NCBI GenBank assembly: GCA_903902745.1 | Contig: CAIUWA010000017.1 | Coordinates: 62,001-126,000 of the forward strand | Length of the DNA: 64,000 bases | Source of the DNA: an uncultured Opitutia bacterium | GTDB taxonomy: Bacteria; Verrucomicrobiota; Verrucomicrobiia; Opitutales; Opitutaceae | Direction: 5' to 3' | Shown: positions 1-64,000 of the stretch, one piece after another | How the letters are laid out: each line of letters begins with the position of its first letter | Position numbering within the stretch: the first letter of the stretch is position 1 | The notes under the pieces: model-generated | Databases searched by the model: none | What the model was told of the DNA's origin: nothing | What the model saw: only the letters and a program-made list of their open reading frames with translations | Made by a program: the position numbers and the translations under genes

Positions 1-6
1 AATCTC

Positions 7-315
7 ATGGCTGACCGACCGGGTTCGATCCGGCGCCTGTTCTCCGCCGGCGCCAGCGCGTTGGTACTGTTGCTGACGGTGCTCGCTGCGAGCCCGGAGC
101 TGCACGCGTGGATTCATGGCGACAACTCGGGACACGATGACAGCGGCTGTGTGATCAGTCTTTTCAGCCAGGGCGTTTCACTCGCCGCCGGCGGTGACGC
201 GCTCGTCGTGGCGCCCGTCGAATGGCTGGCCGCACCGGCCCCCGTCGTCACGGAAATTTTCCTGACCGCCCCGCGCTATATGCGCCAGCCCGAACGCGGT
301 CCGCCGGTTGGCTGA
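7..315 (+). CDS. Small exported or membrane-anchored His-rich protein, unknown function
   Basis: I do not recognise this 102-residue protein. A basic N-terminus (PGSIRR) is followed by a hydrophobic stretch at about residues 15-28, which fits a signal peptide or a single membrane anchor. Residues 33-48 (HAWIHGDNSGHDDSGC) concentrate His, Asp and Cys and could bind a metal; this is inference. The rest is Ala/Val/Pro-rich. It lies 149 bases upstream of a TonB-dependent receptor on the same strand, so a role linked to that receptor is possible but unproven. The ATG is six bases from the window edge, so a longer upstream start cannot be excluded. Confidence 0.55.
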   Translation: MADRPGSIRRLFSAGASALVLLLTVLAASPELHAWIHGDNSGHDDSGCVISLFSQGVSLAAGGDALVVAPVEWLAAPAPVVTEIFLTAPRYMRQPERGPPVG

Positions 316-359
316 GTTGATGATTCCGCCGCCGCGGTCGTGAACCGCTGCGGCCTGAC

Positions 360-412
360 GGTAGGGACGCGCAGCCTGCGCGTCCACGGACGGGCGGGCG
401 CCCGTCCCTACC
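360..412. repeat. Intergenic inverted repeat, GTAGGGACG type
   Basis: GGTAGGGACG at the left end and CGTCCCTACC at the right end are exact complements, with GC-rich partly self-complementary sequence between them. It lies in the spacer before the TonB receptor. Related GTAGGGC...GCCCTAC elements occur at 2656-2688 and 51449-51512. Confidence 0.6.
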
Positions 413-464
413 CAACGCGCACGCCTGCGCGCTGTTTCCCACGTTCATCCAACCCAGTCTTATC

Positions 465-2625
465 ATGTCCTCTTTCCGTTCATTTCCCTTCCTCATCCTC
501 GCAGCCGCCGTCTTCGCGCGCGGCCAGTCCGCTCCCTCTGCAGCCCCGGCCGACCCCGCCATCATGATGGATCCGGTCGACGTCAATGACCACCTCGACC
601 GTGCCCGCGAGGGCATCCAGCCGGAGCTGGGCGCCTCCTCCTTCGTCATCAACAAGCAGCAGCTGCTCGACCTGCCGCAGGGCGCGGACGCCCCTTTCAG
701 CCAGGTGCTGCTGCGCGCGCCCGGTGTCGCCGAGGACTCGGCCGCCAACGGCGACCTGCATGTCCGCGGCGAGCACGGGAACCTCCAATACCGCATCAAC
801 GATGTGATCCTGCCCGAGGGCATCACGGGATTCGGCCTCGAGCTGGATCCGCGCTTCGTGGGCAGCATGCAGCTCATCACGGGCTCGCTGCCGGCGCAGT
901 ATGGATTCCGCACCGCGGGGATCGTGGATATCCAGACGAAAAGCGGAACGCTCGACCAGGGCGGCGGATACTCCCTCTATGGCGGAAGCTTTGACACCCT
1001 TCGCCCGAGCTTCGAAGCCGGCGGCTAGGGCCGGGAAAACGAGCTATTTCATCGACGGCAGCTACGACCACAACGGCCTCGGCATCGAAAATCCGGCCGC
1101 CAGCTCCAAGGCGATCCACGACACGACTGATCAGGGCCGGCTGTTTTCCTATTTCTCCCGGCTTCTGGACAACTCCAGCCGCGTCAGCGTGATGATGAGC
1201 GCATCCGCCAGCAATTTCCAGGTCCCCAACACCCCGGGCCTCGCGGCCGGAACCTCGCCCAATGGCAATCCGTGGCTGCCGGGCACCTTCGATTCGTCGC
1301 GGCTGGACGAGAACCAGGGCGAGCGGAATTATTTCGGCGTCGTCACCTATCAGAAATCCGCGGGGACGTTGAACTACCAGGTTTCCGCCCTGGCCCGCGC
1401 GAGCAGCGTGCATTTCACCCCGGATCCCGCGGGCGATCTTTATTTCAACGGCGTGGCCAGCGATGTGGACCGCCAGCTCCGATCCGGCGGCCTGCAAGGC
1501 GACGCCAGTTACGCACTGCACGACCGGCACACGCTGCGCTTTGGCGGGATGCTGCTGGCTGAATCGGTGGCCGCCGATTCGACCACCATGGTATTTCCGG
1601 TGGACGGCGATGGGAATCCGACCGGCCCGGCCTACGCCCTGGCGGACAACCACCGGCTCCACGGCCTGTTCGCGGGGGCCTATGCGCAGGATGAATGGAA
1701 AATCTCCCCGCAGTTGACGCTCAACTACGGCGCGCGCCTTGATGTGTTCGATTCGTCCTTCGATCACGAAAACCAGCTCAGCCCGCGCGTGAACCTCCTC
1801 TATCAACCCACGGCGACAACAACGCTGCACGCCGGGTATGCGCGCTACTTCACCCCGCCGCCGGTCGAGAATGTCTCCGGCGCCACCGTCGCGAAATTCG
1901 ACGGCACATCTAACGCCTCGGCCACGAGCCAGGACGATCCGGTCCGGGCCGAGCGCTCGGATTATTTCGATGCCGGCCTCTCGCAGCGGCTCGCCCCCGG
2001 ATTCCAAGTGGGCCTGGACGGCTATTACAAGCAGGCGAAAAGCCAGCTTGATGACGGCCTGTTCGGCCAGACGCTGATCCTCTCGGCGTTCAACTACGCC
2101 GAGGGCAGGATATATGGACTGGAACTGACCGCCTCCTATGCGAACGGCGGTTTCTCGACCTACGCCAACCTCGCCCACGCCGTGGCGCAGGGCCGGAACT
2201 GGATCTCGGCGCAGTTCCTGTTCGATCCCGCCGATCTCGCCTACGTCAAGGACCACTGGATCAGTCTCGACCACGACCAAACGCTGACCGGCACCTTCGG
2301 CGCAGCCTACACCTGGAAGCAAAGCGCAGGCAGCACGCTGTGCTATCTGGATCTGCCCTACGGCAGCGGGTTGAGGAACGACGCCACGGCCGCCGACGGC
2401 TCCAACATTCCCAACGGCGGAACGGTCCCCCCCTATTATACGATCAACCTCGGCGTCGAACAGAGCTTCAAGCTGGGCCAGGGCCGCAGGTGGAAAGCAC
2501 GCCTCGACCTGGTGAATCTGGCGGACAAATCGTACCAGTTGCGCGATGGCTCCGGGGTCGGCGTCAACGCCGCGCAATACGGCATGCGCCGCGGCCTCTT
2601 CGGCTCGGTAAGCTATACGTTTTGA
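465..2625 (+). pseudogene. TonB-dependent outer-membrane receptor, interrupted by a one-base frameshift
   Basis: The first part (465-1028) encodes a signal peptide (FLILAAAVFARGQ) and a plug domain with LHVRGEHGNLQYRINDV and a GSLPAQYG motif. It stops at an in-frame TAG at 1026-1028. From 1027 the next frame continues without a break as RAGKTSYFIDGSYDHNGLG and the rest of the beta-barrel to 2625, ending in SVSYTF with the C-terminal Phe typical of outer-membrane proteins. Removing the single T at 1026 restores one reading frame of about 719 residues, normal for a TonB-dependent receptor. Such receptors import siderophores, vitamins or glycans. The neighbouring glycosidase suggests a glycan substrate, by inference. 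The frameshift could be a real mutation or a sequencing error; both halves otherwise look intact. Confidence 0.85.
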
Positions 2626-2655
2626 ATCAGGGCCACTACCACTGGCCTCTCATGC

Positions 2656-2714
2656 AAAGTAGGGCGGGGCAAAGGCACGCCCTACTTTCGCGCACCCATT
2701 TCGAAATGGGTGCG
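2656..2714. repeat. Two adjacent intergenic inverted repeats, one a perfect 24-base palindrome
   Basis: AAAGTAGGGCG pairs with CGCCCTACTTT (2656-2688). Directly after it, 2691-2714 is a perfect palindrome: CGCACCCATTTC followed by its exact reverse complement. Neither is followed by a clear T-run. They sit between the receptor and the glycosidase genes and could act as a terminator or belong to a dispersed repeat family. Confidence 0.6.
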
Positions 2715-2824
2715 TCTAGCCGGGTGAATTGGCTCGCCCTGCCCCGGACAGCCGGCGGAAATTACCCCTCCACCCCTCCGTGGCCTTGGAACAAAACTCC
2801 CCTCTCCGTCCAAACCCGCTTCCC

Positions 2825-5581
2825 ATGACCCCTCGAAAAAACCTGATTCTCGCCCTCGCCTCCACTGCGCTGTTGCTCGCCGCCCCGTTTGCCCGCGCAG
2901 ACGTCGCCCAGTTGCAACGCTCCTTCGACCGTCCGCCGGACGACGCCAAGGCCATGGTGCGCTGGTGGTGGTTCGGGCCGGCCGTGACCAAGCCCGAGCT
3001 GGAGCGCGAGATGAAGTTCATGAAGGACGGCGGATTTGGCGGCTTCGAGGTGGAACCGATTTATCCCATGGCCCTCGATGACGAGAAGACCGGCCTGAAA
3101 AACCTGCAGCTGTTGTCGCCGGAATTTTTTGACGCGCTCAAGTTTACCGCCACCACGGCCAAGGGTCTCGGCCTGCGCATGAACCTGACCCTCGGCAGCG
3201 GCTGGCCGTACGGCGGCCCGAACTTCCCCATCGCCGAGGCGGCGGGCCGCGTGCGCGTCCAGAATGTCCCCGCTGTCGCCGGCCAGCCGAGCGTGGCTGC
3301 CCCGGCGTTGCGGGAGGGCGAAAGCCTGATCGCCGCCTACGTCGGCGGGCAAAGCGGACCGAATCCTTTCCGCGAGGTGGCAATCCGCGACAATGCCGCC
3401 CAACTCCCGGCGGCCACGACGGAGGCCGCCCCGGTGCTCTTCTTCATCGCCAGCCACACCGGCATGATGGTCAAGCGCCCGGCCGTCGGCGGCGAAGGCT
3501 ATGTCATCGACAGCTACTCGGCCGCAGTCGTGGACAAGTTCATCAAGGAAATCGCCGATCCCGAGCTCAAGGCCCTCGGCGCCAACACGCCTTTCTCCGT
3601 TTTTTGCGACAGCCTCGAGGTCGCCGGCGAGGACTGGACGCCGGATTTTCTCACCGAGTTCCAGAAGCGCCGCGGCTATGACCTGCGGCCCTGGCTCCCG
3701 GCGCTGTCGAATGACATCGGGGCCAAGACCAAGGACATCCGCTATGACTGGGGCCGGACCCTCACGGAGCTGTTCAACGACCGCTTCATTGCCCCCATGC
3801 AGAAATGGTCCAAGGCGAACAACACCCGCTTCCGCATCCAGGGCTACGGCACGCCCCCGTCCGCGTTGTCCAGCTACGCCTACGCCGACCTCCCGGAAGG
3901 CGAGGGCTTCGCGTGGCGGACGTTTGCCACCTCGCGGTGGGCCTCCTCGGCCAGCCACTTGCTCGGCCGCCCAGTGACGTCCTCCGAAACGTGGACCTGG
4001 CTGCACTCGCCCATTTTCCGCGCGTCTCCGCTGGACATGAAGGCCGAGGCCGACCTGCACTTTCTCCAGGGCATCAACCAGCTCATCGCCCACGGCTGGC
4101 CCTATACGCCCGAGAGCATCGCGTATCCCGGCTGGCATCTCTACGCATCCGCCGTGTTCAACGAGAAGAACCCGTGGTGGATCGTCATGCCTGATATCAA
4201 CGCGTACCTCCAGCGCGTGAGCTACCTGCTGCGGCAGGGCCAGCCGGCCAATGATGTCGCGCTCTATCTTTCCGACAGCGATGCCTGGGCCTCCTTCGCG
4301 CCGGGTCGCGTGGCCATGAGCGCCGCCAACTCGCAGGTCATGGGCCGCGAGATTGTCGGCCTCATCCTCGAGGCTGGTTACAACCTGGATTTCATGGATG
4401 ACGGCCTGCTCGACCTGCGCGGCCGCGTCGACGGCAACACGCTGGCGTTCGGTGATACCCGCTACCGGACGGTGATCCTGCCCGGCGTCGAGCGCATCCC
4501 GCTCAAGACAATGCGCACGCTCGAGCAGTTCGCCCGCGCGGGCGGCATCGTCGTCGCCACGCGCCGCCTGCCCGCGCTCGCCCCCGGCCTGCAGACGCCC
4601 GACGCCGAGACGAAGGAGGTCAACGACATCGTCACCCGCCTCTTCAAGGCGCCCAACGCCCCCGGCATTTTCATCGAGAATGAAAGCCAGCTCGCGGCGG
4701 CGCTCGCCGCGCGCCTGAAACCCGACGTCGCCTTCAGCGCCGCCGCGCAGGAAATCGGCTTCGTGCACCGCCACACCGACGATGGCGAAGTTTACTTCCT
4801 CGCCAACACTGCCAACACCCCAAAGAGCGTGGCCGCGACCTTCCGCGTCGATGGCCTGCAACCGGAGTGGTGGGATCCGATGACCGGCCGCGTCACCGCC
4901 GCAGACGTCTCCAGCCGCGCCAGCGGCGGCACGACGGTCGCCCTCAATCTCGAGGCTTACGGCTCCCAGGTGCTGGTGTTCACGAAGCGGAAGCTGCCTG
5001 CGGAAAAGCCGGCCGCCGCCATGGCCGCCCTGCCGCCCGCGGTCGACGTGAGCAGCGGCTGGTCCGTGGCGTTCGGCAAGGACGCGAAGCCGGTGACGAT
5101 GGAAAAACTCCAGTCGTGGACGGAAAGCGAAGTGACCCGCAACTTCTCCGGCGTGGCGACGTATGAAAAATCCGTCGCGGTGCCCGCCGCGATGCTCAAG
5201 GGCGGCCTCGGCGTGCAGCTCAATTTTGGCGAGACCAAGCCGATGACACCGGGTGGCCGCGGCGGACAGCGCATGCAGGCCCTCGTCGAGGCGCCCGTGC
5301 GCGAGGCCGCCGTCGTCTATGTGAATGGCAAGCGCGCCGGCTCCGTCTGGCACCCGCCGTATGTCCTCGACGTCACCAGCCTGCTGAAGAGCGGGGACAA
5401 TGTGATCCGGGTGGAGGTCGCCAACCTCGCCCTGAACCACATGGCCGGCCATCCCCTGCCCGACTACAAGGCGCTCATCGCGAAATACGGCGACCGCTTC
5501 CAGGTGCAAGACCTCAACCAGGTCCAGCCGATCATCGCCGGCCTGCTCGGGCCGATCCAACTGGTGGCAGTCGCGAAGTAA
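2825..5581 (+). CDS. Secreted glycoside hydrolase, GH106-like (alpha-L-rhamnosidase type)
   Basis: A 918-residue exported enzyme. Residues 1-25 are a clear signal peptide (LILALASTALLLAA then ARA), which supports the ATG at 2825 over an in-frame upstream start at 2729. The mature N-terminus has the pattern typical of GH106 and relatives: WWWFGPAVTKPELE at about 47-60, then MKDGGFGGFEVEPIYPM. Later candidate catalytic-region motifs are FCDSLEVAGEDW at about 259-270 and HGWPYTPES near 422. From about residue 740 a beta-rich jelly-roll-like region ends with DVTSLLKSGDNVIRVEV. GH106 enzymes remove terminal L-rhamnose from plant polysaccharides. The exact substrate cannot be read from sequence. 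The upstream receptor suggests a small glycan-use locus. Confidence 0.75.
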   Translation: MTPRKNLILALASTALLLAAPFARADVAQLQRSFDRPPDDAKAMVRWWWFGPAVTKPELEREMKFMKDGGFGGFEVEPIYPMALDDEKTGLKNLQLLSPEFFDALKFTATTAKGLGLRMNLTLGSGWPYGGPNFPIAEAAGRVRVQNVPAVAGQPSVAAPALREGESLIAAYVGGQSGPNPFREVAIRDNAAQLPAATTEAAPVLFFIASHTGMMVKRPAVGGEGYVIDSYSAAVVDKFIKEIADPELKALGANTPFSVFCDSLEVAGEDWTPDFLTEFQKRRGYDLRPWLPALSNDIGAKTKDIRYDWGRTLTELFNDRFIAPMQKWSKANNTRFRIQGYGTPPSALSSYAYADLPEGEGFAWRTFATSRWASSASHLLGRPVTSSETWTWLHSPIFRASPLDMKAEADLHFLQGINQLIAHGWPYTPESIAYPGWHLYASAVFNEKNPWWIVMPDINAYLQRVSYLLRQGQPANDVALYLSDSDAWASFAPGRVAMSAANSQVMGREIVGLILEAGYNLDFMDDGLLDLRGRVDGNTLAFGDTRYRTVILPGVERIPLKTMRTLEQFARAGGIVVATRRLPALAPGLQTPDAETKEVNDIVTRLFKAPNAPGIFIENESQLAAALAARLKPDVAFSAAAQEIGFVHRHTDDGEVYFLANTANTPKSVAATFRVDGLQPEWWDPMTGRVTAADVSSRASGGTTVALNLEAYGSQVLVFTKRKLPAEKPAAAMAALPPAVDVSSGWSVAFGKDAKPVTMEKLQSWTESEVTRNFSGVATYEKSVAVPAAMLKGGLGVQLNFGETKPMTPGGRGGQRMQALVEAPVREAAVVYVNGKRAGSVWHPPYVLDVTSLLKSGDNVIRVEVANLALNHMAGHPLPDYKALIAKYGDRFQVQDLNQVQPIIAGLLGPIQLVAVAK

Positions 5582-5591
5582 CCGACGCTCT

Positions 5592-5699
5592 ATTTTTTAA
5601 CACAGAGTACGCAGAGAGCACGGAGGGCGGAGGACGAAAGTCATCCGCCCTTCTTCTTTTGCCAAACTCCGTGCTCTCTGCGTCCTCTGCGTTAAAAAT
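5592..5699. repeat. Tandem-armed intergenic hairpin, nonamer CGCAGAGNN family
   Basis: The left arm (5592-5632) repeats units such as CGCAGAGAG and CACGGAGGG. The right arm (5666-5699) is its reverse complement (CTCCGTGCTCTCTGCG), ending in GTTAAAAAT. It separates the convergent glycosidase and ftsY genes and could serve as a two-way terminator; that role is inference. Confidence 0.75.
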
Positions 5700-5713
5700 C
5701 CGGATGCCTCACT

Positions 5714-6640
5714 TCATTCCCCGAGCCCAAAGACCGCCTTCACGTAGTTATCCACGCTGAAGGGCTGGAGATCCTCCGCCTGCTCGCCGAGGCCGAGGAA
5801 GTAGATCGGGATTTTCAGCTGCCGGTAAATGCCCACCAGCGCACCGCCGCGGCTGGTGCCATCGAGCTTCGTGACCACGAGCCCGGTCAGCCCGAAGCTT
5901 TGGTGGAACACCCTGGCCTGTTCGATGGAATTGCTGCCGAGTGAGCCGTCCACCACGAGCCAGCGGTGCTGCGGCGCAGTCGGATCGTTTTTCTGCAGCA
6001 CGCGGCGGATCTTTGCGAGTTCCTCCATCAAATGGCCCTTCGTGTGCAGCCGGCCCGCCGTGTCGACGATGAGATAGTCGCGGCCGCGCGCCTTGGCGGC
6101 CTGCCACGCATCAAACGCCACCGCCGCCGCATCCGCGCCGGTGTGGCTGGCGATGAGCTCGAGGTCGAGCCGGGTCGCCCAGGTTCGCAGCTGCTCCACC
6201 GCCGCCGCGCGAAACGTGTCGCACGCCGCCAGCGTCACGGTCTTGCCGTCCTGCTTGAGCCGCCAGGCGAGCTTGGCCGACGTCGTCGTCTTGCCCGAGC
6301 CGTTCACGCCGATCATGGCGATGACGGTGGGATTGGCTGATGCCGCGAGAACCCCGAGTGTTCCCTCCGCGCCCGCGAGCACGCGCTTGAGCACGGCGGC
6401 GCCGATGGCCGCGGCGTCCTGGCCGCGCAGCTCCTTCTCCGCTTTGTAGGCGGCCTTGATCTCCGCCAGGATCTCCGCCGTCGTCTCGACCCCAAAGTCC
6501 GCCGTGTAGAGCGCCTCCTCCAGCGTCTCGAGCGATGAGGCGTCGATCTTCCTCCCGCCAAACAACCCACCGGTCTTCTCCGAGAGCGCCGTCAGCGTCT
6601 TGGCGAAGCCGTCCTTGAATTTTTTGAATAGCCCAAACAT
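5714..6640 (-). CDS. ftsY: Signal recognition particle receptor FtsY
   Basis: A 308-residue SRP GTPase that docks SRP-ribosome complexes to the SecYEG translocon at the inner membrane. The NG domain is complete. It has G1 GVNGSGKTTTSAKLA from about residue 111, the DTFRAAAVEQL motif near 141-151, DTAGR at 193-197 and TKLDGTSRGG at 257-266. The N-terminal acidic A domain of E. coli FtsY is absent, leaving a short amphipathic start (MFGLFKKFKDGFAKTL) that probably contacts lipid, as in many short FtsY proteins. It is the last gene of a minus-strand group ribB-ribH-nusB-ftsY. The spacer to nusB holds a repeat hairpin. Confidence 0.97.
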   Translation of the reverse strand: MFGLFKKFKDGFAKTLTALSEKTGGLFGGRKIDASSLETLEEALYTADFGVETTAEILAEIKAAYKAEKELRGQDAAAIGAAVLKRVLAGAEGTLGVLAASANPTVIAMIGVNGSGKTTTSAKLAWRLKQDGKTVTLAACDTFRAAAVEQLRTWATRLDLELIASHTGADAAAVAFDAWQAAKARGRDYLIVDTAGRLHTKGHLMEELAKIRRVLQKNDPTAPQHRWLVVDGSLGSNSIEQARVFHQSFGLTGLVVTKLDGTSRGGALVGIYRQLKIPIYFLGLGEQAEDLQPFSVDNYVKAVFGLGE

Positions 6641-6650
6641 GTCGGAATAA

Positions 6651-6722
6651 TCGTGGAAACGCGGAAGGGCGAAAGCGCTGAAGGAGAATTCCGTGTTTCC
6701 GCCGTTCCGCGTCTCCGCGAAT
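6651..6722. repeat. Tandem-armed intergenic hairpin between nusB and ftsY
   Basis: The left arm (6651-6686, GTGGAAACGCGGAAGGGCG) and right arm (6690-6722) are close reverse complements with only a few bases between them. Each is made of 8-9 base units of the form CGCGGAANN. It fills the spacer between two genes that read in the same direction. Confidence 0.7.
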
Positions 6723-6727
6723 ATGAT

Positions 6728-7171
6728 TTACTCCGCCTTGCGGGCGTCGCGGCCGAGCTGGTCCTTCAGGCGGTCCAGGATGCCGTTGATGAACCGCTTG
6801 GAATCGGCGTTGGAAAACTGCTTGGAGAGGTCGATCGCCTCGTTGATCGAGACCACCGGCGGGATGTCCTTGCGGTGGATCATCTCGAACATCGCGAGCC
6901 GCAGGATGCCGAGGTCGATCTTGGCGATGCGATCGAACTCCCAGTTGTGCGCGAGGCCCTTGATGCGCGCGTCGATGTCGGCCACGTGCTCGATCACGCC
7001 GTGGATGAGCTCCTCCCCGAACGCGTAGTGCGTGCGCGGATGCTCCATGTTCTCGAAGAAGGTCCTCAGGTCCTCCGGCAGGCTGGCCGGGGAGTTGATG
7101 CTCCACGCATAGAGGTATTGCAGCGCGGCCACGCGGCCGTCGCGACGCTGGGCGAAAAGGGCTTTGCTCAT
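6728..7171 (-). CDS. nusB: Transcription antitermination factor NusB
   Basis: A 147-residue all-helical protein. With NusE (S10) it binds boxA RNA to support antitermination, chiefly in rRNA operons. Recognisable NusB features are the N-terminal RRDGRVAALQYLYAW, then RIAKIDLGILRLAMFEM and PPVVSINEAIDLSKQF, followed by FINGILDRL near the C-terminus. Length and domain match the family. Its start overlaps the ribH stop by four bases (ATGA), so the two are probably translationally coupled, a common ribH-nusB arrangement. Confidence 0.96.
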   Translation of the reverse strand: MSKALFAQRRDGRVAALQYLYAWSINSPASLPEDLRTFFENMEHPRTHYAFGEELIHGVIEHVADIDARIKGLAHNWEFDRIAKIDLGILRLAMFEMIHRKDIPPVVSINEAIDLSKQFSNADSKRFINGILDRLKDQLGRDARKAE

Positions 7172-7638
7172 CGGTAAAATTTTCTCTTCTGCGCGGCCAT
7201 CGCCAGCGCGGCGGCGACGAACTCGGCCCCGCGGTTGATCCGGCCCTGGCAGCGCGCCTTCGCCTGCGCTTGGGTATCGGTCACGATCACGCCGTTGATG
7301 ACCGGCGTGCCGGTGTCCAGCGCCACGCGCTGCAGGGCGTGCGACACGCTCTGGCCCACCAGCTCATGGTGCGAGGTGTCGCCGCCGATCAGGACGCCGA
7401 GCCCGATGACACAGTCGCACCGGCGGCGGGCGAGCGCCTGCGCTGCCCAGGGAACCTCATGCGAACCCGGCACGCGCACCAGCGTGATGCGCCCCGCCTT
7501 GACACCCGCGGCACGCAAGCCGGCCGTCACCCGGTCCAGCAGGGCGTCCACCAGGTCCGCGTTGAAACGCGCCGCCACGATGCCGATCGCGAAGGCGGCA
7601 CCATCAATGGCCTGGGCCCGTGGAGGGGAGAAACTCAT
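7168..7638 (-). CDS. ribH: 6,7-dimethyl-8-ribityllumazine synthase
   Basis: A 156-residue lumazine synthase. It condenses 3,4-dihydroxybutanone 4-phosphate with 5-amino-6-ribitylaminouracil, the penultimate step to riboflavin. Visible motifs are VRVPGSHEVPWAAQAL at about 55-69, GLGVLIGGDTSHHE at about 79-92 (with the catalytic-region His) and GTPVINGVIVTDTQAQAKAR at about 110-129. It is downstream of ribB, whose product supplies one substrate, and overlaps nusB by four bases. The usual length for the family is about 155 residues. Confidence 0.96.
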   Translation of the reverse strand: MSFSPPRAQAIDGAAFAIGIVAARFNADLVDALLDRVTAGLRAAGVKAGRITLVRVPGSHEVPWAAQALARRRCDCVIGLGVLIGGDTSHHELVGQSVSHALQRVALDTGTPVINGVIVTDTQAQAKARCQGRINRGAEFVAAALAMAAQKRKFYR

Positions 7639-7657
7639 GAAAGGTTGATGGACTGAC

Positions 7658-7690
7658 CCAAATTGGAAATCCGCAATCCGAAATCAAAAT
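7658..7690. repeat. Single-arm heptamer repeat, AATCCGN type
   Basis: Between ribH and ribB a short run repeats AATCCGC / AATCCGA / AATCAAA with a seven-base step. Only one arm is present, so this may be a decayed or half member of the tandem-armed hairpin family found elsewhere in the window. Confidence 0.45.
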
Positions 7691-7691
7691 A

Positions 7692-8798
7692 CTAGAGCTT
7701 CACCTGCTCAATGATCTCGAGGCCGTAGCCATCGAGGCCCACGACCTTGCGCGTGCTGTTGGACAGCAGGCGGATCTTGTGGAGGCCGAGCGCCGCCAGG
7801 ATCTGGGCGCCGATGCCGTAGTCGCGGAAATCCATGGGTGGCGGCGCCTCGCCCGGCTTGGCCGTGAGCCGCCGGACCAGCGTTTCGCCCGAGTTGGCCG
7901 GCTCCATGTAAAGCACCACGCCGCGCCCTTCCTTTGCCACGGCGGCCAGCGACGCCATCAATGAACGGTGGCTGTCCATGCCCTGCGCCCGGAACACGTC
8001 GCTCAGCAAATTCTCGCTGTGGACGCGCACCAGCGTCGGCCCGCCATCCGGCTGGCCCATCACGAACGCGAGATGGTGGCGCTGGTCGAGCTTGCTGCGA
8101 AAGACATGCAGGGTGAACCCGCCGAATTCACTGGGGAACGGCTGCACGGTCACGCACTCGACCAAATGATCCCGCTGCGCCCGATACTCGATAAGCGCGG
8201 CGATCGAGATCATCTTCAGGCCGAATTTCGCCTTGAATTCGATGAGCTGCGGCAGGCGCTGCACGGTGCCGTCGTCGTTGACCAGCTCGCACAGCACCCC
8301 ACTCGGGTGCAGCCCGGCGAGAATCGCGAGGTCAACGGCTGCCTCGGTGTGTCCCGCCCGCTCGAGCACGCCGCCGGGGCGCGCGCGCAGCGGGAACACA
8401 TGGCCCGGCTGCACGAGTTGCTCGGGGCGCGCCGCGGGGTCCGCGAGCAGGCGGATGGTCTGGGTGCGATCGTAGGCGCTGATGCCGGTGGTGATGCCCT
8501 CGGCGGCGTCGACGCTCACCGTGAAATCCGTGCGGTGCGACTCGCGGTTGCCCGCCACCATCGGGCCGAGGCCGAGCCGGCGGAGCTGGTGCTCCACCGT
8601 GGGAACGCAGACGATGCCGCTGCCGTAGCGGATCATCATGTTCACCGTCTCGGGCGTGGCCTTCGCCGCGGCCATGATGAGGTCGCCCTCGTTCTCGCGG
8701 TTCTCATCGTCCGCGACAATGACCAGCCGGCCCGCGGCGATGTCCTGGATCGCGGATTCGACGGAGTCGAACGGAGTCTGGGCGGAGGCGGCGGTCAT
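7692..8798 (-). CDS. ribB: 3,4-dihydroxy-2-butanone 4-phosphate synthase with a degenerate GTP cyclohydrolase II domain
   Basis: A 368-residue RibBA-layout protein. The N-terminal DHBP synthase is intact, with DDENRENEGDL at 30-40, HTEAAVDLA at 150-158 and CELVNDDGT at 170-178. The C-terminal half (about 215-368) keeps the GTP cyclohydrolase II fold and VRVHSE, but the zinc ligands are gone. The usual SECLTGD...RCDCG region reads SENLLSDVFRAQGMDSH, with no Cys. The protein should therefore make the four-carbon riboflavin precursor but not open GTP, so another ribA is expected elsewhere. It heads the ribB-ribH-nusB-ftsY group. I see no FMN-riboswitch fold in the short upstream region. Confidence 0.92.
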   Translation of the reverse strand: MTAASAQTPFDSVESAIQDIAAGRLVIVADDENRENEGDLIMAAAKATPETVNMMIRYGSGIVCVPTVEHQLRRLGLGPMVAGNRESHRTDFTVSVDAAEGITTGISAYDRTQTIRLLADPAARPEQLVQPGHVFPLRARPGGVLERAGHTEAAVDLAILAGLHPSGVLCELVNDDGTVQRLPQLIEFKAKFGLKMISIAALIEYRAQRDHLVECVTVQPFPSEFGGFTLHVFRSKLDQRHHLAFVMGQPDGGPTLVRVHSENLLSDVFRAQGMDSHRSLMASLAAVAKEGRGVVLYMEPANSGETLVRRLTAKPGEAPPPMDFRDYGIGAQILAALGLHKIRLLSNSTRKVVGLDGYGLEIIEQVKL

Positions 8799-8846
8799 GG
8801 CAAAGAAAGTCCACCTTCGGTTGCCCGCGCGGCGCTGTCAACCGAA

Positions 8847-8945
8847 GGTGAGGGGTGAAAGTGAGGCCGCTGGCCCCCGGACCCGGCCGACCCGCGCAAT
8901 TTCATTTTTCACTGTCACTCTCACTTTCACCCTCACTCCCTCATT
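8847..8945. repeat. Tandem-armed hairpin, hexamer GTGANN family
   Basis: The left arm (8847-8866) is built on GTGAGG/GTGAAA and the longer right arm (8901-8945) on CACTGT, CACTCT, CACTTT, CACCCT with a six-base step. The arms are mutually complementary across a GC-rich loop. It lies between the divergent ribB and transglutaminase genes, in the upstream region of both. Confidence 0.7.
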
Positions 8946-8989
8946 GCCAGAGCTGGCGGCGCGGACTTTGCTGTGCCCTTCCGCCCTTC

Positions 8990-9898
8990 ATGCGTTTCCG
9001 CCTCACCCATCGCACCCACTACCGCTACGCCGGCACGGCGTCGGAGTCGTTCATGGAGGCGCGGCTCACGCCGGTGCATGACGACCGCCAGCGGCTGCTT
9101 GCGCGCGAGCTTGTCACCACCCCGGCCTCCAACCTGCACACCTACACCGATTACTTCGGCAACATCGTCGAGACCTTCTCGATCGTGCAGCGCCACCGCG
9201 AGCTCATGCTGGAGTGCCGCTCCGAGGTGGAAACCACGCCGATGGAACCGCCCGCCTCCACGCTCGATATCAGCGTGTCCGAGGCGCGGCAGATGTGGCG
9301 CGGCGACAAGCTCGGCCTCTTCGAGTTCCTCATGCCCTCGCCCGCCGTCCAGCTGTCCGCGTCGGTCAACCACCTCGCCAACCAGTTCTTCCCGCCCGGC
9401 GTGACCTTGGGGCCCGGCCTCCTGAAGTTCATGGCGTGGATCAAGGATACCTTCAAATACGCGCCCGACACCACCCAGCTCGACACGCCGGTGGCCACCG
9501 TGCTGCGAACCCACACCGGCGTCTGCCAGGATTTTGCGCAGGTGATGCTCGCGGTGCTGCGCTCCGCCGAGATTCCTTCGCGCTATGTCACGGGCTACAT
9601 CGAGACCGAAACCCAGCGCAAGGCCTCCGAGGCCCACCGCGCACCCCGGCTCATCGGCGCGAGCGAGAGCCATGCGTGGGTCGAGGTCTGCCTGCCCGGT
9701 GGTTTCTGGTGGCCGCTGGATCCGACGAACAACTGCATCGCCGGCGAGCGCCACGTGAAGGTCGCCACCGGCCGCGATTACCACGACGCCACGCCCACCC
9801 GCGGGGTCTTCAAGGGTACGCATACCGAGAAGCTGTCTGTCGCCGTGCACATGCAACGGTTGGACGCAGCTGCGCTGCGGGTAGTTGGCAGTTCGTAA
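8990..9898 (+). CDS. Transglutaminase-like cysteine protease family protein
   Basis: A 302-residue cytoplasmic-looking protein with an N-terminal bacterial transglutaminase-like domain (MRFRLTHRTHYRY start, typical of the family) and a C-terminal transglutaminase core. The catalytic triad is visible: Cys179 in TGVCQDFAQ, His228 in ESHAWVEV and Asp244 in PLDPTNN. Such proteins are thought to be peptidases or amidases, often near alpha-E/circularly permuted ATP-grasp genes, but none is present here. The ATG at 8990 was chosen because the family's MxxRLxHxTxYRY start lies there; an upstream in-frame start would run through repeat sequence. The last residues (VVGSS) and the stop are read from an intergenic repeat arm. 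Confidence 0.88.
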   Translation: MRFRLTHRTHYRYAGTASESFMEARLTPVHDDRQRLLARELVTTPASNLHTYTDYFGNIVETFSIVQRHRELMLECRSEVETTPMEPPASTLDISVSEARQMWRGDKLGLFEFLMPSPAVQLSASVNHLANQFFPPGVTLGPGLLKFMAWIKDTFKYAPDTTQLDTPVATVLRTHTGVCQDFAQVMLAVLRSAEIPSRYVTGYIETETQRKASEAHRAPRLIGASESHAWVEVCLPGGFWWPLDPTNNCIAGERHVKVATGRDYHDATPTRGVFKGTHTEKLSVAVHMQRLDAAALRVVGSS

Positions 9899-9990
9899 TT
9901 GGTAGTTGGTGAGGACCGCCGACGGTATCGCGTCGCTGCACTGCGGCCCCTTTTGGATCACCCCAAATACCAACTACAAATTACCAAATA
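9881..9990. repeat. Tandem-armed hairpin, heptamer GTAGTTG family, overlapping a gene end
   Basis: The left arm (9881-9911) steps by seven bases through GTAGTTG, GCAGTTC, GTAATTG, GTAGTTG. The right arm (9964-9990) is complementary (CCAACTA, CCAAATA units). It lies between convergent genes, and its left arm encodes the last codons and TAA stop of the transglutaminase gene. A sister copy lies at 27847-27932. Confidence 0.8.
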
Positions 9991-10005
9991 CGGCTTGGCC
10001 CGTCC

Positions 10006-11646
10006 CTACTCCACCATCGGGTCCGTCGCAGGCAGCGTCTTTTGCGGGATGAAGGTGTGGCCGATGGTGTTCAACTGGCCGCTGATGCGGCGCAGCACGT
10101 TTACGAGGTCGAGAAAACGCGCGCTGGACTCGGCAGCCCGCGGATCACCGGGCACGAGCCGCTGGTAATGCTGCCGCTGCACCTCGATGCACCAGTTCTT
10201 CAGGTCGTCGCCGCTCTTGAGGAACTGCTCCGCGAGCGCGCGGTCGCGCGTCGCCAGTACCGAGATCGCGGCCTCCATGCGCCGCAGGACCTTCTCGTAG
10301 AGCGTCTGGAGGTCGGCCCGATCCGGGGCCGGCAGCGCGGTGGGATCGTGCGCATGTTTGATGACTGCTCCGCACATGCTCTTGTCGATGATGTCGCCGA
10401 TGGATTCGAGCTGGCTGGAGAAATTGAGCAGGCCGAACTGCAGCTGGCTGTCGCGCGGGTTCAACGCGTCGTCGGGAATACGGCTGAGGTAGAGCTTGAT
10501 GGCCGTGTTGAGCTCGTCGATGCGGTCGTCGTGCCGCTGCACCTCGGCCGCGAGGCCGGCATTGCGCTCGTTGAGCGCGCGCCACGCGCCCTCGAACATG
10601 CTCTTCACGCCGTCGGCGAGGCGGAGCGTCTCGCGAGTCGCGTTGGCCAGCGCAAAGACCGGGCTCGCCAGCGCCGCGGGGTCAAGGTGCGTGGCCACGG
10701 CACCGAGGCCCGTTGCTGCGGGCACCTCGCCGGGCTTGACCGCCCGCTGCATCAGGCGCCCGACCGGCCCGGCAAACATCACGCCGGCGACCAAGACCGC
10801 GAGGTTGAATGCCGTGTGGAAATCCGCGGTCTGCCGAGCCAGCGACCCCGGGCTGGCGGCCACCACGGCCTCCACCGTCGGAAACAACGCGAGCAACAGG
10901 CCGGCCATGGAGCATTTGAGGAACAGGTTGGCGGCGGCAAGACGGCGGCCCTCCCAGGTCGCGAAGCCGGCGACCAGCGAGGTCAGGCCGAGGCCGAGGT
11001 TCGCCCCGAGCACCACCGGCAGCAGGATGGGCAGCGCGATCGCGCCGCTCTCGCCCAGCGCCAGGGCGAGGCCGATCGCCGCCGTCGAGCTCTGCGTGCC
11101 GAGCGTGAGCAGCGCCGCGAACACCACCAGCCACAGCCGGTGGTGGACGAGCACTCCCAGCACGGTTTGAAAATCAGCATCCGCCGCCAGCACCCGCGCC
11201 GAGTCGCTGGCCAGCGACATCGCCAGGAAAATGAACCCGAGCCCCAACACGGACTGCCCCGCGCCACGCACGTTCTCCGACTTGAAATACTGGAAGCAGA
11301 CCAGGCCCACCACGAGAAAGACCGCGTAGTAGTCGAAAAACCGGAAGGCGATCAACTGCACGGTGACGGTGATGCCCACGTTGGCCCCGAGGAGAAAGGC
11401 CAGCATGGATCCGGCGGCGAGCTTGCCGGCGTTGAGGAGCTGCAGCGTGAGCAGGGTCTGCGCCGTCGAGGACGGGGCGATGGTGCCAAAAGCGCAACCG
11501 GCGACCGCCGCCGTCCACGGCCGCTGAGCCATGCGCTCCAGCCAGGCATGCAGGCCGTGTCCCAGCAGCCGCTCCAGTCCCTTGCGCAGAAACCGGATGC
11601 CGAAAAGAATGAGGGCGACGCCACCCGCGATATTCAGAAGAACCAT
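10006..11646 (-). CDS. Na/Pi cotransporter family protein with PhoU-like C-terminal domain
   Basis: A 546-residue membrane protein. Residues about 1-310 form the duplicated Na/Pi cotransporter fold with about eight to nine hydrophobic segments and the two signature repeats, GTIAPSSTAQTLL (about 54-66) and GTQSSTAAIG (about 185). From about residue 345 a soluble helical PhoU-like region follows (LADGVKSMFEGAW, IGDIIDKSM). The family moves phosphate with sodium, or in some members regulates phosphate signalling; the substrate is inferred. It is monocistronic here, convergent with the transglutaminase gene, and ends in IPQKTLPATDPMVE. Confidence 0.9.
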   Translation of the reverse strand: MVLLNIAGGVALILFGIRFLRKGLERLLGHGLHAWLERMAQRPWTAAVAGCAFGTIAPSSTAQTLLTLQLLNAGKLAAGSMLAFLLGANVGITVTVQLIAFRFFDYYAVFLVVGLVCFQYFKSENVRGAGQSVLGLGFIFLAMSLASDSARVLAADADFQTVLGVLVHHRLWLVVFAALLTLGTQSSTAAIGLALALGESGAIALPILLPVVLGANLGLGLTSLVAGFATWEGRRLAAANLFLKCSMAGLLLALFPTVEAVVAASPGSLARQTADFHTAFNLAVLVAGVMFAGPVGRLMQRAVKPGEVPAATGLGAVATHLDPAALASPVFALANATRETLRLADGVKSMFEGAWRALNERNAGLAAEVQRHDDRIDELNTAIKLYLSRIPDDALNPRDSQLQFGLLNFSSQLESIGDIIDKSMCGAVIKHAHDPTALPAPDRADLQTLYEKVLRRMEAAISVLATRDRALAEQFLKSGDDLKNWCIEVQRQHYQRLVPGDPRAAESSARFLDLVNVLRRISGQLNTIGHTFIPQKTLPATDPMVE

Positions 11647-11722
11647 GGCTAGATTCAGGCGCAGTTAGGCCCAACCTGTCCCACCCTGCAAATGAAAGCG
11701 GCGGCTCGCGCCCGACCCGGTT

Positions 11723-12295
11723 TCACTCCTGGCGATAGTCCAACGTGTAGTTTTCCACGGCCTCTTCACTGCCCTCGGCAAACAGCGAAATGAAAACCTT
11801 GAACGTGAGCGGAGGCTTCACCGACTTGGCCGAGGTGAGGCCACCCCCGCCCGGATTGAGCACGGTGCGTTCCGGGCCCGGCTGGTATTTCACCGGCCAA
11901 CGCAGGGCCGCGCGCGCCACATCCGGCGGGATTTTTTTCTTCTTCGCGTCATAGAACGACAGCAAGAAATTGTTGTTCACCACCTGCAGGCCGAGGAAGC
12001 CGCCCTTGTCCCGGGTGATCGTAATCCCCGGGATGACCGCGGGTGGCTCCTCCTTTTTCTTCGCGGGCGGGGGCGCCTTCTTGGCCGCCGTCGTCTTGGC
12101 CGCATCTTTCTTTGTCGCCGGGTCGTCGGACTTCGGCGCGGCCTTGGTCACATCGGTATCCGTCGGAGCCCCCGGGTTTGACGGTGCAGCCGGCGCGGGT
12201 TCCCGCGGCTTGGGCACCGGCGGCGCGGCCATCTCGGCGAAGGCGACCGCTGAGGCCAGCAGGCTCATCCCGGCAATCAAGACCCTGAATTTCAT
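11723..12295 (-). CDS. Secreted Pro/Ala/Lys-rich protein of unknown function
   Basis: A 190-residue protein I do not recognise. Residues 1-20 form a signal peptide (LIAGMSLLASAVAFA), which favours the ATG at 12295 over an upstream in-frame start. About residues 22-85 are a low-complexity linker rich in Pro, Ala and Lys (KKAPPPAKKKEEPP), perhaps crossing the cell wall. The C-terminal 105 residues look like one small beta domain (ITITRDKGGFLGLQVVNNN, then TFKVFISLFAEGSEE). It lies downstream of rarA on the same strand with a 183-base gap, so it probably has its own promoter. Confidence 0.6.
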   Translation of the reverse strand: MKFRVLIAGMSLLASAVAFAEMAAPPVPKPREPAPAAPSNPGAPTDTDVTKAAPKSDDPATKKDAAKTTAAKKAPPPAKKKEEPPAVIPGITITRDKGGFLGLQVVNNNFLLSFYDAKKKKIPPDVARAALRWPVKYQPGPERTVLNPGGGGLTSAKSVKPPLTFKVFISLFAEGSEEAVENYTLDYRQE

Positions 12296-12478
12296 GTTCC
12301 CAATATAATCCCCGGACACCCACTCGCAAGCCGCATCCCGGAAGGCCGTGGTTTTTACGCGAACTTTGCATCGGCCGCCTTGGATCATCGCCCGCCGGAA
12401 TCCCGCTTGAATCCCTCCGGCCTGAAACCGCCTTACATTCACATGTAACATAGGTTGCATGTGCATGCGTGGGCGGCG

Positions 12479-13843
12479 TCACCCCTTGCCGCGGAGGCCG
12501 GCCTTTAATTTCCGCCAGCGGGCAAGACGGTCGGCGATGGCGGATTCGGCGCCGGCGGCCTTCGGGGTATAGAGGGTGAGCGGCTGGGCGAGGTAATCCT
12601 GGCCGGAGACGTTCTCGGCAAAGTCGTGGGAGTAGGCGTAATCCTTTCCCTGCCCGATGCGCTTGTTCGCCTGGCCGCTCTTGCTGCGGAGGGCCGCGGG
12701 AATGGTCTGCACCGGCGACTCCTTGAGCGCGCGGTGTGCTTCCCCCAGGGCGATCGTCGCCGAATTGCTCTTCGGCGCGGTCGCGATGTAAAGCGTGGCG
12801 TGCGCGAGCGTGAGCTCGGCTTCGGGCAGGCCGATGAAATCGCAGGCGTGATGCGCCGCCACGGCCAGCGGGAGCGCCTGCGGGTCGGCGAGGCCGACGT
12901 CCTCGCTCGCGAGGATCACGAGGCGGCGCGCGATGAAGCGCGGGTCTTCGCCGCCGGCGAGCATCTTTGCCAGCCAGTACATCGCAGCGTCGGGATCGCC
13001 GCCGCGGCAGCTTTTGATGAACGCCGAGATCGTGTCGTAGTGCTCATCCTCGTCCGCATCGTAGCGAATGCGCCGCTCGCGGGCAAAAACCTCCAGTTCC
13101 GCGGGCGTGATGGCCGCGCGCTCGGGCAGGCCGAGCACGAGCACCTCGAGGGCGTTGAGGGCGCGGCGGAGGTCGCCGTCGCAGAGCGCGGCAAGGTCGG
13201 CGAGGATCTTGTCATCCGCCGTGACCCCGCGAGTGCCGAGCCCGCGTTCCACATCCGCCAGTGCCGCGCGCAGCACACCGGTGATGGCGGCGGGCGGGAG
13301 CGGCTCGAGCCGGAACAGGTGACTGCGCGAGAGGAGCGGCGGGTTGACGTAGAAACCGGGGTTGTGCGTGGTCGCGCCAATCAGGCGCACGGTACCTTCC
13401 TCGACGTCGGGCAGCAGCAGATCCTGCTGCGACTTGTTGAAGCGGTGGAGCTCGTCGATGAAGAGAATGGTCCCGGCCTCGGGCACGCGGCGCGCGGCGG
13501 CGAGGATTTCACGCAGCTCGGCGACATTGGACATGACGGCGTTGACGCGCACGAAGCGGCTCTTGGTCTCATGAGCAATGGCCTCGGCGATGCTCGTCTT
13601 GCCGCTGCCCGGCGGCCCGTAGAAGAGCAGCGAGCCGAAGCGATTCTGCGCCACCAGCCGGGGTAGCAGGCTGCCCGCGCGCAGGATGTGCTCCTGGCCG
13701 ACGACCTCGCTGAGCCGTCGCGGCCGCATGCGTGCCGCCAGCGGCTGGCCTGCGGTTGGGCGCTTGGCCCCAAGCGCAGAGCCCCGGGATGAAGGCGCGG
13801 GCTCCTCCTCGGCAAAGAGCGATGGTTGGTCATCAGCAGGCAT
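12479..13843 (-). CDS. rarA: Replication-associated recombination protein A (RarA/MgsA AAA+ ATPase)
   Basis: A 454-residue AAA+ clamp-loader-like ATPase acting at stalled replication forks. It has the family N-terminus (MRPRRLSEVVGQEHIL, about 39-54), Walker A GPPGSGKTS at 76-84, Walker B with DELHRFNKSQQD near 130, and the ATTHNPGFYVNPPLLSRS sensor stretch. The C-terminal tetramerisation region follows, with YKF-type conservation replaced by DYAYSHDFAENVSGQDYL. A GTG 21 bases upstream (13864) is an alternative start. The N-terminal DDQPSLF motif resembles clamp-binding peptides (QxxLF), by inference. The length matches the family. Confidence 0.94.
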   Translation of the reverse strand: MPADDQPSLFAEEEPAPSSRGSALGAKRPTAGQPLAARMRPRRLSEVVGQEHILRAGSLLPRLVAQNRFGSLLFYGPPGSGKTSIAEAIAHETKSRFVRVNAVMSNVAELREILAAARRVPEAGTILFIDELHRFNKSQQDLLLPDVEEGTVRLIGATTHNPGFYVNPPLLSRSHLFRLEPLPPAAITGVLRAALADVERGLGTRGVTADDKILADLAALCDGDLRRALNALEVLVLGLPERAAITPAELEVFARERRIRYDADEDEHYDTISAFIKSCRGGDPDAAMYWLAKMLAGGEDPRFIARRLVILASEDVGLADPQALPLAVAAHHACDFIGLPEAELTLAHATLYIATAPKSNSATIALGEAHRALKESPVQTIPAALRSKSGQANKRIGQGKDYAYSHDFAENVSGQDYLAQPLTLYTPKAAGAESAIADRLARWRKLKAGLRGKG

Positions 13844-13927
13844 GCGGGAGCCACCAATGAACACGAATGCTCCCGAATGAAAAGGCCTGATGCCGGAATG
13901 TGTGGCCCGCGCACCAGCCGGGACCCG

Positions 13928-15502
13928 TCAAGGCAAGGCCGCGACGAGACGAGAGCGGAAGGCCGAGCGCTCGTCCTCGAACTTCCAATAGGATTCGACC
14001 AGTTTTCTGTAGCTGGGGACCATCCCGCCCAGCAGGACGCTCCCCATGCGGTTTTTGACCCTCCGGTTTTCCTCCCTGATGAATGACTCCATGCGAGGAT
14101 CAATTTTGTCCGTTTCACGATGCGCCGCCAAGGCCTCCAGTTCAGCCGTCAGTTCGCCGTAGCGATTGAGGGTATGGCGCGGGTTGTAGAGCACCGGACC
14201 GAGGAAGTTCAGCGGCCGGCGCCACATCGAGTCCTTGTCGGCAAAAGTGCCCGCGGCAATGAAATCGCCGAGTCGCAGGTCGGCGGGAATGCCATTCAAC
14301 ATGGCATATTCCATTGAGAATATCTTTCGCGCCCCCGCTTCACCGCTGTCGCCCGCGAGCGCCGCGGCAAACCGGGACTTGGCGGCGGGCGAGACCTCCG
14401 CGTGCTTGACCACAAAGTCAGCAGTCGAAACCGCCATGCGCTGGACGACCCGCGCTATCATCAGCCGCACGAGATACCGGGCGGAAGGCTGCAGCTTGCG
14501 GCTGACTTCCACGAGAGGAAGCAGCGTGGCAAACGCCTCATCACCGTGACCGTCTAGCGCCTGCAGGCTGGCGATCGCGCACGCATGCTGCGAAACCGAC
14601 CGGATGGGTTGGAAGGTGATGATCTCGGCATCGAGGCGCGCCGGCGTGAGGTCGCCGATGCGATCGAAGGCATTAAGTTCATTCCACCAGGCCCAGACCG
14701 GGGCGAGTTCGCGCCAGTCGGCCTCCAGGTCAGCGCGATTCCGGGTGAGCCAGTCACTCCACTCCTTGGCGTCGGGACTGAAAACTCCCGGCCCGCCATA
14801 AATGCGATCCGGCGCCTTGAATCGGAAATCCCGGCCGAGGGGATGCTGTTTTCCGTAGCGCATCAACACGGCGTAGCTTTGATCGGCGCCGGGAAACGAG
14901 GGGGAGTTTTCCTCCATCGTGAGCGGGTGATTGATGCGGGTATCATCGATCGCCAGATAAACGCCCACTGCCGCAAGGGCGAGGTAGCCGCGGGCAATCC
15001 AGCGCCAAGTGTGCAGGCGTCCCCATTGAATCACGAGGAGAACCGCGAGCGGAGGGAGCACGGCCAAGGCAACCAGGACAGCGCCGGATTCTCCCCAGTG
15101 CAGGGTGTAATTTCCCCCCAGCAGGGCGAAGAGCGACCGGAACCCATCGAGCACCCGTGGCACGCACGCGGCCAGAACCAACGCGCCCACCCCAAGGGTC
15201 AGGGTCGCCAGACCGAACAAAATCCGGCTGCGCCACGAGCGCGGCGGCGACCGCCGCAGGATGGCAACGACGAAAAGCACAAACAGCACGAACAAGGCGA
15301 GCTCGACCACTAGGACCGGGTCAAATTCGGGCCTAGTACTCCAGCCAAACAATCCCGCAAACGCGTCCCGCGCGGCCGGCACCAAGGCCAGCAGCACCAG
15401 ATCGATCACCAAGCTCAGGCCCAGGGTGAGTCCGACCAAGGCCAGGCTGCGGAGCACGGCCATTCCGAGATGCGGACGCGGGGCGGCTTCAGCGGGATTC
15501 AT
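13928..15502 (-). CDS. Multi-pass membrane protein of unknown function
   Basis: A 524-residue protein. The first about 200 residues hold roughly five hydrophobic segments (for example LALVGLTLGLSLVIDLVLLA, and ALFVLFVLFVVAIL), and the remaining 320 residues are soluble and largely helical, with no motif I recognise. The ATG at 15502 follows from the point where coding-like composition begins (MNPAEAAPRPHLGMAV); the longer frame upstream runs antisense through comEC. It is divergent from the comEC-like gene with 99 bases between starts, which should hold both promoters. Confidence 0.55.
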   Translation of the reverse strand: MNPAEAAPRPHLGMAVLRSLALVGLTLGLSLVIDLVLLALVPAARDAFAGLFGWSTRPEFDPVLVVELALFVLFVLFVVAILRRSPPRSWRSRILFGLATLTLGVGALVLAACVPRVLDGFRSLFALLGGNYTLHWGESGAVLVALAVLPPLAVLLVIQWGRLHTWRWIARGYLALAAVGVYLAIDDTRINHPLTMEENSPSFPGADQSYAVLMRYGKQHPLGRDFRFKAPDRIYGGPGVFSPDAKEWSDWLTRNRADLEADWRELAPVWAWWNELNAFDRIGDLTPARLDAEIITFQPIRSVSQHACAIASLQALDGHGDEAFATLLPLVEVSRKLQPSARYLVRLMIARVVQRMAVSTADFVVKHAEVSPAAKSRFAAALAGDSGEAGARKIFSMEYAMLNGIPADLRLGDFIAAGTFADKDSMWRRPLNFLGPVLYNPRHTLNRYGELTAELEALAAHRETDKIDPRMESFIREENRRVKNRMGSVLLGGMVPSYRKLVESYWKFEDERSAFRSRLVAALP

Positions 15503-15601
15503 GGCAAGTGGAGCAGGGGCGGCGGCACTTTCGAAACGAACGGAGCGGAGCTTGGAGGCATTTTCTTGAAAAATCACGGCGCGAATCAGCGTTACAGGAG
15601 C

Positions 15602-17239
15602 ATGACCAGCCGCACCCTCGGGCACCGCGCTCCCCTGCTCTGGCTGGTGCTGCCACTCATGGCCGGCTTGGTCCTGGGCAAGGCGATGGAATCCACCGCG
15701 GTGGCGTGGCCGCTGGCCGGCGCCCTGGCCGCGGCGGGACTGGCCGTGGCCGCCTCGGGGCGCGCGTCCCGGCTGTGGGCGATCGCGCTGGTGGGCGCGA
15801 TGCTGCTCGGTGGCTGGGCCAGCTATACGCTCCACCGGCAGCGACTGCCCGACTGGGACCGCCTGCCGCCACGCGAGGTGCGGCTGACCTTGCGCCTTGA
15901 CCGGGTGTTTCCGCCGACCGACAGCCGGAAGGTCTCCGGGCTGGCCACCGTGACGAGGGCCGAGGGATCCTTCCGGGAACTGACGGGACAGCGGCTTTAT
16001 TTTTCCCTGATGCTGCGCCGGGGGGAGAGCCCGCCGGTGCGTTCGACCGTGGTGACCACAACGGGGGTGCTCGCGGCCGTGCCACGCGATGCGGCCGCAG
16101 ACAGTTTCGACAGCTTTCTCGACCACGCCGGCATGAATTTCCGCCTCACGCGCGGGCGCGTACTGGGGGTGGAACGTCCGCCGACACGCTACCGCGGGTT
16201 TTGCGAGCGCGCCGCCGCCAGGCTCTATGCCCTCCTCAGCCTGGGCATTGCGAGCAAGCGGCCCGATCTAACGGCGGTCTATCGCGCGATGATGCTGGGG
16301 CAGAAGCACGAGCTTAGCGACGAGCAGAACGAGCTCTTCATGCACAGCGGCACCATGCATCTCTTTGCCATCAACGGGCTGCACATCGGGGTCGTGGCGA
16401 TCGCGCTGCATGCCCTGCTCGCGGCACTCCGCTGTCCCAGGTTCGCAGCGGCGATGATAACCCTCGGCGTGCTATGGCTCGACGTAGACACCACCGGTGC
16501 GAGTCCGTCGGCCGTGCGCGCGTTCCTGCTCGTGGCCGGCTATCAAACGGCGCTGGTCCTGCGGCGGCCGGCCAATGGCCTCGCCTCGCTCGCGACGGCG
16601 GCGCTGTTGACATTGCTGACGGAGCCGATGGCGCTCTACAGCGCGAGCTTCCAGATGTCCTACGGCGTGGTGGTGGTAATCCTGGCTTTCGGCCTGCCGC
16701 TCGGCGGGGAGCTGGAAGCGCGCTGGAAGCCCTTTCAGAACCTGCCGCCGGCCACTTGGTCATGGTGGCAGCGTCAGCTTGCCAGAGCGAGCCGGTGGCT
16801 GGCCGGCGCGCTCGGCCTCGGCGTGGCGGCCACCCTCGTGAGCGCGGTAACCGGCGCCACATTCTTCCAAGTGTTCGCACCGGGTGGTTTGGTCGCCAAT
16901 CTCGTGCTGGTGCCGCTGGCCATGTTGGTGATCATCGCGGGGTTCGCCTCCGTCACCGTCGGACTCGCGGGCGCGGCCACGCTCAGCATATTGTTCAACC
17001 ATGCGGCGGCCGTGTTGTTGTGGCTCATCGACGGCCTCATCCGGCTGGGGTTGCACGTGCCGGGTGTCTGGTGGCCGGTGCAATGGCGCGCGGACTGGGC
17101 CGCACCGGTGTCGTTCGCGGCACTGCTGGCCGTGGTCCTGGCAGGCTATGCGACCGGCTGGCGGCGCGACCGCGGCGGGTTCTGGCCGCCACTTGTCGTC
17201 ACGGCGCTGGCGCTGATCTTTGGGGTGAGGTTTGGCTGA
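15602..17239 (+). CDS. ComEC/Rec2-family membrane channel lacking the metallo-beta-lactamase domain
   Basis: A 545-residue membrane protein. An N-terminal DUF4131-like region (four hydrophobic segments, then a soluble beta domain with LTGQRLYFSLMLRRGE) precedes the Competence domain with its signature HSGTMHLFAINGLHIG near residues 248-263 and many transmembrane helices. ComEC forms the inner-membrane pore for DNA uptake. The C-terminal nuclease-like MBL domain of full-length ComEC (about 750-800 residues) is absent. The chain ends in hydrophobic sequence right before a repeat element, so this is a short family form rather than an obvious truncation. The start codon is uncertain because the GGAG before 15602 is very close. 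Confidence 0.85.
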   Translation: MTSRTLGHRAPLLWLVLPLMAGLVLGKAMESTAVAWPLAGALAAAGLAVAASGRASRLWAIALVGAMLLGGWASYTLHRQRLPDWDRLPPREVRLTLRLDRVFPPTDSRKVSGLATVTRAEGSFRELTGQRLYFSLMLRRGESPPVRSTVVTTTGVLAAVPRDAAADSFDSFLDHAGMNFRLTRGRVLGVERPPTRYRGFCERAAARLYALLSLGIASKRPDLTAVYRAMMLGQKHELSDEQNELFMHSGTMHLFAINGLHIGVVAIALHALLAALRCPRFAAAMITLGVLWLDVDTTGASPSAVRAFLLVAGYQTALVLRRPANGLASLATAALLTLLTEPMALYSASFQMSYGVVVVILAFGLPLGGELEARWKPFQNLPPATWSWWQRQLARASRWLAGALGLGVAATLVSAVTGATFFQVFAPGGLVANLVLVPLAMLVIIAGFASVTVGLAGAATLSILFNHAAAVLLWLIDGLIRLGLHVPGVWWPVQWRADWAAPVSFAALLAVVLAGYATGWRRDRGGFWPPLVVTALALIFGVRFG

Positions 17240-17240
17240 G

Positions 17241-17336
17241 GGTGGAACGCGTTGTCCCAAACGCGTTTTCCGGCTCTATCCATCGACCAAGGGTGGGCGA
17301 TCGTCTTCAGCGCGTTGGGGACAACGCGCTCCACCT
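17241..17336. repeat. Dispersed element of about 95 bases, copy 1
   Basis: The ends pair (GGTGGAACGCGTTGTCCC with GGGGACAACGCGCTCCACC), with a middle containing CGACCAAGGGTGGGCG. A diverged second copy lies at 45688-45781 with the same order of blocks. It directly follows the comEC-like stop codon. Confidence 0.7.
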
Positions 17337-17360
17337 CGATCACCCATCCCGCAATCAAGG

Positions 17361-17392
17361 CTTGGTCGGCTCGGTTTCCTCCGTAACCTCCC
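17361..17392. repeat. Single-arm nonamer repeat, GAGGNAACC type
   Basis: CTCGGTTTCCTCCGTAACC repeats a nine-base unit seen again at 53050-53123. Only one arm is present, just before the start codon of the small coiled-coil gene. Confidence 0.4.
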
Positions 17393-17396
17393 ATTC

Positions 17397-17681
17397 ATGA
17401 AAAGCGCCTACGAACTCGCGATGGAACGGCTGGCCAAGTCCGACCCCAATTCGGCCAAGCCCCTCACCGCCGCCCAGAAGGACCGCCTCGCGGAGATCGA
17501 CCGCGTCTATCAGGGCAAGCTCGCCGAGCGGGAGATCTTCCTGAAAAAACAGCTGGAGGACGCCTTCACCGCCCAGAAGGCCGACGAAATCGGCAAGATC
17601 AAGCAGAAGATCGCGAGCGAACGGGCCCGGATTGAGGAAGATCGCGAAGCCGAGAAGGAGCGCGTCAGGCGCGGTCGCTAG
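17397..17681 (+). CDS. Small charged coiled-coil protein, unknown function
   Basis: A 94-residue protein rich in Glu, Lys, Arg and Ala. Nearly the whole chain reads as heptad-like helix (LAERE IFLKKQLEDAF, then KQKIASERARIEEDREAEKE). It begins MKSAYELAMERLAKSD, and I recall similar short conserved proteins in Verrucomicrobiota, without a known function. No signal peptide or membrane segment is present. Its 3' end overlaps the convergent hydrolase gene by 17 bases. Confidence 0.7.
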   Translation: MKSAYELAMERLAKSDPNSAKPLTAAQKDRLAEIDRVYQGKLAEREIFLKKQLEDAFTAQKADEIGKIKQKIASERARIEEDREAEKERVRRGR

Positions 17682-18549
17682 CACGGCGCCGCTGCGGCGT
17701 GCCTGAGCGTCTTTCCACGCCGGGGACCGTCTCCGAACTGGGCGCGGTCTCCGCATGCGAGGCCGGCTGGCCGGGTTTGCGCTCGAAATCGAAGTCCGCC
17801 ACCAGCACATGGTGGTCGGAGGCGGGCGTCGCCTGCACCCGGTGGCTGATGCAGCGCAGCGGGGCGTTGAAGAAGACGTGATCGAGCACGAAGGGCCGGC
17901 GGCGCCAGGTGATCGCATTGCGCTGCACCGTGTCGAACCCCCGCTCGGCAAACTGCGTGATGAGGGAGTTGTGATGGCTGACGTTGAAATCCCCCGTGAG
18001 AATGGTCGGCCCCGGTGATGCCACCAGCTGGTCCGCGACCAGGTTGCGCTGAAAGGGATGTGTGGAGCTGCTGGAGCCCAGCATGAAGAAAGCCAGCAGG
18101 TGCGTGTTGTACAGCTGGAGATCGTGGCCGAGCACGGTGGTCTTGGCGCCGATGAGCACGCGGTCCGTCGGCGTCGTTTTCTTGCCGAAGAAATCAAACT
18201 CGACCGGCGGCGACGGGACGTCCCGCCGCATGCAGTCGCGCAGCGGTGTGCGGGAAAAAATGGCGAGGCCGATGCCAAAGGGCAGTTCGCGCGGGTCGGA
18301 CTTCGGATAGCTGAACCAGCTGTGGTAGCCGGCGAGCTCCGCCTTCAGCCGCGTGTAGTTGGGCGGCGGCTCCACCTGGGCTCCCCCGGGCGTCGCATGC
18401 TCGACCTCCTGCAGCAGGATGATGTCGGCATTGTGCCGGCGGATCTCCTTGATGGTTTCGTCGAGATTGATCGGCGCGCGATCCGGATAGGCGTCGTCCC
18501 AGATCTGCCCAAACTGCATATTGAACTGGAGGACGCGGAAGGTGCTCAT
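17665..18549 (-). CDS. Endonuclease/exonuclease/phosphatase (EEP) family protein
   Basis: A 294-residue metal-dependent hydrolase. EEP motifs appear in order: RVLQFNMQFG at the N-terminus, ILLQEVE near residues 43-49 (metal-binding Glu), TGDFNVSHHN in the middle and ASDHHVLVADFDF near the C-terminus (catalytic Asp-His pair). Family members cleave phosphodiesters in DNA, RNA, phosphoinositides or sphingomyelin, and the substrate is not readable here. No signal peptide is seen, so a cytoplasmic role is likely. The ATG at 18549 was chosen because the domain starts immediately (MSTFRVLQFN). Confidence 0.85.
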   Translation of the reverse strand: MSTFRVLQFNMQFGQIWDDAYPDRAPINLDETIKEIRRHNADIILLQEVEHATPGGAQVEPPPNYTRLKAELAGYHSWFSYPKSDPRELPFGIGLAIFSRTPLRDCMRRDVPSPPVEFDFFGKKTTPTDRVLIGAKTTVLGHDLQLYNTHLLAFFMLGSSSSTHPFQRNLVADQLVASPGPTILTGDFNVSHHNSLITQFAERGFDTVQRNAITWRRRPFVLDHVFFNAPLRCISHRVQATPASDHHVLVADFDFERKPGQPASHAETAPSSETVPGVERRSGTPQRRRASDRA

Positions 18550-18726
18550 CGGATGGATCCGCTCCGGGGGTTCAACCGCGTGCCGCGGAACCGGGGCCAT
18601 CGCCGGACTGGGGCGACCGCCGGCCGGTGTTCGACACCTGCAAACCGAGGAAGGCAAAGGTGCGGGAAAGCATCATGACGGGGCGTGTATAATTCGACGC
18701 AGGTGAGCGCCTTGCGGCAACCCTTT

Positions 18727-20073
18727 TTATTCGGGTTCGGCCGTGCCCTCGACCACCCATTCCCGCGCCTCGGGCACCTGCATGAGAAACGCGCGCAGGG
18801 CGGCGCTCAGGTGCTCGGCATAACGGAAATGCGCGCCCATCCCGGTGCGGAGTTCCGCCTCGTAGATGAACTTGTCGGCGTGCGTGCTGTGCTCGAAGGG
18901 CGTCTGGGCGCCCAGCAGCAGCGAATAAACATAGGCCGGCGAGCCACGCTGCAGGAGTTCCCGAGTGAGGGCTGCCTGCTCGGCGAGCAAGGCCGCGTGG
19001 GGGGTGGCCGGAATCTCCGGCGGGAGATAAAAGCCGGCCTGGATCAGCGGCGTGTAACGATGGCCCGTACGATGGCGGTTGAGGTCGCGGAGTTCGGCCA
19101 GCGCCATGTTATTCCAGGCAAAGCTCACGCGCATGCGGCGCGTCGCCGAGCCCTGGTGCCCGTAGCGGTTCGTGCGGTGGCGGAGCGCCTCGGCGATCGG
19201 CTGCGTCTCGGCCAGCCATGGCGGGGTGGCGCGGTCAGCCTGCACCCAGACTTCGTCGGCCAGCGGCGCAGTGGAAAGCCGGGCCAGCCCGAGCTTGATG
19301 CTCGTGGCGAGTTCCTGCGCGGCCTGCGCCTCGAAGGATTTCTCCGCGAAGCTATGCCGCATCAGCCGCGGCGACTGCTTGAGGAGTTCCTCCCGGATCA
19401 GCCTCGCGGCGGCCTTGGCCTCCAGCTGCGGCAGCGAGTCGAGGTGCTTGACCGTCGTGGCCCACATGCGCGAGGACTGGACGAGGCCGAGGTTGGTGCG
19501 CGTGGCGAATGGGATGAAGTAGCGCGCGCGGTCGAGGGCGTAGTTTTTGCGCAGACGGGTGACGACGGCGGGTTTCGCATCGGGCGGCAGGCGCACGAGG
19601 CCGGGCTGCGCGGTGGCGAGGGCGTCGAGCCGCGCATACTCGGTATGGTAGGCGGCGAAGGCCTTGGCCATGAGGGCCGACCAGCGCGGCGCCAGGTCGT
19701 CGGGGATGCCGAGCTCGGCGGCGGTGGGCAGGTTCGACGCATCCATCGTGATGTAGCGCGTGCTCGACTCCTGTCCGTCGGCCATCGTGGCGATCTCGAA
19801 AATTTTGTACGCGAGCCACATCGAGACATCATCGAGCGCGACCGCGAGCCCGCCCGTGAGGCCGCCGATGGAGGCGTGGCCGTAGTCGACGAACTTCAGG
19901 ATGCGGTCGATGGACGCGTCCGGGTTCGCGAGGTCGACCTTCTCCAGGATCTTGTGGATGCCCTCATTGCTGCGCGAGTAGCGCGCAAGGACGGAGGCGA
20001 GCAGCTCGGGCGTGACCTTGGGCAGATCGGCGGCGGTCGGCGGCGGGACAAGGGCGAGTCCGGTGATTCTCAT
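18727..20073 (-). CDS. Double-length ThyX-like protein (FAD-dependent thymidylate synthase fold)
   Basis: 448 residues, about twice a normal ThyX (220-250). The N-terminal half carries FVDYGHASIGGL at 61-72 and GQESSTRY at 100-107, matching the end of the ThyX signature RHRxxSxNExSxRY, but the RHR part reads IAT. The C-terminal half carries LNRHRTGHRYTP near 330-341, which keeps RHR but lacks the SxNE part, and later PFEHSTHADKF. Each half therefore keeps a different piece of the FAD/dUMP-binding signature. It may be a divergent methylating flavoprotein or a true thymidylate synthase of unusual build. No folate gene lies nearby. Confidence 0.7.
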   Translation of the reverse strand: MRITGLALVPPPTAADLPKVTPELLASVLARYSRSNEGIHKILEKVDLANPDASIDRILKFVDYGHASIGGLTGGLAVALDDVSMWLAYKIFEIATMADGQESSTRYITMDASNLPTAAELGIPDDLAPRWSALMAKAFAAYHTEYARLDALATAQPGLVRLPPDAKPAVVTRLRKNYALDRARYFIPFATRTNLGLVQSSRMWATTVKHLDSLPQLEAKAAARLIREELLKQSPRLMRHSFAEKSFEAQAAQELATSIKLGLARLSTAPLADEVWVQADRATPPWLAETQPIAEALRHRTNRYGHQGSATRRMRVSFAWNNMALAELRDLNRHRTGHRYTPLIQAGFYLPPEIPATPHAALLAEQAALTRELLQRGSPAYVYSLLLGAQTPFEHSTHADKFIYEAELRTGMGAHFRYAEHLSAALRAFLMQVPEAREWVVEGTAEPE

Positions 20074-20156
20074 GCGTGAGCGGAAAAGGTGTCACGCAAA
20101 GGCGCCGGCTCGCCAAGCCTGAAGCGGAATATCTTTGCGGACGGCTCGGTATCTCC

Positions 20157-20201
20157 CCGTCGGAGCCTGCTTGCAGAGTCCTACAACAGCAGGCCGTCGA
20201 C
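20157..20201. repeat. Fragment of a CCTGCTTGCAG dispersed element
   Basis: CGGAGCCTGCTTGCAGAGTC here matches one arm of the inverted repeat at 60036-60119 (GAGCCTGCTTGC / GCAAGCAGGCTC). It fills part of the spacer between the nuoN stop and the ThyX-like gene. Confidence 0.4.
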
Positions 20202-21725
20202 TCAATGCGCGAGAACCCACTGGCCGAACGCGCCCGGGTAGAAGCCGAGCAGCACGGAACTCACGGCCAGGACGATGAGGGCGACCCGGACCCAGCCAGC
20301 CACCGGGGTGCAGACCCGCGTCGCGACCGGCGCAGGTTCGCCGCCCGAGGGGAGCGAGGACGGGAAGAACGCGGCCTTGATCCAGCCGAAGTAATAATAA
20401 ATCGAGATGACCACCCCTCCGACCGCGATCGCCAGCAGCGGATAGAGGCCGGCCTTGAAGGCGGCGACGAAGATGAGCAGTTTGCCCATGAAACCCGCCA
20501 GCGGCGGGATGCCCGCCAGGGAGCCGAGGCCAATGGCGAGGATCGCGGCCAGGAACGGCTGCTCCTTGGCGAGGTTGGCATAGTGGTCGAGTTCCTGGTC
20601 GGCGTCGTTGCTGCCCGCGACGTGCGCCATGACGCCGAACACGGCAAAGGAAGCCAGCAGGTAGGCGGAGAGGTAGAACCAAATCGCACCGACCGCGAGC
20701 GGCTCCCGATAGGCCGCGATCACACCAATCATCAGGTAGCCGGCGTGCGAGATGCCGGAAAGGCCGATGAGGCGCTTCACATTGTGCTGGGTCAGGGCCG
20801 CGAGATTGCCGAACAGGATCGTGGCGCCCGCCATCACCGCGAGCACGGGAATGACGAGGTTCTGGTAGGGCGTGAAGACCCGCTGCGTGAGAATGAGGAG
20901 CACGGCGAAGCCGGCGGCCTTCGAGGCGACGGCGAGGAACGCCGTCACGGGTGTCGGCGCCCCCTGGTAGACATCGGGGATCCAGATCTGGAACGGCACG
21001 GCGCCAATCTTGAAGGCTACGCCGGCCAGCACCAAGACGATGCCAACGCTGGCGAGGAAATTGCCGGGATTGGCCTCAAGGAACCCGCGGAGCTGGTCGA
21101 AGTTCATCGAGTCCGCCGAGCCGCCCGGCAGCCCGCGGTTGCCGGCCACGCCGTAGAGCAGGACGATGCCGAAGAGCAGCAGCGACGAGCTGAGCGCGCC
21201 CATGACCAGGTACTTGAGGCCGGCCTCGAGCGACAGCGGGCTCTCGCGGAAATAACTCACGAGGATGTAGAAGCCCACGGTGACGGTCTCGAGCGCCACG
21301 AAAAACATCACGAAGTGGTTGGACTGCGCGAGGAGCATCATCGCCGCGGTGATGACGAGCACCAGATGGTAGAACTCGACGCGCGGCATGCGCTGCTTGG
21401 CGAGGCTCACGGTGCCGAGCAGGCAGACGAAGATCGAGCAGACGAGGAAGAACAGCCGCAGGAACTGCCCGTCGGCGGACAGGCGCAGCAGGCCGTTGAA
21501 GACCGTGTCCGTCCCGCTGAAGGCGGTGTTGAAATTGAGCGCGAGGCTGACCGCGATCACGACCTGGATGACGATGGCGGCGACCGGGATGAGCCCATGC
21601 TTCGCCTTCGGCAGGATGAGCTCGAGCACGAGCAGCAGCAGCGCGGTGAGACCGAGCATCAGCTCGGGGGTGATGGCCAGCCATTCGTTGTTGGCGGCGG
21701 CCTGCTGGAGGAGTTCGATGGGCAT
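20202..21725 (-). CDS. nuoN: NADH-quinone oxidoreductase subunit N
   Basis: A 507-residue antiporter-like membrane subunit of complex I, part of the proton-pumping arm. About fourteen hydrophobic segments are visible. Typical motifs are KYLVMGALSSSLLLFGIVLLYG, here seen as YLVMGALSSSLLLFG near residues 168-182, and GAVPFQIWIPDVYQGAPTP in the middle. It is the last gene of the nuoB-N operon, 15 bases after nuoM. Length and order match the usual arrangement. Confidence 0.96.
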   Translation of the reverse strand: MPIELLQQAAANNEWLAITPELMLGLTALLLLVLELILPKAKHGLIPVAAIVIQVVIAVSLALNFNTAFSGTDTVFNGLLRLSADGQFLRLFFLVCSIFVCLLGTVSLAKQRMPRVEFYHLVLVITAAMMLLAQSNHFVMFFVALETVTVGFYILVSYFRESPLSLEAGLKYLVMGALSSSLLLFGIVLLYGVAGNRGLPGGSADSMNFDQLRGFLEANPGNFLASVGIVLVLAGVAFKIGAVPFQIWIPDVYQGAPTPVTAFLAVASKAAGFAVLLILTQRVFTPYQNLVIPVLAVMAGATILFGNLAALTQHNVKRLIGLSGISHAGYLMIGVIAAYREPLAVGAIWFYLSAYLLASFAVFGVMAHVAGSNDADQELDHYANLAKEQPFLAAILAIGLGSLAGIPPLAGFMGKLLIFVAAFKAGLYPLLAIAVGGVVISIYYYFGWIKAAFFPSSLPSGGEPAPVATRVCTPVAGWVRVALIVLAVSSVLLGFYPGAFGQWVLAH

Positions 21726-21740
21726 GGCGGCGAACGGCGG

Positions 21741-23270
21741 TTAGCGGCCGGCGGTGAGGCGCGGCGCGTCCAGCATGCGGAAGGAGGCGGCGAGCGTGGA
21801 GTTGAGCGGCGTGGAAAGCGACTTCGGCCAGAAGCCGACGAAAAGCAGCGCGGCGAGCAGGATGAGCGCCGGGATTTTTTCGCGCCAGGAGAGGTCGGCG
21901 GGCGGATGCGCCGCAGTGACCTTGTCCAGCGCCTCCGTGGGCGGGCCGAAGAACACGGCGGCCACCGAGCGGAGCCCGTAAATGGCCGAGATGACCACGC
22001 CGGCCACGGCCGCGACGGTCATCCAGGGCGAGAAGTGCCAGAGGGCGACGAAGATTGTCAGCTCGCCCCAGAAGTTCGCGAAGCCAGGCAGGCCGATGCC
22101 CGCCAGTGTCGCCGCGACAAAGAAGGCCGCGAGCACGGGCGTCTTTTGCGCGAGGCCGCCCATCTGCGTCATGTCGAGCGTGTGCGTGCGCTGGTGGATG
22201 CTCGTCGCGAGCAGGAAGAGCAGCGCCACGGACAGTCCGTGCGCCACCATGAGCAGGACGACGCCGCCGACGCCAAGGACCGAGAAGCACGCGATGCCGA
22301 GGAAGGCATAGCCCATGTGCATCACCGAGCTGTAACCGAGCATCTGCTTGAGATCGCGCTGGGCGATGGCGATGAGCCCGACGACCAGCACGTTGCCGAG
22401 CGCAAGGTACGCGAGCAGGCGGGCCCAGTCCTTCGCTCCCTCAGGCAGAAGCGGCAGCGCGACCTGGATGAGGCCGTAGAGGCCGAATTTCTTGAGTACG
22501 CCGGCGTGGAGCATCGCCGCCGAGCTGGGCGCAGCGCCGTAGCCGAGCGGGGCCCAGGTGTGGAATGGCCAGAGGGAAACGAGGATGCCGAAGCCGAACA
22601 TCAGCAGGCCGAAGATGTGCTTCTGCGTGGTCGCGCCGATCGGCTCGGCGGCTAGCGCCTCGCGCAGCATGATCAGGTCAAAGGTCTGGCCGCTGTGGCC
22701 GCTCTTCACGTAGATCGCGATGAGGCCGATGAGCGACAGCATCGCGCCCGCGGTGAGATAGATCGTCATCTTCATCGCCGCGTAATTGCGGTCCCGGCCG
22801 CCCCAGATGCCGACCATGATGAACGTCGGGATCAGCGCCAGCTCGTGGAAGAAGTAGAAGAAAAACACGTCGACGCTCGCGAACACGCCCATCAAGCCGC
22901 CCTGCATGAACAGCAGGAGCATGAGGTAGATCTTCAGGCGCTCGGCGTTGGACTGGATCGCGTACAGCCCGGCCGCGAGGCCTACGAGGCCGGCGAGCAC
23001 GAACAGCGGCAGCGCGACGCCATTGAGGCCCAGCGCGAGCGTGATGCCAAAGCTGTCGAGTCCCGTGGAGTAGCGGGTGAAGAACGCGTACTTCGCACCG
23101 GCGTCCGCCGGGAAATTCATCCAAGCCCAGAGCGCGATGATCGCTGGCACGCCGAAGCCGACGTAGGCCAGCTTGATCGAGTGGCGCTTCGGCAGCCCGA
23201 GCAGGATGGCAACGGCCACGGCGAGCGGCGTCGCGATGGCCAGAAGCAGAGGATCGAAGTGAAAGTTCAT
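21741..23270 (-). CDS. nuoM: NADH-quinone oxidoreductase subunit M
   Basis: A 509-residue antiporter-like subunit of complex I. Typical features are a conserved LFFMQGGLMGVFAS-like stretch, FFFYFFHELALIPTF with the key Glu, and PFHTWAPLGYGAAPSSAAM followed by LHAGVLKKFGLYGL. The ATG at 23270 (MNFHFDPLLLA) is preferred over an upstream in-frame start because it lies seven bases after the nuoL stop. It sits between nuoL and nuoN. Confidence 0.96.
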   Translation of the reverse strand: MNFHFDPLLLAIATPLAVAVAILLGLPKRHSIKLAYVGFGVPAIIALWAWMNFPADAGAKYAFFTRYSTGLDSFGITLALGLNGVALPLFVLAGLVGLAAGLYAIQSNAERLKIYLMLLLFMQGGLMGVFASVDVFFFYFFHELALIPTFIMVGIWGGRDRNYAAMKMTIYLTAGAMLSLIGLIAIYVKSGHSGQTFDLIMLREALAAEPIGATTQKHIFGLLMFGFGILVSLWPFHTWAPLGYGAAPSSAAMLHAGVLKKFGLYGLIQVALPLLPEGAKDWARLLAYLALGNVLVVGLIAIAQRDLKQMLGYSSVMHMGYAFLGIACFSVLGVGGVVLLMVAHGLSVALLFLLATSIHQRTHTLDMTQMGGLAQKTPVLAAFFVAATLAGIGLPGFANFWGELTIFVALWHFSPWMTVAAVAGVVISAIYGLRSVAAVFFGPPTEALDKVTAAHPPADLSWREKIPALILLAALLFVGFWPKSLSTPLNSTLAASFRMLDAPRLTAGR

Positions 23271-23277
23271 CACGAAA

Positions 23278-25152
23278 TCAGAAAACACCCGCGGCATACG
23301 CCCAGAGGAGGACGGCGCCGATCAGGAACCAGTAGACGTAAGCGTGAAGGCTGCCGACGTGCAGCGCGCGGGCGCCGATGCCGATCAACCCGACCAGGCC
23401 GGAAACGCCGCGGATGACCAGGCCGGCCAGCGCGACCTGTTCGAGGAAGTTGAGCAGGATGGCGAAGCGCTGCTGGATCTTCGCGACGTAGTAATCGTAG
23501 ATGGCGTCGAAGGACTCCTTGAGCGCAAGGAGCGCGCCGAAGAGGCCGGGTGATTTCACCTCGAGGGCATCGCTCTCCGTCGGGCGGTAAAGTAGCAATG
23601 CCGTGCCCGCACCGAGGATCATCACGACGAGACTGGTGGCCAAAATTACCGAGTGAGCCGAGCCCTCGGCCTCGGGGACGAGAATCGCGACGTTGCCAGC
23701 CAGCTTTTTGAAGACGAAACCGTAGCCACCCACGACTGAGAGCAGGGCGAGGAGCACAAGTGGCACCGTCATACTGAGACCGCCCTCGTGCGCATGGCTG
23801 GCTTCCTCGCTGCGCGGCGCGCCCAAGAAAACGATCTTCCACAAGCGCACCATGTAGAGCGCGGTGAGCACCGCGGTAAACGCGAGAACGGCGAAGACGG
23901 CTTTGTTGTTCGCAAAGGCGAGATAGAGGATGGCGTCCTTCGAGAAGAAGCCGGCGAGGAACGGCAAGCCGATGATCGCCGCGACGCCAATCGTGAATGT
24001 CGCAAAGGTGATCGGCATCCTCGATTTCAGTCCGCCCATCTTGAAGATGTCCTGCTCGTGGTGGCAGCCGTAGATCACGGAGCCGGAACCGAGGAACAAC
24101 AGGGCCTTGAAAAAGGCGTGCGTGGTGAGATGGAACATCGCAGCGCCAACGCCGCCCACTAAAATCGAGTTGGGCAGGCCTCGTGCGTCTCCGATCGGAA
24201 TACCCTCGAGAGTCGGTCCGACTCCAAATGCGGCCACCATATAACCGAGCTGAGACAGCGTGGAGTAAGCGAGGACCTTCTTGATGTCGCGCTGCGTAAT
24301 CGCGCAGAGCGCGGCGTAGAGCGCCGTCGCCGTGCCGGTCCACATAATGACCGTGAGCGCCTGCGGCACCATGAGCACGTTGATGCGGCAGAGCATGTAG
24401 ATACCGGCGGCGACCATCGTGGCGGCGTGGATCAGGGCGGAGACCGGCGTCGGGCCCTCCATCGCGTCGGGCAACCAGACCTGCAGCGGGAGCTGGGCAG
24501 ACTTGCCGACTGCACCGCAGAAGAGGAGCAGCGGCACCCAGTTGCTGAAGACGTGATGCCCGGCCAGTTCGGTCAGGTTGACCGTCCCGTTGAGCCAGTA
24601 GCACATCACGATGCCGAGCAGGAAGCCAAAGTCCCCCACCCGATTCACGATAAACGCCTTCTTGGCGGCGTCGGCCGCGGACTGCTTCTCGTGGTAGTGG
24701 TTGATCAGCAGGTAGGAGCTGAAACCGACCAGCTCCCAGAAGATGAACATCATGAAAAGATTGTCGGCGAAAACGATGCCGAGCATCGAAAACATGAAGA
24801 CCGACAAACCCCCGAAGTAGCGCGCCTTCGACGCGTCGTCGTGCATGTAGCCGAGCGAGAAGACGTGCACGCACAGGCCGACGACGCCGACGATTGTGAG
24901 CATCAGCGCGGCAAGGTCGTCGAACTTGATCCCGAGCGAGAGCGTGAAATTGCCAAGCTTTAGCCACTCCATCGAGTTCTCAAAGCGCTCGCCGTGCAGC
25001 AGCAGGATAAGGGCGATAGCCGCAATGGCGGTGGCCGCAGTGACCGAGACCGCCGCGGCGATCCCGCCGGCCCGGCGCAGAAAGATCGCGATCACCGTGG
25101 CCGAGAGGAGCGGCAGGATCAGAACGAGGATGGCGTGCTGGAGCATGGTCAT
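23278..25152 (-). CDS. nuoL: NADH-quinone oxidoreductase subunit L
   Basis: A 624-residue antiporter-like subunit with the long lateral helix at its C-terminus. Characteristic motifs are [51 protein letters not shown] and [13 protein letters not shown]. The start [11 protein letters not shown] lies five bases after nuoK stops; MLQHA six bases later is the alternative. It is normal in length and has the expected pumping residues (Glu in WELVGF, Lys and His in the central helices). Confidence 0.97.
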
Positions 25153-25157
25153 CGGCG

Positions 25158-25463
25158 TCAGTTTTTCAGCGCGTTGAGTTCCTCGACCTGGATGGTCTGG
25201 CGGCGGCGGAAGAGCGCCACGATGATGGCGAGGCCGACCGCGACCTCGGCGGCGGCGACTGTGAGGATGAAGAAGACGAAGACGTCCCCGTCGAGCGTGC
25301 CGTTGAAGCGCGAGAAGGCCACGAGCGCGAGGGTCGAGGCGACCAGCATGAGCTCGAGGCACATGAAGATGACGAGGGTGTTCTTGCGCAGCAGCACGCC
25401 GAAGAAGCCCAGCGCGAAGAGCAGGCCGCTGAGCACGAGGTATTCGTTGAGGCCGGCGTTCAT
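25158..25463 (-). CDS. nuoK: NADH-quinone oxidoreductase subunit K
   Basis: A 101-residue membrane subunit with three hydrophobic helices and the conserved glutamates seen as CLELMLVAS and [11 protein letters not shown]. It starts at 25463 and overlaps the nuoJ stop by four bases (ATGA), implying translational coupling. The usual length is 100 residues. Confidence 0.96.
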
Positions 25464-25981
25464 TTGATGTCCCCCATGCCTGCGAACTTCTTGCTGAGCA
25501 CGATCACCCCGAGCATCGCGATCAGCAGCAGGAAGCCGATGACCTGCACGGGCAGCAGATAGGTGGTGAATAGCAGCTCGGCGTAATTCTTGAGCACGGC
25601 GCCGACGGGCGCGGTGGTACCTACCGGGGCCGGCAGGGAGCTGAGCTGACCGCGGGTCTTGATCATGGTCACGCCAACGAGCATCAGCGCGAGGGAGGCC
25701 ACACTGGCGACCGCGGTCATCTTCTTGAACGGCCGCTTCACGCCGCCCTGCATGTCGAGGAGCATGACGATGAAGAGGAACAGGGCGACGACCGCGCCGG
25801 CATAGACCAGCACCAGCAGGGCCGCGAGCAGGTAGGCGTCGAGCAGCACGAACAGGCTGGCGATACCCATGAGGCAAAGCATGAGGCACATGGCGGCGTT
25901 GACGGCGTTCTTGTTCGCCACCACGCCCACGGCACAGGCGACCGTGAAAAAAGCAAAGAGGTAGAAGAGGGAATCAGCCAT
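25460..25981 (-). CDS. nuoJ: NADH-quinone oxidoreductase subunit J
   Basis: A 173-residue membrane subunit with five hydrophobic segments. The family motif [18 protein letters not shown], with the pi-bulge helix, is at about residues 58-75. The N-terminus [21 protein letters not shown] is a typical first helix. The C-terminal helix ends in [12 protein letters not shown]. It overlaps nuoK by four bases and follows nuoI by about 56 bases. Confidence 0.95.
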
Positions 25982-26037
25982 GTGGCGGGACGGGAAAGGA
26001 AAGGTGTTGGGCGGCGGGCGCGGGTGGGCAAGGCGGA

Positions 26038-26577
26038 TCAGTGGGCGTTGCCGTGCTCCTCGGCGGCCTTCTTCTTGTCCCACTTGTGGTGCTGGTCGGG
26101 GAGCGTGCCGCCGAGTTCGTAGAGGCGGTCCTTGTGGTTGACCATCTCCGCGCGGGTGTAGCCGGTCATCGAGTATTGGTTCTGCAGGAAAATCGCCTCC
26201 TCCGGGCAAACCTCCTGGCACAGGCCGCAGTAGATGCAGCGCAGCATGTCGATGTCGAAGGCCTGCGGGGCCTTTTCAACGTGGCCCGTGGGCGCGTCGA
26301 GCGGGATCTCACCCGGCGTGATGCGGATGGCCTTGGGCGGGCAGACGAACTCGCAGAGCTGGCAGGAGACGCATTTCTCGCGGCCGTTGGGATCCTTCAC
26401 CAGCGTGGGCACGCCACGGTAGTGCTTCGGGATTTCCGGACGCTGCTCGGGGTACTCCATCGTTTCCGCCGGCTTGAGCATGCGTTTGAACGTGATCTTC
26501 AGGCCCCCGAGAATTTGCGGGATGTACGTGCGCTCGGCGAAGGAGAGCGGCTTGCGGGAGACGGGGATGACGGCCAT
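26038..26577 (-). CDS. nuoI: NADH-quinone oxidoreductase subunit I (two 4Fe-4S clusters)
   Basis: A 179-residue peripheral-arm subunit that carries clusters N6a and N6b and passes electrons toward NuoB. Both ferredoxin motifs are complete: CVSCQLCEFVCP and CIYCGLCQEVCP. The N-terminus (AERTYIPQILGGLKITFKR) is the usual membrane-associated helix. It lies between nuoH and nuoJ. The C-terminal tail is Lys/His-rich (HHKWDKKKAAEEHGNAH), which is common but variable. Confidence 0.97.
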   Translation of the reverse strand: MAVIPVSRKPLSFAERTYIPQILGGLKITFKRMLKPAETMEYPEQRPEIPKHYRGVPTLVKDPNGREKCVSCQLCEFVCPPKAIRITPGEIPLDAPTGHVEKAPQAFDIDMLRCIYCGLCQEVCPEEAIFLQNQYSMTGYTRAEMVNHKDRLYELGGTLPDQHHKWDKKKAAEEHGNAH

Positions 26578-26590
26578 GGCGGGAGAAGAA

Positions 26591-26670
26591 GTTATCGGTT
26601 ATCAGTTATCGGTTCACTGTTGCCGGCGACCCGTCGCTGTGCCCAAACCGTGAACAGTAAACTGTGAACC
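26591..26670. repeat. Tandem-armed hairpin between nuoH and nuoI, heptamer GTTANCG family
   Basis: The left arm steps through GTTATCG, GTTATCA, GTTATCG, GTTCACT (26591-26620). The right arm (26646-26670) is AACCGTG, AACAGTA, AACTGTG, complementary in the same seven-base phase. It occupies almost the whole nuoH-nuoI spacer. A related copy lies at 32934-33022. Confidence 0.8.
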
Positions 26671-26676
26671 CGGTGT

Positions 26677-27837
26677 TCATTTCTGGATTAACGCGATAAG
26701 CAGCGCGTAGAAGATGAGGTTGCCGATGGAGAGCGGGAGCAGCTTCTGCCAGCCGATCTTCATGATCTGGTCGTAGCGGAAACGCGGGAGCGTCCAGCGC
26801 ACCCACATGAAGAAGAAGATGAAGAAGCCGACCTTCCCGAGGAAGATCAGGATGCCCAGCACGCCCATGAAGAGCGGGTGGCCGGCAAAGCTGATCCAGT
26901 GCTGCAGCCCGTGGACCACCGTGGTGAGCGGCAACCCCGGCAGCGGATTCCAGCCGCCGAGGAAGAGGAGCGTGAACACGCCCGAGCCGACGATCATGTG
27001 GGCATACTCCGCCACGAAAAACAGCGACCATTTGAACGCGCCGTATTCCGTATGGAAGCCGCCCACGAGGTCGGCCTCGGACTCCGCCATGTCGAACGGC
27101 TGGCGATTGGTCTCGGCGAAGAGCGCCACGAGGAAGATGAACGCTGACACCGGCATCCAGAGGCCGAGCCAGAGACTGTCGAAATGGAAGCCCTGCCCGC
27201 TTTGGACCTGCACGACGTCGAACAGGCTGAGCGTGCCCTGGCCGCCGGGGGCGTTGACCCAGAGGAATACCGGCAGCACGGAGAGCGTCATCGACAGCTC
27301 ATACGAGATGAGCTGGGCCGAGGCACGAATGCTGCCGAGGAAGGGATATTTCGAGTTCGAGGCCCAGCCGGCGAGGATCACGGAGTAAACGCCGAGCGAG
27401 GAAATCGCGAGGACCGCGAGCAGGCCGATGTCGACGTTCGCGAGCACGATCGGCACGAGCTGGCCCACGTCATTGAGATAGGCGCCGAACGGCACGATCG
27501 TGATGGTCGTGAGCGCGGGAATCATCGCGAGAACGGGTGCCGCGATGAAATAGAGCTTGTTCACATGGCCCGGGACCGGGTCCTCCTTGAACACAAACTT
27601 GCCGCCGTCCGCCGCGAGCTGGAACACGCCAAGCCGCTGGAGGAACGGCACGATGATCGGAATCCAGGCCAGCCACGGCACCACGGTGCGGTTGGGGCCG
27701 GGACGACCCTGAATCCACGCGGAAATCTTGCGCTCGGCCATCGAGCAGGCCGCCGCCAGCGGAAAGAGCACGGCGATGACCGCCAGGCCTTTGGCGATAC
27801 CCTGGATCCAGAGCGGAAGTTGGAAGAAGAAGTCCAT
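26677..27837 (-). CDS. nuoH: NADH-quinone oxidoreductase subunit H
   Basis: A 386-residue membrane subunit at the joint of the two arms, forming part of the quinone site. Family motifs are visible: AERKISAWIQGRPGPNRT, DVGQLVPIVLANVDIGLLA, GWASNSKYPFLGSIRA and ETNRQPFDMAESEADLVGG, here seen with HTEYGAFKWSLFF after it. About eight hydrophobic helices are present. Repeat hairpins lie on both sides of the gene. The length is slightly above the E. coli form (325) and similar to many bacterial forms. Confidence 0.97.
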   Translation of the reverse strand: MDFFFQLPLWIQGIAKGLAVIAVLFPLAAACSMAERKISAWIQGRPGPNRTVVPWLAWIPIIVPFLQRLGVFQLAADGGKFVFKEDPVPGHVNKLYFIAAPVLAMIPALTTITIVPFGAYLNDVGQLVPIVLANVDIGLLAVLAISSLGVYSVILAGWASNSKYPFLGSIRASAQLISYELSMTLSVLPVFLWVNAPGGQGTLSLFDVVQVQSGQGFHFDSLWLGLWMPVSAFIFLVALFAETNRQPFDMAESEADLVGGFHTEYGAFKWSLFFVAEYAHMIVGSGVFTLLFLGGWNPLPGLPLTTVVHGLQHWISFAGHPLFMGVLGILIFLGKVGFFIFFFMWVRWTLPRFRYDQIMKIGWQKLLPLSIGNLIFYALLIALIQK

Positions 27838-27846
27838 CCGGAGGAA

Positions 27847-27932
27847 GTAGTTCGTAGTTGGCAGTTGGTAATTGGTGGCGGATTAGCCGAAGCGGGGATC
27901 GGACTAATTACTAACTGCCAACTACCAACTGC
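27847..27932. repeat. Tandem-armed hairpin between nuoG and nuoH, heptamer GTAGTTG family, overlapping the nuoG end
   Basis: The left arm (27847-27880) repeats GTAGTTC, GTAGTTG, GCAGTTG, GTAATTG. The right arm (27903-27932) is the reverse complement of the same series. The nuoG stop TAG (27911-27913) and its last codons are read from the right arm. This is the same unit as at 9881-9990. Confidence 0.85.
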
Positions 27933-29617
27933 GCCGCCTTCGTCGGCTTGTAATGCAACGTCTCGCCCTCGGCGAACGGCAGCGCGGACCACGGGGTGGC
28001 GTCGAGCAGCAGGCCGGTCTCGGGGAGGTTGGCGAACGTCATGGTGCCGAGCGCGGGGACCTCGGCGGCGATGGTTTTCCAGAGGGTGTTGATTTCGGAA
28101 GGCACCGAGCCGCCGCCCGCTGCGGCGACGAGCTTTGCCAGCACCACGAGGTCGTCTGTCGCACCTTCCGCGCCGGGCACGGCCTTCAGGAATTTCTGCA
28201 CGCGGAACTGCTGGTTCACGAAGGTGCCGCCTTTCTCGAAGACGGTGAGCGTCGGCAGCACCACCCGGGCCGCGGCGCTCGTCTCGTTGGCGTACGTGCC
28301 GAGATAAACGATGGCGACCTTGGCGAGCTGGGCGGCGCTGAGGCCGGCGGCGGCGAGGTCTTCACCCACGGAAACGACCGTCTTCACCTTGCCGGCATCG
28401 ATCTGCGCGGCGAGTTCGGTGAGCTGGGCTGAGGGCAGCGCGGCGATGAGCCCGGTGACGAGCGCGCCGCGGACGTTGGGATTGCGGTCGGCGGAAATCA
28501 GGAGGCGGTCGCCCTCCCCCACCCGGCTGACGAGATGCGCCGGCGCCTTGAGCGTGGTGGCGAGCTTCCGCGTGAGAAACTGCTCCTCCACCGAACTGCG
28601 GCCGGAACCGACGATCGCCACGCTGCCAGCCTTGAAGAGTTCCGCCGCTGCATTGACCGCGATGTCGAGTCCGCTGTCGGCGCCGTTGATCTTCACCGAA
28701 GTGAGGCGGTTGTCGGCCTTGACCTGCTTGTAGAGGACGCGGCCGGTGTCGGCCATCCAGGTGTCGTTCACCTCGTCGTTGCGGCGGGGTGTGATGCGGT
28801 AGATGGCGCCCTCGCGCGACCAGACCACGGTGTTGGCGCCGACGCTCGACTCGGTGTCGATCGAGTTGGTCTGCTTGAGGAACCAGACGCGCATCTTGAA
28901 ACGGAAATCCGTGCTGGTGAGCGCGCCGACCGGGCAGATGTCCACCGTGTTGAGCGAGTAGTTGTTCTCGAGCTTCTTGCCCGGGTAGCAGGTCAGCGTG
29001 GAATGGCTGCCGCGGTCGATGAAACCGAGGACGTCGTCCTTCGCGATGTCGCGCGAGAAGCGGATGCAGCGCGAGCAGAGGACACAGCGCTCGTCGTCAA
29101 GCGTGACGCGCGGCCCGAGCTGGGTGCGCTTGGGCTTCACGTTTTTCTGCTCGATGAAGCGCGAATAGCCGCGGCCGTAGCCGGTGGCCTGCTCCTGCAG
29201 CTTGCACTCGCCGGCCTGGTCGCAGATCGGGCAGTCAAGCGGGTGGTTGATGAGGAGGAATTCCATCACGCCCTCGCGGCAGTCCTTCACCATCGGCGTG
29301 TTCGTGCGGATGTGCAGACCGGGCGCGGCGTTCGTACCGCAGCCGATCTGTGGGCGCGGGATCCAGTTGATCTTCTGCTTGCCCGTGGCGGGGTCGATGA
29401 CCGGCGCCTTCGTGGCGGGATCAACGGCAGGCATACCCATTTCCACGAGGCACATCCGGCAGTTGCCGACGATGGCGAGCTTCGGATGGTAGCAATAGTG
29501 CGGGACATCGACGCCCACGAGGCGCGCTGCCTCGATCACGTTGGTGCCCTTGGGCACGGCGATCTCCTTGCCGTCAATGTTGACGGTAACGAGCTCGGGT
29601 TTGGGCGGTGCGATCAT
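27911..29617 (-). CDS. nuoG: NADH-quinone oxidoreductase subunit G (short form)
   Basis: A 568-residue peripheral-arm subunit carrying iron-sulfur clusters. An N-terminal 2Fe-2S ferredoxin domain has HYCYHPKLAIVGNCRMC; the HPLDCPICDQAGEC motif (His plus three Cys) and RCVLCSRCIRF with DICPVGAL supply the 4Fe-4S sites. The molybdopterin-oxidoreductase-like region that follows is much shorter than in E. coli NuoG (about 900 residues). The final residues QLVVGS and the stop codon come from an intergenic repeat arm. It starts at 29617 with MIAPPKPELVTVNIDG, typical of the family. Confidence 0.94.
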   Translation of the reverse strand: MIAPPKPELVTVNIDGKEIAVPKGTNVIEAARLVGVDVPHYCYHPKLAIVGNCRMCLVEMGMPAVDPATKAPVIDPATGKQKINWIPRPQIGCGTNAAPGLHIRTNTPMVKDCREGVMEFLLINHPLDCPICDQAGECKLQEQATGYGRGYSRFIEQKNVKPKRTQLGPRVTLDDERCVLCSRCIRFSRDIAKDDVLGFIDRGSHSTLTCYPGKKLENNYSLNTVDICPVGALTSTDFRFKMRVWFLKQTNSIDTESSVGANTVVWSREGAIYRITPRRNDEVNDTWMADTGRVLYKQVKADNRLTSVKINGADSGLDIAVNAAAELFKAGSVAIVGSGRSSVEEQFLTRKLATTLKAPAHLVSRVGEGDRLLISADRNPNVRGALVTGLIAALPSAQLTELAAQIDAGKVKTVVSVGEDLAAAGLSAAQLAKVAIVYLGTYANETSAAARVVLPTLTVFEKGGTFVNQQFRVQKFLKAVPGAEGATDDLVVLAKLVAAAGGGSVPSEINTLWKTIAAEVPALGTMTFANLPETGLLLDATPWSALPFAEGETLHYKPTKAAQLVVGS

Positions 29618-29633
29618 TGCGGAAGAATTTAAT

Positions 29634-29709
29634 TAGCCACGGAGGCACGGAACACACAGAGAGGAATTCTGTGGTTCGGACTCAGTGATCTCGGTGTCTC
29701 TGTGGCTCA
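29634..29709. repeat. Tandem-armed hairpin between nuoF and nuoG, CACAGAGNN family
   Basis: The left arm (29634-29668, CCACGGAGGCACGGAAC, then CACACAGAGAGG) and right arm (29680-29709, GATCTCGGTGTCTCTGTGG) are imperfect complements with an 8-9 base step. It fills the spacer between nuoG and nuoF. Confidence 0.75.
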
Positions 29710-29712
29710 TAT

Positions 29713-31074
29713 TTAGACAAGCTCGTTCGCGTTGGCGGGTTTGGCGGCCTTCTTGGCCTCGGGGTAGCCTTTGAACTCGTCGCCAAATTTCGCGATGAAG
29801 CTCTGCGTCGGCCACGAGCAGGCCTCGCCGAAGGCGCAGATCGTGCGACCGGGAATCTGGTCGGCGACGCTCTTGAGCAGCGCGGCGTCTTCGTTGCGGG
29901 CGAGGCCATGTACCATGCGCGTCGTGATTTTCTTCATCCACAGCGCGCCTTCGCGGCAGGGCGTGCACTGGCCGCAGCTTTCGTGGGAGTAGAACGCGTT
30001 GATGTTGGCGAGCGCCTCAACCATGTTGACGGTGTCGTCCATCACGATCACGCCGCCGGAGCCACCCATCGTTCCCACCATCGCGAGGCAGTCGAAATCC
30101 ATCGGCACATCCTCGACGCCCCAGTCATAATCCACCAGGTCGGCGCCCAGCTTGCGCTTGCCCTTGTAGCGTTCGCCGAAGCGCATGACCTTGGCCGAGG
30201 AGCCGCCGGGGATGACCGCCTTGAATGTCCGGCCCGGCAGCGGGCCGCCGCAGACCTCGTTGAGCAGCTGGCCCATCGTGATCTTGCCGGCTTCAAACTC
30301 GTAATAGCCCGGGCGCTGCACGTGGCCGGAGACGCAGAAGATGCGCGTCCCGGTGTTACCGGGTGTGCCAATCTTCGTGTAGGCCTCGCCGCCGTGCTCG
30401 ACGATGTACTTCACGTGGCAGAGCGTCTCGACGTTGTTCACGATCGTCGGGCACTGGTAGAGGCCGAGGACCGCGGGGAAATACGGGGGCTTGATGCGCG
30501 GATTGGCGCGCTTGCCCTCGAGCGACTCGATCAGGCCGGTCTCCTCGCCGCAGATGTAGGCGCCGGCGCCGCGATGGATGAAGATCTCGCAGCTGTAGCC
30601 GGTGCCGAGGATGTTGGGGCCGACGAAGTTCGCCGCGCGCGCCTCGGCGATCGCCTTTTCCAGGATGCGCGCCCCGTGCGGCATCTCGCCGCGAATATAA
30701 ATGTAGGCCTGCTTCACGTTGTTCGCGAAACAGGAAATCATCGTGCCCTCGATCAGCTGGTGCGGATCCTGGTGCATGATGTACCGGTCCTTGAACGTGC
30801 CGGGCTCGGATTCGTCGGCGTTGACGATGAGGTAGATCGGTTTGCCGCTCTTGCGGTCCACGAGACCCCACTTCACGCCGCACGGAAAACCGGCGCCACC
30901 CCGTCCGCGCAGGCCGGACTTTTTCACTTCATCGATCAGCTCCTCCGGTTTCCGCGTGACCGCCTTCTTCAACACCTCGTAGCCGCCGTGGCGCTGGTAG
31001 CAGGCGAGGTCGTTGGTGTAGCCGGGCTCATCAATGTGCTGGAAGATGATGCGGCGTTGGGCGGGGGCGGGCAT
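29713..31074 (-). CDS. nuoF: NADH-quinone oxidoreductase subunit F (NADH- and FMN-binding)
   Basis: A 453-residue flavoprotein that accepts electrons from NADH. The FMN/NADH site motifs are GLRGRGGAGFPCGVKWGLV and NADESEPGTFKDR, the middle has GAGAYICGEETGLIESLEGK, and cluster N3 is bound by ESCGQCTPCREG with a later Cys in FGEACSWP. Length and motif order are normal. It lies between nuoE and nuoG, with a repeat hairpin in each flanking spacer. Confidence 0.97.
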   Translation of the reverse strand: MPAPAQRRIIFQHIDEPGYTNDLACYQRHGGYEVLKKAVTRKPEELIDEVKKSGLRGRGGAGFPCGVKWGLVDRKSGKPIYLIVNADESEPGTFKDRYIMHQDPHQLIEGTMISCFANNVKQAYIYIRGEMPHGARILEKAIAEARAANFVGPNILGTGYSCEIFIHRGAGAYICGEETGLIESLEGKRANPRIKPPYFPAVLGLYQCPTIVNNVETLCHVKYIVEHGGEAYTKIGTPGNTGTRIFCVSGHVQRPGYYEFEAGKITMGQLLNEVCGGPLPGRTFKAVIPGGSSAKVMRFGERYKGKRKLGADLVDYDWGVEDVPMDFDCLAMVGTMGGSGGVIVMDDTVNMVEALANINAFYSHESCGQCTPCREGALWMKKITTRMVHGLARNEDAALLKSVADQIPGRTICAFGEACSWPTQSFIAKFGDEFKGYPEAKKAAKPANANELV

Positions 31075-31088
31075 GGGGAGGAAAATTT

Positions 31089-31181
31089 TGAAACGCTGAA
31101 AAACTGAAAAGCTGAAATTTGGTGGATTGGGAAGGTCGCGTTCGGATGTCAGCTTTCAGCTTTTCAGCCTTTCAGCTTTTT
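31089..31181. repeat. Tandem-armed hairpin between nuoE and nuoF, octamer CTGAAAAG family, overlapping the nuoE end
   Basis: The left arm (31089-31118) repeats CTGAAAAA / CTGAAAAG with an eight-base step. The right arm (31147-31181) is the complement (CAGCTTTT, CAGCCTTT). The last residues of NuoE (KAERLKS) and its TGA stop are read from the right arm. Confidence 0.85.
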
Positions 31182-31650
31182 CCTTTTTGATCTGCTCGCT
31201 GAGCTGTTTCACCTTGGTGGCGTCGACTTTCTCGTGGAGGTCATCGTCGATCAGCACGACCGGCGCGGTGCCGCAGCTCGCGAGACACTCGACGAAATCT
31301 ATCGTGACTTCGCCATCGGGCGAAACCTCGCCGCGGTGTGTGTTGAATTCCTGCTCGAAGGCGGCACAGGTCTTGTAGCCGCCCATCAGGGCACAGGAGA
31401 GCGTGCGGCAGACCTTGATGTGGCGACGGCCGATGGGCTGGCGCCGGAACATCGGGTAGAAGGACACCACCTCGTACACATTGATCGGCTGGATCTCGAG
31501 CTTCCCCGCGATCCACGGGATCGCCTCCTCGGGAATATGGCCGATGTCCTCCTGAATGAGATGCAGCAGCGGCAGAGTGGCGCTGCGTTTCGACGGGTAA
31601 TGCGTGATGACCTCGTCGATGCTGGAAAGAGTGGCGGGCTTGAGATTCAT
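31156..31650 (-). CDS. nuoE: NADH-quinone oxidoreductase subunit E (2Fe-2S)
   Basis: A 164-residue thioredoxin-like ferredoxin subunit. The four Cys ligands of cluster N1a are visible in CRTLSCALMGG and ECLASCGTAP. The N-terminal helical bundle has YPSKRSATLPLLHLIQED and the EVVSFYPMF motif. It starts at 31650, 11 bases after nuoD ends. Its C-terminal residues and stop codon are contributed by an octamer repeat arm. Confidence 0.95.
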   Translation of the reverse strand: MNLKPATLSSIDEVITHYPSKRSATLPLLHLIQEDIGHIPEEAIPWIAGKLEIQPINVYEVVSFYPMFRRQPIGRRHIKVCRTLSCALMGGYKTCAAFEQEFNTHRGEVSPDGEVTIDFVECLASCGTAPVVLIDDDLHEKVDATKVKQLSEQIKKEKAERLKS

Positions 31651-31661
31651 CGCGCGGGAAA

Positions 31662-32924
31662 TCAGCGGTCGCATTCGCCCATGACGAAGTCGAGCGAGCC
31701 GAGGATGGAGACGACGTCGGAGACCATGGCACCGACGCAGACCTTGGGCAGGATGGAGAGATTGCAGAACGAGGGGGCGCGGATCTTCAGTCGCCACGGC
31801 ACGCCGCCACCCTTGCTCACCACATAGAAGCCGAGCGCGCCCTTCGGGTTCTCCGCCTCGAAATATACCTCGCCGGCCGGCATCTGCGGGCCCTCGGTCA
31901 CGAGCATGAAGTTCTGGATCAGCTCCTCCATCGACGTGAGGATCTTGTCCTTCGGCGGCGCAAAGATCTTCTTCGCATCCGTCGCGTACCACGGCCCACC
32001 CGGAAACTTCGCGATGGCCTGCTTGATGATGCGCACCGACTGGCGCATTTCCTCGCCGCGTACGAGATAGCGGTCGTAGCAGTCGCCCTTCGCCCCCACC
32101 GGGACGTCGAACTCATATTGCTCGTAGCCGCTGTACGGCTTGTCCTTGCGCAGATCGAGCGGCACGCCCGAGCCGCGGAGGTTGGGCCCGGTCAGGCCGT
32201 AGGCGACGGCGTCCGCCGCCGAGATCACGCCGACGTCAACCGTGCGGTCCATGAAGATCTTGTTCCGCGTCAGGAGATTCAGGATCTGCTCAAGGATCGG
32301 CAGGAACTGGTCGCAGAACGCGACCACCCGGTCGTTCCAGCCCTCGGGTACGTCGCGCGCCACGCCGCCGATGCGGGTGTAGCTGGTGGTGAACCGCGCG
32401 CCCGTCAGCTCCTCGAAGAGCTTGTAGAGTTTTTCGCGCTCGGTGAACGAGTAGAGGAACACCGTCCACGCGCCGACATCGATGCCGTAGGCGCCGAGGC
32501 CGAGCAGGTGCGCCGAAATGCGCGCCATTTCCGCGGTGATCACGCGGATCGCCTGGCAGCGGGCGGGCACCTCAAGCTTCGCCAGGCGCTCAACCGCGAT
32601 GGCGTAGGCCATGTTGTTCGCCAGCGGCGCGAGGTAATCCAGCCGGTCCGTGTAGGGCACGAACTGGTTGTAAGTCATGTTCTCCGCGATCTTCTCGTCG
32701 CCGCGGTGCAGGTAGCCAACGACCGGGTCGGCCTTGATCACGACCTCGCCGTCGAGTTCCATCTGGATGCGCAGCACCCCGTGAGTAGACGGATGCGAGG
32801 GACCCATTGAGAGCGACATCTTCTCGGTCTGGAACTCCTCGGGCGCCCGTTCGACAGGCTCAGGGCGGGCAGCCGCGGCGGCCGCTTTGGCGCCGGTGTC
32901 AGGAAATGCAAAATCGGTGGCCAT
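31662..32924 (-). CDS. nuoD: NADH-quinone oxidoreductase subunit D
   Basis: A 420-residue subunit that lines the quinone cavity. It has MGPSHPSTHGVLRIQMELDGE (the quinone-site His loop, here within residues about 41-60), GYLHRGDEKIAENMTYNQ, and the C-terminal MGECDR in the expected place. It is slightly longer than usual at the N-terminus, with an Ala/Pro-rich extension of about 35 residues before MSLSMGPSH. It precedes nuoE and follows nuoC after a spacer with a repeat hairpin. It is not fused to nuoC. Confidence 0.97.
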   Translation of the reverse strand: MATDFAFPDTGAKAAAAAARPEPVERAPEEFQTEKMSLSMGPSHPSTHGVLRIQMELDGEVVIKADPVVGYLHRGDEKIAENMTYNQFVPYTDRLDYLAPLANNMAYAIAVERLAKLEVPARCQAIRVITAEMARISAHLLGLGAYGIDVGAWTVFLYSFTEREKLYKLFEELTGARFTTSYTRIGGVARDVPEGWNDRVVAFCDQFLPILEQILNLLTRNKIFMDRTVDVGVISAADAVAYGLTGPNLRGSGVPLDLRKDKPYSGYEQYEFDVPVGAKGDCYDRYLVRGEEMRQSVRIIKQAIAKFPGGPWYATDAKKIFAPPKDKILTSMEELIQNFMLVTEGPQMPAGEVYFEAENPKGALGFYVVSKGGGVPWRLKIRAPSFCNLSILPKVCVGAMVSDVVSILGSLDFVMGECDR

Positions 32925-32933
32925 GGATTGGAT

Positions 32934-33022
32934 GGTTATCCGTTCACGGTTTCCAGTTCACGGTTGCGGCGCGCGTTTGCTCCCCGCTTCAACGTTGAAC
33001 CGTAAACAGTGAACCGTGAATG
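32934..33022. repeat. Tandem-armed hairpin between nuoC and nuoD, heptamer GTTCACG family
   Basis: The left arm steps through GTTCACG, GTTTCCA, GTTCACG (32934-32968). The right arm (32991-33022) has AACCGTA, AACAGTG, AACCGTG. It is similar in unit and phase to the hairpin between nuoH and nuoI. Confidence 0.8.
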
Positions 33023-33030
33023 CTTCAGCT

Positions 33031-33654
33031 TCATTCCGGTTTCTCCCTCCGCTCGCTCCAGCTCTCATCCTTCGCGCGGGGCTCGGCCTCGGTGAGGTTG
33101 ATTTCGCCGGGGGCCGCCACAAAGGGCCCACCCATCATTGGAGCGGCGATCGCCTTCGCCCCGGTCTCGGCCACGACCGCGGCATCGGGCAGCGGCGTCT
33201 CGATGCCCGCCAGCGGGAATTCCTTGCGCAGCGGGAAATGGGGGTACTCGTCCCACATGAGGATGCGCCGCAGATCCGGATGTCCCGCAAACTTGATGCC
33301 GAACATGTCGTAGACCTCGCGCTCGTGCCAGTTGGCGCCCGGCCACAGGCTGACCACACTCGGGACCTCCGGAGCGGCGTCGCTGGCGCAGTTGGCGGCG
33401 AGGCGCAGATAGGCGTGGCTCGTCGTCGACAGCAGGTGGTAAACCACCGTGAAGCGGGGCGAAACGCCCTCCGCCCAGTCGATGGCCGTCACGTCGGCCA
33501 GCATGTCGAACGCAAACTCGTCCCGCAGATACTTGAGCACCGCCGGCAGGTCGGCCGCCGGCACGTTGACCGCCGGATGGTCGAGGCTCGCGCGGTCGGT
33601 CACCTGAGGGAAACGGGCCTTCAGGGCGGTCGGGGCGTCGGCAGGAGCGGGCAT
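33031..33654 (-). CDS. nuoC: NADH-quinone oxidoreductase subunit C
   Basis: A 207-residue hydrophilic subunit of the connecting module. Motifs are LADVTAIDW, FTVVYHLLST, SLWPGANWHEREVYDMFGI (signature WPGANWxERExxDMFGI) and HPDLRRILMWDEY, followed by PLRKEFPL. The ATG at 33654 is preferred; an upstream TTG start is possible. A C-terminal extension after the core (GGPFVAAPGEINL) is variable in the family. It lies 34 bases after nuoB. Confidence 0.96.
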   Translation of the reverse strand: MPAPADAPTALKARFPQVTDRASLDHPAVNVPAADLPAVLKYLRDEFAFDMLADVTAIDWAEGVSPRFTVVYHLLSTTSHAYLRLAANCASDAAPEVPSVVSLWPGANWHEREVYDMFGIKFAGHPDLRRILMWDEYPHFPLRKEFPLAGIETPLPDAAVVAETGAKAIAAPMMGGPFVAAPGEINLTEAEPRAKDESWSERREKPE

Positions 33655-33688
33655 CGCGGCGGTAAGCAAAGAGGGCGGACGCGGGGCG

Positions 33689-34198
33689 TCAGGCCGAGAG
33701 GAGGTTTTTGGCGGACGGTTCGCGTTTGATCTTGGTCTGGAGCTTGATCAGGGCGTCGAGCAAGGCCTCGGGCCGCGGGGGGCAGCCGCTGACGTAAACA
33801 TCCACCGGCACGATGCGGTCCACGCCCTGCAGCACGGAGTAACTGCGGTACATCCCGCCCGAGCTGGCGCAGGCGCCCATCGCGATGACCCATTTGGGCT
33901 CGGCCATCTGGTCGTAGATGCGGCGGACAGCCGTGGCCATCTTGTAGGTCACGGTGCCGGCCACGATCATGCAGTCGGACTGACGAGGGGAGAAACGCAT
34001 GACTTCGGCGCCGAAGCGCGCGATGTCGAACCGGCTCGCCGCCACCCCCATCAGCTCGATGGCGCAGCAGGCCAGCCCCATGGGCATCGGCCAGATGGAG
34101 CTGGTCCGGAGCCAGTTGATGACCGAATCGGCCCGGGAGACGATGACTTCGCCCTCAATCTTGCTGTTATAGGCCAGTTCGGTGTTGGCGGTGACCAT
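33689..34198 (-). CDS. nuoB: NADH-quinone oxidoreductase subunit B (cluster N2)
   Basis: A 169-residue subunit holding the last iron-sulfur cluster before quinone. The four ligands are visible: adjacent Cys in [10 protein letters not shown], Cys in [14 protein letters not shown]-adjacent [10 protein letters not shown], and [18 protein letters not shown]. This is the first gene of the cluster. No nuoA lies upstream; the next gene in that direction encodes a molybdoenzyme. A weak promoter-like pair is seen in the 253-base upstream gap. Confidence 0.97.
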
Positions 34199-34236
34199 GG
34201 TTCGTGAGTGGTTGAGTCAAAGTCGTAAAACGCCGC

Positions 34237-34264
34237 ATCGTAGGACGCGCGATAGGTCGCGCAA
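34237..34264 (-). promoter_or_regulatory. Possible promoter of the nuoB-N operon
   Basis: On the minus strand TTGCGC (34259-34264) and TACGAT (34237-34242) are separated by 16 bases, 39 bases before the nuoB start. The match to sigma-70 consensus is modest. The surrounding 253-base gap (34199-34451) contains no gene that I can support. Confidence 0.2.
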
Positions 34265-34451
34265 GATGCTTTTCGGAAAACTTTTTCAGACTCAAGCAGG
34301 AGCGATGCCGCCACCGGGAAAATGCGCAGCTGGAACCGCCCGAGATGCCCGTTCGGTGGCCCCAGTCCACGAAAAATCAACCTCTGTGTTCGTAGTCCCG
34401 GCTTGAACCGGAACTGCAAGCAGCAGCCACCTGCAGGCAGTTAAAAGAGTC

Positions 34452-35375
34452 TCAAAGCCCCGAATACCAATCATAACCCCGCTCCGCCCAATAGTCGGCG
34501 GGGCGCTGGTCGGTGAAGGCCATCCGTCCGATGCGCTTGATCTGTTTGATGCCGTATTTGGCCGTGGTCACGAGCCGGAGGGGGCCCCCGTGCTCCAAAG
34601 GCAGCGGCTCCCCGTTCATCTCATAGCACAGCAGCGTTTGCGGATGCAAAATGCTCGGCGTGTCCCAGCCCACGTAATAGCCGCGGTCCGGAGTCACGAG
34701 CGAAACATACGGCGGCAGGCTTCCCAATTCCGTGGCTGGAGAATATTTCGCGACAAAATCGGACACCCGGGCGCCGCCCCAATGCACGATGGTGCTCCAG
34801 CCCTCGACACATTTCAACTCGGTGATCATTTCCACGCGCGGGAGGGCCTTGATGTCGTCCAGCGTGAGGAGCAAACCGGCGGCCGGCGTGGCGGGAAATT
34901 TCGCCGCGGTCTCGTCGCTCACCTCGGTGTGATAGGCCAGGTCGGTCGCGAACTGGGGCAGTTGCCGTCCAGCCGCAAGGCCCGTGACCTGCAGGCGCCA
35001 GCGGTCGACATCAAAGTCCTCACTCATCCCCTCCGTGCCGTTGACCCGGGGAATCTTGGCCAGGCTGCGGGAAAACTCGGCCGCGCGCGCCTGGCGCCGG
35101 AAAAGGCCGCCCCCGATTTTTTCGTTCAACCCCAGCATCCGGTCAAAAATTCCCTGCCGACGCGGATCCAGCAGCCACCACAGGCCCAACCCGCCTGCCA
35201 CGGCGGCCGAGGCGGCCACCAGGAAGCTGCGCCGCGAACGCGCGGCCATGACGGCGCGGGCTGCGTCGTCACCCAAGGGTGCGTCCAGCACCCGTTTTTC
35301 ATGCAGTACTTCAGCGGTGTTGTCCGCAGACGAGGCCGGTGGCCGCGCTGCCTGCCCTTCAGGTTTTCCTCTCAT
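34452..35375 (-). CDS. Tat-exported molybdopterin-dependent oxidoreductase (MsrP/YedY-like)
   Basis: A 307-residue sulfite-oxidase-fold enzyme. A twin-arginine signal is visible as RSRRSFLVA at 47-55 followed by a hydrophobic stretch. The molybdenum-ligating Cys is Cys189 in ELKCVEGWS. Later motifs are HPQTLLCYEMNGEPLPLEHGG, here seen as MNGEPLPLEHGGPLRL, and KYGIKQIKRI, typical of the catalytic subunit. Related E. coli MsrP repairs methionine sulfoxide in the periplasm, but the substrate here is uncertain. It overlaps the upstream cytochrome b gene by four bases (ATGA), so the two probably form one membrane-linked reductase. Confidence 0.88.
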   Translation of the reverse strand: MRGKPEGQAARPPASSADNTAEVLHEKRVLDAPLGDDAARAVMAARSRRSFLVAASAAVAGGLGLWWLLDPRRQGIFDRMLGLNEKIGGGLFRRQARAAEFSRSLAKIPRVNGTEGMSEDFDVDRWRLQVTGLAAGRQLPQFATDLAYHTEVSDETAAKFPATPAAGLLLTLDDIKALPRVEMITELKCVEGWSTIVHWGGARVSDFVAKYSPATELGSLPPYVSLVTPDRGYYVGWDTPSILHPQTLLCYEMNGEPLPLEHGGPLRLVTTAKYGIKQIKRIGRMAFTDQRPADYWAERGYDWYSGL

Positions 35376-36076
35376 CGGGTCGCCTCCCCTTCCCCGGTCT
35401 TCCCGGGGGCCGGCGAAGCCGGAACGGCGTCAATGACCTCGTAGCCGGCAATCATCGAGCGAAAGTTGCTCCAGCCGGCGCGAATGACCTGCGCAATGTG
35501 CACGAGGAAAAAAAGCACGTAGCCGATCATCAGGATGAAGTGCTCGATCCGCGCGCATTCATAACCCCCAAGCAGTGCCGTGAGCCAGGCCGCCTGAAGC
35601 GGCTTGTAGATGGCGAGGCCGGTGACAACCGAGCCGAACCCCATCACGATGACCCCGGAATAGGCGATGCGCTGGGCATCATTGTATTTTCCCTGGGGCG
35701 GGGGCGCCTTGCGGAGGTGAAGGTCGTGCAACATGACCAGCCCCGCGCGCCGGAACGAGCCCGCGACGGGCACGAGGGAGCGCCATTCGCCGGACACGAG
35801 CGTGTAGGCCACATACAGCACGCCGTTGACCGTGAAAAACCACATGAAGAAAAAGTGGAGCGACAAGCCGCGGGCCAGATGCGACGAGATCCCCAGCGCG
35901 TCGTAAAACGGCTGAGGGAAAAAGCGGAAGACCTCGTGGCCGGAGATTTCGACCTGGTAGACGTCGTTGGCCCAGTAGATGAGCAGGCCGCTCCAAATCA
36001 TCAGCGCGAGCATGGGAAAATTGATCCAATGCAGCCAGCGCACCGCCAGCGGATGCTTGAGCTCAAGCTGCTTCAT
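35372..36076 (-). CDS. Membrane cytochrome b (b561-like) subunit, partner of the molybdoenzyme
   Basis: A 234-residue protein with four hydrophobic helices. Likely haem-b ligands are His residues in HPLAVRWLHW near the N-terminus, SLHFFFMWF in helix 2 and IEHFILMIGYVLFFLVHIAQ at the C-terminal helices. It resembles cytochrome b subunits of thiosulfate or methionine-sulfoxide reductases, which take electrons from quinol and pass them to an exported catalytic subunit. It is directly upstream of, and overlaps by four bases, the Tat molybdoenzyme. Confidence 0.87.
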   Translation of the reverse strand: MKQLELKHPLAVRWLHWINFPMLALMIWSGLLIYWANDVYQVEISGHEVFRFFPQPFYDALGISSHLARGLSLHFFFMWFFTVNGVLYVAYTLVSGEWRSLVPVAGSFRRAGLVMLHDLHLRKAPPPQGKYNDAQRIAYSGVIVMGFGSVVTGLAIYKPLQAAWLTALLGGYECARIEHFILMIGYVLFFLVHIAQVIRAGWSNFRSMIAGYEVIDAVPASPAPGKTGEGEATR

Positions 36077-36154
36077 GGCAGCCGGCGATACAAAGACAGG
36101 GGAAAGCAGGACATCTCACTTGAGAGGATTGATGACAAAGATTTATTCCCAGTC

Positions 36155-36183
36155 AAAAAAAAAGCCGGCCCGTGAGGCCGGCT
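36155..36183 (-). terminator. Rho-independent terminator of the DUF6799 gene
   Basis: On the minus strand an eight-base-pair stem (AGCCGGCC with GGCCGGCT, loop of five) is followed by nine T residues. It lies 25 bases downstream of the DUF6799 stop codon and before the cytochrome b gene. Confidence 0.9.
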
Positions 36184-36207
36184 CGAAACTGACGGGGCTA
36201 CCGGAGC

Positions 36208-36813
36208 CTACATCTTGGATTTCGTCATTTTGCCGTCCATCGAGATCATATCGCCGTCCTTCATCATCATCTTGGACCCGTCCTTCATCATGACGGTCCC
36301 ATCGGTCATGACCTTCGTGCCATCCGTCGTGGTCATGGTCTTGTCCATCATCATGGATTTGCCGTCCTTCATCGCCATCATCTTGCCGTCCTTCATCGTG
36401 ACCCCGTCCTGCATCGTCATGGCGTCCTTCATCTTGTCCCCCTCCTTCATCGCCATGCCATCCTTCATCTTGCTGCCGTCCTTCATGGCCATGCCGCTGC
36501 CCATGCCGTCCTTGGCCATGGCGTGACTCATCTTGCCGTCCATGCCCATTTTGTCCCCGTCCTTCATCATCATCTTGCTCCCATCCTTCATCATGACCGT
36601 GCCGTCACTCATGACCATCGTGCCGTCGCTCATGGTCATGGTCTTGTCCATCATCATGGATTTTCCGTCCATCATGGCCATCATCTTGCCGTCCTTCATC
36701 GTGACGCTGTCCTGCATCTTGCCTTCCATCTTGCCATCGGCGGCGGCGAGCCCGCCCGTACAGAGAGCGAGACCGAGTAGGGAGAGGGTGAGGATTTTCA
36801 TTCGTGTATTCAT
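36208..36813 (-). CDS. Exported Met/Asp/Lys-rich repeat protein, DUF6799 type
   Basis: A 201-residue protein. Residues 1-25 are a signal peptide (MKILTLSLLGLALCTGGLAAA; MKILTL at residue 5 is an alternative start). The mature chain is built almost only from M, K, D, G, S and T. Two 59-residue copies, at about 37-95 and 138-196, differ at only eight positions; each carries TMKDGKMMAM and KSMMMDKTMT. A degenerate segment joins them. DUF6799 proteins have this MKDGKMM pattern, with no known function that I can state. The methionine clusters could bind Cu(I) in the periplasm, by inference. It has its own terminator. Confidence 0.85.
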   Translation of the reverse strand: MNTRMKILTLSLLGLALCTGGLAAADGKMEGKMQDSVTMKDGKMMAMMDGKSMMMDKTMTMSDGTMVMSDGTVMMKDGSKMMMKDGDKMGMDGKMSHAMAKDGMGSGMAMKDGSKMKDGMAMKEGDKMKDAMTMQDGVTMKDGKMMAMKDGKSMMMDKTMTTTDGTKVMTDGTVMMKDGSKMMMKDGDMISMDGKMTKSKM

Positions 36814-37026
36814 GGGTGTGGTAGCTATTCGCAGACGTTTGATTGAGGATTGATTACTGATCGGAAAATGTCTCCGCCCCTGAAGGGAGCGGCCAGCAGA
36901 GAACCCAAGGTAAAGGCGGAGAGGCCCGTGCCGGAATGCCCTGCTCCCTTGTTCGAGTGCTCCGGAACAAGTCTATTCCCGCGCCGCCAAGATTTTTTCG
37001 CCTTCCTGCCATCCGGCCCCCTTCCT

Positions 37027-37287
37027 TCAGTACTTCCCGTGCTTTACCAAGGCCAGTGCGGCGCGCTCGGTAATTTGCGTGTGATGATGCATCCGGGTGC
37101 GCGAGGATTCCTTCGGAATGCCGGCGCGGAGACACGCCTCGGCTTCTCGCCAGTTGTCGTCATCGTAGCCGTTCACGGAGCCGTGTTGCACATAGAGATG
37201 ATTGGCATAGTCGCGAATTTCGTCCTCGGTCGGTGGCGCCGCGGGCAAAGGAAGTGACGGTGGTTGGGCGATCGTCGGGGTGTTCAT
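37027..37287 (-). CDS. Small DUF2934-like protein
   Basis: An 86-residue cytoplasmic protein. The central block DEIRDYANHLYVQHGSVNGY followed by DDDNWREAEACL resembles DUF2934 (IxxrAYelYxxrG...WxxAExxL), a short helical domain often found in stress-related or plant-associated bacteria, with unknown function. The N-terminus is Pro-rich. The 213 bases between it and the DUF6799 gene contain no supported feature beyond the likely promoter of that gene. Confidence 0.7.
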   Translation of the reverse strand: MNTPTIAQPPSLPLPAAPPTEDEIRDYANHLYVQHGSVNGYDDDNWREAEACLRAGIPKESSRTRMHHHTQITERAALALVKHGKY

Positions 37288-37309
37288 TTTAAAAAATTCG
37301 CCACCAGCC

Positions 37310-38248
37310 CTAGACTACTCGCAGCACGATTTTGCCCCGGCCATGTCCTCGTTCGCTGAGTTGTTGGCCGCGCGTAGCGTCGGAAAGCGGCAGGATGGTT
37401 TCCACGATCGCCTTGAGTTTCCCCTCGTCGGCTAGTGTCGCAATTTCGGCCAGCTGCGGCGCATTCGGCTGGGTGAACACAAACGCCTGCCGCACGCCGT
37501 GCTCGGCCGCGACCTCCGCCTTGGGCGGGCTGGCGATGGAAACCAGGATGCCGCCGCGCTTGAGCACCTTCCAGGAACGTTCCTGCGTCTCCCCGCCCAT
37601 GGCATCCAAGACCACGTCCACCGGCTGCACGGCCTCTTCGAACCGCTCGGTATCGTAGTCGATCACTTGATCGACCCCCAGTTGGCGCAGGAACTCGTGG
37701 TTCTTGGCTGCCGCCGTGCCAATGACGTGCGCCCCTTTCCATTTCGCCAGTTGCACAGCGACGTGACCCACGCCGCCCGCCGCCGCATGAATCAGCACGC
37801 GTTGGCCGGCCGACAGGCCACCCGCATCGAACAGGGTTTGCCAGCCGGTCAAGCCCGCCAGCGGCAAGGCCGCCGCGTGGAGGTGATCGAGGGATTTCGG
37901 TTTCAGCGCCAGTTCCGATTCCTTGACGACGATGAACTCCGCGTAGGCTCCATCGCGCAAAATGTCCGGCCGGCTGAAAACCTCATCGCCCAGCTTCAGC
38001 CGGGTAAGACCGGAGCCAAGGGCTTCGACGACTCCGGAGAGGTCCCACCCCAGCACCAGGGGAAAGGTGTGGGGCAGCAGGGTCTTGAGCTGCCCTTCGC
38101 GAATTTTCCAATCCACGGGATTGATTCCCGCGGCATGGATCCGAACCAGCACTTCGCCCGCGCCCGGATGCGGTCGGGGCGCGTCCTCATAAACGAGCAC
38201 TTCCGGCCCACCGTAGGAATAAATGCAGACCGCCTTCATCGTTTTCAT
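37310..38248 (-). CDS. Zinc-independent MDR-family NADP-dependent quinone oxidoreductase
   Basis: A 312-residue medium-chain dehydrogenase/reductase. The N-terminal GroES-like domain starts MKAVCIYSYGGPEVLVYED with GEVLVRIHAAGINPVDWK. The Rossmann nucleotide site is HAAAGGVGHVAVQLAKWKG. The structural-zinc Cys cluster is absent, as in quinone-reductase members (QOR type). These enzymes reduce quinones or enones with NADPH. It starts within the stop codon of the upstream gene (four-base overlap), so the two are co-translated. Confidence 0.88.
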   Translation of the reverse strand: MKTMKAVCIYSYGGPEVLVYEDAPRPHPGAGEVLVRIHAAGINPVDWKIREGQLKTLLPHTFPLVLGWDLSGVVEALGSGLTRLKLGDEVFSRPDILRDGAYAEFIVVKESELALKPKSLDHLHAAALPLAGLTGWQTLFDAGGLSAGQRVLIHAAAGGVGHVAVQLAKWKGAHVIGTAAAKNHEFLRQLGVDQVIDYDTERFEEAVQPVDVVLDAMGGETQERSWKVLKRGGILVSIASPPKAEVAAEHGVRQAFVFTQPNAPQLAEIATLADEGKLKAIVETILPLSDATRGQQLSERGHGRGKIVLRVV

Positions 38249-38937
38249 GGGCGCGATTTCGATCGGTTCTCGTAAAATTCCCGCGCTTTCCCGAGCAGCT
38301 GCCCATCGGTCAGGTGGCTTTCATCCACGACCAAGGAACCGATGATCCGCTTGGTGAGTTCCGGATGATGCGTTTTCAACCATGAGACGAATTGGTCCAT
38401 CTCGCTGCCCTTGCCCGTGCCGGTGCCGAAGATGAGCAGCGGCCCGACGGCCTGTAGCGCCTTCGCCACAGGTTCGAAGAAGCTGTTCGGGTCGGGCTTT
38501 TCCTGGCCGCGGGACAAATTCTGCGAGTTCTGTTCGTGCCGAAAATATCGGGCAGGTCCATGCGGCAGGAGTTGATGCGGTACGGCTCCGTGCATTTCTG
38601 ACCGGAAAAGGCGCGCCTCATGGTGATCGATCACGAGCAGCCAATGCGCCTCCGCCACAGCCGCAGCCGGCCGGGCCGTCTCGGATCGCTGGAGAAAGTG
38701 CCGCAACGCCATGAGTTCCTCCGTCTCGGCGACATCCTTGGTGCGCGGCGGGTGCAGGACCAGGTTTTCCCCATTGCGGGTCACCTTGAGGTTGCCGTTG
38801 GGTTCTTCCTCGACCTGGCCAAGGTGCCGAAACAGCGCGTGCACGTGACGCCATTCCAGATTGTGCGAGACCGGATGCTGGAAGATCGTGTTGTAGGTGC
38901 GCAGCAGGGAGCCGGTGAGGGTGGAGGTGGAAGTCAT
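38245..38937 (-). CDS. Conserved protein with a possible eRF1-like (baeRF) C-terminal domain
   Basis: A 230-residue protein. The C-terminal half has AHWLLVIDHHEARLFRSEM, here beginning near residue 96, and later LLIFGTGTGKGSEMDQF and LTDGQLLGKAREFYE, a pattern I associate with bacterial eRF1-like or host-attachment domain proteins. The N-terminal half (SHNLEWRHVHALFRHLGQV) is a separate small domain that resembles RNA-binding HicA-like folds. Both assignments are weak. It overlaps the downstream oxidoreductase gene by four bases. Confidence 0.55.
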   Translation of the reverse strand: MTSTSTLTGSLLRTYNTIFQHPVSHNLEWRHVHALFRHLGQVEEEPNGNLKVTRNGENLVLHPPRTKDVAETEELMALRHFLQRSETARPAAAVAEAHWLLVIDHHEARLFRSEMHGAVPHQLLPHGPARYFRHEQNSQNLSRGQEKPDPNSFFEPVAKALQAVGPLLIFGTGTGKGSEMDQFVSWLKTHHPELTKRIIGSLVVDESHLTDGQLLGKAREFYENRSKSRP

Positions 38938-39163
38938 TTTTTAAGGAGCGTATTGGCATCGGGCTGCCAGCGGCTGCTGAAGCCCAAGTCTGCCTAGGGC
39001 CGCGCTGGCAGAGGAAGCGTGAGCATGCGCTCATTGCGCACCGTCGGCTATGGGGTGTAGTCCTGTGATGACCGACCGGCGCGCTACCCGCAAAGGCCCT
39101 GCCCTTTGATCTCGTGTTGAAAGAGCCGGCTCTTCTCCGACTCCAGCCCCGTTCGGCGCGGAT

Positions 39164-39631
39164 TTACCCGAACCGCAACCGGAGCGCGAGGGCGAGGTTG
39201 AGCACGAACAGCGCGTGGAAGGCCAGGTGCAGTGCATTCGGGCGCGGGTTGTCGCCGCGCGCCGGCAGGACGTGCTTCGTGCCGGCGTACATCGCTGCAT
39301 ACTGGCGCTTGGTTTGGTCACTCGTGCCAAAAAAATAGGGCAGCCACCACATCGTGACCGCAAAGCCGACGGTGATGGCGCAGTAAACCGCCCAGTAGCT
39401 GGTCGCATATCCCGGCGCCGGCCGCGACCAGAACTCCAGCGCATAGAAAAACGCGATGCCCGGAAACACGGCATTGGCCAGCGTCCCGAGCCAGAACTTG
39501 CGCCGGCCCACCACGGCCCGTACCTGCCGGCCGTGGTGCCAGCCGGGAATGTCGACCAGGTCGTGAAACACAATCAGCCCGCCTTGCAGCGTGATCAGGA
39601 TGGCGAACAGCGTGGGGAGGCTGGACAACAC
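39164..39631 (-). CDS. Four-helix membrane protein of unknown function
   Basis: A 155-residue protein with about four hydrophobic segments (LFAILITLQGGLIVFHDLV, ANAVFPGIAFFYALEFW, ITVGFAVTMWWLPYFF and HLAFHALFVLNLALALRL). The loop has DIPGWHHGRQ with paired His. The start appears to be GTG at 39631; no better internal ATG precedes the first helix. The 226 bases between it and the next upstream gene end (38938-39163) contain no feature that I can support. Confidence 0.6.
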   Translation of the reverse strand: MLSSLPTLFAILITLQGGLIVFHDLVDIPGWHHGRQVRAVVGRRKFWLGTLANAVFPGIAFFYALEFWSRPAPGYATSYWAVYCAITVGFAVTMWWLPYFFGTSDQTKRQYAAMYAGTKHVLPARGDNPRPNALHLAFHALFVLNLALALRLRFG

Positions 39632-39718
39632 CCTGCGATGCGATGCGTCGCGAAACGCCGAGTCAAACCTTCAGGGTCCACGGGGCCTCATGGTGGCGGA
39701 ATGGAATGCCCACCTAAG

Positions 39719-39888
39719 TCCGCTGAACGCGGACTTCGGCACGGCAGTCTTCGGTCCGCTGGCGCTGTGGGCGAAGACGGGCTTGCCGGGTCGTAGCCCT
39801 CCACTGCGACCAAAGCCCTCCTTCACCCGCTCGACGCGGGTTTCGGCGTGGCAGTCTTCGACCCGCTACCGCGGGGGCGAAGACTGGC
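39719..39888. repeat. Two diverged direct copies of a hairpin-rich element next to tRNA-Ser
   Basis: Copy 1 (39719-39781) and copy 2 (39826-39888) share the same order of blocks: a small hairpin (AAGTCCGC...GCGGACTT; ACCCGC...GCGGGT), GGCAGTCTTCG, then GGGCGAAGAC. Copy 2 runs into the 3' end of the tRNA gene. Their function is unknown. Confidence 0.6.
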
Positions 39889-39974
39889 GGAGAGGGAGGG
39901 ATTCGAACCCCCGGTTCCCTTGCGAGAACACGTGCTTTCCAAGCACGCGCATTCGACCACTCTGCCACCTCTCC
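39885..39974 (-). tRNA. tRNA-Ser(GGA)
   Basis: On the minus strand the 90-base gene reads GGAGAGGTGGCAGAGTGGTC at its 5' end, with a D-stem typical of serine tRNA. The anticodon loop is CTTGGAAAG with anticodon GGA, the variable arm is long (GTTCTCGCAAGGGAAC), the T-loop is GGTTCGAATCC and the acceptor arm is CCTCTCC with G and an encoded CCA. The seven-base acceptor stem pairs perfectly. Confidence 0.97.
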
Positions 39975-40143
39975 GGGTGTCCAGCAGGCCGTCTGTCACG
40001 GTCACTGCCGTCTGTCGAAGGGTCGAAAGAAAGGCGTGGCTGGCAGACGGGTCAACGCGGAATTGCAGGGCCCTCCCCCTGCCCTGACATAAAGTTAAAC
40101 GCGGCTTTGCGCTCCGCCAGGTTTTCGCTACGGTTCGCCCTCC

Positions 40144-40596
40144 ATGTCAGACCTTTCCGACCTTTACCAACAGGTCATCCTCGACCACAACCGCCGCCCG
40201 CGGAACCGGGGCAAGCTGCCGACCGCCAACCGCGTCGCGCATGGCGACAACCCCACTTGTGGCGACCAGTGCAACGTGTACCTGCGGGTTGAGGGCGACC
40301 GCATCGCCGAGATCTCGTTCGATGGCTCCGGCTGCGCCATCTCCCAGGCCAGCGCGTCACTCATGACCACGCAGCTCAAGGGCAAGACCGCCGCCGAGGC
40401 CGGGAAACTTTACGAGGAATTCCACCATATCGTCACCACGGGCGAGGAGCCTGCGGAGATCAGCGACCTCGGCGCCTTCGCGGGGGTGCACACCTTTCCC
40501 GCCCGCATCAAGTGCGCCACCCTCGGCTGGCACGCCGCGCTCAACGCCCTCAAGGGAGATCCCGCCCCGGCCACGACGGAGAGCCACACGGATTAA
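40144..40596 (+). CDS. sufU: SufU-type iron-sulfur assembly protein
   Basis: A 150-residue NifU-N-like protein. SufU is a zinc-dependent sulfurtransferase or scaffold that receives persulfide sulfur from SufS. The ligands are Cys39 and Asp41 in NPTCGDQC, Cys64 in GSGCAIS and Cys124 in RIKCATLGW. It begins SDLYQQVILDHNRRPRN, typical of the family. It lies upstream of sufS in the same direction, separated by a repeat hairpin. Its TAA stop touches the left arm of that repeat. Confidence 0.94.
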   Translation: MSDLSDLYQQVILDHNRRPRNRGKLPTANRVAHGDNPTCGDQCNVYLRVEGDRIAEISFDGSGCAISQASASLMTTQLKGKTAAEAGKLYEEFHHIVTTGEEPAEISDLGAFAGVHTFPARIKCATLGWHAALNALKGDPAPATTESHTD

Positions 40597-40688
40597 ATAA
40601 GAAGGAAGAATTAAGAAGAATAAAACGAGAGACCGGACAATTCATCGCACCACTAATTCTTAATTCTTCCTTCCTCCTTCCTGCTTTT
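40595..40688. repeat. Tandem-armed hairpin between sufU and sufS, heptamer AAGAANN family
   Basis: The left arm (40595-40628) has AAGAAGG, AAGAATT, AAGAAGA with a seven-base step. The right arm (40651-40688) has the complementary AATTCTT, AATTCTT, CCTTCCT. The right arm ends five bases before the sufS start codon. Confidence 0.8.
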
Positions 40689-40692
40689 CCTC

Positions 40693-41925
40693 ATGCCCGA
40701 CTGGAAAAAAATCCGCGACGACTTCCCCGCCCTGCACCAGCAGGTCAACGGCCATCCGCTCGTCTATCTCGACAATGCCGCGACCACCCAGCGGCCGCGG
40801 GTCGTCATCGACACGCTCAGCCGTTTCTACGAGCGCGACAACGCCAACGTCCACCGCGGGCTCCACGCGCTCTCGATGCGCGCGACCGACGCCTACGAGG
40901 GCGCCCGGGCGCGCGTCGCGAAGTTCATCAACGCCGCCGCACCCGAGGAGATCATCTTCACCCGCGGCACGACCGAGTCGATCAACCTCGTCGCGTCGAG
41001 CTGGGGCTCCGCGAACCTGAAGCCGGGCGACGTCATCCTGCTCACCGAGATGGAGCACCATAGCAATCTCGTGCCGTGGCAGCTCATCGCCCAGCGCACC
41101 GGCGCCAAGCTCCGCTATCTCCCGGTCCTCGGGGCCAACGTCGAGGGCGGGCTCGATCTCGCGCAACTCGACGCGCTGCTCACCCCGGAAGTGAAGCTCT
41201 TCGCGTTCACGCACGTCTCGAACACCACCGGCACGATCAATCCCGCCGCCGAGCTCTGCGCGAAGGCGCGCGCGAAAAAAATCGTGACCATGATCGACGG
41301 CGCCCAGTCGATCGGCCACATGCCGGTCGACGTGCGCGCGATCGGCTGCGATTTCTATGCGTTCTCCGGCCACAAGATGGCCGCCGTCACCGGCATCGGC
41401 GCGTTCTATGGCCGCCAGGCGCTGCTCGACGCCATGCCGCCCTACCAGGGCGGCGGTGGCATGATCTCAAACGTCGATTTCTTCGAGAGCCGCTGGAAGC
41501 CCACGCCCGAACGCTTCGAGGCCGGCACGCCCAATTTCGCCGACGCCATCGCCCTCGGCGCGGCCTGCGACTACCTCGACGGCATCGGCCGCGACGAGAT
41601 CGCCCGGCACGACGGCGACCTCGCGCGCCTGGCCTATGAAAAACTTTCCGTCCTTCCCGGCATCCGCCTGCTCGGGCCCAAGGGCGAGCGCGGCGGACTC
41701 GTGAGCTTCGCGTTTCAGGAGGTGCACGCGCACGACATCGTGACCTTCGCCGACGAGGACGGCATCGCCCTCCGCGGCGGCCACCATTGCAACCAGCCGC
41801 TGATGAAAAAACTAGGCCTCACGGGCACGACCCGCGCGAGCTTCTACGTCTACAACACCGCGGAGGAAATCGACGTGCTCGTCACCTCGCTGCGCAGAAT
41901 CCTGAAATTCTTCGCGGGAAGCTGA
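40693..41925 (+). CDS. sufS: Cysteine desulfurase SufS
   Basis: A 410-residue PLP enzyme that takes sulfur from cysteine for Fe-S cluster assembly. It begins DWKKIRDDFPALHQ and has VYLDNAATTQRPRVVID, with the PLP Lys in FSGHKMAAVTGIGAFY and the persulfide Cys in LRGGHHCNQPLM. Length and motifs fit group II desulfurases (SufS), which pair with SufU. It is convergent with chrA with only 32 bases between stops. Confidence 0.96.
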   Translation: MPDWKKIRDDFPALHQQVNGHPLVYLDNAATTQRPRVVIDTLSRFYERDNANVHRGLHALSMRATDAYEGARARVAKFINAAAPEEIIFTRGTTESINLVASSWGSANLKPGDVILLTEMEHHSNLVPWQLIAQRTGAKLRYLPVLGANVEGGLDLAQLDALLTPEVKLFAFTHVSNTTGTINPAAELCAKARAKKIVTMIDGAQSIGHMPVDVRAIGCDFYAFSGHKMAAVTGIGAFYGRQALLDAMPPYQGGGGMISNVDFFESRWKPTPERFEAGTPNFADAIALGAACDYLDGIGRDEIARHDGDLARLAYEKLSVLPGIRLLGPKGERGGLVSFAFQEVHAHDIVTFADEDGIALRGGHHCNQPLMKKLGLTGTTRASFYVYNTAEEIDVLVTSLRRILKFFAGS

Positions 41926-41957
41926 CGCTATTTTTTGCAGGAGCGGCGTCGGGCCAC

Positions 41958-43265
41958 TCAGATTAAACTCCACAGCAGTCCCAGGACGCCGCTGGCCAGC
42001 ACGACGGGAATGACCCCGGCCTGGAAACGCTGCAACGCCGCGAATGCGGCCACGCACACCACGACCGCAAACCAGTCGACCGCGCCGGGTATTGGGAAAA
42101 ACACGTGCAGGCCGAACCAGACCGCGAGGTTGAGCACCACGCCCACCACGGATGCCGTCACCGTCGTGAGAGTGCTGCCGAGGCGCGCGTTGCCACGCAA
42201 CTGCTCGATGTGGGGCGCGCCGAGAAAAATCCACAGGAAGCAGGGCACAAAGGTCGTCCACGTGGTCATGAGCGCACCCAGGGTCGCCGCCAGCAGCGGG
42301 CTGAGGCCGCCCGGCTGATGCCACGCGCCGAGAAAGCCGACGAACTGCACCACCATGATGAGCGGCCCCGGCGTGGTCTCGGCCAGGCCAAGCCCGTCGA
42401 GCATCTGCGGTGCGGTCAGCCAGCCATAATGCTCCACGGCCTGCTGGCCGACATAGGGCAGCACGGCGTAGGCACCGCCAAAGGTCACCATCGCCGCCTT
42501 GCTGAAAAAAATCCCCTCGCGCACCAGCGTGCCGTCCCAGCCCAGCCAAAGCCCGGCGATGATCACAGGAGTCCACCACAATGCGAGCGACACGCCGAGC
42601 ACCTGGCCCGCGCGCGCCCACGTCGGACGGGTATGCGCCGGCGATTCCTGCGCGTCATCCATCACGGTGCCGCGGTCCGCTGCGCCATGGCCGGCTGCCG
42701 CCGGAAATTTCTCCGGGAAGAAGCGGCCACCGATCCAGCCGAAGAGCGCCGCCCCAGCCACAATCGCGGGAAAAGGCACCTGCAGAAAGAAGATCGCCGC
42801 GAAGGCCGCCGCCGCCACGGCCCACATCACGCCGTTCCGCAGCGCCCGCCGTCCGATCCGGATGACGGCGGCCGCGACGATGGCGGTGACGGCCGGCTTC
42901 AGCCCGTAGAAAATCGCCGCGATCCACGACACGTGGCCGTAGGCCACGTACACCCAGCTCAGTCCCCACAGCAGAAAGGCCGACGGCAGCACAAACAACA
43001 CGCCCGCCGCGATCCCGCCCCACGTGCGATGCAGCAGCCAGCCGCAGTAGGTCGCGAGCTGCGTCGCCTCCGGCCCGGGCAGGAGCATGCAATAGTTCAG
43101 CGCGTGCAGGAACCGCTGCTCGCCAATCCATTTCTTCTTCTCGACCAGCTCCGTGTGCATGATCGCGATCTGCCCCGTCGGCCCGCCAAAGCTGATGATG
43201 CCCAGCTTCAGCCAGAAGCGCAGGGCCTCGCGAAAGGTGGGGGCGGTGGCACGCGGTGCAGTCAT
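41958..43265 (-). CDS. chrA: Chromate transporter family protein (ChrA, two CHR domains)
   Basis: A 435-residue membrane protein with two CHR domains and about ten hydrophobic segments. Domain 1 has KLGIISFGGPTGQIAIMH and LPGPEATQLATYCGW. Domain 2 has VTFGGAYAVLPYVGQ and AETTPGPLIMVVQFVGFLG. ChrA proteins expel chromate; related members have unknown anion substrates. The ATG at 43265 (MTAPRATAPTFREAL) is preferred to an upstream in-frame start. A truncated second copy of its 5' end lies at 44291-44361. Confidence 0.93.
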   Translation of the reverse strand: MTAPRATAPTFREALRFWLKLGIISFGGPTGQIAIMHTELVEKKKWIGEQRFLHALNYCMLLPGPEATQLATYCGWLLHRTWGGIAAGVLFVLPSAFLLWGLSWVYVAYGHVSWIAAIFYGLKPAVTAIVAAAVIRIGRRALRNGVMWAVAAAAFAAIFFLQVPFPAIVAGAALFGWIGGRFFPEKFPAAAGHGAADRGTVMDDAQESPAHTRPTWARAGQVLGVSLALWWTPVIIAGLWLGWDGTLVREGIFFSKAAMVTFGGAYAVLPYVGQQAVEHYGWLTAPQMLDGLGLAETTPGPLIMVVQFVGFLGAWHQPGGLSPLLAATLGALMTTWTTFVPCFLWIFLGAPHIEQLRGNARLGSTLTTVTASVVGVVLNLAVWFGLHVFFPIPGAVDWFAVVVCVAAFAALQRFQAGVIPVVLASGVLGLLWSLI

Positions 43266-43372
43266 CAGAATTTGGTTGGCGCCGGCGAGTGGCCCGGTGC
43301 TCTGCGCAAACTGGGCCCGACGCCGCGTCAGTCTCAAGTTGATATTGCGACCCACTTGGGCAGTTTGCAGCC

Positions 43373-44269
43373 ATGAAGCCCCACTTCCTGTCAGTCGTTT
43401 GTCTCGCGGGAGGATTTTTCCTTACCGCTCAGGCCCAGGCGGCACTGCCCAACGGCGCCCAGCTCGAGCAACTCACCGGCCTCAAGGGCGCGGCCGCCGG
43501 CCTCGCCTTCAAGGTCACCCTCCCGCGCACCGAAGTGCCCGTCATGGTGGACGGGCGCGCGCTGCCGCCCTTCATGGGGCTCACCTCCTGGGCGGCCTTT
43601 GCCGAGGACAAGGTCGCCGGCCTCATGGTCATGGGCGACTTCGTGCTGTTTCAGGATGAGGTGGCGCCGGCGATGCGTGCCGCCCTGGCCAACGGGCTCG
43701 AGGTCACCGCACTGCACAACCACTTTTTCTACGACGACCCCCATGTTTATTTCATGCACATCGGCGGCGAGGGTGATGCCGCCAAGCTCGCTGGCGGAGT
43801 GCGCGCGCTGGTCGACGCCTTCAAGGCCGTCCGCGCCGCCGCGCCCGTCCCGGCAAAATCGTTTGGCGTACCGCCGCTGCCCGCGGATAACAACATCACC
43901 GCGGCGCCGATCGAAAAGATTCTTGGCGTGAAGCTCCAGGTAAACAGCGGCATGGCGAAGGCCGTCATCGGCCGGACCGTCCTGATGGACTGCGGTTGCG
44001 AAGCGGGCGCCGACATGGGCGTGAACACCTGGGCCGTCTTCGCCGGCTCCGACGACAATGCGGTCGTCGATGGTGACTTCGCCGTCGCCGAGGGCGAGTT
44101 GCAGCCGGTGCTCAAATCACTCACCGGTTCCGGCATCAATGTCGTCGCCATCCACTCACACATGATGGGGGAAACGCCGCGTATCCTTTTCCTCCACTAC
44201 TGGGGCCGCGGCCCGGCAGCGACCCTCGCGACCAATCTCAAGGCCGCGCTCTCGCTGCAGAAACTATAA
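43373..44269 (+). CDS. Exported DUF1259 (LppY/LpqO-like) protein
   Basis: A 298-residue protein. Residues 1-23 form a signal peptide (SVVCLAGGFFLTAQAQA). Two similar halves follow, each with a DUF1259 core: EVTALHNHFFYDDPHVYFMH, here LHNHFFYDDPHVYFMHIGG near 120-138, and VVAIHSHMMGETPRILFLHY near 260-279. The paired His residues in the two HxH motifs suggest metal binding. Genes of this family often sit beside chrA, as here, divergently with 107 bases between starts. The molecular role is unknown. Confidence 0.85.
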   Translation: MKPHFLSVVCLAGGFFLTAQAQAALPNGAQLEQLTGLKGAAAGLAFKVTLPRTEVPVMVDGRALPPFMGLTSWAAFAEDKVAGLMVMGDFVLFQDEVAPAMRAALANGLEVTALHNHFFYDDPHVYFMHIGGEGDAAKLAGGVRALVDAFKAVRAAAPVPAKSFGVPPLPADNNITAAPIEKILGVKLQVNSGMAKAVIGRTVLMDCGCEAGADMGVNTWAVFAGSDDNAVVDGDFAVAEGELQPVLKSLTGSGINVVAIHSHMMGETPRILFLHYWGRGPAATLATNLKAALSLQKL

Positions 44270-44290
44270 GCGCGGGCGCGCGGGGCGCGC
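44270..44290. repeat. GC-rich hairpin after the DUF1259 gene
   Basis: GCGGGCGCGC pairs with GCGCGCCCGC around a three-base loop, immediately after the DUF1259 stop codon and abutting the chrA relic. There is no T-run, so a terminator role is possible but weak. Confidence 0.4.
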
Positions 44291-44361
44291 CCGCCAAAGC
44301 TGATGAAGCCCAGCTTCAGCCGGCAGCGCAGCGCTTCGCGAAAGGTCGGTGCCGTGGCCAT
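44291..44361 (-). pseudogene. Truncated relic of a chrA 5' end
   Basis: The minus strand reads an ATG followed by ATAPTFREALRCRLKLGFI and then SFGG, nearly the same as the start of the intact chrA (ATAPTFREALRFWLKLGII, then SFGG). After SFGG similarity stops at a GC-rich hairpin. This is about 23 codons of a former second chrA copy, left on the other side of the DUF1259 gene. Confidence 0.8.
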
Positions 44362-44422
44362 GCGTCAATTCCCGCGAACCCGTGGTTGAGGTCAACCCTG
44401 CGCCCGGCCACACCTTCGTCCC

Positions 44423-45676
44423 ATGGCCCGCATCGTCCTCGCCACCTTCGGTTCGCTCGGCGACCTGCATCCTGTCCTCGGACTCGCGCTCGAGCTGCAC
44501 CGGCGCGGTCATCGCACGGAAATCGCCACGACGGAGCTTTACCGCGAAAAAATCAGCGCGCTCGGGCTCGGTTTCCATGCCCTCCGCCCTGCGCTGGCTG
44601 TCGTGGACGCGGCGTTGGTGCGCCGGATCATGGACGGGCGCCGTGGCTCCACCTATCTCCTGCGGAACCTGATGTTTCCCTCCGTGCGTGACATGCACGC
44701 CGACCTCGCACCGGTCGTCGCCGGCGCGGACTGCCTCGTTGCCAGCGAACTTGTCTACGCCGCCCCGCTCATTGCCGCGCGGACCGGCCTGCCCTGGGTC
44801 TCCTACTCGCTCGCGCCAATCTCCGTGTTCTCGGTCTTCGATCCCTCCCTGCTGCCGGGACCGCCGGGCACGGGCTGGATCCAGTCCCTCGGCCCGGCGG
44901 CCAACCGCCTCCTGCGCGCGGCCGCCAAGGCGACCACCCACGCGTGGTGGAAACCCGTCCGCTCGCTCCGTCGTGAGCTCGGCCTGCCACCAGGTCGCCA
45001 CCCGCTTTTCGAGGGCAAATACTCACCCCGCCTCGACCTCGCACTGTTCTCGTCCGTCCTGCAGGCGCCCCAGCCCGACTGGCCCGCGCAGACCGTGCAG
45101 TGCGGCTTTCCTTTTTATGACGAAGCCGGACCTGCCGCCGGACTCCCGCCGGCGGTCGGGGAATTTCTCGCGGCAGGCGTGGCGCCCATCGTGTTCACCC
45201 TCGGATCCTCTGCCGTGCATATCGCGGATGATTTTTATCTCCGGGGTGCGCAAGCCGCCCGGCAGCTCGGCCGGCGGGCACTATTCCTTGTCGGAAAAAA
45301 CACCCCTCCGCCGGACTTGCCGGCGTCGATGCTCGCCTGGGATTATCTGCCCTATGCGCAGATTTTCCCGCACGCCGCGGCCATTGTGCATCAGGGCGGC
45401 GTCGGCACGACGGCGCAGGCGCTGCGCGCCGGCAAGCCGATGCTCGTGACACCCTACGCCTACGACCAGCCGGACAATGCCGCCCGGGTCACGCGCCTCG
45501 GTGTCGCGCGCACCCTCGCGCGTTCGCGCTACACCGACCGCCACGTGGCGGGGGAACTGGCGGCATTGCTGGACTCTCCATCCTACACCCGGCAGGCCGC
45601 CGCGGCCGGTGTTCGCGTCCAGGGCGAACGCGGCGTCGCGGTTGCGTGCGATGAGATCGAACGGCAGCTGCGGTGA
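44423..45676 (+). CDS. Glycosyltransferase, GT1/UGT-like
   Basis: A 417-residue GT-B-fold enzyme. The N-terminal domain starts ARIVLATFGSLGDLHPVLGL and the C-terminal donor site has FTLGSSAVH, WDYLPYAQIFPHAAAIVHQG, then GGVGTTAQALRAGKPML and PYAYDQPDNAARV, matching macrolide, rhamnosyl and sterol glycosyltransferases of family GT1. Such enzymes move a nucleotide-sugar residue to a small lipid or secondary metabolite. The acceptor is unknown and no biosynthetic partner is adjacent. It is followed by copy 2 of a dispersed repeat. Confidence 0.88.
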   Translation: MARIVLATFGSLGDLHPVLGLALELHRRGHRTEIATTELYREKISALGLGFHALRPALAVVDAALVRRIMDGRRGSTYLLRNLMFPSVRDMHADLAPVVAGADCLVASELVYAAPLIAARTGLPWVSYSLAPISVFSVFDPSLLPGPPGTGWIQSLGPAANRLLRAAAKATTHAWWKPVRSLRRELGLPPGRHPLFEGKYSPRLDLALFSSVLQAPQPDWPAQTVQCGFPFYDEAGPAAGLPPAVGEFLAAGVAPIVFTLGSSAVHIADDFYLRGAQAARQLGRRALFLVGKNTPPPDLPASMLAWDYLPYAQIFPHAAAIVHQGGVGTTAQALRAGKPMLVTPYAYDQPDNAARVTRLGVARTLARSRYTDRHVAGELAALLDSPSYTRQAAAAGVRVQGERGVAVACDEIERQLR

Positions 45677-45687
45677 GCCGATTCGGG

Positions 45688-45781
45688 TGTTGGAACGCTT
45701 TGCCCTCAATGCTTTGCCAGTCTCCGTCGACGATCAAGTGTGGGCGGAGGTTCCCAGCGCGTTGGGTCAACGCGCCCGCCC
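45688..45781. repeat. Dispersed element of about 95 bases, copy 2
   Basis: It shares block order with 17241-17336: GGAACGC near the left end, CGANCAAGNGTGGGCG in the middle and CAGCGCGTTGGG then CAACGCG at the right. It lies between convergent genes (glycosyltransferase and ureidopropionase). Confidence 0.7.
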
Positions 45782-45800
45782 CTGCGGGCAAATGGAGTTG

Positions 45801-47039
45801 CTACCCAGCCACCCACACCATCGTTTTTTCCGCCAGCCGGTCGAAGGCCGTCACGCACAGCTCAAGGTGCTCCTCCTTGGTGTCCTCGATCTTGTTGTGG
45901 CTGATGCCGTGCAGGCTTTGCACGAACATCATCACCGTCGGCACGCCCGCACGCGCCACCTCGGCGGCATCGTGCAGCGGTCCCGAGGGGAGCCGGTGTG
46001 ACGGCACGCCCTGCTCCCGGATCGACTCGTCGCACAAATCGATCAGCTCAGGATGAAACGGCCGCGGCGCGATCTGCCAGATGCGTTCCCATGACACGCG
46101 GACGTTTCCCTCGAGGGCAAACCGTTCGCTGGCTTCGCGCGCTTCCGCGAGCATCCGCGCGAGCGCCGGCGCGTCGAGATGGCGCTGGTCGAGTGTGATG
46201 CGGCATTCCTCGACCACGCTGGTGACGATCCCGGGCTTCGTCGTGCACGAGCCGATGGTGCACACCCCGCCATGGCTGCGCTCCGCGATGCGATAAATTT
46301 CCCAGCTCATCTTCGACGCGGCCAGCAGCGCGTCCTTACGCCGGTTCATCGGGGTGCTCCCCGAGTGCGCCGCCTGGCCATAAAACGTGATCGCGTGGCG
46401 CTCCACGCCGAACGTACCGAGCACCGCGCCCAGCGGCAGACCCAGGTCGAGCAGCACCGGCCCCTGCTCGATGTGCAGCTCGAGATAGGCCGCGGCGTTT
46501 TTCAACTCCACCCCGCTCTCCTTCACGCGCTCGAAATCCACGCCCACGGCCTTCAGCGCATCGGGCAGCGTGATGCCATCCTTGTCCCGGAGGCCGCGCG
46601 CCTCGGCCATGTCCAGATGGCCCGAGCACGCCGACGAGCCGAACAGGCTTTTGCCAAAGCGCGCCCCTTCCTCATCCGCCCAGTCCACCAGTCGCACGGT
46701 CACCGGCGGCTTCCCGCCATATTGCGCGTTAATGCGCCGGAGGATCTCCACGCCGGCCATGACGTTCAGGCAGCCGTCGAGCCAGCCGCCGTTCGGCACC
46801 GAGTCCATGTGCCCGCCGATCAGGAGCGTGCGGTCAGACTCGCCGCGCAATGTCACCCAGAGGTTGCCCGCGGCATCGGTGTGGGTTTCGACAGGCAGCG
46901 CCGCCAGTTTCTCCCGCAGCCACGCACGCGTCTTGGTCCACTCCGGTGTGAACGCCACGCGCTGCGCCCCGTGCTCGTCGCCAGTGAGCGCGCGCAGCTC
47001 CTTCAGTTCGGCGACAGTGCGTTTTGGGTTCAACGGCAT
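45801..47039 (-). CDS. Zn-dependent amidohydrolase: beta-ureidopropionase / N-carbamoyl amino acid hydrolase
   Basis: A 412-residue M20-family enzyme. The metal-binding motifs are GGHMDSVPNGGWLDGCLNV, then DEEGARFGKSLFGS, ELHIEQGPVL and HSGSTPMNRRKD at the dimerisation domain. This group includes allantoate amidohydrolase, N-carbamoyl-L-amino acid hydrolase and beta-ureidopropionase. The neighbouring PreA-like and dihydropyrimidinase genes argue for hydrolysis of N-carbamoyl-beta-alanine to beta-alanine, CO2 and ammonia. The ATG at 47039 (MPLNPKRTVAEL) was chosen over an in-frame extension. It is divergent from the preA-like gene, and the 152-base gap should hold both promoters. Confidence 0.87.
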   Translation of the reverse strand: MPLNPKRTVAELKELRALTGDEHGAQRVAFTPEWTKTRAWLREKLAALPVETHTDAAGNLWVTLRGESDRTLLIGGHMDSVPNGGWLDGCLNVMAGVEILRRINAQYGGKPPVTVRLVDWADEEGARFGKSLFGSSACSGHLDMAEARGLRDKDGITLPDALKAVGVDFERVKESGVELKNAAAYLELHIEQGPVLLDLGLPLGAVLGTFGVERHAITFYGQAAHSGSTPMNRRKDALLAASKMSWEIYRIAERSHGGVCTIGSCTTKPGIVTSVVEECRITLDQRHLDAPALARMLAEAREASERFALEGNVRVSWERIWQIAPRPFHPELIDLCDESIREQGVPSHRLPSGPLHDAAEVARAGVPTVMMFVQSLHGISHNKIEDTKEEHLELCVTAFDRLAEKTMVWVAG

Positions 47040-47191
47040 GTTGTTGGGCTTCGGAAGGTCCGGCTTTGCTTCTTGGAAACTACCCCGTCCTGCGCCACGT
47101 TCAATCCGGCAATAACTCACCCCCGCGCCCGGTCCTTTCCGCTGGCGGCACACCCCGTCCCTCGCACGGCTCCTGCTTTACCCCTCCCACC

Positions 47192-48319
47192 ATGCCTACA
47201 CTCGCCACCACCGTTGACGGCCTGAAACTTCCCAATCCCTTCGTCATCGGCTCCGGTCCGCCCGGCACCAACCTCAGCGTCATCAACCGCGCCTTCAAGG
47301 AGGGCTGGGGCGGCGTCATCGCCAAGACCGTCAGCCTCGACGCCTCCAAGGTCGTCAATGTCAGCCCGCGCTACGCCAAGCTCCATGCCCTCAGTGGCGA
47401 GGTCATCGGCTGGGAAAACATCGAGCTCATCAGCGACCGGCCGTTCCACCTCTGGATCGACGAGTTCAAGAAGTGCAAGGACGGCCAGCCCAAGGGCGCG
47501 CTCATCGCGTCGGTCATGGAAGAATACAACAAGGACGCGTGGACCGAGATGATCCAGCGCTGCGAGGCGGCGGGCGTGGATGCGTTCGAGCTCAACTTCT
47601 CCTGCCCGCACGGCCTGCCCGAGCGCAAGATGGGCGCCGCCATGGGCCAGGATCCCGAAATTCTCGAGGAGGTCTGTGGCTGGGTAAAGGCGGCCACCAA
47701 GCTGCCGGTCTGGGCGAAAATGACGCCCAACATCACGCACATCGAGGAACCCGGCCGCGCCGCGCTCCGCGGCGGCGCCACCGGCCTGAGCGCCATCAAC
47801 ACCATCCGCAGCGTCACCGGCGTGAACCTCGACACCCTGCGCCCCGAGCCCACCGTCGAGGGCTACACCACGCCCGGCGGCTATTCGTCGAAGGCCGTCA
47901 AGCCCATCGCCCTCCGCATGGTGATGGAACTCGCCACCCTGATCCGCGCGGAATTCCCCGGCCGCACGCTCTCCGGCCTCGGCGGCATCGAGAGTGGCAA
48001 CGACGCCGCGCAGTTTATCCTCCTCGGTTCCGACACCGTGCAGGTCTGCACCGGCGTGATGAAGTTCGGCTACGAATGCGTGAAGCCGATGTGCGACGAA
48101 CTCCTCGCGTTCATGGCGAAGCACAAGTTCGAAACTCTCGACGATTTCAAGGGCAAGAGCCTCCCCTACTTCACCACCCACGCCGACCTCGTCCAAAAAC
48201 AAACCGCCCGCAAGGCGGCCCAGAAAGCCGCCGCCGCCACGACGAAGGTCGTGAAGAGCGACGGCGAATGGAGCGGCGATGAATTCGTGAAGCAATCCGA
48301 TGCGCTTTCAAAAGGCTGA
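47192..48319 (+). CDS. preA: Dihydropyrimidine dehydrogenase PreA-like subunit without a ferredoxin domain
   Basis: A 375-residue FMN-binding TIM-barrel enzyme of the dihydropyrimidine/dihydroorotate dehydrogenase family. Motifs are NPFVIGSGPPGTNLSVINR, ELNFSCPHGLPERKMGAAMG with the likely catalytic Cys, and GLGGIESGNDAAQFILLG with TVQVCTGVM at the FMN phosphate site. It should reduce uracil or thymine to the 5,6-dihydro form. E. coli PreA has two C-terminal 4Fe-4S motifs; here the C-terminus is a Lys/Ala-rich tail without CxxCxxC. No preT partner gene is adjacent, so the electron donor is unclear. Confidence 0.87.
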   Translation: MPTLATTVDGLKLPNPFVIGSGPPGTNLSVINRAFKEGWGGVIAKTVSLDASKVVNVSPRYAKLHALSGEVIGWENIELISDRPFHLWIDEFKKCKDGQPKGALIASVMEEYNKDAWTEMIQRCEAAGVDAFELNFSCPHGLPERKMGAAMGQDPEILEEVCGWVKAATKLPVWAKMTPNITHIEEPGRAALRGGATGLSAINTIRSVTGVNLDTLRPEPTVEGYTTPGGYSSKAVKPIALRMVMELATLIRAEFPGRTLSGLGGIESGNDAAQFILLGSDTVQVCTGVMKFGYECVKPMCDELLAFMAKHKFETLDDFKGKSLPYFTTHADLVQKQTARKAAQKAAAATTKVVKSDGEWSGDEFVKQSDALSKG

Positions 48320-48328
48320 CCAATCCGT

Positions 48329-48441
48329 TTTTAGCCACAGATTGCACAAATTACACAGATGGAAGCCTGCCATTTCGAACGAGCAAAAAGCTGATGCCGC
48401 CCGGTTTCATCGGTGCGATCCGTGTAATCTGTGGCTAAAAA
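48329..48441. repeat. Tandem-armed hairpin, nonamer CACAGATNN family
   Basis: The left arm (48329-48363, TTTAGCCACAGATTGCACA) and right arm (48411-48441, GTGTAATCTGTGGCTAAAA) are complementary. The arms are made of about nine-base units (CCACAGATT, ACACAGATG). It lies between preA and the semialdehyde dehydrogenase gene. Confidence 0.75.
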
Positions 48442-48450
48442 ATTCCCTTC

Positions 48451-49938
48451 ATGAGCAATCTTACCCCATGTCCTGACTTCATCGGTGGCGAATGGCTGAT
48501 GCCAAAAGGCGCAACGACGCCGGTCTACAATCCCTCCACCGGTGATGTCATCGCCGAGTGTCCGGCGGGCGGCGCGGCAGAAATCGGCACCGCCGTCGCC
48601 GCCGCCCGGTCCGCGTTTCCCGCCTGGCGCGAGACGCCGGCCGTCGAGCGCGCCCGGGTGTTCTTCCGCTACCGCCAGCTCGTGGAGCAAAACTTCGACC
48701 AGCTCTGCCAGACGGTCTCCCGCGAGCATGGCAAGACGCTCGTCGAGGCCCGCGGCAGCGTGTACCGCGGGATCGAGAACATCGAATACGCCTGCGGCGT
48801 GCCCACGCTCCTCTTCGGCGACACGCTGGAGAACCTCGCGCGCGGGGTCGACTGCGAGACGATCCTCCAGCCGCTCGGAGTGTGTGCGGGCATCACGCCG
48901 TTCAATTTTCCCGCGATGGTGCCGCTCTGGATGTACCCGCTCGCGATCGCTTGCGGCAACACGTTCGTCCTGAAGCCGAGCGAGAAGGTCCCGCTCACCG
49001 CCAATTTCCTCGGCGAACTGCTCGATCAGGCCGGCCTGCCGAAGGGCGTGTTCAACATCGTCCATGGCGGGCGCCCCGCCGTCGATGCGCTGCTCACCCA
49101 TCCGCAGGTGAGGGCCGTCTCGTTCGTCGGCTCCACGCCGATTGCGAAATACATCTATGAGACCGGCACCCGAAACGGGAAGCGCGTGCAGGCCAATGGC
49201 GGCGCGAAGAACTACATCGTCATCATGCCCGATGCCGACGTGCCCAAGACCGTCGAGGCGCTTTCGACCGCCGCCTTCGGCTGTGCCGGGGAGCGCTGCA
49301 TGGCGGGTTCGACCGCCATCACCGTCGGCGCCGCCGCCGAGCGGCTGCTACCCTCGCTCGTCACCGCCGCGCGCGCCATCAAGGTCGGTCCCACCGATCG
49401 CCCCGCCCAGCCCGACATGGGCCCGGTCATCACCGCGCAGCATCGCGACCGCGTGATGGAACTCGTCGCCAGCGGCGAAAAGGAAGGAGCAAAGATTCTC
49501 TGCGACGGCCGCGGCTTGAAGGTCCCCGACGCCCCGCGCGGGTTTTATCTCGGTGCCACGATCGTGGACGGCGTGCAGGCGAACATGACGCTCGCCCGCG
49601 AGGAGGTCTTCGGCCCAGTGCTGAATGTCATGCGCATGGACGACCTTGACCGCGCCATCGAGCTCACGAACCAGTCCGCCTTCGGCAATGGCGCCGCGAT
49701 CTTCACCAACAGCGGCCGGGCCGCCCGCGAGTTCAAGCATCGCGTAAAGGCCGGCATGGTCGGCATCAACGTCGGCGTGCCCGCGACGATGGCGATGTTC
49801 CCCTTCACCGGCTGGGACGACTCCTTCTACGGCGATCTCCACATCCAGGGGAAGGAAGCCGTGCAGTTCTACACCCAGCAAAAAGTCATCACCTCGCGCT
49901 GGTTCGGCGAGGGCGTCGGCGATGTCTGGAAAAAATAG
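48451..49938 (+). CDS. mmsA: CoA-acylating (methyl)malonate-semialdehyde dehydrogenase
   Basis: A 495-residue aldehyde dehydrogenase. Motifs are ITPFNFPAMVPLWMYPLA, GSTPIAKYIYE and VQANGGAKNYIVIMPDAD. The position of the general-base Glu of hydrolytic ALDHs is part of the NGGAKN pattern, as in the CoA-dependent MMSDH group. The catalytic Cys lies in AGERCMAGS. It converts malonate semialdehyde (from beta-alanine) or methylmalonate semialdehyde (from thymine or valine) to acetyl-CoA or propionyl-CoA. The location among pyrimidine catabolism genes fits the last step of that pathway. Confidence 0.93.
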   Translation: MSNLTPCPDFIGGEWLMPKGATTPVYNPSTGDVIAECPAGGAAEIGTAVAAARSAFPAWRETPAVERARVFFRYRQLVEQNFDQLCQTVSREHGKTLVEARGSVYRGIENIEYACGVPTLLFGDTLENLARGVDCETILQPLGVCAGITPFNFPAMVPLWMYPLAIACGNTFVLKPSEKVPLTANFLGELLDQAGLPKGVFNIVHGGRPAVDALLTHPQVRAVSFVGSTPIAKYIYETGTRNGKRVQANGGAKNYIVIMPDADVPKTVEALSTAAFGCAGERCMAGSTAITVGAAAERLLPSLVTAARAIKVGPTDRPAQPDMGPVITAQHRDRVMELVASGEKEGAKILCDGRGLKVPDAPRGFYLGATIVDGVQANMTLAREEVFGPVLNVMRMDDLDRAIELTNQSAFGNGAAIFTNSGRAAREFKHRVKAGMVGINVGVPATMAMFPFTGWDDSFYGDLHIQGKEAVQFYTQQKVITSRWFGEGVGDVWKK

Positions 49939-49947
49939 AAATTCAAT

Positions 49948-50034
49948 TTCAACACAGAGGACACTGAGACCTCAGAGATTATAGCTTCCGGTTTATTTTC
50001 CTTCCGCGATCTCTGTGTCCTCTGTGTTTAATTC
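49948..50034. repeat. Tandem-armed hairpin, CACAGAGGA family
   Basis: The left arm (49948-49984, AACACAGAGGACACTGAG) and right arm (50009-50034, TCTCTGTGTCCTCTGTGTT) are complementary and built of 8-9 base units. It is located between mmsA and the dihydropyrimidinase gene. Confidence 0.75.
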
Positions 50035-50050
50035 CTAACTCCTGAAGGTC

Positions 50051-51433
50051 ATGTCCCTGCTCATCAAAAACGGAGAAATCATCACCGCCGACTCGCGCTA
50101 CACCGCCGACATCTACTGCGAGGGCGAGACGATCACGAAGATCGACCAGAACATCAAGGCGCCGCCGGGCACCGAGGTCATCGACGCGAGGGGCCAGTAC
50201 GTCTTCCCGGGTTTCATCGACCCGCATGTGCACATTTACCTGCCGTTCATGGGCACGTTCTCAAAGGACACCTATGAGACCGGCAGCCAGGCCGCACTGG
50301 TCGGCGGCACCACCACGTTGATCGAGATGTGCTGTCCGGCGCGCGCCGACGACGCGCTCAAGAGCTTCGAGCTCTGGATGAGCCAGGCGGCGGGCAAGTC
50401 GGCGTGCGATTTCACGTTCCACATGGGCGTGACGAAATTCGACGGCCAGACCGAGGCCCAGCTCCGCGAGATCGTGCAGCGCGGCATCAGCTCGTTCAAA
50501 ATCTTCCTCGCCTACAAGGGCGCGTTCGGGATCGACGACACCGAGCTCTACCGGACGCTCAAGCTCGCCAAGGAACTCGGCGTGGTCGTCACCGCCCACT
50601 GCGAAAACGAGACCCTCGTCGCGGAGCGCTGCAAGGAACTGCTCGCCGCCGGCAAGACCGACCCCGGCCAGCATCACGAAAGCCGGCCGCCAGTGGTCGA
50701 GGCCGAGGGCGTGCATCACCTGATGACTTTCGCCGAACTCACCGGCGCCGCGACCTACATCGTCCACTTGAGCTGCCAGGAGGCGCTCGACCAAGCCATC
50801 GCGGCCCGCCAGCGCGGTGTGCGCGTGGGCATCGAGACCCTCATCCAATACCTTACGCTCGACAAAACCTACGCCGAAAAACCGGACTTCGAGGGCGCGA
50901 AGTATGTGATGTCGCCCCCGCTGCGCGACGCGCGCAACCAATCCGTGCTCTGGAACGGCCTGCGCGATGGACTGATCAACACGGTCGCGACCGACCATGC
51001 CCCGTTCGATTTCCAGAAGCAGAAGCCGATGGGCAAGGCTGACTTCACCAAGATCCCCAATGGCATCCCCTCGCTCGAGGAGCGCATCAATTTGCTCTAC
51101 ACCTACGGCGTGAAGACCGGGAAGATAGACCTGCACACGATGGTCAACGTCGCGAGCACGGCGGTCGCGAAGCAGTTCGACCTCTTTCCGCGGAAGGGCG
51201 TGATCCAGCCGGGGGCCGACGCCGACCTCGTCGTCTTTGATCCGAAGTACCGCGGAAAAATCTCCGTGAAGACCCAGCACATGGCCGTCGACTACAGCGC
51301 CTTCGAGGGTTGGAAGCTAGATGGCCGCCCGAGCGTCGTCACTGTCCGCGGCCAGGTCGCTGCGCGCGACGGCAAGTTCACCGGGACCTTGGGCCGCGGG
51401 AAATTCCTGCAACGGAAGCCGAGCCACTTTTGA
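50051..51433 (+). CDS. Dihydropyrimidinase (D-hydantoinase)
   Basis: A 460-residue cyclic amidohydrolase that opens dihydrouracil or dihydrothymine to N-carbamoyl-beta-alanine or its methyl form. The binuclear metal site is visible: GFIDPHVHIYLPF (HxH), SSFKIFLAYKGAFGI with the lysine that is carbamylated, VTAHCENE, YIVHLSCQEALD and VATDHAPFDFQKQK. The N-terminus (LIKNGEIITADSRYTADIY) is typical. A weak Shine-Dalgarno-like GAAGG precedes the start. It is on the same strand as preA, mmsA and the transporter. Confidence 0.95.
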   Translation: MSLLIKNGEIITADSRYTADIYCEGETITKIDQNIKAPPGTEVIDARGQYVFPGFIDPHVHIYLPFMGTFSKDTYETGSQAALVGGTTTLIEMCCPARADDALKSFELWMSQAAGKSACDFTFHMGVTKFDGQTEAQLREIVQRGISSFKIFLAYKGAFGIDDTELYRTLKLAKELGVVVTAHCENETLVAERCKELLAAGKTDPGQHHESRPPVVEAEGVHHLMTFAELTGAATYIVHLSCQEALDQAIAARQRGVRVGIETLIQYLTLDKTYAEKPDFEGAKYVMSPPLRDARNQSVLWNGLRDGLINTVATDHAPFDFQKQKPMGKADFTKIPNGIPSLEERINLLYTYGVKTGKIDLHTMVNVASTAVAKQFDLFPRKGVIQPGADADLVVFDPKYRGKISVKTQHMAVDYSAFEGWKLDGRPSVVTVRGQVAARDGKFTGTLGRGKFLQRKPSHF

Positions 51434-51448
51434 TGAACCCACCTAAAA

Positions 51449-51512
51449 GGTAGGGCGAGGCGTCCTCGCCGAGCCGCGCACCAGACGGCTCATCCGGAGG
51501 ATTCGCCCTACC
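51449..51512. repeat. Intergenic inverted repeat, GTAGGGCGA type
   Basis: GGTAGGGCGA at the left pairs with TCGCCCTACC at the right. The interior holds a second small hairpin (GGCGAGGACGCC-like). It is related to the elements at 360-412 and 2656-2688. Confidence 0.6.
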
Positions 51513-51538
51513 CTCAACCTACCCTCAATCTACAGTCC

Positions 51539-53035
51539 ATGGCCACTCCCTCGCTCAGTGCCAATGCCCCGGATGTCCAGGTGGATATCCAGACGAGCTA
51601 CCTCTATAACGAGGACCTGGCGCCGGTGCCGCCGTCGCGGCGCACGTGGGGCATGCTGAGCTTTGCGGCGCTGTGGATCTCGATGTCGGCGTGCATCCCC
51701 ACCTACATGCTCGCCTCGTCGCTCATCGGCGGCGGCATGAACTGGTGGGAGGCCGTCGCCACCATCTTTCTCGGCAACCTCATCGTGCTCGTGCCGATGG
51801 TGCTCAACGCCCACGCCGGCACCAAATACGGCATTCCGTTTCCCGTGTTCTGCCGGGCGTCCTTCGGCACCACTGGCGCGAATATCCCGGCGCTCCTGCG
51901 CGCCTTCGTCGCCTGCGGCTGGTTCGGGATCCAGACATGGATCGGCGGCGAGGCCATCCACAAGATCCTAGGAGTCTTCATCCCCAGCCTCGCGGCGACC
52001 GGTGGAGCGACGGCATTCGGCATCACCCTGACCCAGTTCGCCTGCTTCCTGTTTTTCTGGGGCATCAACATGGCGGTCGTTTACAAGGGCATCGATTCGA
52101 TCCGGCTCCTCCTGAACATCAAGGCCCCGCTGCTGCTCGTGCTCGGCCTGCTCCTGCTCGGATGGGCCTATCGCGCCGCCGGCGGCTTCGGCCCCATCCT
52201 CTCGCAACCGTCCGCCTTTGATCCCGGCCAGCCCAAGGCCGGGCAGTTCTGGGTCTTCTTCTTCCCTGCTCTCACCGGCATGATCGGCTTTTGGGCGACC
52301 CTCTCGCTCAACATCCCCGATTTCTCCCGCTATGCCAAATCACAGCGTGACCAGATCGCGGGCCAGGCCCTTGGCCTGCCCCTCACGATGGCGCTCTACT
52401 CGTTCATCGGCGTCGCGGTCACCTCCGCCACGACGATCATCTACGGCCAGACCATCTGGGACCCGGTCGATGTCCTCACGCACTTCAAGAATCCCGCCGT
52501 GCTCGTCGTCGCCATGCTCGCGCTCTGCGTCGCCACGCTCGCCACCAACATCGCCGCCAACGTCGTTTCCCCTGCCAACGACTTCGCCCAACTTGCGCCC
52601 CGGCGCATCACCTTCCGCCTCGGTGGACTGATCACCGGCCTGATCGGGATCGTCATGATGCCGTGGAAACTCATCGCCGACCCGAGCGGCTACATCTTCA
52701 CCTGGCTCCTCGGCTACAGCGCCCTGCTCGGCCCGATCGGCGGCATCATGATCGCCGACTATTTCGTGGTCCGGCGCAAGCAGCTCGATGTGTCCGCGCT
52801 CTACTCACCGGCGGGTGCCTACCTCTATTCCGGCGGCTTCAGCTGGGTCGCCATCGTCGCGCTGCTCGCCGGCGCGCTGCCCAGCCTCCCCGGGTTTCTC
52901 GCCAACATCCGGGCCGTCGACGCCGCGCACGTGGCGCCCTTCCTTCTTTCCCTCTACAACTACGCCTGGTTCGTCGGCTTTGGCCTCGCCTTCGCCGTCT
53001 ATCTCGCGCTGCGCAAACTTGCGCCAAATTCCTGA
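51539..53035 (+). CDS. NCS1-family nucleobase permease
   Basis: A 498-residue membrane protein with about twelve hydrophobic segments. NCS1 features include the N-terminal NEDLAPVPPSRRTWGMLSFA, GIPFPVFCRASFGTTGANIP near helix 3, WFGIQTWIGGEAIHKIL (the nucleobase-binding Trp region) and SLNIPDFSRYAKSQRDQIAG. Family members import uracil, cytosine, allantoin, hydantoin or thiamine. Neighbours argue for uracil/thymine or a dihydropyrimidine. It is the fourth plus-strand gene in the pyrimidine cluster. Confidence 0.9.
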   Translation: MATPSLSANAPDVQVDIQTSYLYNEDLAPVPPSRRTWGMLSFAALWISMSACIPTYMLASSLIGGGMNWWEAVATIFLGNLIVLVPMVLNAHAGTKYGIPFPVFCRASFGTTGANIPALLRAFVACGWFGIQTWIGGEAIHKILGVFIPSLAATGGATAFGITLTQFACFLFFWGINMAVVYKGIDSIRLLLNIKAPLLLVLGLLLLGWAYRAAGGFGPILSQPSAFDPGQPKAGQFWVFFFPALTGMIGFWATLSLNIPDFSRYAKSQRDQIAGQALGLPLTMALYSFIGVAVTSATTIIYGQTIWDPVDVLTHFKNPAVLVVAMLALCVATLATNIAANVVSPANDFAQLAPRRITFRLGGLITGLIGIVMMPWKLIADPSGYIFTWLLGYSALLGPIGGIMIADYFVVRRKQLDVSALYSPAGAYLYSGGFSWVAIVALLAGALPSLPGFLANIRAVDAAHVAPFLLSLYNYAWFVGFGLAFAVYLALRKLAPNS

Positions 53036-53049
53036 CCAATCCATCGTAC

Positions 53050-53123
53050 TGGAGGCAACCGAGGAAACAGAGGGACTGGGTTCGAGATTTTTCTCCGTTC
53101 TCTCCATTGCCTCCTGTAGAAAC
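53050..53123. repeat. Tandem-armed hairpin, nonamer GAGGAAACN family
   Basis: The left arm (53050-53077, GGAGGCAACCGAGGAAAC) and right arm (53092-53123, TCTCCGTTCTCTCCATTG, then CCTCC) are complementary with a nine-base step. It lies between the permease and the transaminase gene. Confidence 0.75.
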
Positions 53124-53131
53124 TAAATTTC

Positions 53132-54472
53132 ATGAAATCGATCCCATTGCCGCCGACGTCCCACCAGCCTGCGCCCTACACCGGCCCGTCCGCCGAGCAG
53201 GTGCTCGCCCTGCGCAAGCAGTACCTTAATCCCGGCCTTTTCCTCTACTACAAGAAGCCGATCATGATCGTAGAGGGAAAGATGCAGTATGTGTGGGACG
53301 AAACCGGCAAGCGCTACCTCGACGGCCTCGGCGGCATCGTGACGATCAGCGTCGGTCACTGCCATCCCCACGTGGTCGCGGCCGCCAACCGGCAGAACGC
53401 GCTGCTCCAGCATTCCACCACGATCTACCTGCAGCCCAACATTGCCGAGTACGCCGAGAAGCTCGCCGCCAAGCTGCCCGGCGACCTCAAGTGCATCTAC
53501 TTCGTCAATTCCGGCTCCGAGGCCAACGACCTCGCGCTGATGATGGCGCGGCTCTACACCGGCAATTACGACATGATCTCGCTGCGCAACGCCTATCACG
53601 GCGGCAACGCGTCGGGCATGGGCGCCACCGCCAATAGCGGCTGGAAATTCAACCTGCCGCATTCCTTCGGCGTGCACCACGCCCTCGCGCCCTACCCTTA
53701 CCGCGGCACCTTTGGTTATGACGATCCCGACGCCGGACGAAAGTACGCCGACGACGTCAAGCAAGTCATCGAGTACACCACCCCGGGCAAGGTCGCCGGG
53801 TTCATCGCCGAGTCCATCCAGGGCGTGGGCGGCTTCGTCGTGTTTCCCGACGGCTACCTCCAGCACACCTACGCGCACGTGCGCGCCGCCGGCGGCGTGT
53901 GCATCGCCGACGAGGTGCAGACCGGCTTCGGCCGCACCGGCACGCATTTCTGGGGCTTCGAGACTCAGGGCGTCATTCCCGACATTGTCACCATGGCCAA
54001 GGGCATCGGCAACGGCGCCCCGCTCGCGGCCGTCGTCACCACGCCGAAGATCGCCGCCGTCATGGCCCAGAAGGTTCATTTCAACACCTTCGGCGGCAAC
54101 CCCGTCGTCAGCGCGATCGGCAAGGCCGTGCTTGAGGTCATCGAAAAGGAAAACACCCAGGCCAACTGCCTGAAGCTCGGCAACTATATCCTCGCAGGCC
54201 TCGAAAAGCTGAAGGCGAAGTACAAGGTCATCGGCGATGTCCGCGGCAAGGGCCTGATGCTCGGCATCGAGTTCGTGAAGGACCGCACGACCAAGGAGCC
54301 CGCCAAGGAAGCCTGCGCGCAGGCGGTCGAGAACGCCCGCGAGCTCGGCCTGCTCCTCGGCAAGGGCGGCCTCTGGGGCCAGACGATCCGCTTTGCCCCG
54401 CCCATGAACATCACCCAGGCCGACTCTGACTTCCTCCTCGCCGTCCTCGACGAGTCGATCGGGGCGCTGTGA
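53132..54472 (+). CDS. Class III aminotransferase, beta-alanine/3-aminoisobutyrate type (AGXT2-like)
   Basis: A 446-residue PLP enzyme. Motifs are [75 protein letters not shown] and the PLP Lys in [16 protein letters not shown]. Closest family resemblance is to alanine-glyoxylate aminotransferase 2, which also acts as (R)-3-amino-2-methylpropionate-pyruvate transaminase. In this cluster it should deaminate beta-alanine or 3-aminoisobutyrate to the semialdehyde used by mmsA. Confidence 0.92.
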
Positions 54473-54482
54473 AAATTACCGT

Positions 54483-54582
54483 ATGGTTTCGCGCAGAGAC
54501 GCTAAGGCGCTGAGGACAAACCAAGCATGATTGGCTTTCCCGGCCCAATCCTCTGCGGCATTGCGCCTCTGCGCGAAATCAA
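54483..54582. repeat. Tandem-armed hairpin, CGCAGAGNN family, between convergent genes
   Basis: The left arm (54483-54520, TTTCGCGCAGAGACGCTAAG) and right arm (54550-54582, GCGCCTCTGCGCGAAATC) are complementary with 8-9 base units. It lies between two convergent aminotransferase genes. Confidence 0.75.
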
Positions 54583-54597
54583 ATCCGGACTGCTGCG

Positions 54598-55749
54598 CTA
54601 CTTTTTCAGCCGCAACAGCCGCTGGCCCGCGGCGTGCAGCGTCGCGGGCTTCTTGGCGAAGTTGAGGCGGATGTAACGGTTTTCCCCCGGCGCGAAGAAG
54701 CTCGATCCCGGCACGGGCGCGACGCCGATCTCCTTCGCCATCCAGTGCGAGAACTCGATGTCGCTCGCATAGCCAAAATGCGAGATGTCCACCATGACGA
54801 AGTACGAGCCCTCGGGCCGCGTGTAGCTCAACCCGGCCTGGTCGAGGTAACCCAGCAGCACATCGCGCGAGACCGCATACTCGGCGGCAAGGCCGTCGTA
54901 GTAACTCACGGGGAAATTCAGCGCGGTCACGACGGCGTGCTGGAGCGGCGAAGCGGCGCCCACCGTGAGGAAGTCATGCACCTTGCGCGCCTGTGCGATG
55001 ATTTCCGGTGAGGCGTGGACGTGGCCGAGCCGCCAGCCGGTGATCGAAAACGTCTTCGAGAGCGCCGAGCAGCTCAACGTACGCTTCGCCATCCCCGGCA
55101 GCGTGGCGAAATAAACGTGCCGGTGCGGCGCATAGACAATGTGCTCATAGACCTCGTCCGTGATCACAAAGACGTCGAACTCCTCGGCGAGCGCGGCGAT
55201 CTGCAACAACTCCTCGCGCGTGAAGACCCGGCCGCAGGGGTTCGAGGGATTGCAGAGGATGAACGCCTTCAGCCCACCTTCAAATGCCTTGCGCAGCTCG
55301 GCGGGATCAAAGCGGTACTGGGGCGGATGAAGCGGCACGAGGACGGGCTCGGCGCCCGACAGCACCATGTCCGCCAGGTAGTTTTCGTAGAAGGGCGAGA
55401 AGAGCCCGATTTTTTCGCCCGGGTCACAGACCGTCATGACCGCGACCATCATCGCCTCGGTCGCGCCGCAGGTAATGACCAGGTCGCTGTCCGGGTTGAC
55501 GGGCAGGCCCATGAAGCGCGTGAGCTTGGCCGCGAGTGCGCCGCGCAATTCCGGCGAACCCCACGTGACCGCGTATTGGTGCCGGCCAGCATCCATCGCA
55601 TCCTTCGCCGCCTGGATAAGCGCGGCGGGCGGATCCCAGTCGGGGAAGCCCTGCGCGAGGTTGATCGCGTTGTGCTGCACGGCGACCCGCGACATCTCGC
55701 GGATGACCGACTCGGTCAGGATGGAAGTGCGTCGGGAGGTCTGGGGCAT
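54598..55749 (-). CDS. Class I aminotransferase (methionine/kynurenine aminotransferase-like)
   Basis: A 383-residue fold-type I PLP enzyme. Motifs include NLAQGFPDWDPP near the N-terminus, ITCGATEAMMVAVMTVCDPG, NPSNPCGRVFTREEL, DEVYEHIVYAPHRH and the PLP Lys in SCSALSKTFSITGWRLGH. This subgroup (YbdL/KAT-like) transaminates methionine, glutamine or kynurenine. Convergent with the pyrimidine cluster, so not clearly part of it. Confidence 0.9.
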   Translation of the reverse strand: MPQTSRRTSILTESVIREMSRVAVQHNAINLAQGFPDWDPPAALIQAAKDAMDAGRHQYAVTWGSPELRGALAAKLTRFMGLPVNPDSDLVITCGATEAMMVAVMTVCDPGEKIGLFSPFYENYLADMVLSGAEPVLVPLHPPQYRFDPAELRKAFEGGLKAFILCNPSNPCGRVFTREELLQIAALAEEFDVFVITDEVYEHIVYAPHRHVYFATLPGMAKRTLSCSALSKTFSITGWRLGHVHASPEIIAQARKVHDFLTVGAASPLQHAVVTALNFPVSYYDGLAAEYAVSRDVLLGYLDQAGLSYTRPEGSYFVMVDISHFGYASDIEFSHWMAKEIGVAPVPGSSFFAPGENRYIRLNFAKKPATLHAAGQRLLRLKK

Positions 55750-55763
55750 GGGAACGGGGAAAA

Positions 55764-55845
55764 GTGTGAGGCTTGAGGCACGAGGTGTGAGGCCTGGGAT
55801 CTGGGGCCAGCCTCAGACCTCATACCTCAGGCCTCAAGCCTTCAG
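55764..55845. repeat. Tandem-armed hairpin, heptamer GTGAGGC family
   Basis: The left arm (55764-55795) steps through GTGTGAG, GCTTGAG, GCACGAG, GTGTGAG. The right arm (55808-55845) has GACCTCA, TACCTCA, GGCCTCA. It lies between the LysM lipoprotein stop and the aminotransferase start. Confidence 0.8.
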
Positions 55846-55847
55846 CA

Positions 55848-56738
55848 TCACGGGATGCGCAACTCCATGCCAGGCCGGAGATCGGTGTCGGTCTTCATCA
55901 CGTCGCGGTTGGCTTCGTAGATGGCCCGGGCCCGGGCGCTCACGGTGCCGGTGCCGGGGTAGCGCTGGGCGATCTTAAAAAGGGTGTCCTTCACCTGCAC
56001 GGCATATTTGCGCGTGGAGGGAGCGGGGGCGGCGGTCTTCGGCGTGGTCTTGCCCACCGGCGGGCGCGGGCCGGCCTTGGACGGGGCGGACGGGACGGGC
56101 GCATTTCCGACCACGACGGCTGGACTCAATGGCACCAGCGTGACCGGGGCATCACCGGCCGGCGGCGGGCCGGCCGGACGCGGACGGCTTGTGGGCAGCA
56201 AAATGGCAGTCACTCCCGGGTCGGACGAAGTGCGCGGCACTGGCGCGCCGCCGCGCACGGCGGCGAGGTCGGATTTGAGCTGATCATTCTCGCGCTGGAG
56301 GCTGGTGATCTGGTCCAACAGCCGGATCCGATCCGAGGGATTTTCGAGCGGTTGCGCCAGGAGCGTGCGGGCGAAATCGCGCTTGGCGGCCTCGATCTGC
56401 TGCCGCACCAGCTCAGCCCGCTGGGGATTGGCCTGCTGCGCGAGATATTTCTTAAAATGCCAGATCGCCTCGAGCGGATCCTTGCCGTGCTGAAGGCAGA
56501 TGACCCCGGCCTGGAGGTGGGATTCCGGCGCGGATTCCTCGCCGCGCTGGGCGATCACCTTGAGATAGGCCGCCAGCGCCTCCTGGGGGCGGCCCTGTTT
56601 TTCCAACTGCAGGCCGCGCTGATATTCCGGCTCGGTGGTCTCATCCGCGGACGGCTGACGGTCACGGCGGACGCAACCAGCCAGCAAAACCAACGCCGCG
56701 AGCACCAACGGCATGAGCGGGCGAAGCAGGCTCCTCAT
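55848..56738 (-). CDS. LysM-domain lipoprotein with TPR-like region
   Basis: A 296-residue exported lipoprotein. The signal ends in a lipobox LLAGC at about residues 18-22 (LVLAALVLLAGC), and the ATG at 56738 places it correctly. Residues about 35-120 are helical and TPR-like (YQRGLQLEKQGRPQEALAAY), followed by a coiled-coil-like stretch and a Pro-rich linker (about 160-240). The C-terminal 50 residues form a LysM-like domain (YAVQVKDTLFKIAQRYPG, ending RPGMELRIP) that should bind peptidoglycan. A role in envelope organisation is inferred. It is divergent from kdsD. Confidence 0.8.
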   Translation of the reverse strand: MRSLLRPLMPLVLAALVLLAGCVRRDRQPSADETTEPEYQRGLQLEKQGRPQEALAAYLKVIAQRGEESAPESHLQAGVICLQHGKDPLEAIWHFKKYLAQQANPQRAELVRQQIEAAKRDFARTLLAQPLENPSDRIRLLDQITSLQRENDQLKSDLAAVRGGAPVPRTSSDPGVTAILLPTSRPRPAGPPPAGDAPVTLVPLSPAVVVGNAPVPSAPSKAGPRPPVGKTTPKTAAPAPSTRKYAVQVKDTLFKIAQRYPGTGTVSARARAIYEANRDVMKTDTDLRPGMELRIP

Positions 56739-56815
56739 CGGCAGCAGGGAAAGGGATTGAACGCGCACTGGTTGACCTTAAGTTCCGCAACCTAGGTCGA
56801 CGACTCAAACCCTAA

Positions 56816-57805
56816 ATGGCCCTCGCTCCCAAATCCGCCCTTGCCCGCGCCCGCGCCTGTCTCCGCATCGAGTCGGAAGCGATCACGGCGACGGCGAAAC
56901 ATCTCGGGCCCGAGTTTGTCGCCGTCGCCCGCGCCGTCGAGGCGACGATCGCCGCCGGCCGGAAACTCATCTTCTCCGGCGTGGGCAAGTCGGCCCACAT
57001 CGCCAACAAGCTGTGCGGGACCTTCAACAGCACCGGCGCCTCCTCGTGTTTTCTCGACGCCACGCAGGCGCTGCACGGCGACCTCGGTCTGGTGGACGAG
57101 GGCGACCTGGCCGTGCTGCTGAGCAACAGCGGACAGACGGAGGAGATCGTGCGCCTTGTGCCGCTGCTCAAGCGTTTCGGCCTCAGGGTTGTGGCCCTCA
57201 CCGGCAACCCGGACTCCGATCTCGCGCGCAGCGCGGACCACCGGCTGGTCTACCGCGTCCCGCGGGAGGCTTGCCCCCTGCGGCTCGCCCCAACGGCCAG
57301 CACGACGGCCGCCCTCGCCCTCGGCGACGCGCTGGCCATGGTCCTGCTGGAAAGCCGCGGCGTGACGCGCGATGATTTCGCGCGGTTTCACCCGGCGGGC
57401 AACCTGGGTATGCAACTGCTGCTGCACGCCCGCGATATCATGCGCTCCGGCGGGCGCCTGCCGGTCGCCCCCGACACGGTGACGATCCAGGACGCCATCC
57501 TCCGCATGACCAAGGCCAAGAGCGGCAGCATCGCCCTCGTCGACCGCAAGAGCGGCAAACTCACCGGCATCCTGACTGACGGGGATTTTCGCCGCAGCGC
57601 ACTGACCGGGCCGGATTTCCTCCGCCAGCCTGTCGCGAAGTTCATGACCCGCCACCCGAAGACGATTCGCGAGGATGCCCTGGGCGTCGACGCCCTGCGG
57701 CTGTTCGAGGCCCACAAGATCGACGACCTCATCGTGGTGGACGCCCGCGGCCGTCCCGTCGGCCTGATCGACGGGCAGGACCTGCCCAAGCTGAAGATCG
57801 TGTAA
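56816..57805 (+). CDS. kdsD: D-arabinose 5-phosphate isomerase (KdsD/KpsF)
   Basis: A 329-residue sugar isomerase. An N-terminal SIS domain has [18 protein letters not shown] and [19 protein letters not shown], with the family motif DALAMVLLE and [12 protein letters not shown] pair follows ([40 protein letters not shown]). It makes arabinose 5-phosphate for KDO, a lipopolysaccharide sugar, consistent with a didermal Gram-negative envelope. Confidence 0.94.
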
Positions 57806-57884
57806 GCCCGCCCCGCGGTGACGCATGGCGTCAGCTAATAGTTAACCTCACCCGGAGGCTCGGGGGCGGCCCCTCCCTTTACTT

Positions 57885-57911
57885 GCGGAAAAAAAACCCC
57901 AAGTTTTCCGC
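57885..57911 (+). promoter_or_regulatory. Hairpin directly before the class I fumarase start codon
   Basis: GCGGAAAA (57885-57892) and TTTTCCGC (57904-57911) form a perfect eight-base-pair stem with an 11-base loop, ending one base before the ATG at 57913. In mRNA it would cover the ribosome-binding region and could limit initiation. Confidence 0.45.
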
Positions 57912-57912
57912 C

Positions 57913-59556
57913 ATGCCCACGCCCCCGTTTTCCTATCAGGATCCCTACCCCCTTGGTGACGATGACACCGAGTACCGCCTGCTCTCGAAGGAGGGGTTGA
58001 GCACCGCCACCTTTGAGGGGAAGGAAATCCTGAAGGTCGCGCCCGAGGCGCTCGCGTTCCTGGCCCAGCAGGCCTTTCACGACTGTTCCTTCCACCTTCG
58101 CACGAAGCATCTCCAGCAGGTGGCCGCGATCCTCGACGACCCCGAGGCGAGCAAGAACGACCGGTATGTGGCGCTCACGCTGCTGAAAAACGCCGAGATT
58201 GCCGCGCAGGGCATCCTTCCCATGTGCCAGGACACCGGCACCGCAGCCATCTTCGCCAAGAAGGGCCAGCAAGTCTGGACCGGGGCGAACGATGCCGAAT
58301 GGCTCTCGCGGGGCATCTACGAGGCTTTCACGAAGGAGAACCTGCGCTATTCCCAAACTGCGGGGCTCGACATGTGGCGCGAGGTCAACACTGGCACCAA
58401 TCTTCCCGCGCAGATCGACCTGCTGGCCACCGAGGGCGCCAAGTATGATTTCCTGTTTGTCGCCAAGGGCGGCGGCTCGGCCAACAAGATGTTCTTCTTC
58501 CAGGAGACGAAGGCGCTGCTCAATCCCAAGAGCTTTGAGAAGTTCGTCACCGACAAGCTCCCGCTCCTCGGCACCGCCGCCTGTCCGCCCTACCACCTGG
58601 CCTTCGTCGTCGGCGGCACGAGCGCCGAGGCGTGCATGAAGACACTCAAGCTGGCCACCACCCGCTATTACGACTCCCTGCCCACCACCGGGAACGAGCA
58701 TGGCCGCGCGTTTCGCGACCTCGCGATGGAGGAGAAGATCCTCCAGATCGCGCGCGCGACGGGCATCGGGGCGCAGTTCGGCGGAAAATACTTCACCCTC
58801 GACGTGCGCGTCATCCGCCTCCCCCGCCATGGCGCCAGCTGCCCCGTGGCCATGGGCGTGTCCTGCAGTGCCGACCGCAACATCAAGGCGCGGATCACCA
58901 AGGACGGCATCTTCCTCGAAAAACTCGAGCTCCAGCCTGGCCGGTTCATTCCCGCGGCGCAGAGGACGCTGAAGGATGACAGCATTGTCCGCATCGACCT
59001 CAACCGGCCGATGAAGGAAATCCTGGCCGAACTCTCGTCCCATCCGGTCACCACGCGCGTTTCGCTTACCGGGTCGCTGATCGTCGCTCGCGACATGGCG
59101 CACGCGAAACTCAAGGAACGCCTCGACGCGGGCCAGGGCCTGCCGCAATATTTCAAGGAGCATCCCGTCTATTACGCGGGCCCGGCGAAGACGCCGAAGG
59201 GCTATGCCTCGGGTTCGTTCGGCCCGACCACGGCCGGGCGCATGGACAGCTATGTCGATCTCTTCCAGTCCCAGGGCGGCTCGATGATCATGCTCGCGAA
59301 GGGCAACCGCAGCACCCAGGTGACCACCGCGTGCAAGAAGCATGGCGGGTTCTATCTCGGCAGCATCGGCGGCACGGCGGCGATCCTCGCCAAGGAAAAC
59401 ATCCGGAAGGTCGAACTGCTCGAATATCCCGAGCTCGGCATGGAGGCGGTGTGGAAAATCGACGTGGAGGATTTCCCCGCGTTCATCCTCGTCGACGACA
59501 AGGGCAACGATTTCTTCGCCAACGGCTGCGCCGCCTGCCTGCCGGCGAAGAAGTGA
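57913..59556 (+). CDS. fumA: Fumarate hydratase class I (4Fe-4S)
   Basis: A 547-residue class I fumarase that interconverts fumarate and malate with an oxygen-sensitive 4Fe-4S cluster. The three cluster Cys match E. coli FumA in position: Cys105 in [11 protein letters not shown], Cys224 in GTAACPPYH and Cys318 in VSCSADRN. The C-terminal half has [20 protein letters not shown] and [15 protein letters not shown]. The ATG at 57913 gives the expected length; the upstream in-frame TTG is unlikely. A class II fumarase lies 0.6 kb away on the other strand. Confidence 0.96.
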
Positions 59557-59605
59557 GCGGTGGCCGTCGGAAACCGTCGGAACGACTTTAGGCCGCGCCA
59601 GGCCC

Positions 59606-60025
59606 CTACTCCCCCATCACCGTCACCACGACTTGCCGCGCCGATGCTGCCCGGCGGTGCTCCCAGAGGTAAATTCCCTGCCATGTGCCCAGCAGCAGGC
59701 GGCCTTCGGCAAAGGGCACGTTCTCGCTGGTGCGGGTGAGCGCCATCTTGATGTGACTCGGCATGTCGTCCGGACCCTCGAGCGTGTGCGTGAAATGGGG
59801 ATCGTCCTCCGGCACCAGCCGGTCGAGCCAGGCCTCAAGATCCCGCCGCGCCGAGGGATCGGCGTTTTCCATGATGACCAGGCTGCAGCTGGTATGCAGG
59901 CAGAACACCGTGACAACGCCGCGCGTTAGCCCGCTATTCGCCACCTCGCGCGCAACCGCGGCCGTGATCTCGTGCAGGCCGGCTCCCCGCGGGCGAATGT
60001 TGAGCGTGGCTTGGTGGACGGGCAT
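59606..60025 (-). CDS. yjbQ: YjbQ family protein (UPF0047)
   Basis: A 139-residue protein of the YjbQ/UPF0047 family. Visible motifs are GVVTVFCLHTSCSLVIMENAD, here as CLHTSCSLVIMENAD near residues 44-58, the His in HFTHTLEG and MPSHIKMAL, and LLLGTWQGIYLWEHR near the C-terminus. Members have weak thiamine-phosphate synthase activity and bind metal through conserved His; the physiological role is unsettled. The ATG at 60025 matches the family length. It is convergent with fumA. Confidence 0.93.
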   Translation of the reverse strand: MPVHQATLNIRPRGAGLHEITAAVAREVANSGLTRGVVTVFCLHTSCSLVIMENADPSARRDLEAWLDRLVPEDDPHFTHTLEGPDDMPSHIKMALTRTSENVPFAEGRLLLGTWQGIYLWEHRRAASARQVVVTVMGE

Positions 60026-60035
60026 GACGCGAATG

Positions 60036-60119
60036 TGAGAGCCTGCTTGCCGGCGATGTTTGACTCCGCTGAGGCAAAAATCTGCGCAAATCGCCATCGC
60101 CTGCAAGCAGGCTCCTACC
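60036..60119. repeat. Inverted repeat, GAGCCTGCTTGC family
   Basis: GAGCCTGCTTGCCGGCGAT at the left pairs with ATCGCCTGCAAGCAGGCTC at the right across about 45 bases. A single arm recurs at 20157-20176. It lies between yjbQ and fumC. Confidence 0.65.
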
Positions 60120-60133
60120 TCCCATGAGCCGCA

Positions 60134-61549
60134 TTATGATCCACCCGCGCCAAGCGTGCTCCCACCCGGCTTGGTCATGCCCAGCGGTTCCAGCACCCGG
60201 TCCAGCGTGGCGGCATCCATGAGCTTTTTCTCCAGCACGATCGCCCGCAACGTGCGGCCGGTCGCGAGCGCCTCCTTTGCGATTATCGCCGACTGGTCAT
60301 AACCGATGTGCGGATTCAGCGCCGTGACCAGCATCAGCGAGCGGTCGACAAGCTCGCGGCAGCGGGCCGCGTCGGCTTCCAGCCCGGCCACGCATTTTTC
60401 GGCAAACACCCGCGCGCCGCTCGCCAGGCAATGCACCGCCTCGTGCAGACAATGCGCGATCAGCGGCAGGGTCGCGTTGAGCTCGAAGTGCCCGCCGCTT
60501 CCGGCCATCACGACCGTCTGCGCCAACCCCTGCGTGTAGAGACCCACCTGCACCAGCATCTCGCTCATGACCGGATTCACCTTGCCCGGCATGATCGACG
60601 AGCCGGGCTGGGTCGCGGGCAGGCGGAGCTCGGCGAGCCCGGCGCGTGGGCCGGAACCAAGCAGACGGACATCATTGGCGACCTTGATGAGACTGGCGGC
60701 GATGGTGGCGAGCTGGCCCGCCACCTCCACACAATCATCGCGCGCCGCCTGGGCCTCGAAGTGGTTTCCCGCCTCGCGGAACTCAAGTCCGGTTTCAGTG
60801 CTCAGGATGCGACAGACCGCGCTCGCAAAGGCAGGATGAGTGTTCAGCCCGGTGCCGACCGCCGTGCCGCCGACGGCGAGTTCTCCAAGCGCAGATACGG
60901 CCCGCCGGGCCCGGGCGGCCCCCTTGCGCACCTGCGCGGCATAGCCGGAAAACTCCTGACCGAGCGTAAGCGGCGTGGCGTCCATCAGATGGGTGCGGCC
61001 GATTTTCACGATACCGGAAAATTCCGCGGACTTTTTCTCCAGCGTCGCGGCCAGCAATTCGAGGGCCGGCACCAATTGCGTGTGCAACGCGACGGCGAGA
61101 CTCACGTGCAGCGTGGCCGGGATGACGTCGTTTGACGACTGGCCGAGGTTCACGTCGTCGTTGGGGTGCACCGGTTTCCTCGATCCGATGGGCTGGCCCG
61201 CCAGCTGGCTGACGCGGTTGGCAATCACCTCGTTGGCGTTGGTGTTCGTCGAGGTGCCGGAGCCGGTCTGAAACACATCGACGGGAAAATGCCCGGTGTG
61301 CCGGCCTTCGGCGATTTCTCGCGCCGCCTGCTGGATCAGCCGGCTCTTGTCCGGCGTTAGCAGGCCCAGTTCCTCGTTGGCCCGGGCACAGGCGAACTTG
61401 ACGAGGCCCAGGCCGCGGATGAATGCCTCCGGCATGGGCCGGCCGCTGATCGGGAAATTTTGTACCGCCCGCTCGGTGGAGGCACCATAGAGCGCATCCA
61501 CTGGCACCGGCAGTTCGCCCATGGAATCGTGTTCGGGACGCGTTTTCAT
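60134..61549 (-). CDS. fumC: Fumarate hydratase class II
   Basis: A 471-residue iron-independent fumarase of the aspartase/fumarase superfamily. The signature GSSIMPGKVNPV is present in the middle, along with TGSGTSTNTNANEVIANR, HPNDDVNLGQSSNDVIPATLHV and GRTHLMDATPLTLGQEFSGY. It does the same TCA step as the class I fumarase 0.6 kb away, but needs no Fe-S cluster and tolerates oxygen. It starts MKTRPEHDSMGELPVPVDALYG, typical of FumC. Confidence 0.96.
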   Translation of the reverse strand: MKTRPEHDSMGELPVPVDALYGASTERAVQNFPISGRPMPEAFIRGLGLVKFACARANEELGLLTPDKSRLIQQAAREIAEGRHTGHFPVDVFQTGSGTSTNTNANEVIANRVSQLAGQPIGSRKPVHPNDDVNLGQSSNDVIPATLHVSLAVALHTQLVPALELLAATLEKKSAEFSGIVKIGRTHLMDATPLTLGQEFSGYAAQVRKGAARARRAVSALGELAVGGTAVGTGLNTHPAFASAVCRILSTETGLEFREAGNHFEAQAARDDCVEVAGQLATIAASLIKVANDVRLLGSGPRAGLAELRLPATQPGSSIMPGKVNPVMSEMLVQVGLYTQGLAQTVVMAGSGGHFELNATLPLIAHCLHEAVHCLASGARVFAEKCVAGLEADAARCRELVDRSLMLVTALNPHIGYDQSAIIAKEALATGRTLRAIVLEKKLMDAATLDRVLEPLGMTKPGGSTLGAGGS

Positions 61550-61574
61550 GGCCGAAGCTAAGGCAAATCCCCTG

Positions 61575-61604
61575 AAAACACAAAAGGCCCCGCGGGGCGG
61601 GGCC
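61575..61604 (-). terminator. Rho-independent terminator after the sigma/anti-sigma pair
   Basis: On the minus strand GGCCCCG pairs with CGGGGCC (seven base pairs, five-base loop) and is followed by TTTTGTGTTTT. It lies about 28 bases after the stop codon of the putative anti-sigma gene. Confidence 0.85.
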
Positions 61605-61631
61605 TGGCTTACCTAGGCGCACGGCCTGCAA

Positions 61632-62474
61632 CTATAATTTCCAGAATACACCGCCGTTATCCACGCCGACCCGGCTGACGCTGTCGTCGCGGAGCGGGCG
61701 GTCATTCACGCGGCTACGAACGGGTTCGGCCGGGCGGACGGAGGCAGTTTCGAAGACGTACCCGGCCGGCAGCGCGGTGGTGAGATAACGGGCACTCGTC
61801 CGGTACTTGGGTGTGGACATCTGGGCCAACGGCTCGGTTTCGGCCGGGCGGACCGCAGGCAGACCGCGCGTCTCAAAGCCGCGGTTATTGCCGGGCGCCG
61901 CGGACAGATCGGGCTCGATCATTTGGGCCAGGGCGAGATTGGCCGCAATCAGGCGAGCGGAAGGCGTGGCGTCGCGTGGCGAACCATCCACGCGGGAATC
62001 GACGCCCAACATGGAAATGACCCGGGAGATTTCCCCGGGCCTGACATTGGAGGCAACCATTGGCTCAGCAAGGGTTGCAGCCGCGACGCCAACAGAGCTC
62101 ACCGCAGCCGGGGCTGTGACCGGGGTGGAAAAAGCCGGGCCGCCCTCGGACGGCGCGGCTATGGTCAGCGCCGATGCGGCCGGAGACGTACTAACTTCCT
62201 GCGCAGAAGGTGAAGTGTCACGGTATTGGCGGACCGTGAGGAACGTGATCGCGAGCACGGCAGAGGCACCGAGCGGGAGGTGCAGGCGGGCCATGCCGGC
62301 AAACTTGCGCGACGCAGCGTGCCACCAGGGGCGCCGGTCGACAATGGCGGCCAATTGCTTGGCCCGCAGTTCCTGTTCAAACCGGATCCAAAATTCGGCG
62401 GGCGGGCGCTCGGCCCGCTTGACGCGCAGCAAATCCTCGACGGTGACTTTCGGGCGGGGTTGGTCGTGATTCAT
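61632..62474 (-). CDS. Putative single-pass membrane anti-sigma partner, unknown family
   Basis: A 280-residue protein. About residues 1-68 are hydrophilic and cytoplasmic in style (TVEDLLRVKRAERPPAEFWI), one hydrophobic segment follows at about 67-84 (LPLGASAVLAITFLTV), and the rest is a long Ala/Ser/Pro-rich exported region ending in VDNGGVFWKL. It has no zinc-binding anti-sigma motif (HxxxCxxC). Position and four-base overlap with an ECF sigma factor gene suggest an anti-sigma or regulator role, by inference. It ends at a strong terminator. Confidence 0.6.
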   Translation of the reverse strand: MNHDQPRPKVTVEDLLRVKRAERPPAEFWIRFEQELRAKQLAAIVDRRPWWHAASRKFAGMARLHLPLGASAVLAITFLTVRQYRDTSPSAQEVSTSPAASALTIAAPSEGGPAFSTPVTAPAAVSSVGVAAATLAEPMVASNVRPGEISRVISMLGVDSRVDGSPRDATPSARLIAANLALAQMIEPDLSAAPGNNRGFETRGLPAVRPAETEPLAQMSTPKYRTSARYLTTALPAGYVFETASVRPAEPVRSRVNDRPLRDDSVSRVGVDNGGVFWKL

Positions 62475-63109
62475 TTGCGCAGGTAAGGCTGCAACTCGGC
62501 CTGGAGGAGTTGCTTCGCATAATGCAGGCGGGAACGGACGGTACCGACCGAACAGCTCATGATGTCGGCGATTTCATCATGACTCAGGCCATCAATCTCA
62601 AATAAGGTAATCACAGTGCGATGTTTAATAGACAGTTTCATCATCGCTTCGTTCAATTTTTCCTGGAGCTCTTTTACAAACGCCCCGCGCTCGGCTCCGC
62701 TGGTATCATCGGTGAGGGCGGCCAGAACTTCGGCCGATGGCCGGTCGTTTTCATTCACCTGCTCGAGGCTGAAAAAAGTACGTAGTTTACTTTTGCGCAG
62801 ATGCGTGAGCGCCGAATTGACCGCAATGCGGTAAAGCCAGGTGAAGAAGGCGGACTGGCCGGCAAAGCGATTGATCGACTGAAAGGCCTTGATGAACGCA
62901 TCCTGCACGAGGTCGGCGGTATCCTCGCGGTTGGAGGTCATGTTGTAGATCACCCCGTAAAGCCGCTCGCGATATTTCAGGATGAGCTGGTCGAATGCCG
63001 CGACATCCCCGGACTGCACGCGCTGCACAACCGTCCAGTCGGCATCGGCCTCCTGCTGGCGCTCGGGGGACGCAACGAGCGTTTTGCCGAGAACCTTTGA
63101 CGCGTTCAT
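62471..63109 (-). CDS. RNA polymerase sigma factor, ECF (RpoE-like)
   Basis: A 212-residue ECF sigma factor. Region 2 is DQLILKYRERLYGVIYNMTS with EDTADLVQDAFIKAFQSI and TWLYRIAVNSALTHLRK. Region 4 is LSIKHRTVITLFEIDGLS with DEIADIMSCSVGTVRSRLHY. The ATG at 63109 (MNASKVLGKTLVAS) was chosen over a longer frame upstream because the domain begins about 25 residues in. It overlaps the downstream gene by four bases, so the two are coupled. Confidence 0.93.
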   Translation of the reverse strand: MNASKVLGKTLVASPERQQEADADWTVVQRVQSGDVAAFDQLILKYRERLYGVIYNMTSNREDTADLVQDAFIKAFQSINRFAGQSAFFTWLYRIAVNSALTHLRKSKLRTFFSLEQVNENDRPSAEVLAALTDDTSGAERGAFVKELQEKLNEAMMKLSIKHRTVITLFEIDGLSHDEIADIMSCSVGTVRSRLHYAKQLLQAELQPYLRK

Positions 63110-63171
63110 GGTTGAGCAGGATAGCCGGCCATGAAGGTCAGGCAAACGCAAACTGGGTTCTGTCCAATTGT

Positions 63172-64000
63172 TCAAACCCCGGTCGGGGCCTGCAAGGCGG
63201 CCACTTGGCTCTGGAGCACGTCGCAAAGACTGAGGAGCAATGGCGTGGGCGCCAGTTGGGTCCAAGGAGCCAGGGCGGCCGCGGCCGCGGTAATCTCGGT
63301 CTGAACGGCTGCCGCAACAATCGGAAATACCCCATGCGTCGCCATTTGGCGCAGATGGAGCGGAAGTTGCGGCGAACGTGCGCCGCGGATCTCCTCCAGC
63401 AACTCGGCGCGTTCTTGCGCCGCCAGACGATCCATCAGAACCAGCAGCGGCAACGTGAGTTTGCCGCTCGCCAAGTCGGTGCCGAGCGTCTTGCCGATGT
63501 GCTTCTCGTCGCCGAAGTAGTCGGCGAGATCGTCGTAAATCTGATAGGCCATGCCCAGATGTCGGCCAAAGCGGCCGGCGGCTTCCCCAAAGGCGGCCGG
63601 ATAACCCCCGAGCTGACTGCCAAGCTGGCACGACACGCGAAAGAGCTCGGCCGTTTTCAAGTCAATGACCCGGCGGTAGTCGGCCAGAGTGACGTCGGTG
63701 GAACCACGCCGCATGGTCTGGATGATTTCACCGGCACAGACCCGGCGCGTGGATTCGGAGACGGCCAGGCAGACTGCGGTCGTGGGGAATTGTGACGCCA
63801 GGTGCAGCGCGTGCGAGAAAAGTGTGTCACCCAGGAGCACGGCGGCCACCGGGCCGAAGGCGCGCGCCGCAGTGCGGCGGCCGCGGCGTACTGAGGCATC
63901 ATCCATGATGTCATCGTGCACCAGCGTGGCCAGATGCACTAGTTCGACGACCGCGGCCACCCGCACCAGCTCGGGCGACACGACGGCTGGCTCCCGCCAG
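63172..64000 (-). CDS. Polyprenyl diphosphate synthase, N-terminus cut by the window edge
   Basis: At least 276 residues of a trans-prenyltransferase, open at the right edge. The first Asp-rich motif is LVHDDIMDDASVRRG and the second is YQIYDDLADYFGD, followed by KHIGKTLGTDLASGKLTLPL. These bind Mg-diphosphate and condense isopentenyl units into the side chain of ubiquinone or menaquinone. The frame runs unbroken to base 64000 (WREPAVVSPEL), so the missing part is the N-terminal GGKRxRP region. Chain length and product cannot be read from this part. Confidence 0.92.
   Translation of the reverse strand, partial: WREPAVVSPELVRVAAVVELVHLATLVHDDIMDDASVRRGRRTAARAFGPVAAVLLGDTLFSHALHLASQFPTTAVCLAVSESTRRVCAGEIIQTMRRGSTDVTLADYRRVIDLKTAELFRVSCQLGSQLGGYPAAFGEAAGRFGRHLGMAYQIYDDLADYFGDEKHIGKTLGTDLASGKLTLPLLVLMDRLAAQERAELLEEIRGARSPQLPLHLRQMATHGVFPIVAAAVQTEITAAAAALAPWTQLAPTPLLLSLCDVLQSQVAALQAPTGV

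Follow-up and report, generated by a model that had tools for sequence, protein, structure and literature searches.

A double ThyX protein of Opitutaceae and phages with flavin-dependent thymidylate synthase residues divided between its two halves

We analysed a 64,000-nucleotide stretch of DNA (hereafter the window) from an uncultured Opitutia bacterium, and describe in it a gene for a double ThyX protein. This protein is best explained as a flavin-dependent thymidylate synthase made of two complementarily degenerate ThyX domains, which would work as a homodimer with composite active sites. We consider this reading likely.

Results

A double ThyX gene in the window

From an ATG start, the minus-strand gene at positions 18727-20073 codes for 448 amino acids plus a stop codon. 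Pfam Thy1 (PF02511) covers residues 22-235 in the N half (E 2.3e-13; 50.8 bits against a cut-off of 24.8) and is weak over the C half, where the genome search gave 16 bits and E 0.0139, below the cut-off. Thy1 is the only Pfam family matching the protein at E ≤ 10, so that no match to PF00303 (ThyA) was obtained. Against the NCBIfam thyX equivalog model TIGR02170, the protein scores 13.5 bits and falls short of the cut-off of 87.9. The features of the gene and its upstream neighbour are as follows (window positions, with residues in brackets):

18727..20073, minus strand: tandem (double) ThyX gene, from Pfam Thy1 and AF2 models
19339..20073, minus strand: N half (1-245), predicted ThyX fold, from VIA-align to Mycobacterium tuberculosis (Mtb) ThyX 2af6_G
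19969..19977, minus strand: SRS (33-35), likely equivalent of T. maritima S30, judged from sequence
19870..19884, minus strand: YGHAS (64-68), with H66 as the putative equivalent of H53 and S68 as that of Mtb S71 (B-subunit residues)
19753..19776, minus strand: GQESSTRY (100-107), equivalents of N85, E86, S88, R90 and Y91 (C-subunit residues), aligning with the canonical motif
19510..19533, minus strand: DRARYFIP (181-188), with R184 as the equivalent of R147
19468..19470, minus strand: R202, which probably corresponds to B-subunit residue R190 of Mtb, as judged by its distance of nine residues to the R174 position
19270..19338, minus strand: linker helix region (246-268), with a helix at 245-265 in the AF2 model
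18730..19269, minus strand: C half (269-448), predicted ThyX fold, from VIA-align to T. maritima ThyX 3g4c_D
19174..19182, minus strand: second RHR triplet (298-300), not the conserved motif
19069..19077, minus strand: RHR (333-335), equivalents of R78, H79 and R80 (A-subunit motif)
18847..18855, minus strand: ELR (407-409), with R409 as the equivalent of R174 (Mtb R199; A-subunit residue), aligning with canonical LR
18829..18831, minus strand: H415, nearly invariant in tandem ThyX (44 of 45)
20202..21725, minus strand: NuoN-like (complex I) gene, upstream neighbour on the same strand

In the set of 45 non-redundant tandem proteins described below, the first serine and the arginine of SRS are each kept in 43 and P188 in all 45. 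In the C half, ELR is part of ELRTGMGAH (residues 407-415).

In a contiguous ThyX motif, RHR and SxRY belong to one domain, with SxRY coming no more than about 13 residues after RHR. Both elements are present in the window protein, in different halves: located by coordinate, GQESSTRY has no RHR at the corresponding N-half position and the C-half RHR is followed by no S-x-R-Y. The first-pass annotation had described a double ThyX-like protein whose N half keeps ESSTRY without RHR, and both points hold. Its description of the C half, as keeping RHR without SxNE, stands with one correction, namely the additional RHR at 298-300. Because an RHR preceding the conserved one is found in just two of the 45 tandems (the window protein and L137), 333-335 and not 298-300 is the motif.

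The upstream neighbour, which we take to be NuoN, recurs: among 80 tandem loci, 68 have at least 1.7 kb of upstream sequence and 53 of these carry a NuoN-like gene there. Long open reading frames also run on the plus strand opposite the ThyX gene (18685-20079, 464 amino acids) and its upstream neighbours (20076-22655, 859 amino acids); both look like GC-rich shadow frames.

Both halves are predicted to have the ThyX fold

The AF2 model used here was built on 44 tandem sequences (mean pLDDT 91.0, pTM 0.88). It replaced an earlier model from 27 less diverse sequences, whose pLDDT was a middling 76.2. Using VIA-align, residues 1-245 superpose on M. tuberculosis ThyX 2af6_G with Z 11.7 and rmsd 3.4 over 200 aligned positions, and residues 271-445 on T. 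maritima ThyX 3g4c_D with Z 12.5 and rmsd 2.8 over 164 positions. Rows of the comparison that are not ThyX-like reached Z 4.2 at most. In this single-chain model, then, each half has the ThyX fold; a model lacking that fold in one of the halves would have spoken against the first-pass annotation.

In a viral structure library, the whole model matches viral protein A0A6B7EUB9 (TM 0.73/0.71, 460 columns, rmsd 4.7) and the thymidylate synthase of Microcystis phage Ma-LMM01 (TM 0.65/0.60, 488 columns, rmsd 10.6). Because these matches span the whole length, the arrangement of the two halves appears, by the models, to be at least roughly conserved between distant tandems.

A PDB sequence search with the whole protein and with each half returned no significant ThyX, whereas the fold comparison did find ThyX; the N-half profile reached a viral ThyX in the PDB only at E 1.1, and the C-half profile had no PDB match at E ≤ 10. 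Comparing the two halves with each other by hhalign gave no sequence similarity. A profile comparison with 30 single ThyX proteins (N half 92.2%, E 7.8e-8; C half 55.6%, E 1.7e-5) weakly supports the assignment of both halves, and pairs GQESSTRY with canonical NE-S-RY, RHR with RHR and ELR with LR.

Active-site residues are divided over the two halves

According to the available text of PMC6514825, one active site of Mtb ThyX is formed by three subunits: subunit A provides RHR 95-97 and R199, subunit B provides S71 and R190 towards FAD, and subunit C provides R87, the backbone of Q103, S105, R107 and Y108. As excerpted, PMC11940539 places H53 on monomer 3, in contact with Y91 and N85, and PMC8316439 assigns dUMP activation to R174 (= R199) and assistance in methylene transfer to S88, R90 and Y91. 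We matched the two numberings by motif and spacing, which would put S71 two residues after H53 and R190 nine residues before R174.

Opitutales, viral contigs, and phage and plasmid records supplied the tandem proteins; 70 of the tandem loci were collected using GQE[SRC]STRY as the sole pattern. Dropping rows at least 70% identical to a kept row reduced 138 rows to 45; 15 Opitutales rows, picked from about 100, were entered before this reduction. Four loci were left out, as the same gene as L179 (L148), a single ThyX (L151 and L153) or a partial one (L216). The 45 rows comprise two Opitutales, one other Verrucomicrobiota (G059), six phage, three plasmid records and 33 viral contigs, and their median pairwise identity is 22%.

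Across this set, conservation of the active-site residues is complementary. The A-subunit residues lie in the C half, where RHR and the R174 equivalent are both present in 45 of 45. At the N-half positions, R78 is found in one, H79 in seven and R80 in three of the 45, and none of the 45 has an RHR within 25 residues upstream of the N-half motif. The N-half R174 position (residue 211) is never arginine; at residue 210, the other possible alignment, arginine occurs in 8 of 45. Conversely, the C-subunit residues lie in the N half (E86 in 44, S88, R90 and Y or F91 each in all 45), and the C-half positions of E86, S88, R90 and Y91 keep them in 1, 0, 1 and 1 of the 45. In the roughly 40 residues that follow the C-half RHR, no tandem has S.R[YF], so that the contiguous ThyX motif is absent throughout. 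The mapped B-subunit residues are again in the N half: the S71 equivalent (S or T) in all 45, H53 in 42 and R190, the weakest-kept of the mapped residues (R202 in the window protein), in 32. The N-half R147 equivalent (R184) is present in 44 of 45.

Of the 45 rows, 26 were found by GQE[SRC]STRY and four more by the N-half patterns FVDYGHA or DGQESSTR; the way these 30 were selected partly fixes their N-half counts but not their C-half counts. The 15 rows not selected on an N-half motif show the same split. Taken together, C-half RHR and R174 accompany N-half S88 and R90 in 26/26 rows found by GQE[SRC]STRY and in 19/19 others (4 + 15).

A proposed two-chain model of the active site

We propose that an old duplication gave two ThyX domains, which then degenerated in complementary ways. 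The C half would act as subunit A, binding FAD and the dUMP uracil through RHR and R409. The N half would act both as subunit B, through S68 and H66, and as subunit C, in which E102, S104, R106, Y107 and probably R184 would bind dUMP and assist methylene transfer. Since the three roles fall to different subunits in the tetramer, a site would have to bring a C half together with two N halves, which predicts a homodimer (a pseudo-tetramer N2C2) with two live sites, each drawn from both chains, and two dead ones. With A always a C half and B and C always N halves, the two axes through A would relate N to C and the third would relate N to N. This argument assumes that the four domains assemble with ThyX-like 222 symmetry, under which the two-chain assignment is self-consistent: two sites would each combine a C half with the two N halves, while the remaining two would be devoid of the mapped residues.

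The first-pass annotation had suggested, as one possibility, that the two fused halves jointly build one active site, each contributing part of it. The complementary retention of residues, the fold of both halves and the lack of another ThyA or ThyX (see below) favour that suggestion, and the residue mapping would refine it from two halves sharing a site to three (one C and two N) contributed by two chains.

A working thymidylate synthase could also be organised differently: a single chain might form the site from its own N and C half, or all four sites might be weakly active. Conservation is loosest among the B-subunit residues (R190 in 32/45, H53 in 42/45), so that A plus C might suffice for a site. 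Against such an organisation, the N-half S71 equivalent is S or T in 45/45, and canonical S71 comes from a third subunit (PMC6514825, available text); the C-subunit residues are lost from their C-half positions in 44 or 45 of 45. We regard this organisation as unlikely.

The tandem gene probably replaces ThyA among relatives

The genome from which the window derives is 98.18% complete, and the tandem gene is its sole Thy1 (PF02511) locus. No match to PF00303 was found in it at E ≤ 10 and none to thymidine kinase at E ≤ 0.001. The check for another thyA or thyX, proposed along with the first annotation, thus found none by PF02511 and PF00303 searches.

Among 57 relatives, 32 carry the tandem gene, 22 carry ThyA (21 as a full-length gene in one frame, G049 in two overlapping frames), none carries both and three carry neither. 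The latter are G029, G034 and G050, with completeness of 84, 83 and 64%. When only relatives at least 90% complete are counted, 26 have the tandem, 18 have ThyA, and none has both or neither, the pattern of one gene replacing the other. Because no relative combines the tandem with full-length ThyA, and the window genome has no other Thy1, ThyA or thymidine kinase, the tandem protein is very probably, on this sequence evidence, the thymidylate synthase of the window genome.

Partial PF00303 matches above the cut-off do occur in three tandem genomes (G005, E 5.8e-9; G008, E 9.9e-10; G169, E 4.1e-19) and count against perfect exclusion. In G005 the matching protein is a ThyA relative of 295 amino acids. 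Proteins of this kind, about 295 amino acids long, with PPCLQ and a weak PF00303 match, and distinct from ThyA, were seen in G005 (L124), G008 (L123) and G012 (L125), the last of which has ThyA as well.

In a wider sample of 145 Verrucomicrobiota, 15 genomes have the tandem, 50 have full-length ThyA and 67 have another Thy1 above the cut-off, with no overlap; 13 have none of these. A sixteenth tandem match, in G059, is weak and is counted among the 67.

ThyA makes dihydrofolate and needs dihydrofolate reductase (DHFR), while ThyX does not (PMC6514825, available text). With strong DHFR defined as E at or below 2e-30, all 18 ThyA genomes at least 90% complete have one versus 12 of the 26 tandem genomes, the window genome among the 12 (Fisher p 1.4e-4, a test that ignores phylogeny). 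Over all 32 tandem genomes, DHFR is strong in 16 (window genome included), weak only in three and missing from 13; with strong DHFR in 16/32, DHFR absence was rejected as a clean marker of the tandem. Thymidine kinase matches are absent from 17 of the 26 tandem genomes (window genome included) and also from 14 of the 18 ThyA genomes, so that their absence itself is no tandem marker either. Ten of the 26 tandem genomes have no match to ThyA, DHFR or thymidine kinase.

Both halves of the tandem are under similar purifying selection: pN/pS is 0.11-0.22 over 13 loci chosen from 80 and is similar in the two halves. Near two homologues, further nucleotide genes were seen, a dCMP deaminase gene adjoining the copy in phage Tunturi_5 and a dCTP deaminase gene near the Euzebya copy. 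Both enzymes supply dUMP.

The first-pass annotation had offered, as its alternative, a flavoprotein with a new substrate. A protein of ThyX fold might methylate UMP, as PolB does, or act on a modified phage pyrimidine. PolB (4p5a) and the atypical ThyX of C. glutamicum have the ThyX fold and, by their PDB titles, other roles; the PolB-type UMP/dUMP methylase acts on UMP. PolB also shares its fold with the tandem (Z 10.6), so that fold does not discriminate, and 39 of the 45 tandems come from phage records or viral contigs, in part an effect of the databases searched. Another substrate is nevertheless disfavoured because genomes with the tandem are without full-length ThyA. This holds for 26/26 tandem genomes at least 90% complete (G005 and G008 having a partial ThyA relative), and 10 of these 26 are also without thymidine kinase and DHFR matches. 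Moreover, the equivalents of R174, S88, R90 and Y91, which act on dUMP and flavin in the available text of PMC8316439, are all present. We find this alternative very unlikely.

A dead or regulatory paralogue, with dTMP coming from an unrecognised enzyme or from salvage, is extremely unlikely given purifying selection in both halves and a window genome without PF00303 (E ≤ 10) or thymidine kinase (E ≤ 0.001) matches, even though some residues that matter in canonical ThyX are missing from either half taken by itself, G005 has the PPCLQ protein besides its tandem and the known enzymes are all absent from 13 of the 145 Verrucomicrobiota in the sample.

Distribution in bacteria and phages

Scanning genome contigs gave 234 relatives, of which the best 80 were kept; these are labelled as Opitutae-type bacteria or unspecified Verrucomicrobia, at 80-91% identity. 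In a tree of 51 rows computed by a quick method, Opitutales form one side of a branch (SH-aLRT 99), which lies inside a set with nine viral rows (98) and, beyond it, a larger viral set. Among five viral loci with picked open reading frames, L184 has a T4-like RNase H and clamp loader near the tandem, so this locus at least looks like phage. These observations support a phage gene captured by Opitutales, in a sample that is lopsided for the direction of transfer, as cellular homologues outside Verrucomicrobiota were reached via plasmids only. A tree of the separate halves places N halves in one group (90) and C halves in another (88), with long branches and by the same kind of quick method, and would fit one duplication.

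Other genes were noted near viral tandem ThyX genes: an RtcB RNA ligase with an intein splicing domain (6650-9037 of L126, from a 210-kb viral contig) and a chaperonin Cpn60-like gene (6247-7266 of L276, from a 358-kb viral contig). A viral scan with the Tunturi_5 protein as query returned no contig. In Vibrio mediterranei phages, two listed features had suggested a split gene; this was rejected, since the record holds one open reading frame (2501-3886 of the locus), which overlaps its neighbour by one base.

Relation to known ThyX proteins

Each half of the tandem is alike in fold to canonical ThyX (PF02511; TM0449 and Mtb ThyX), and the mapped FAD, dUMP and catalytic residues of the latter are all found in the tandem protein. 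The difference lies in their placement. Canonical ThyX has both motifs in one chain, as do the open reading frames at 30/30 single-ThyX loci examined (which were found by that pattern), whereas the tandem shares the residues out between two fused domains, each degenerate where the other is not. The canonical enzyme is a homotetramer whose four sites are identical (PMC6514825, available text), whereas the tandem is predicted to be a dimer with two. By fold, residues and genomic context, the sequence suggests that the tandem should work like ThyX, while it lacks the contiguous motif and scores below the NCBIfam cut-off.

A ThyX with a domain duplication was reported in 2009 from Chloroflexi as uncharacterised (PMC3224940). 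As far as its available text goes, this report gives no residue analysis and does not mention Opitutaceae or phages, and the two proteins are compared here by description only. It was also the only mention of a duplicated ThyX in our literature search, which covered few subscription papers and met no description of a divided ThyX site.

The Ma-LMM01 thymidylate synthase (491 amino acids) has the same double architecture, the same split and a fold match over its whole length; it differs in being a phage gene and has 21% identity over the structural alignment (rmsd 10.6). PHROG 36506 (length 491) is probably the family of this protein, and both PHROG 36506 and record annotations call double proteins thymidylate synthase. 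Double proteins encoded on plasmids of Miltoncostaea oceani, Euzebya pacifica and Parabacteroides distasonis, which carry the annotation FAD-dependent thymidylate synthase, show the same split with LEQSTRY or LEKSTRY in place of GQESSTRY. The Miltoncostaea protein has D instead of the H53 equivalent, as do 3 of the 45 rows in all.

Other ThyX variants were seen in passing. L179 (G059, contig 20) encodes another double ThyX of about 530 amino acids that is nearer to canonical ThyX (Thy1 190.7 bits) and whose N half carries SEQVSQRY and whose C half carries RHR; judged from sequence, it may be of the Chloroflexi type. L149, L150 and L152 (in G074, G062 and G107) encode a single ThyX of about 520 amino acids with a C-terminal 3'-5' exonuclease domain, supported by Pfam in L149 (PF02511 at 26-225; PF01612 at 346-510, E 3e-24) and judged by eye in L150 and L152. 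Finally, L180 (G121) and L181 (G145), from two of the 67 genomes with another Thy1 protein, are divergent ThyX-like open reading frames of about 305 amino acids in which HRLFSRNASSSRA replaces the usual motif; neither genome has a PF00303 match.

Discussion

The findings can be joined into a history to which we give an even chance: a single old duplication would have produced a symmetry-broken ThyX whose dimers build each working site from a C half and the N halves of both chains and keep two fossil sites. This ThyX would have diversified in large phages, and in a forerunner of the Opitutaceae a phage copy would have taken the place of the essential bacterial thyA, with frequent loss of DHFR afterwards.

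In canonical ThyX, a site is made from three identical subunits, which makes subunit roles and the effect of residue changes in a single copy hard to study. The natural two-domain form would separate these roles, with flavin and uracil holding on one side and the dUMP and catalytic residues on the other. If our reading is correct, the mechanism of an essential enzyme and drug target would become accessible to genetics, and complementary degeneration within a single active site would gain a clear example. The tandem gene also shows why a curated family model misses such ThyX proteins (13.5 versus 87.9 bits). For the bacteria themselves, it would mean that a seemingly phage-type enzyme is the thymidylate synthase of a bacterial family.
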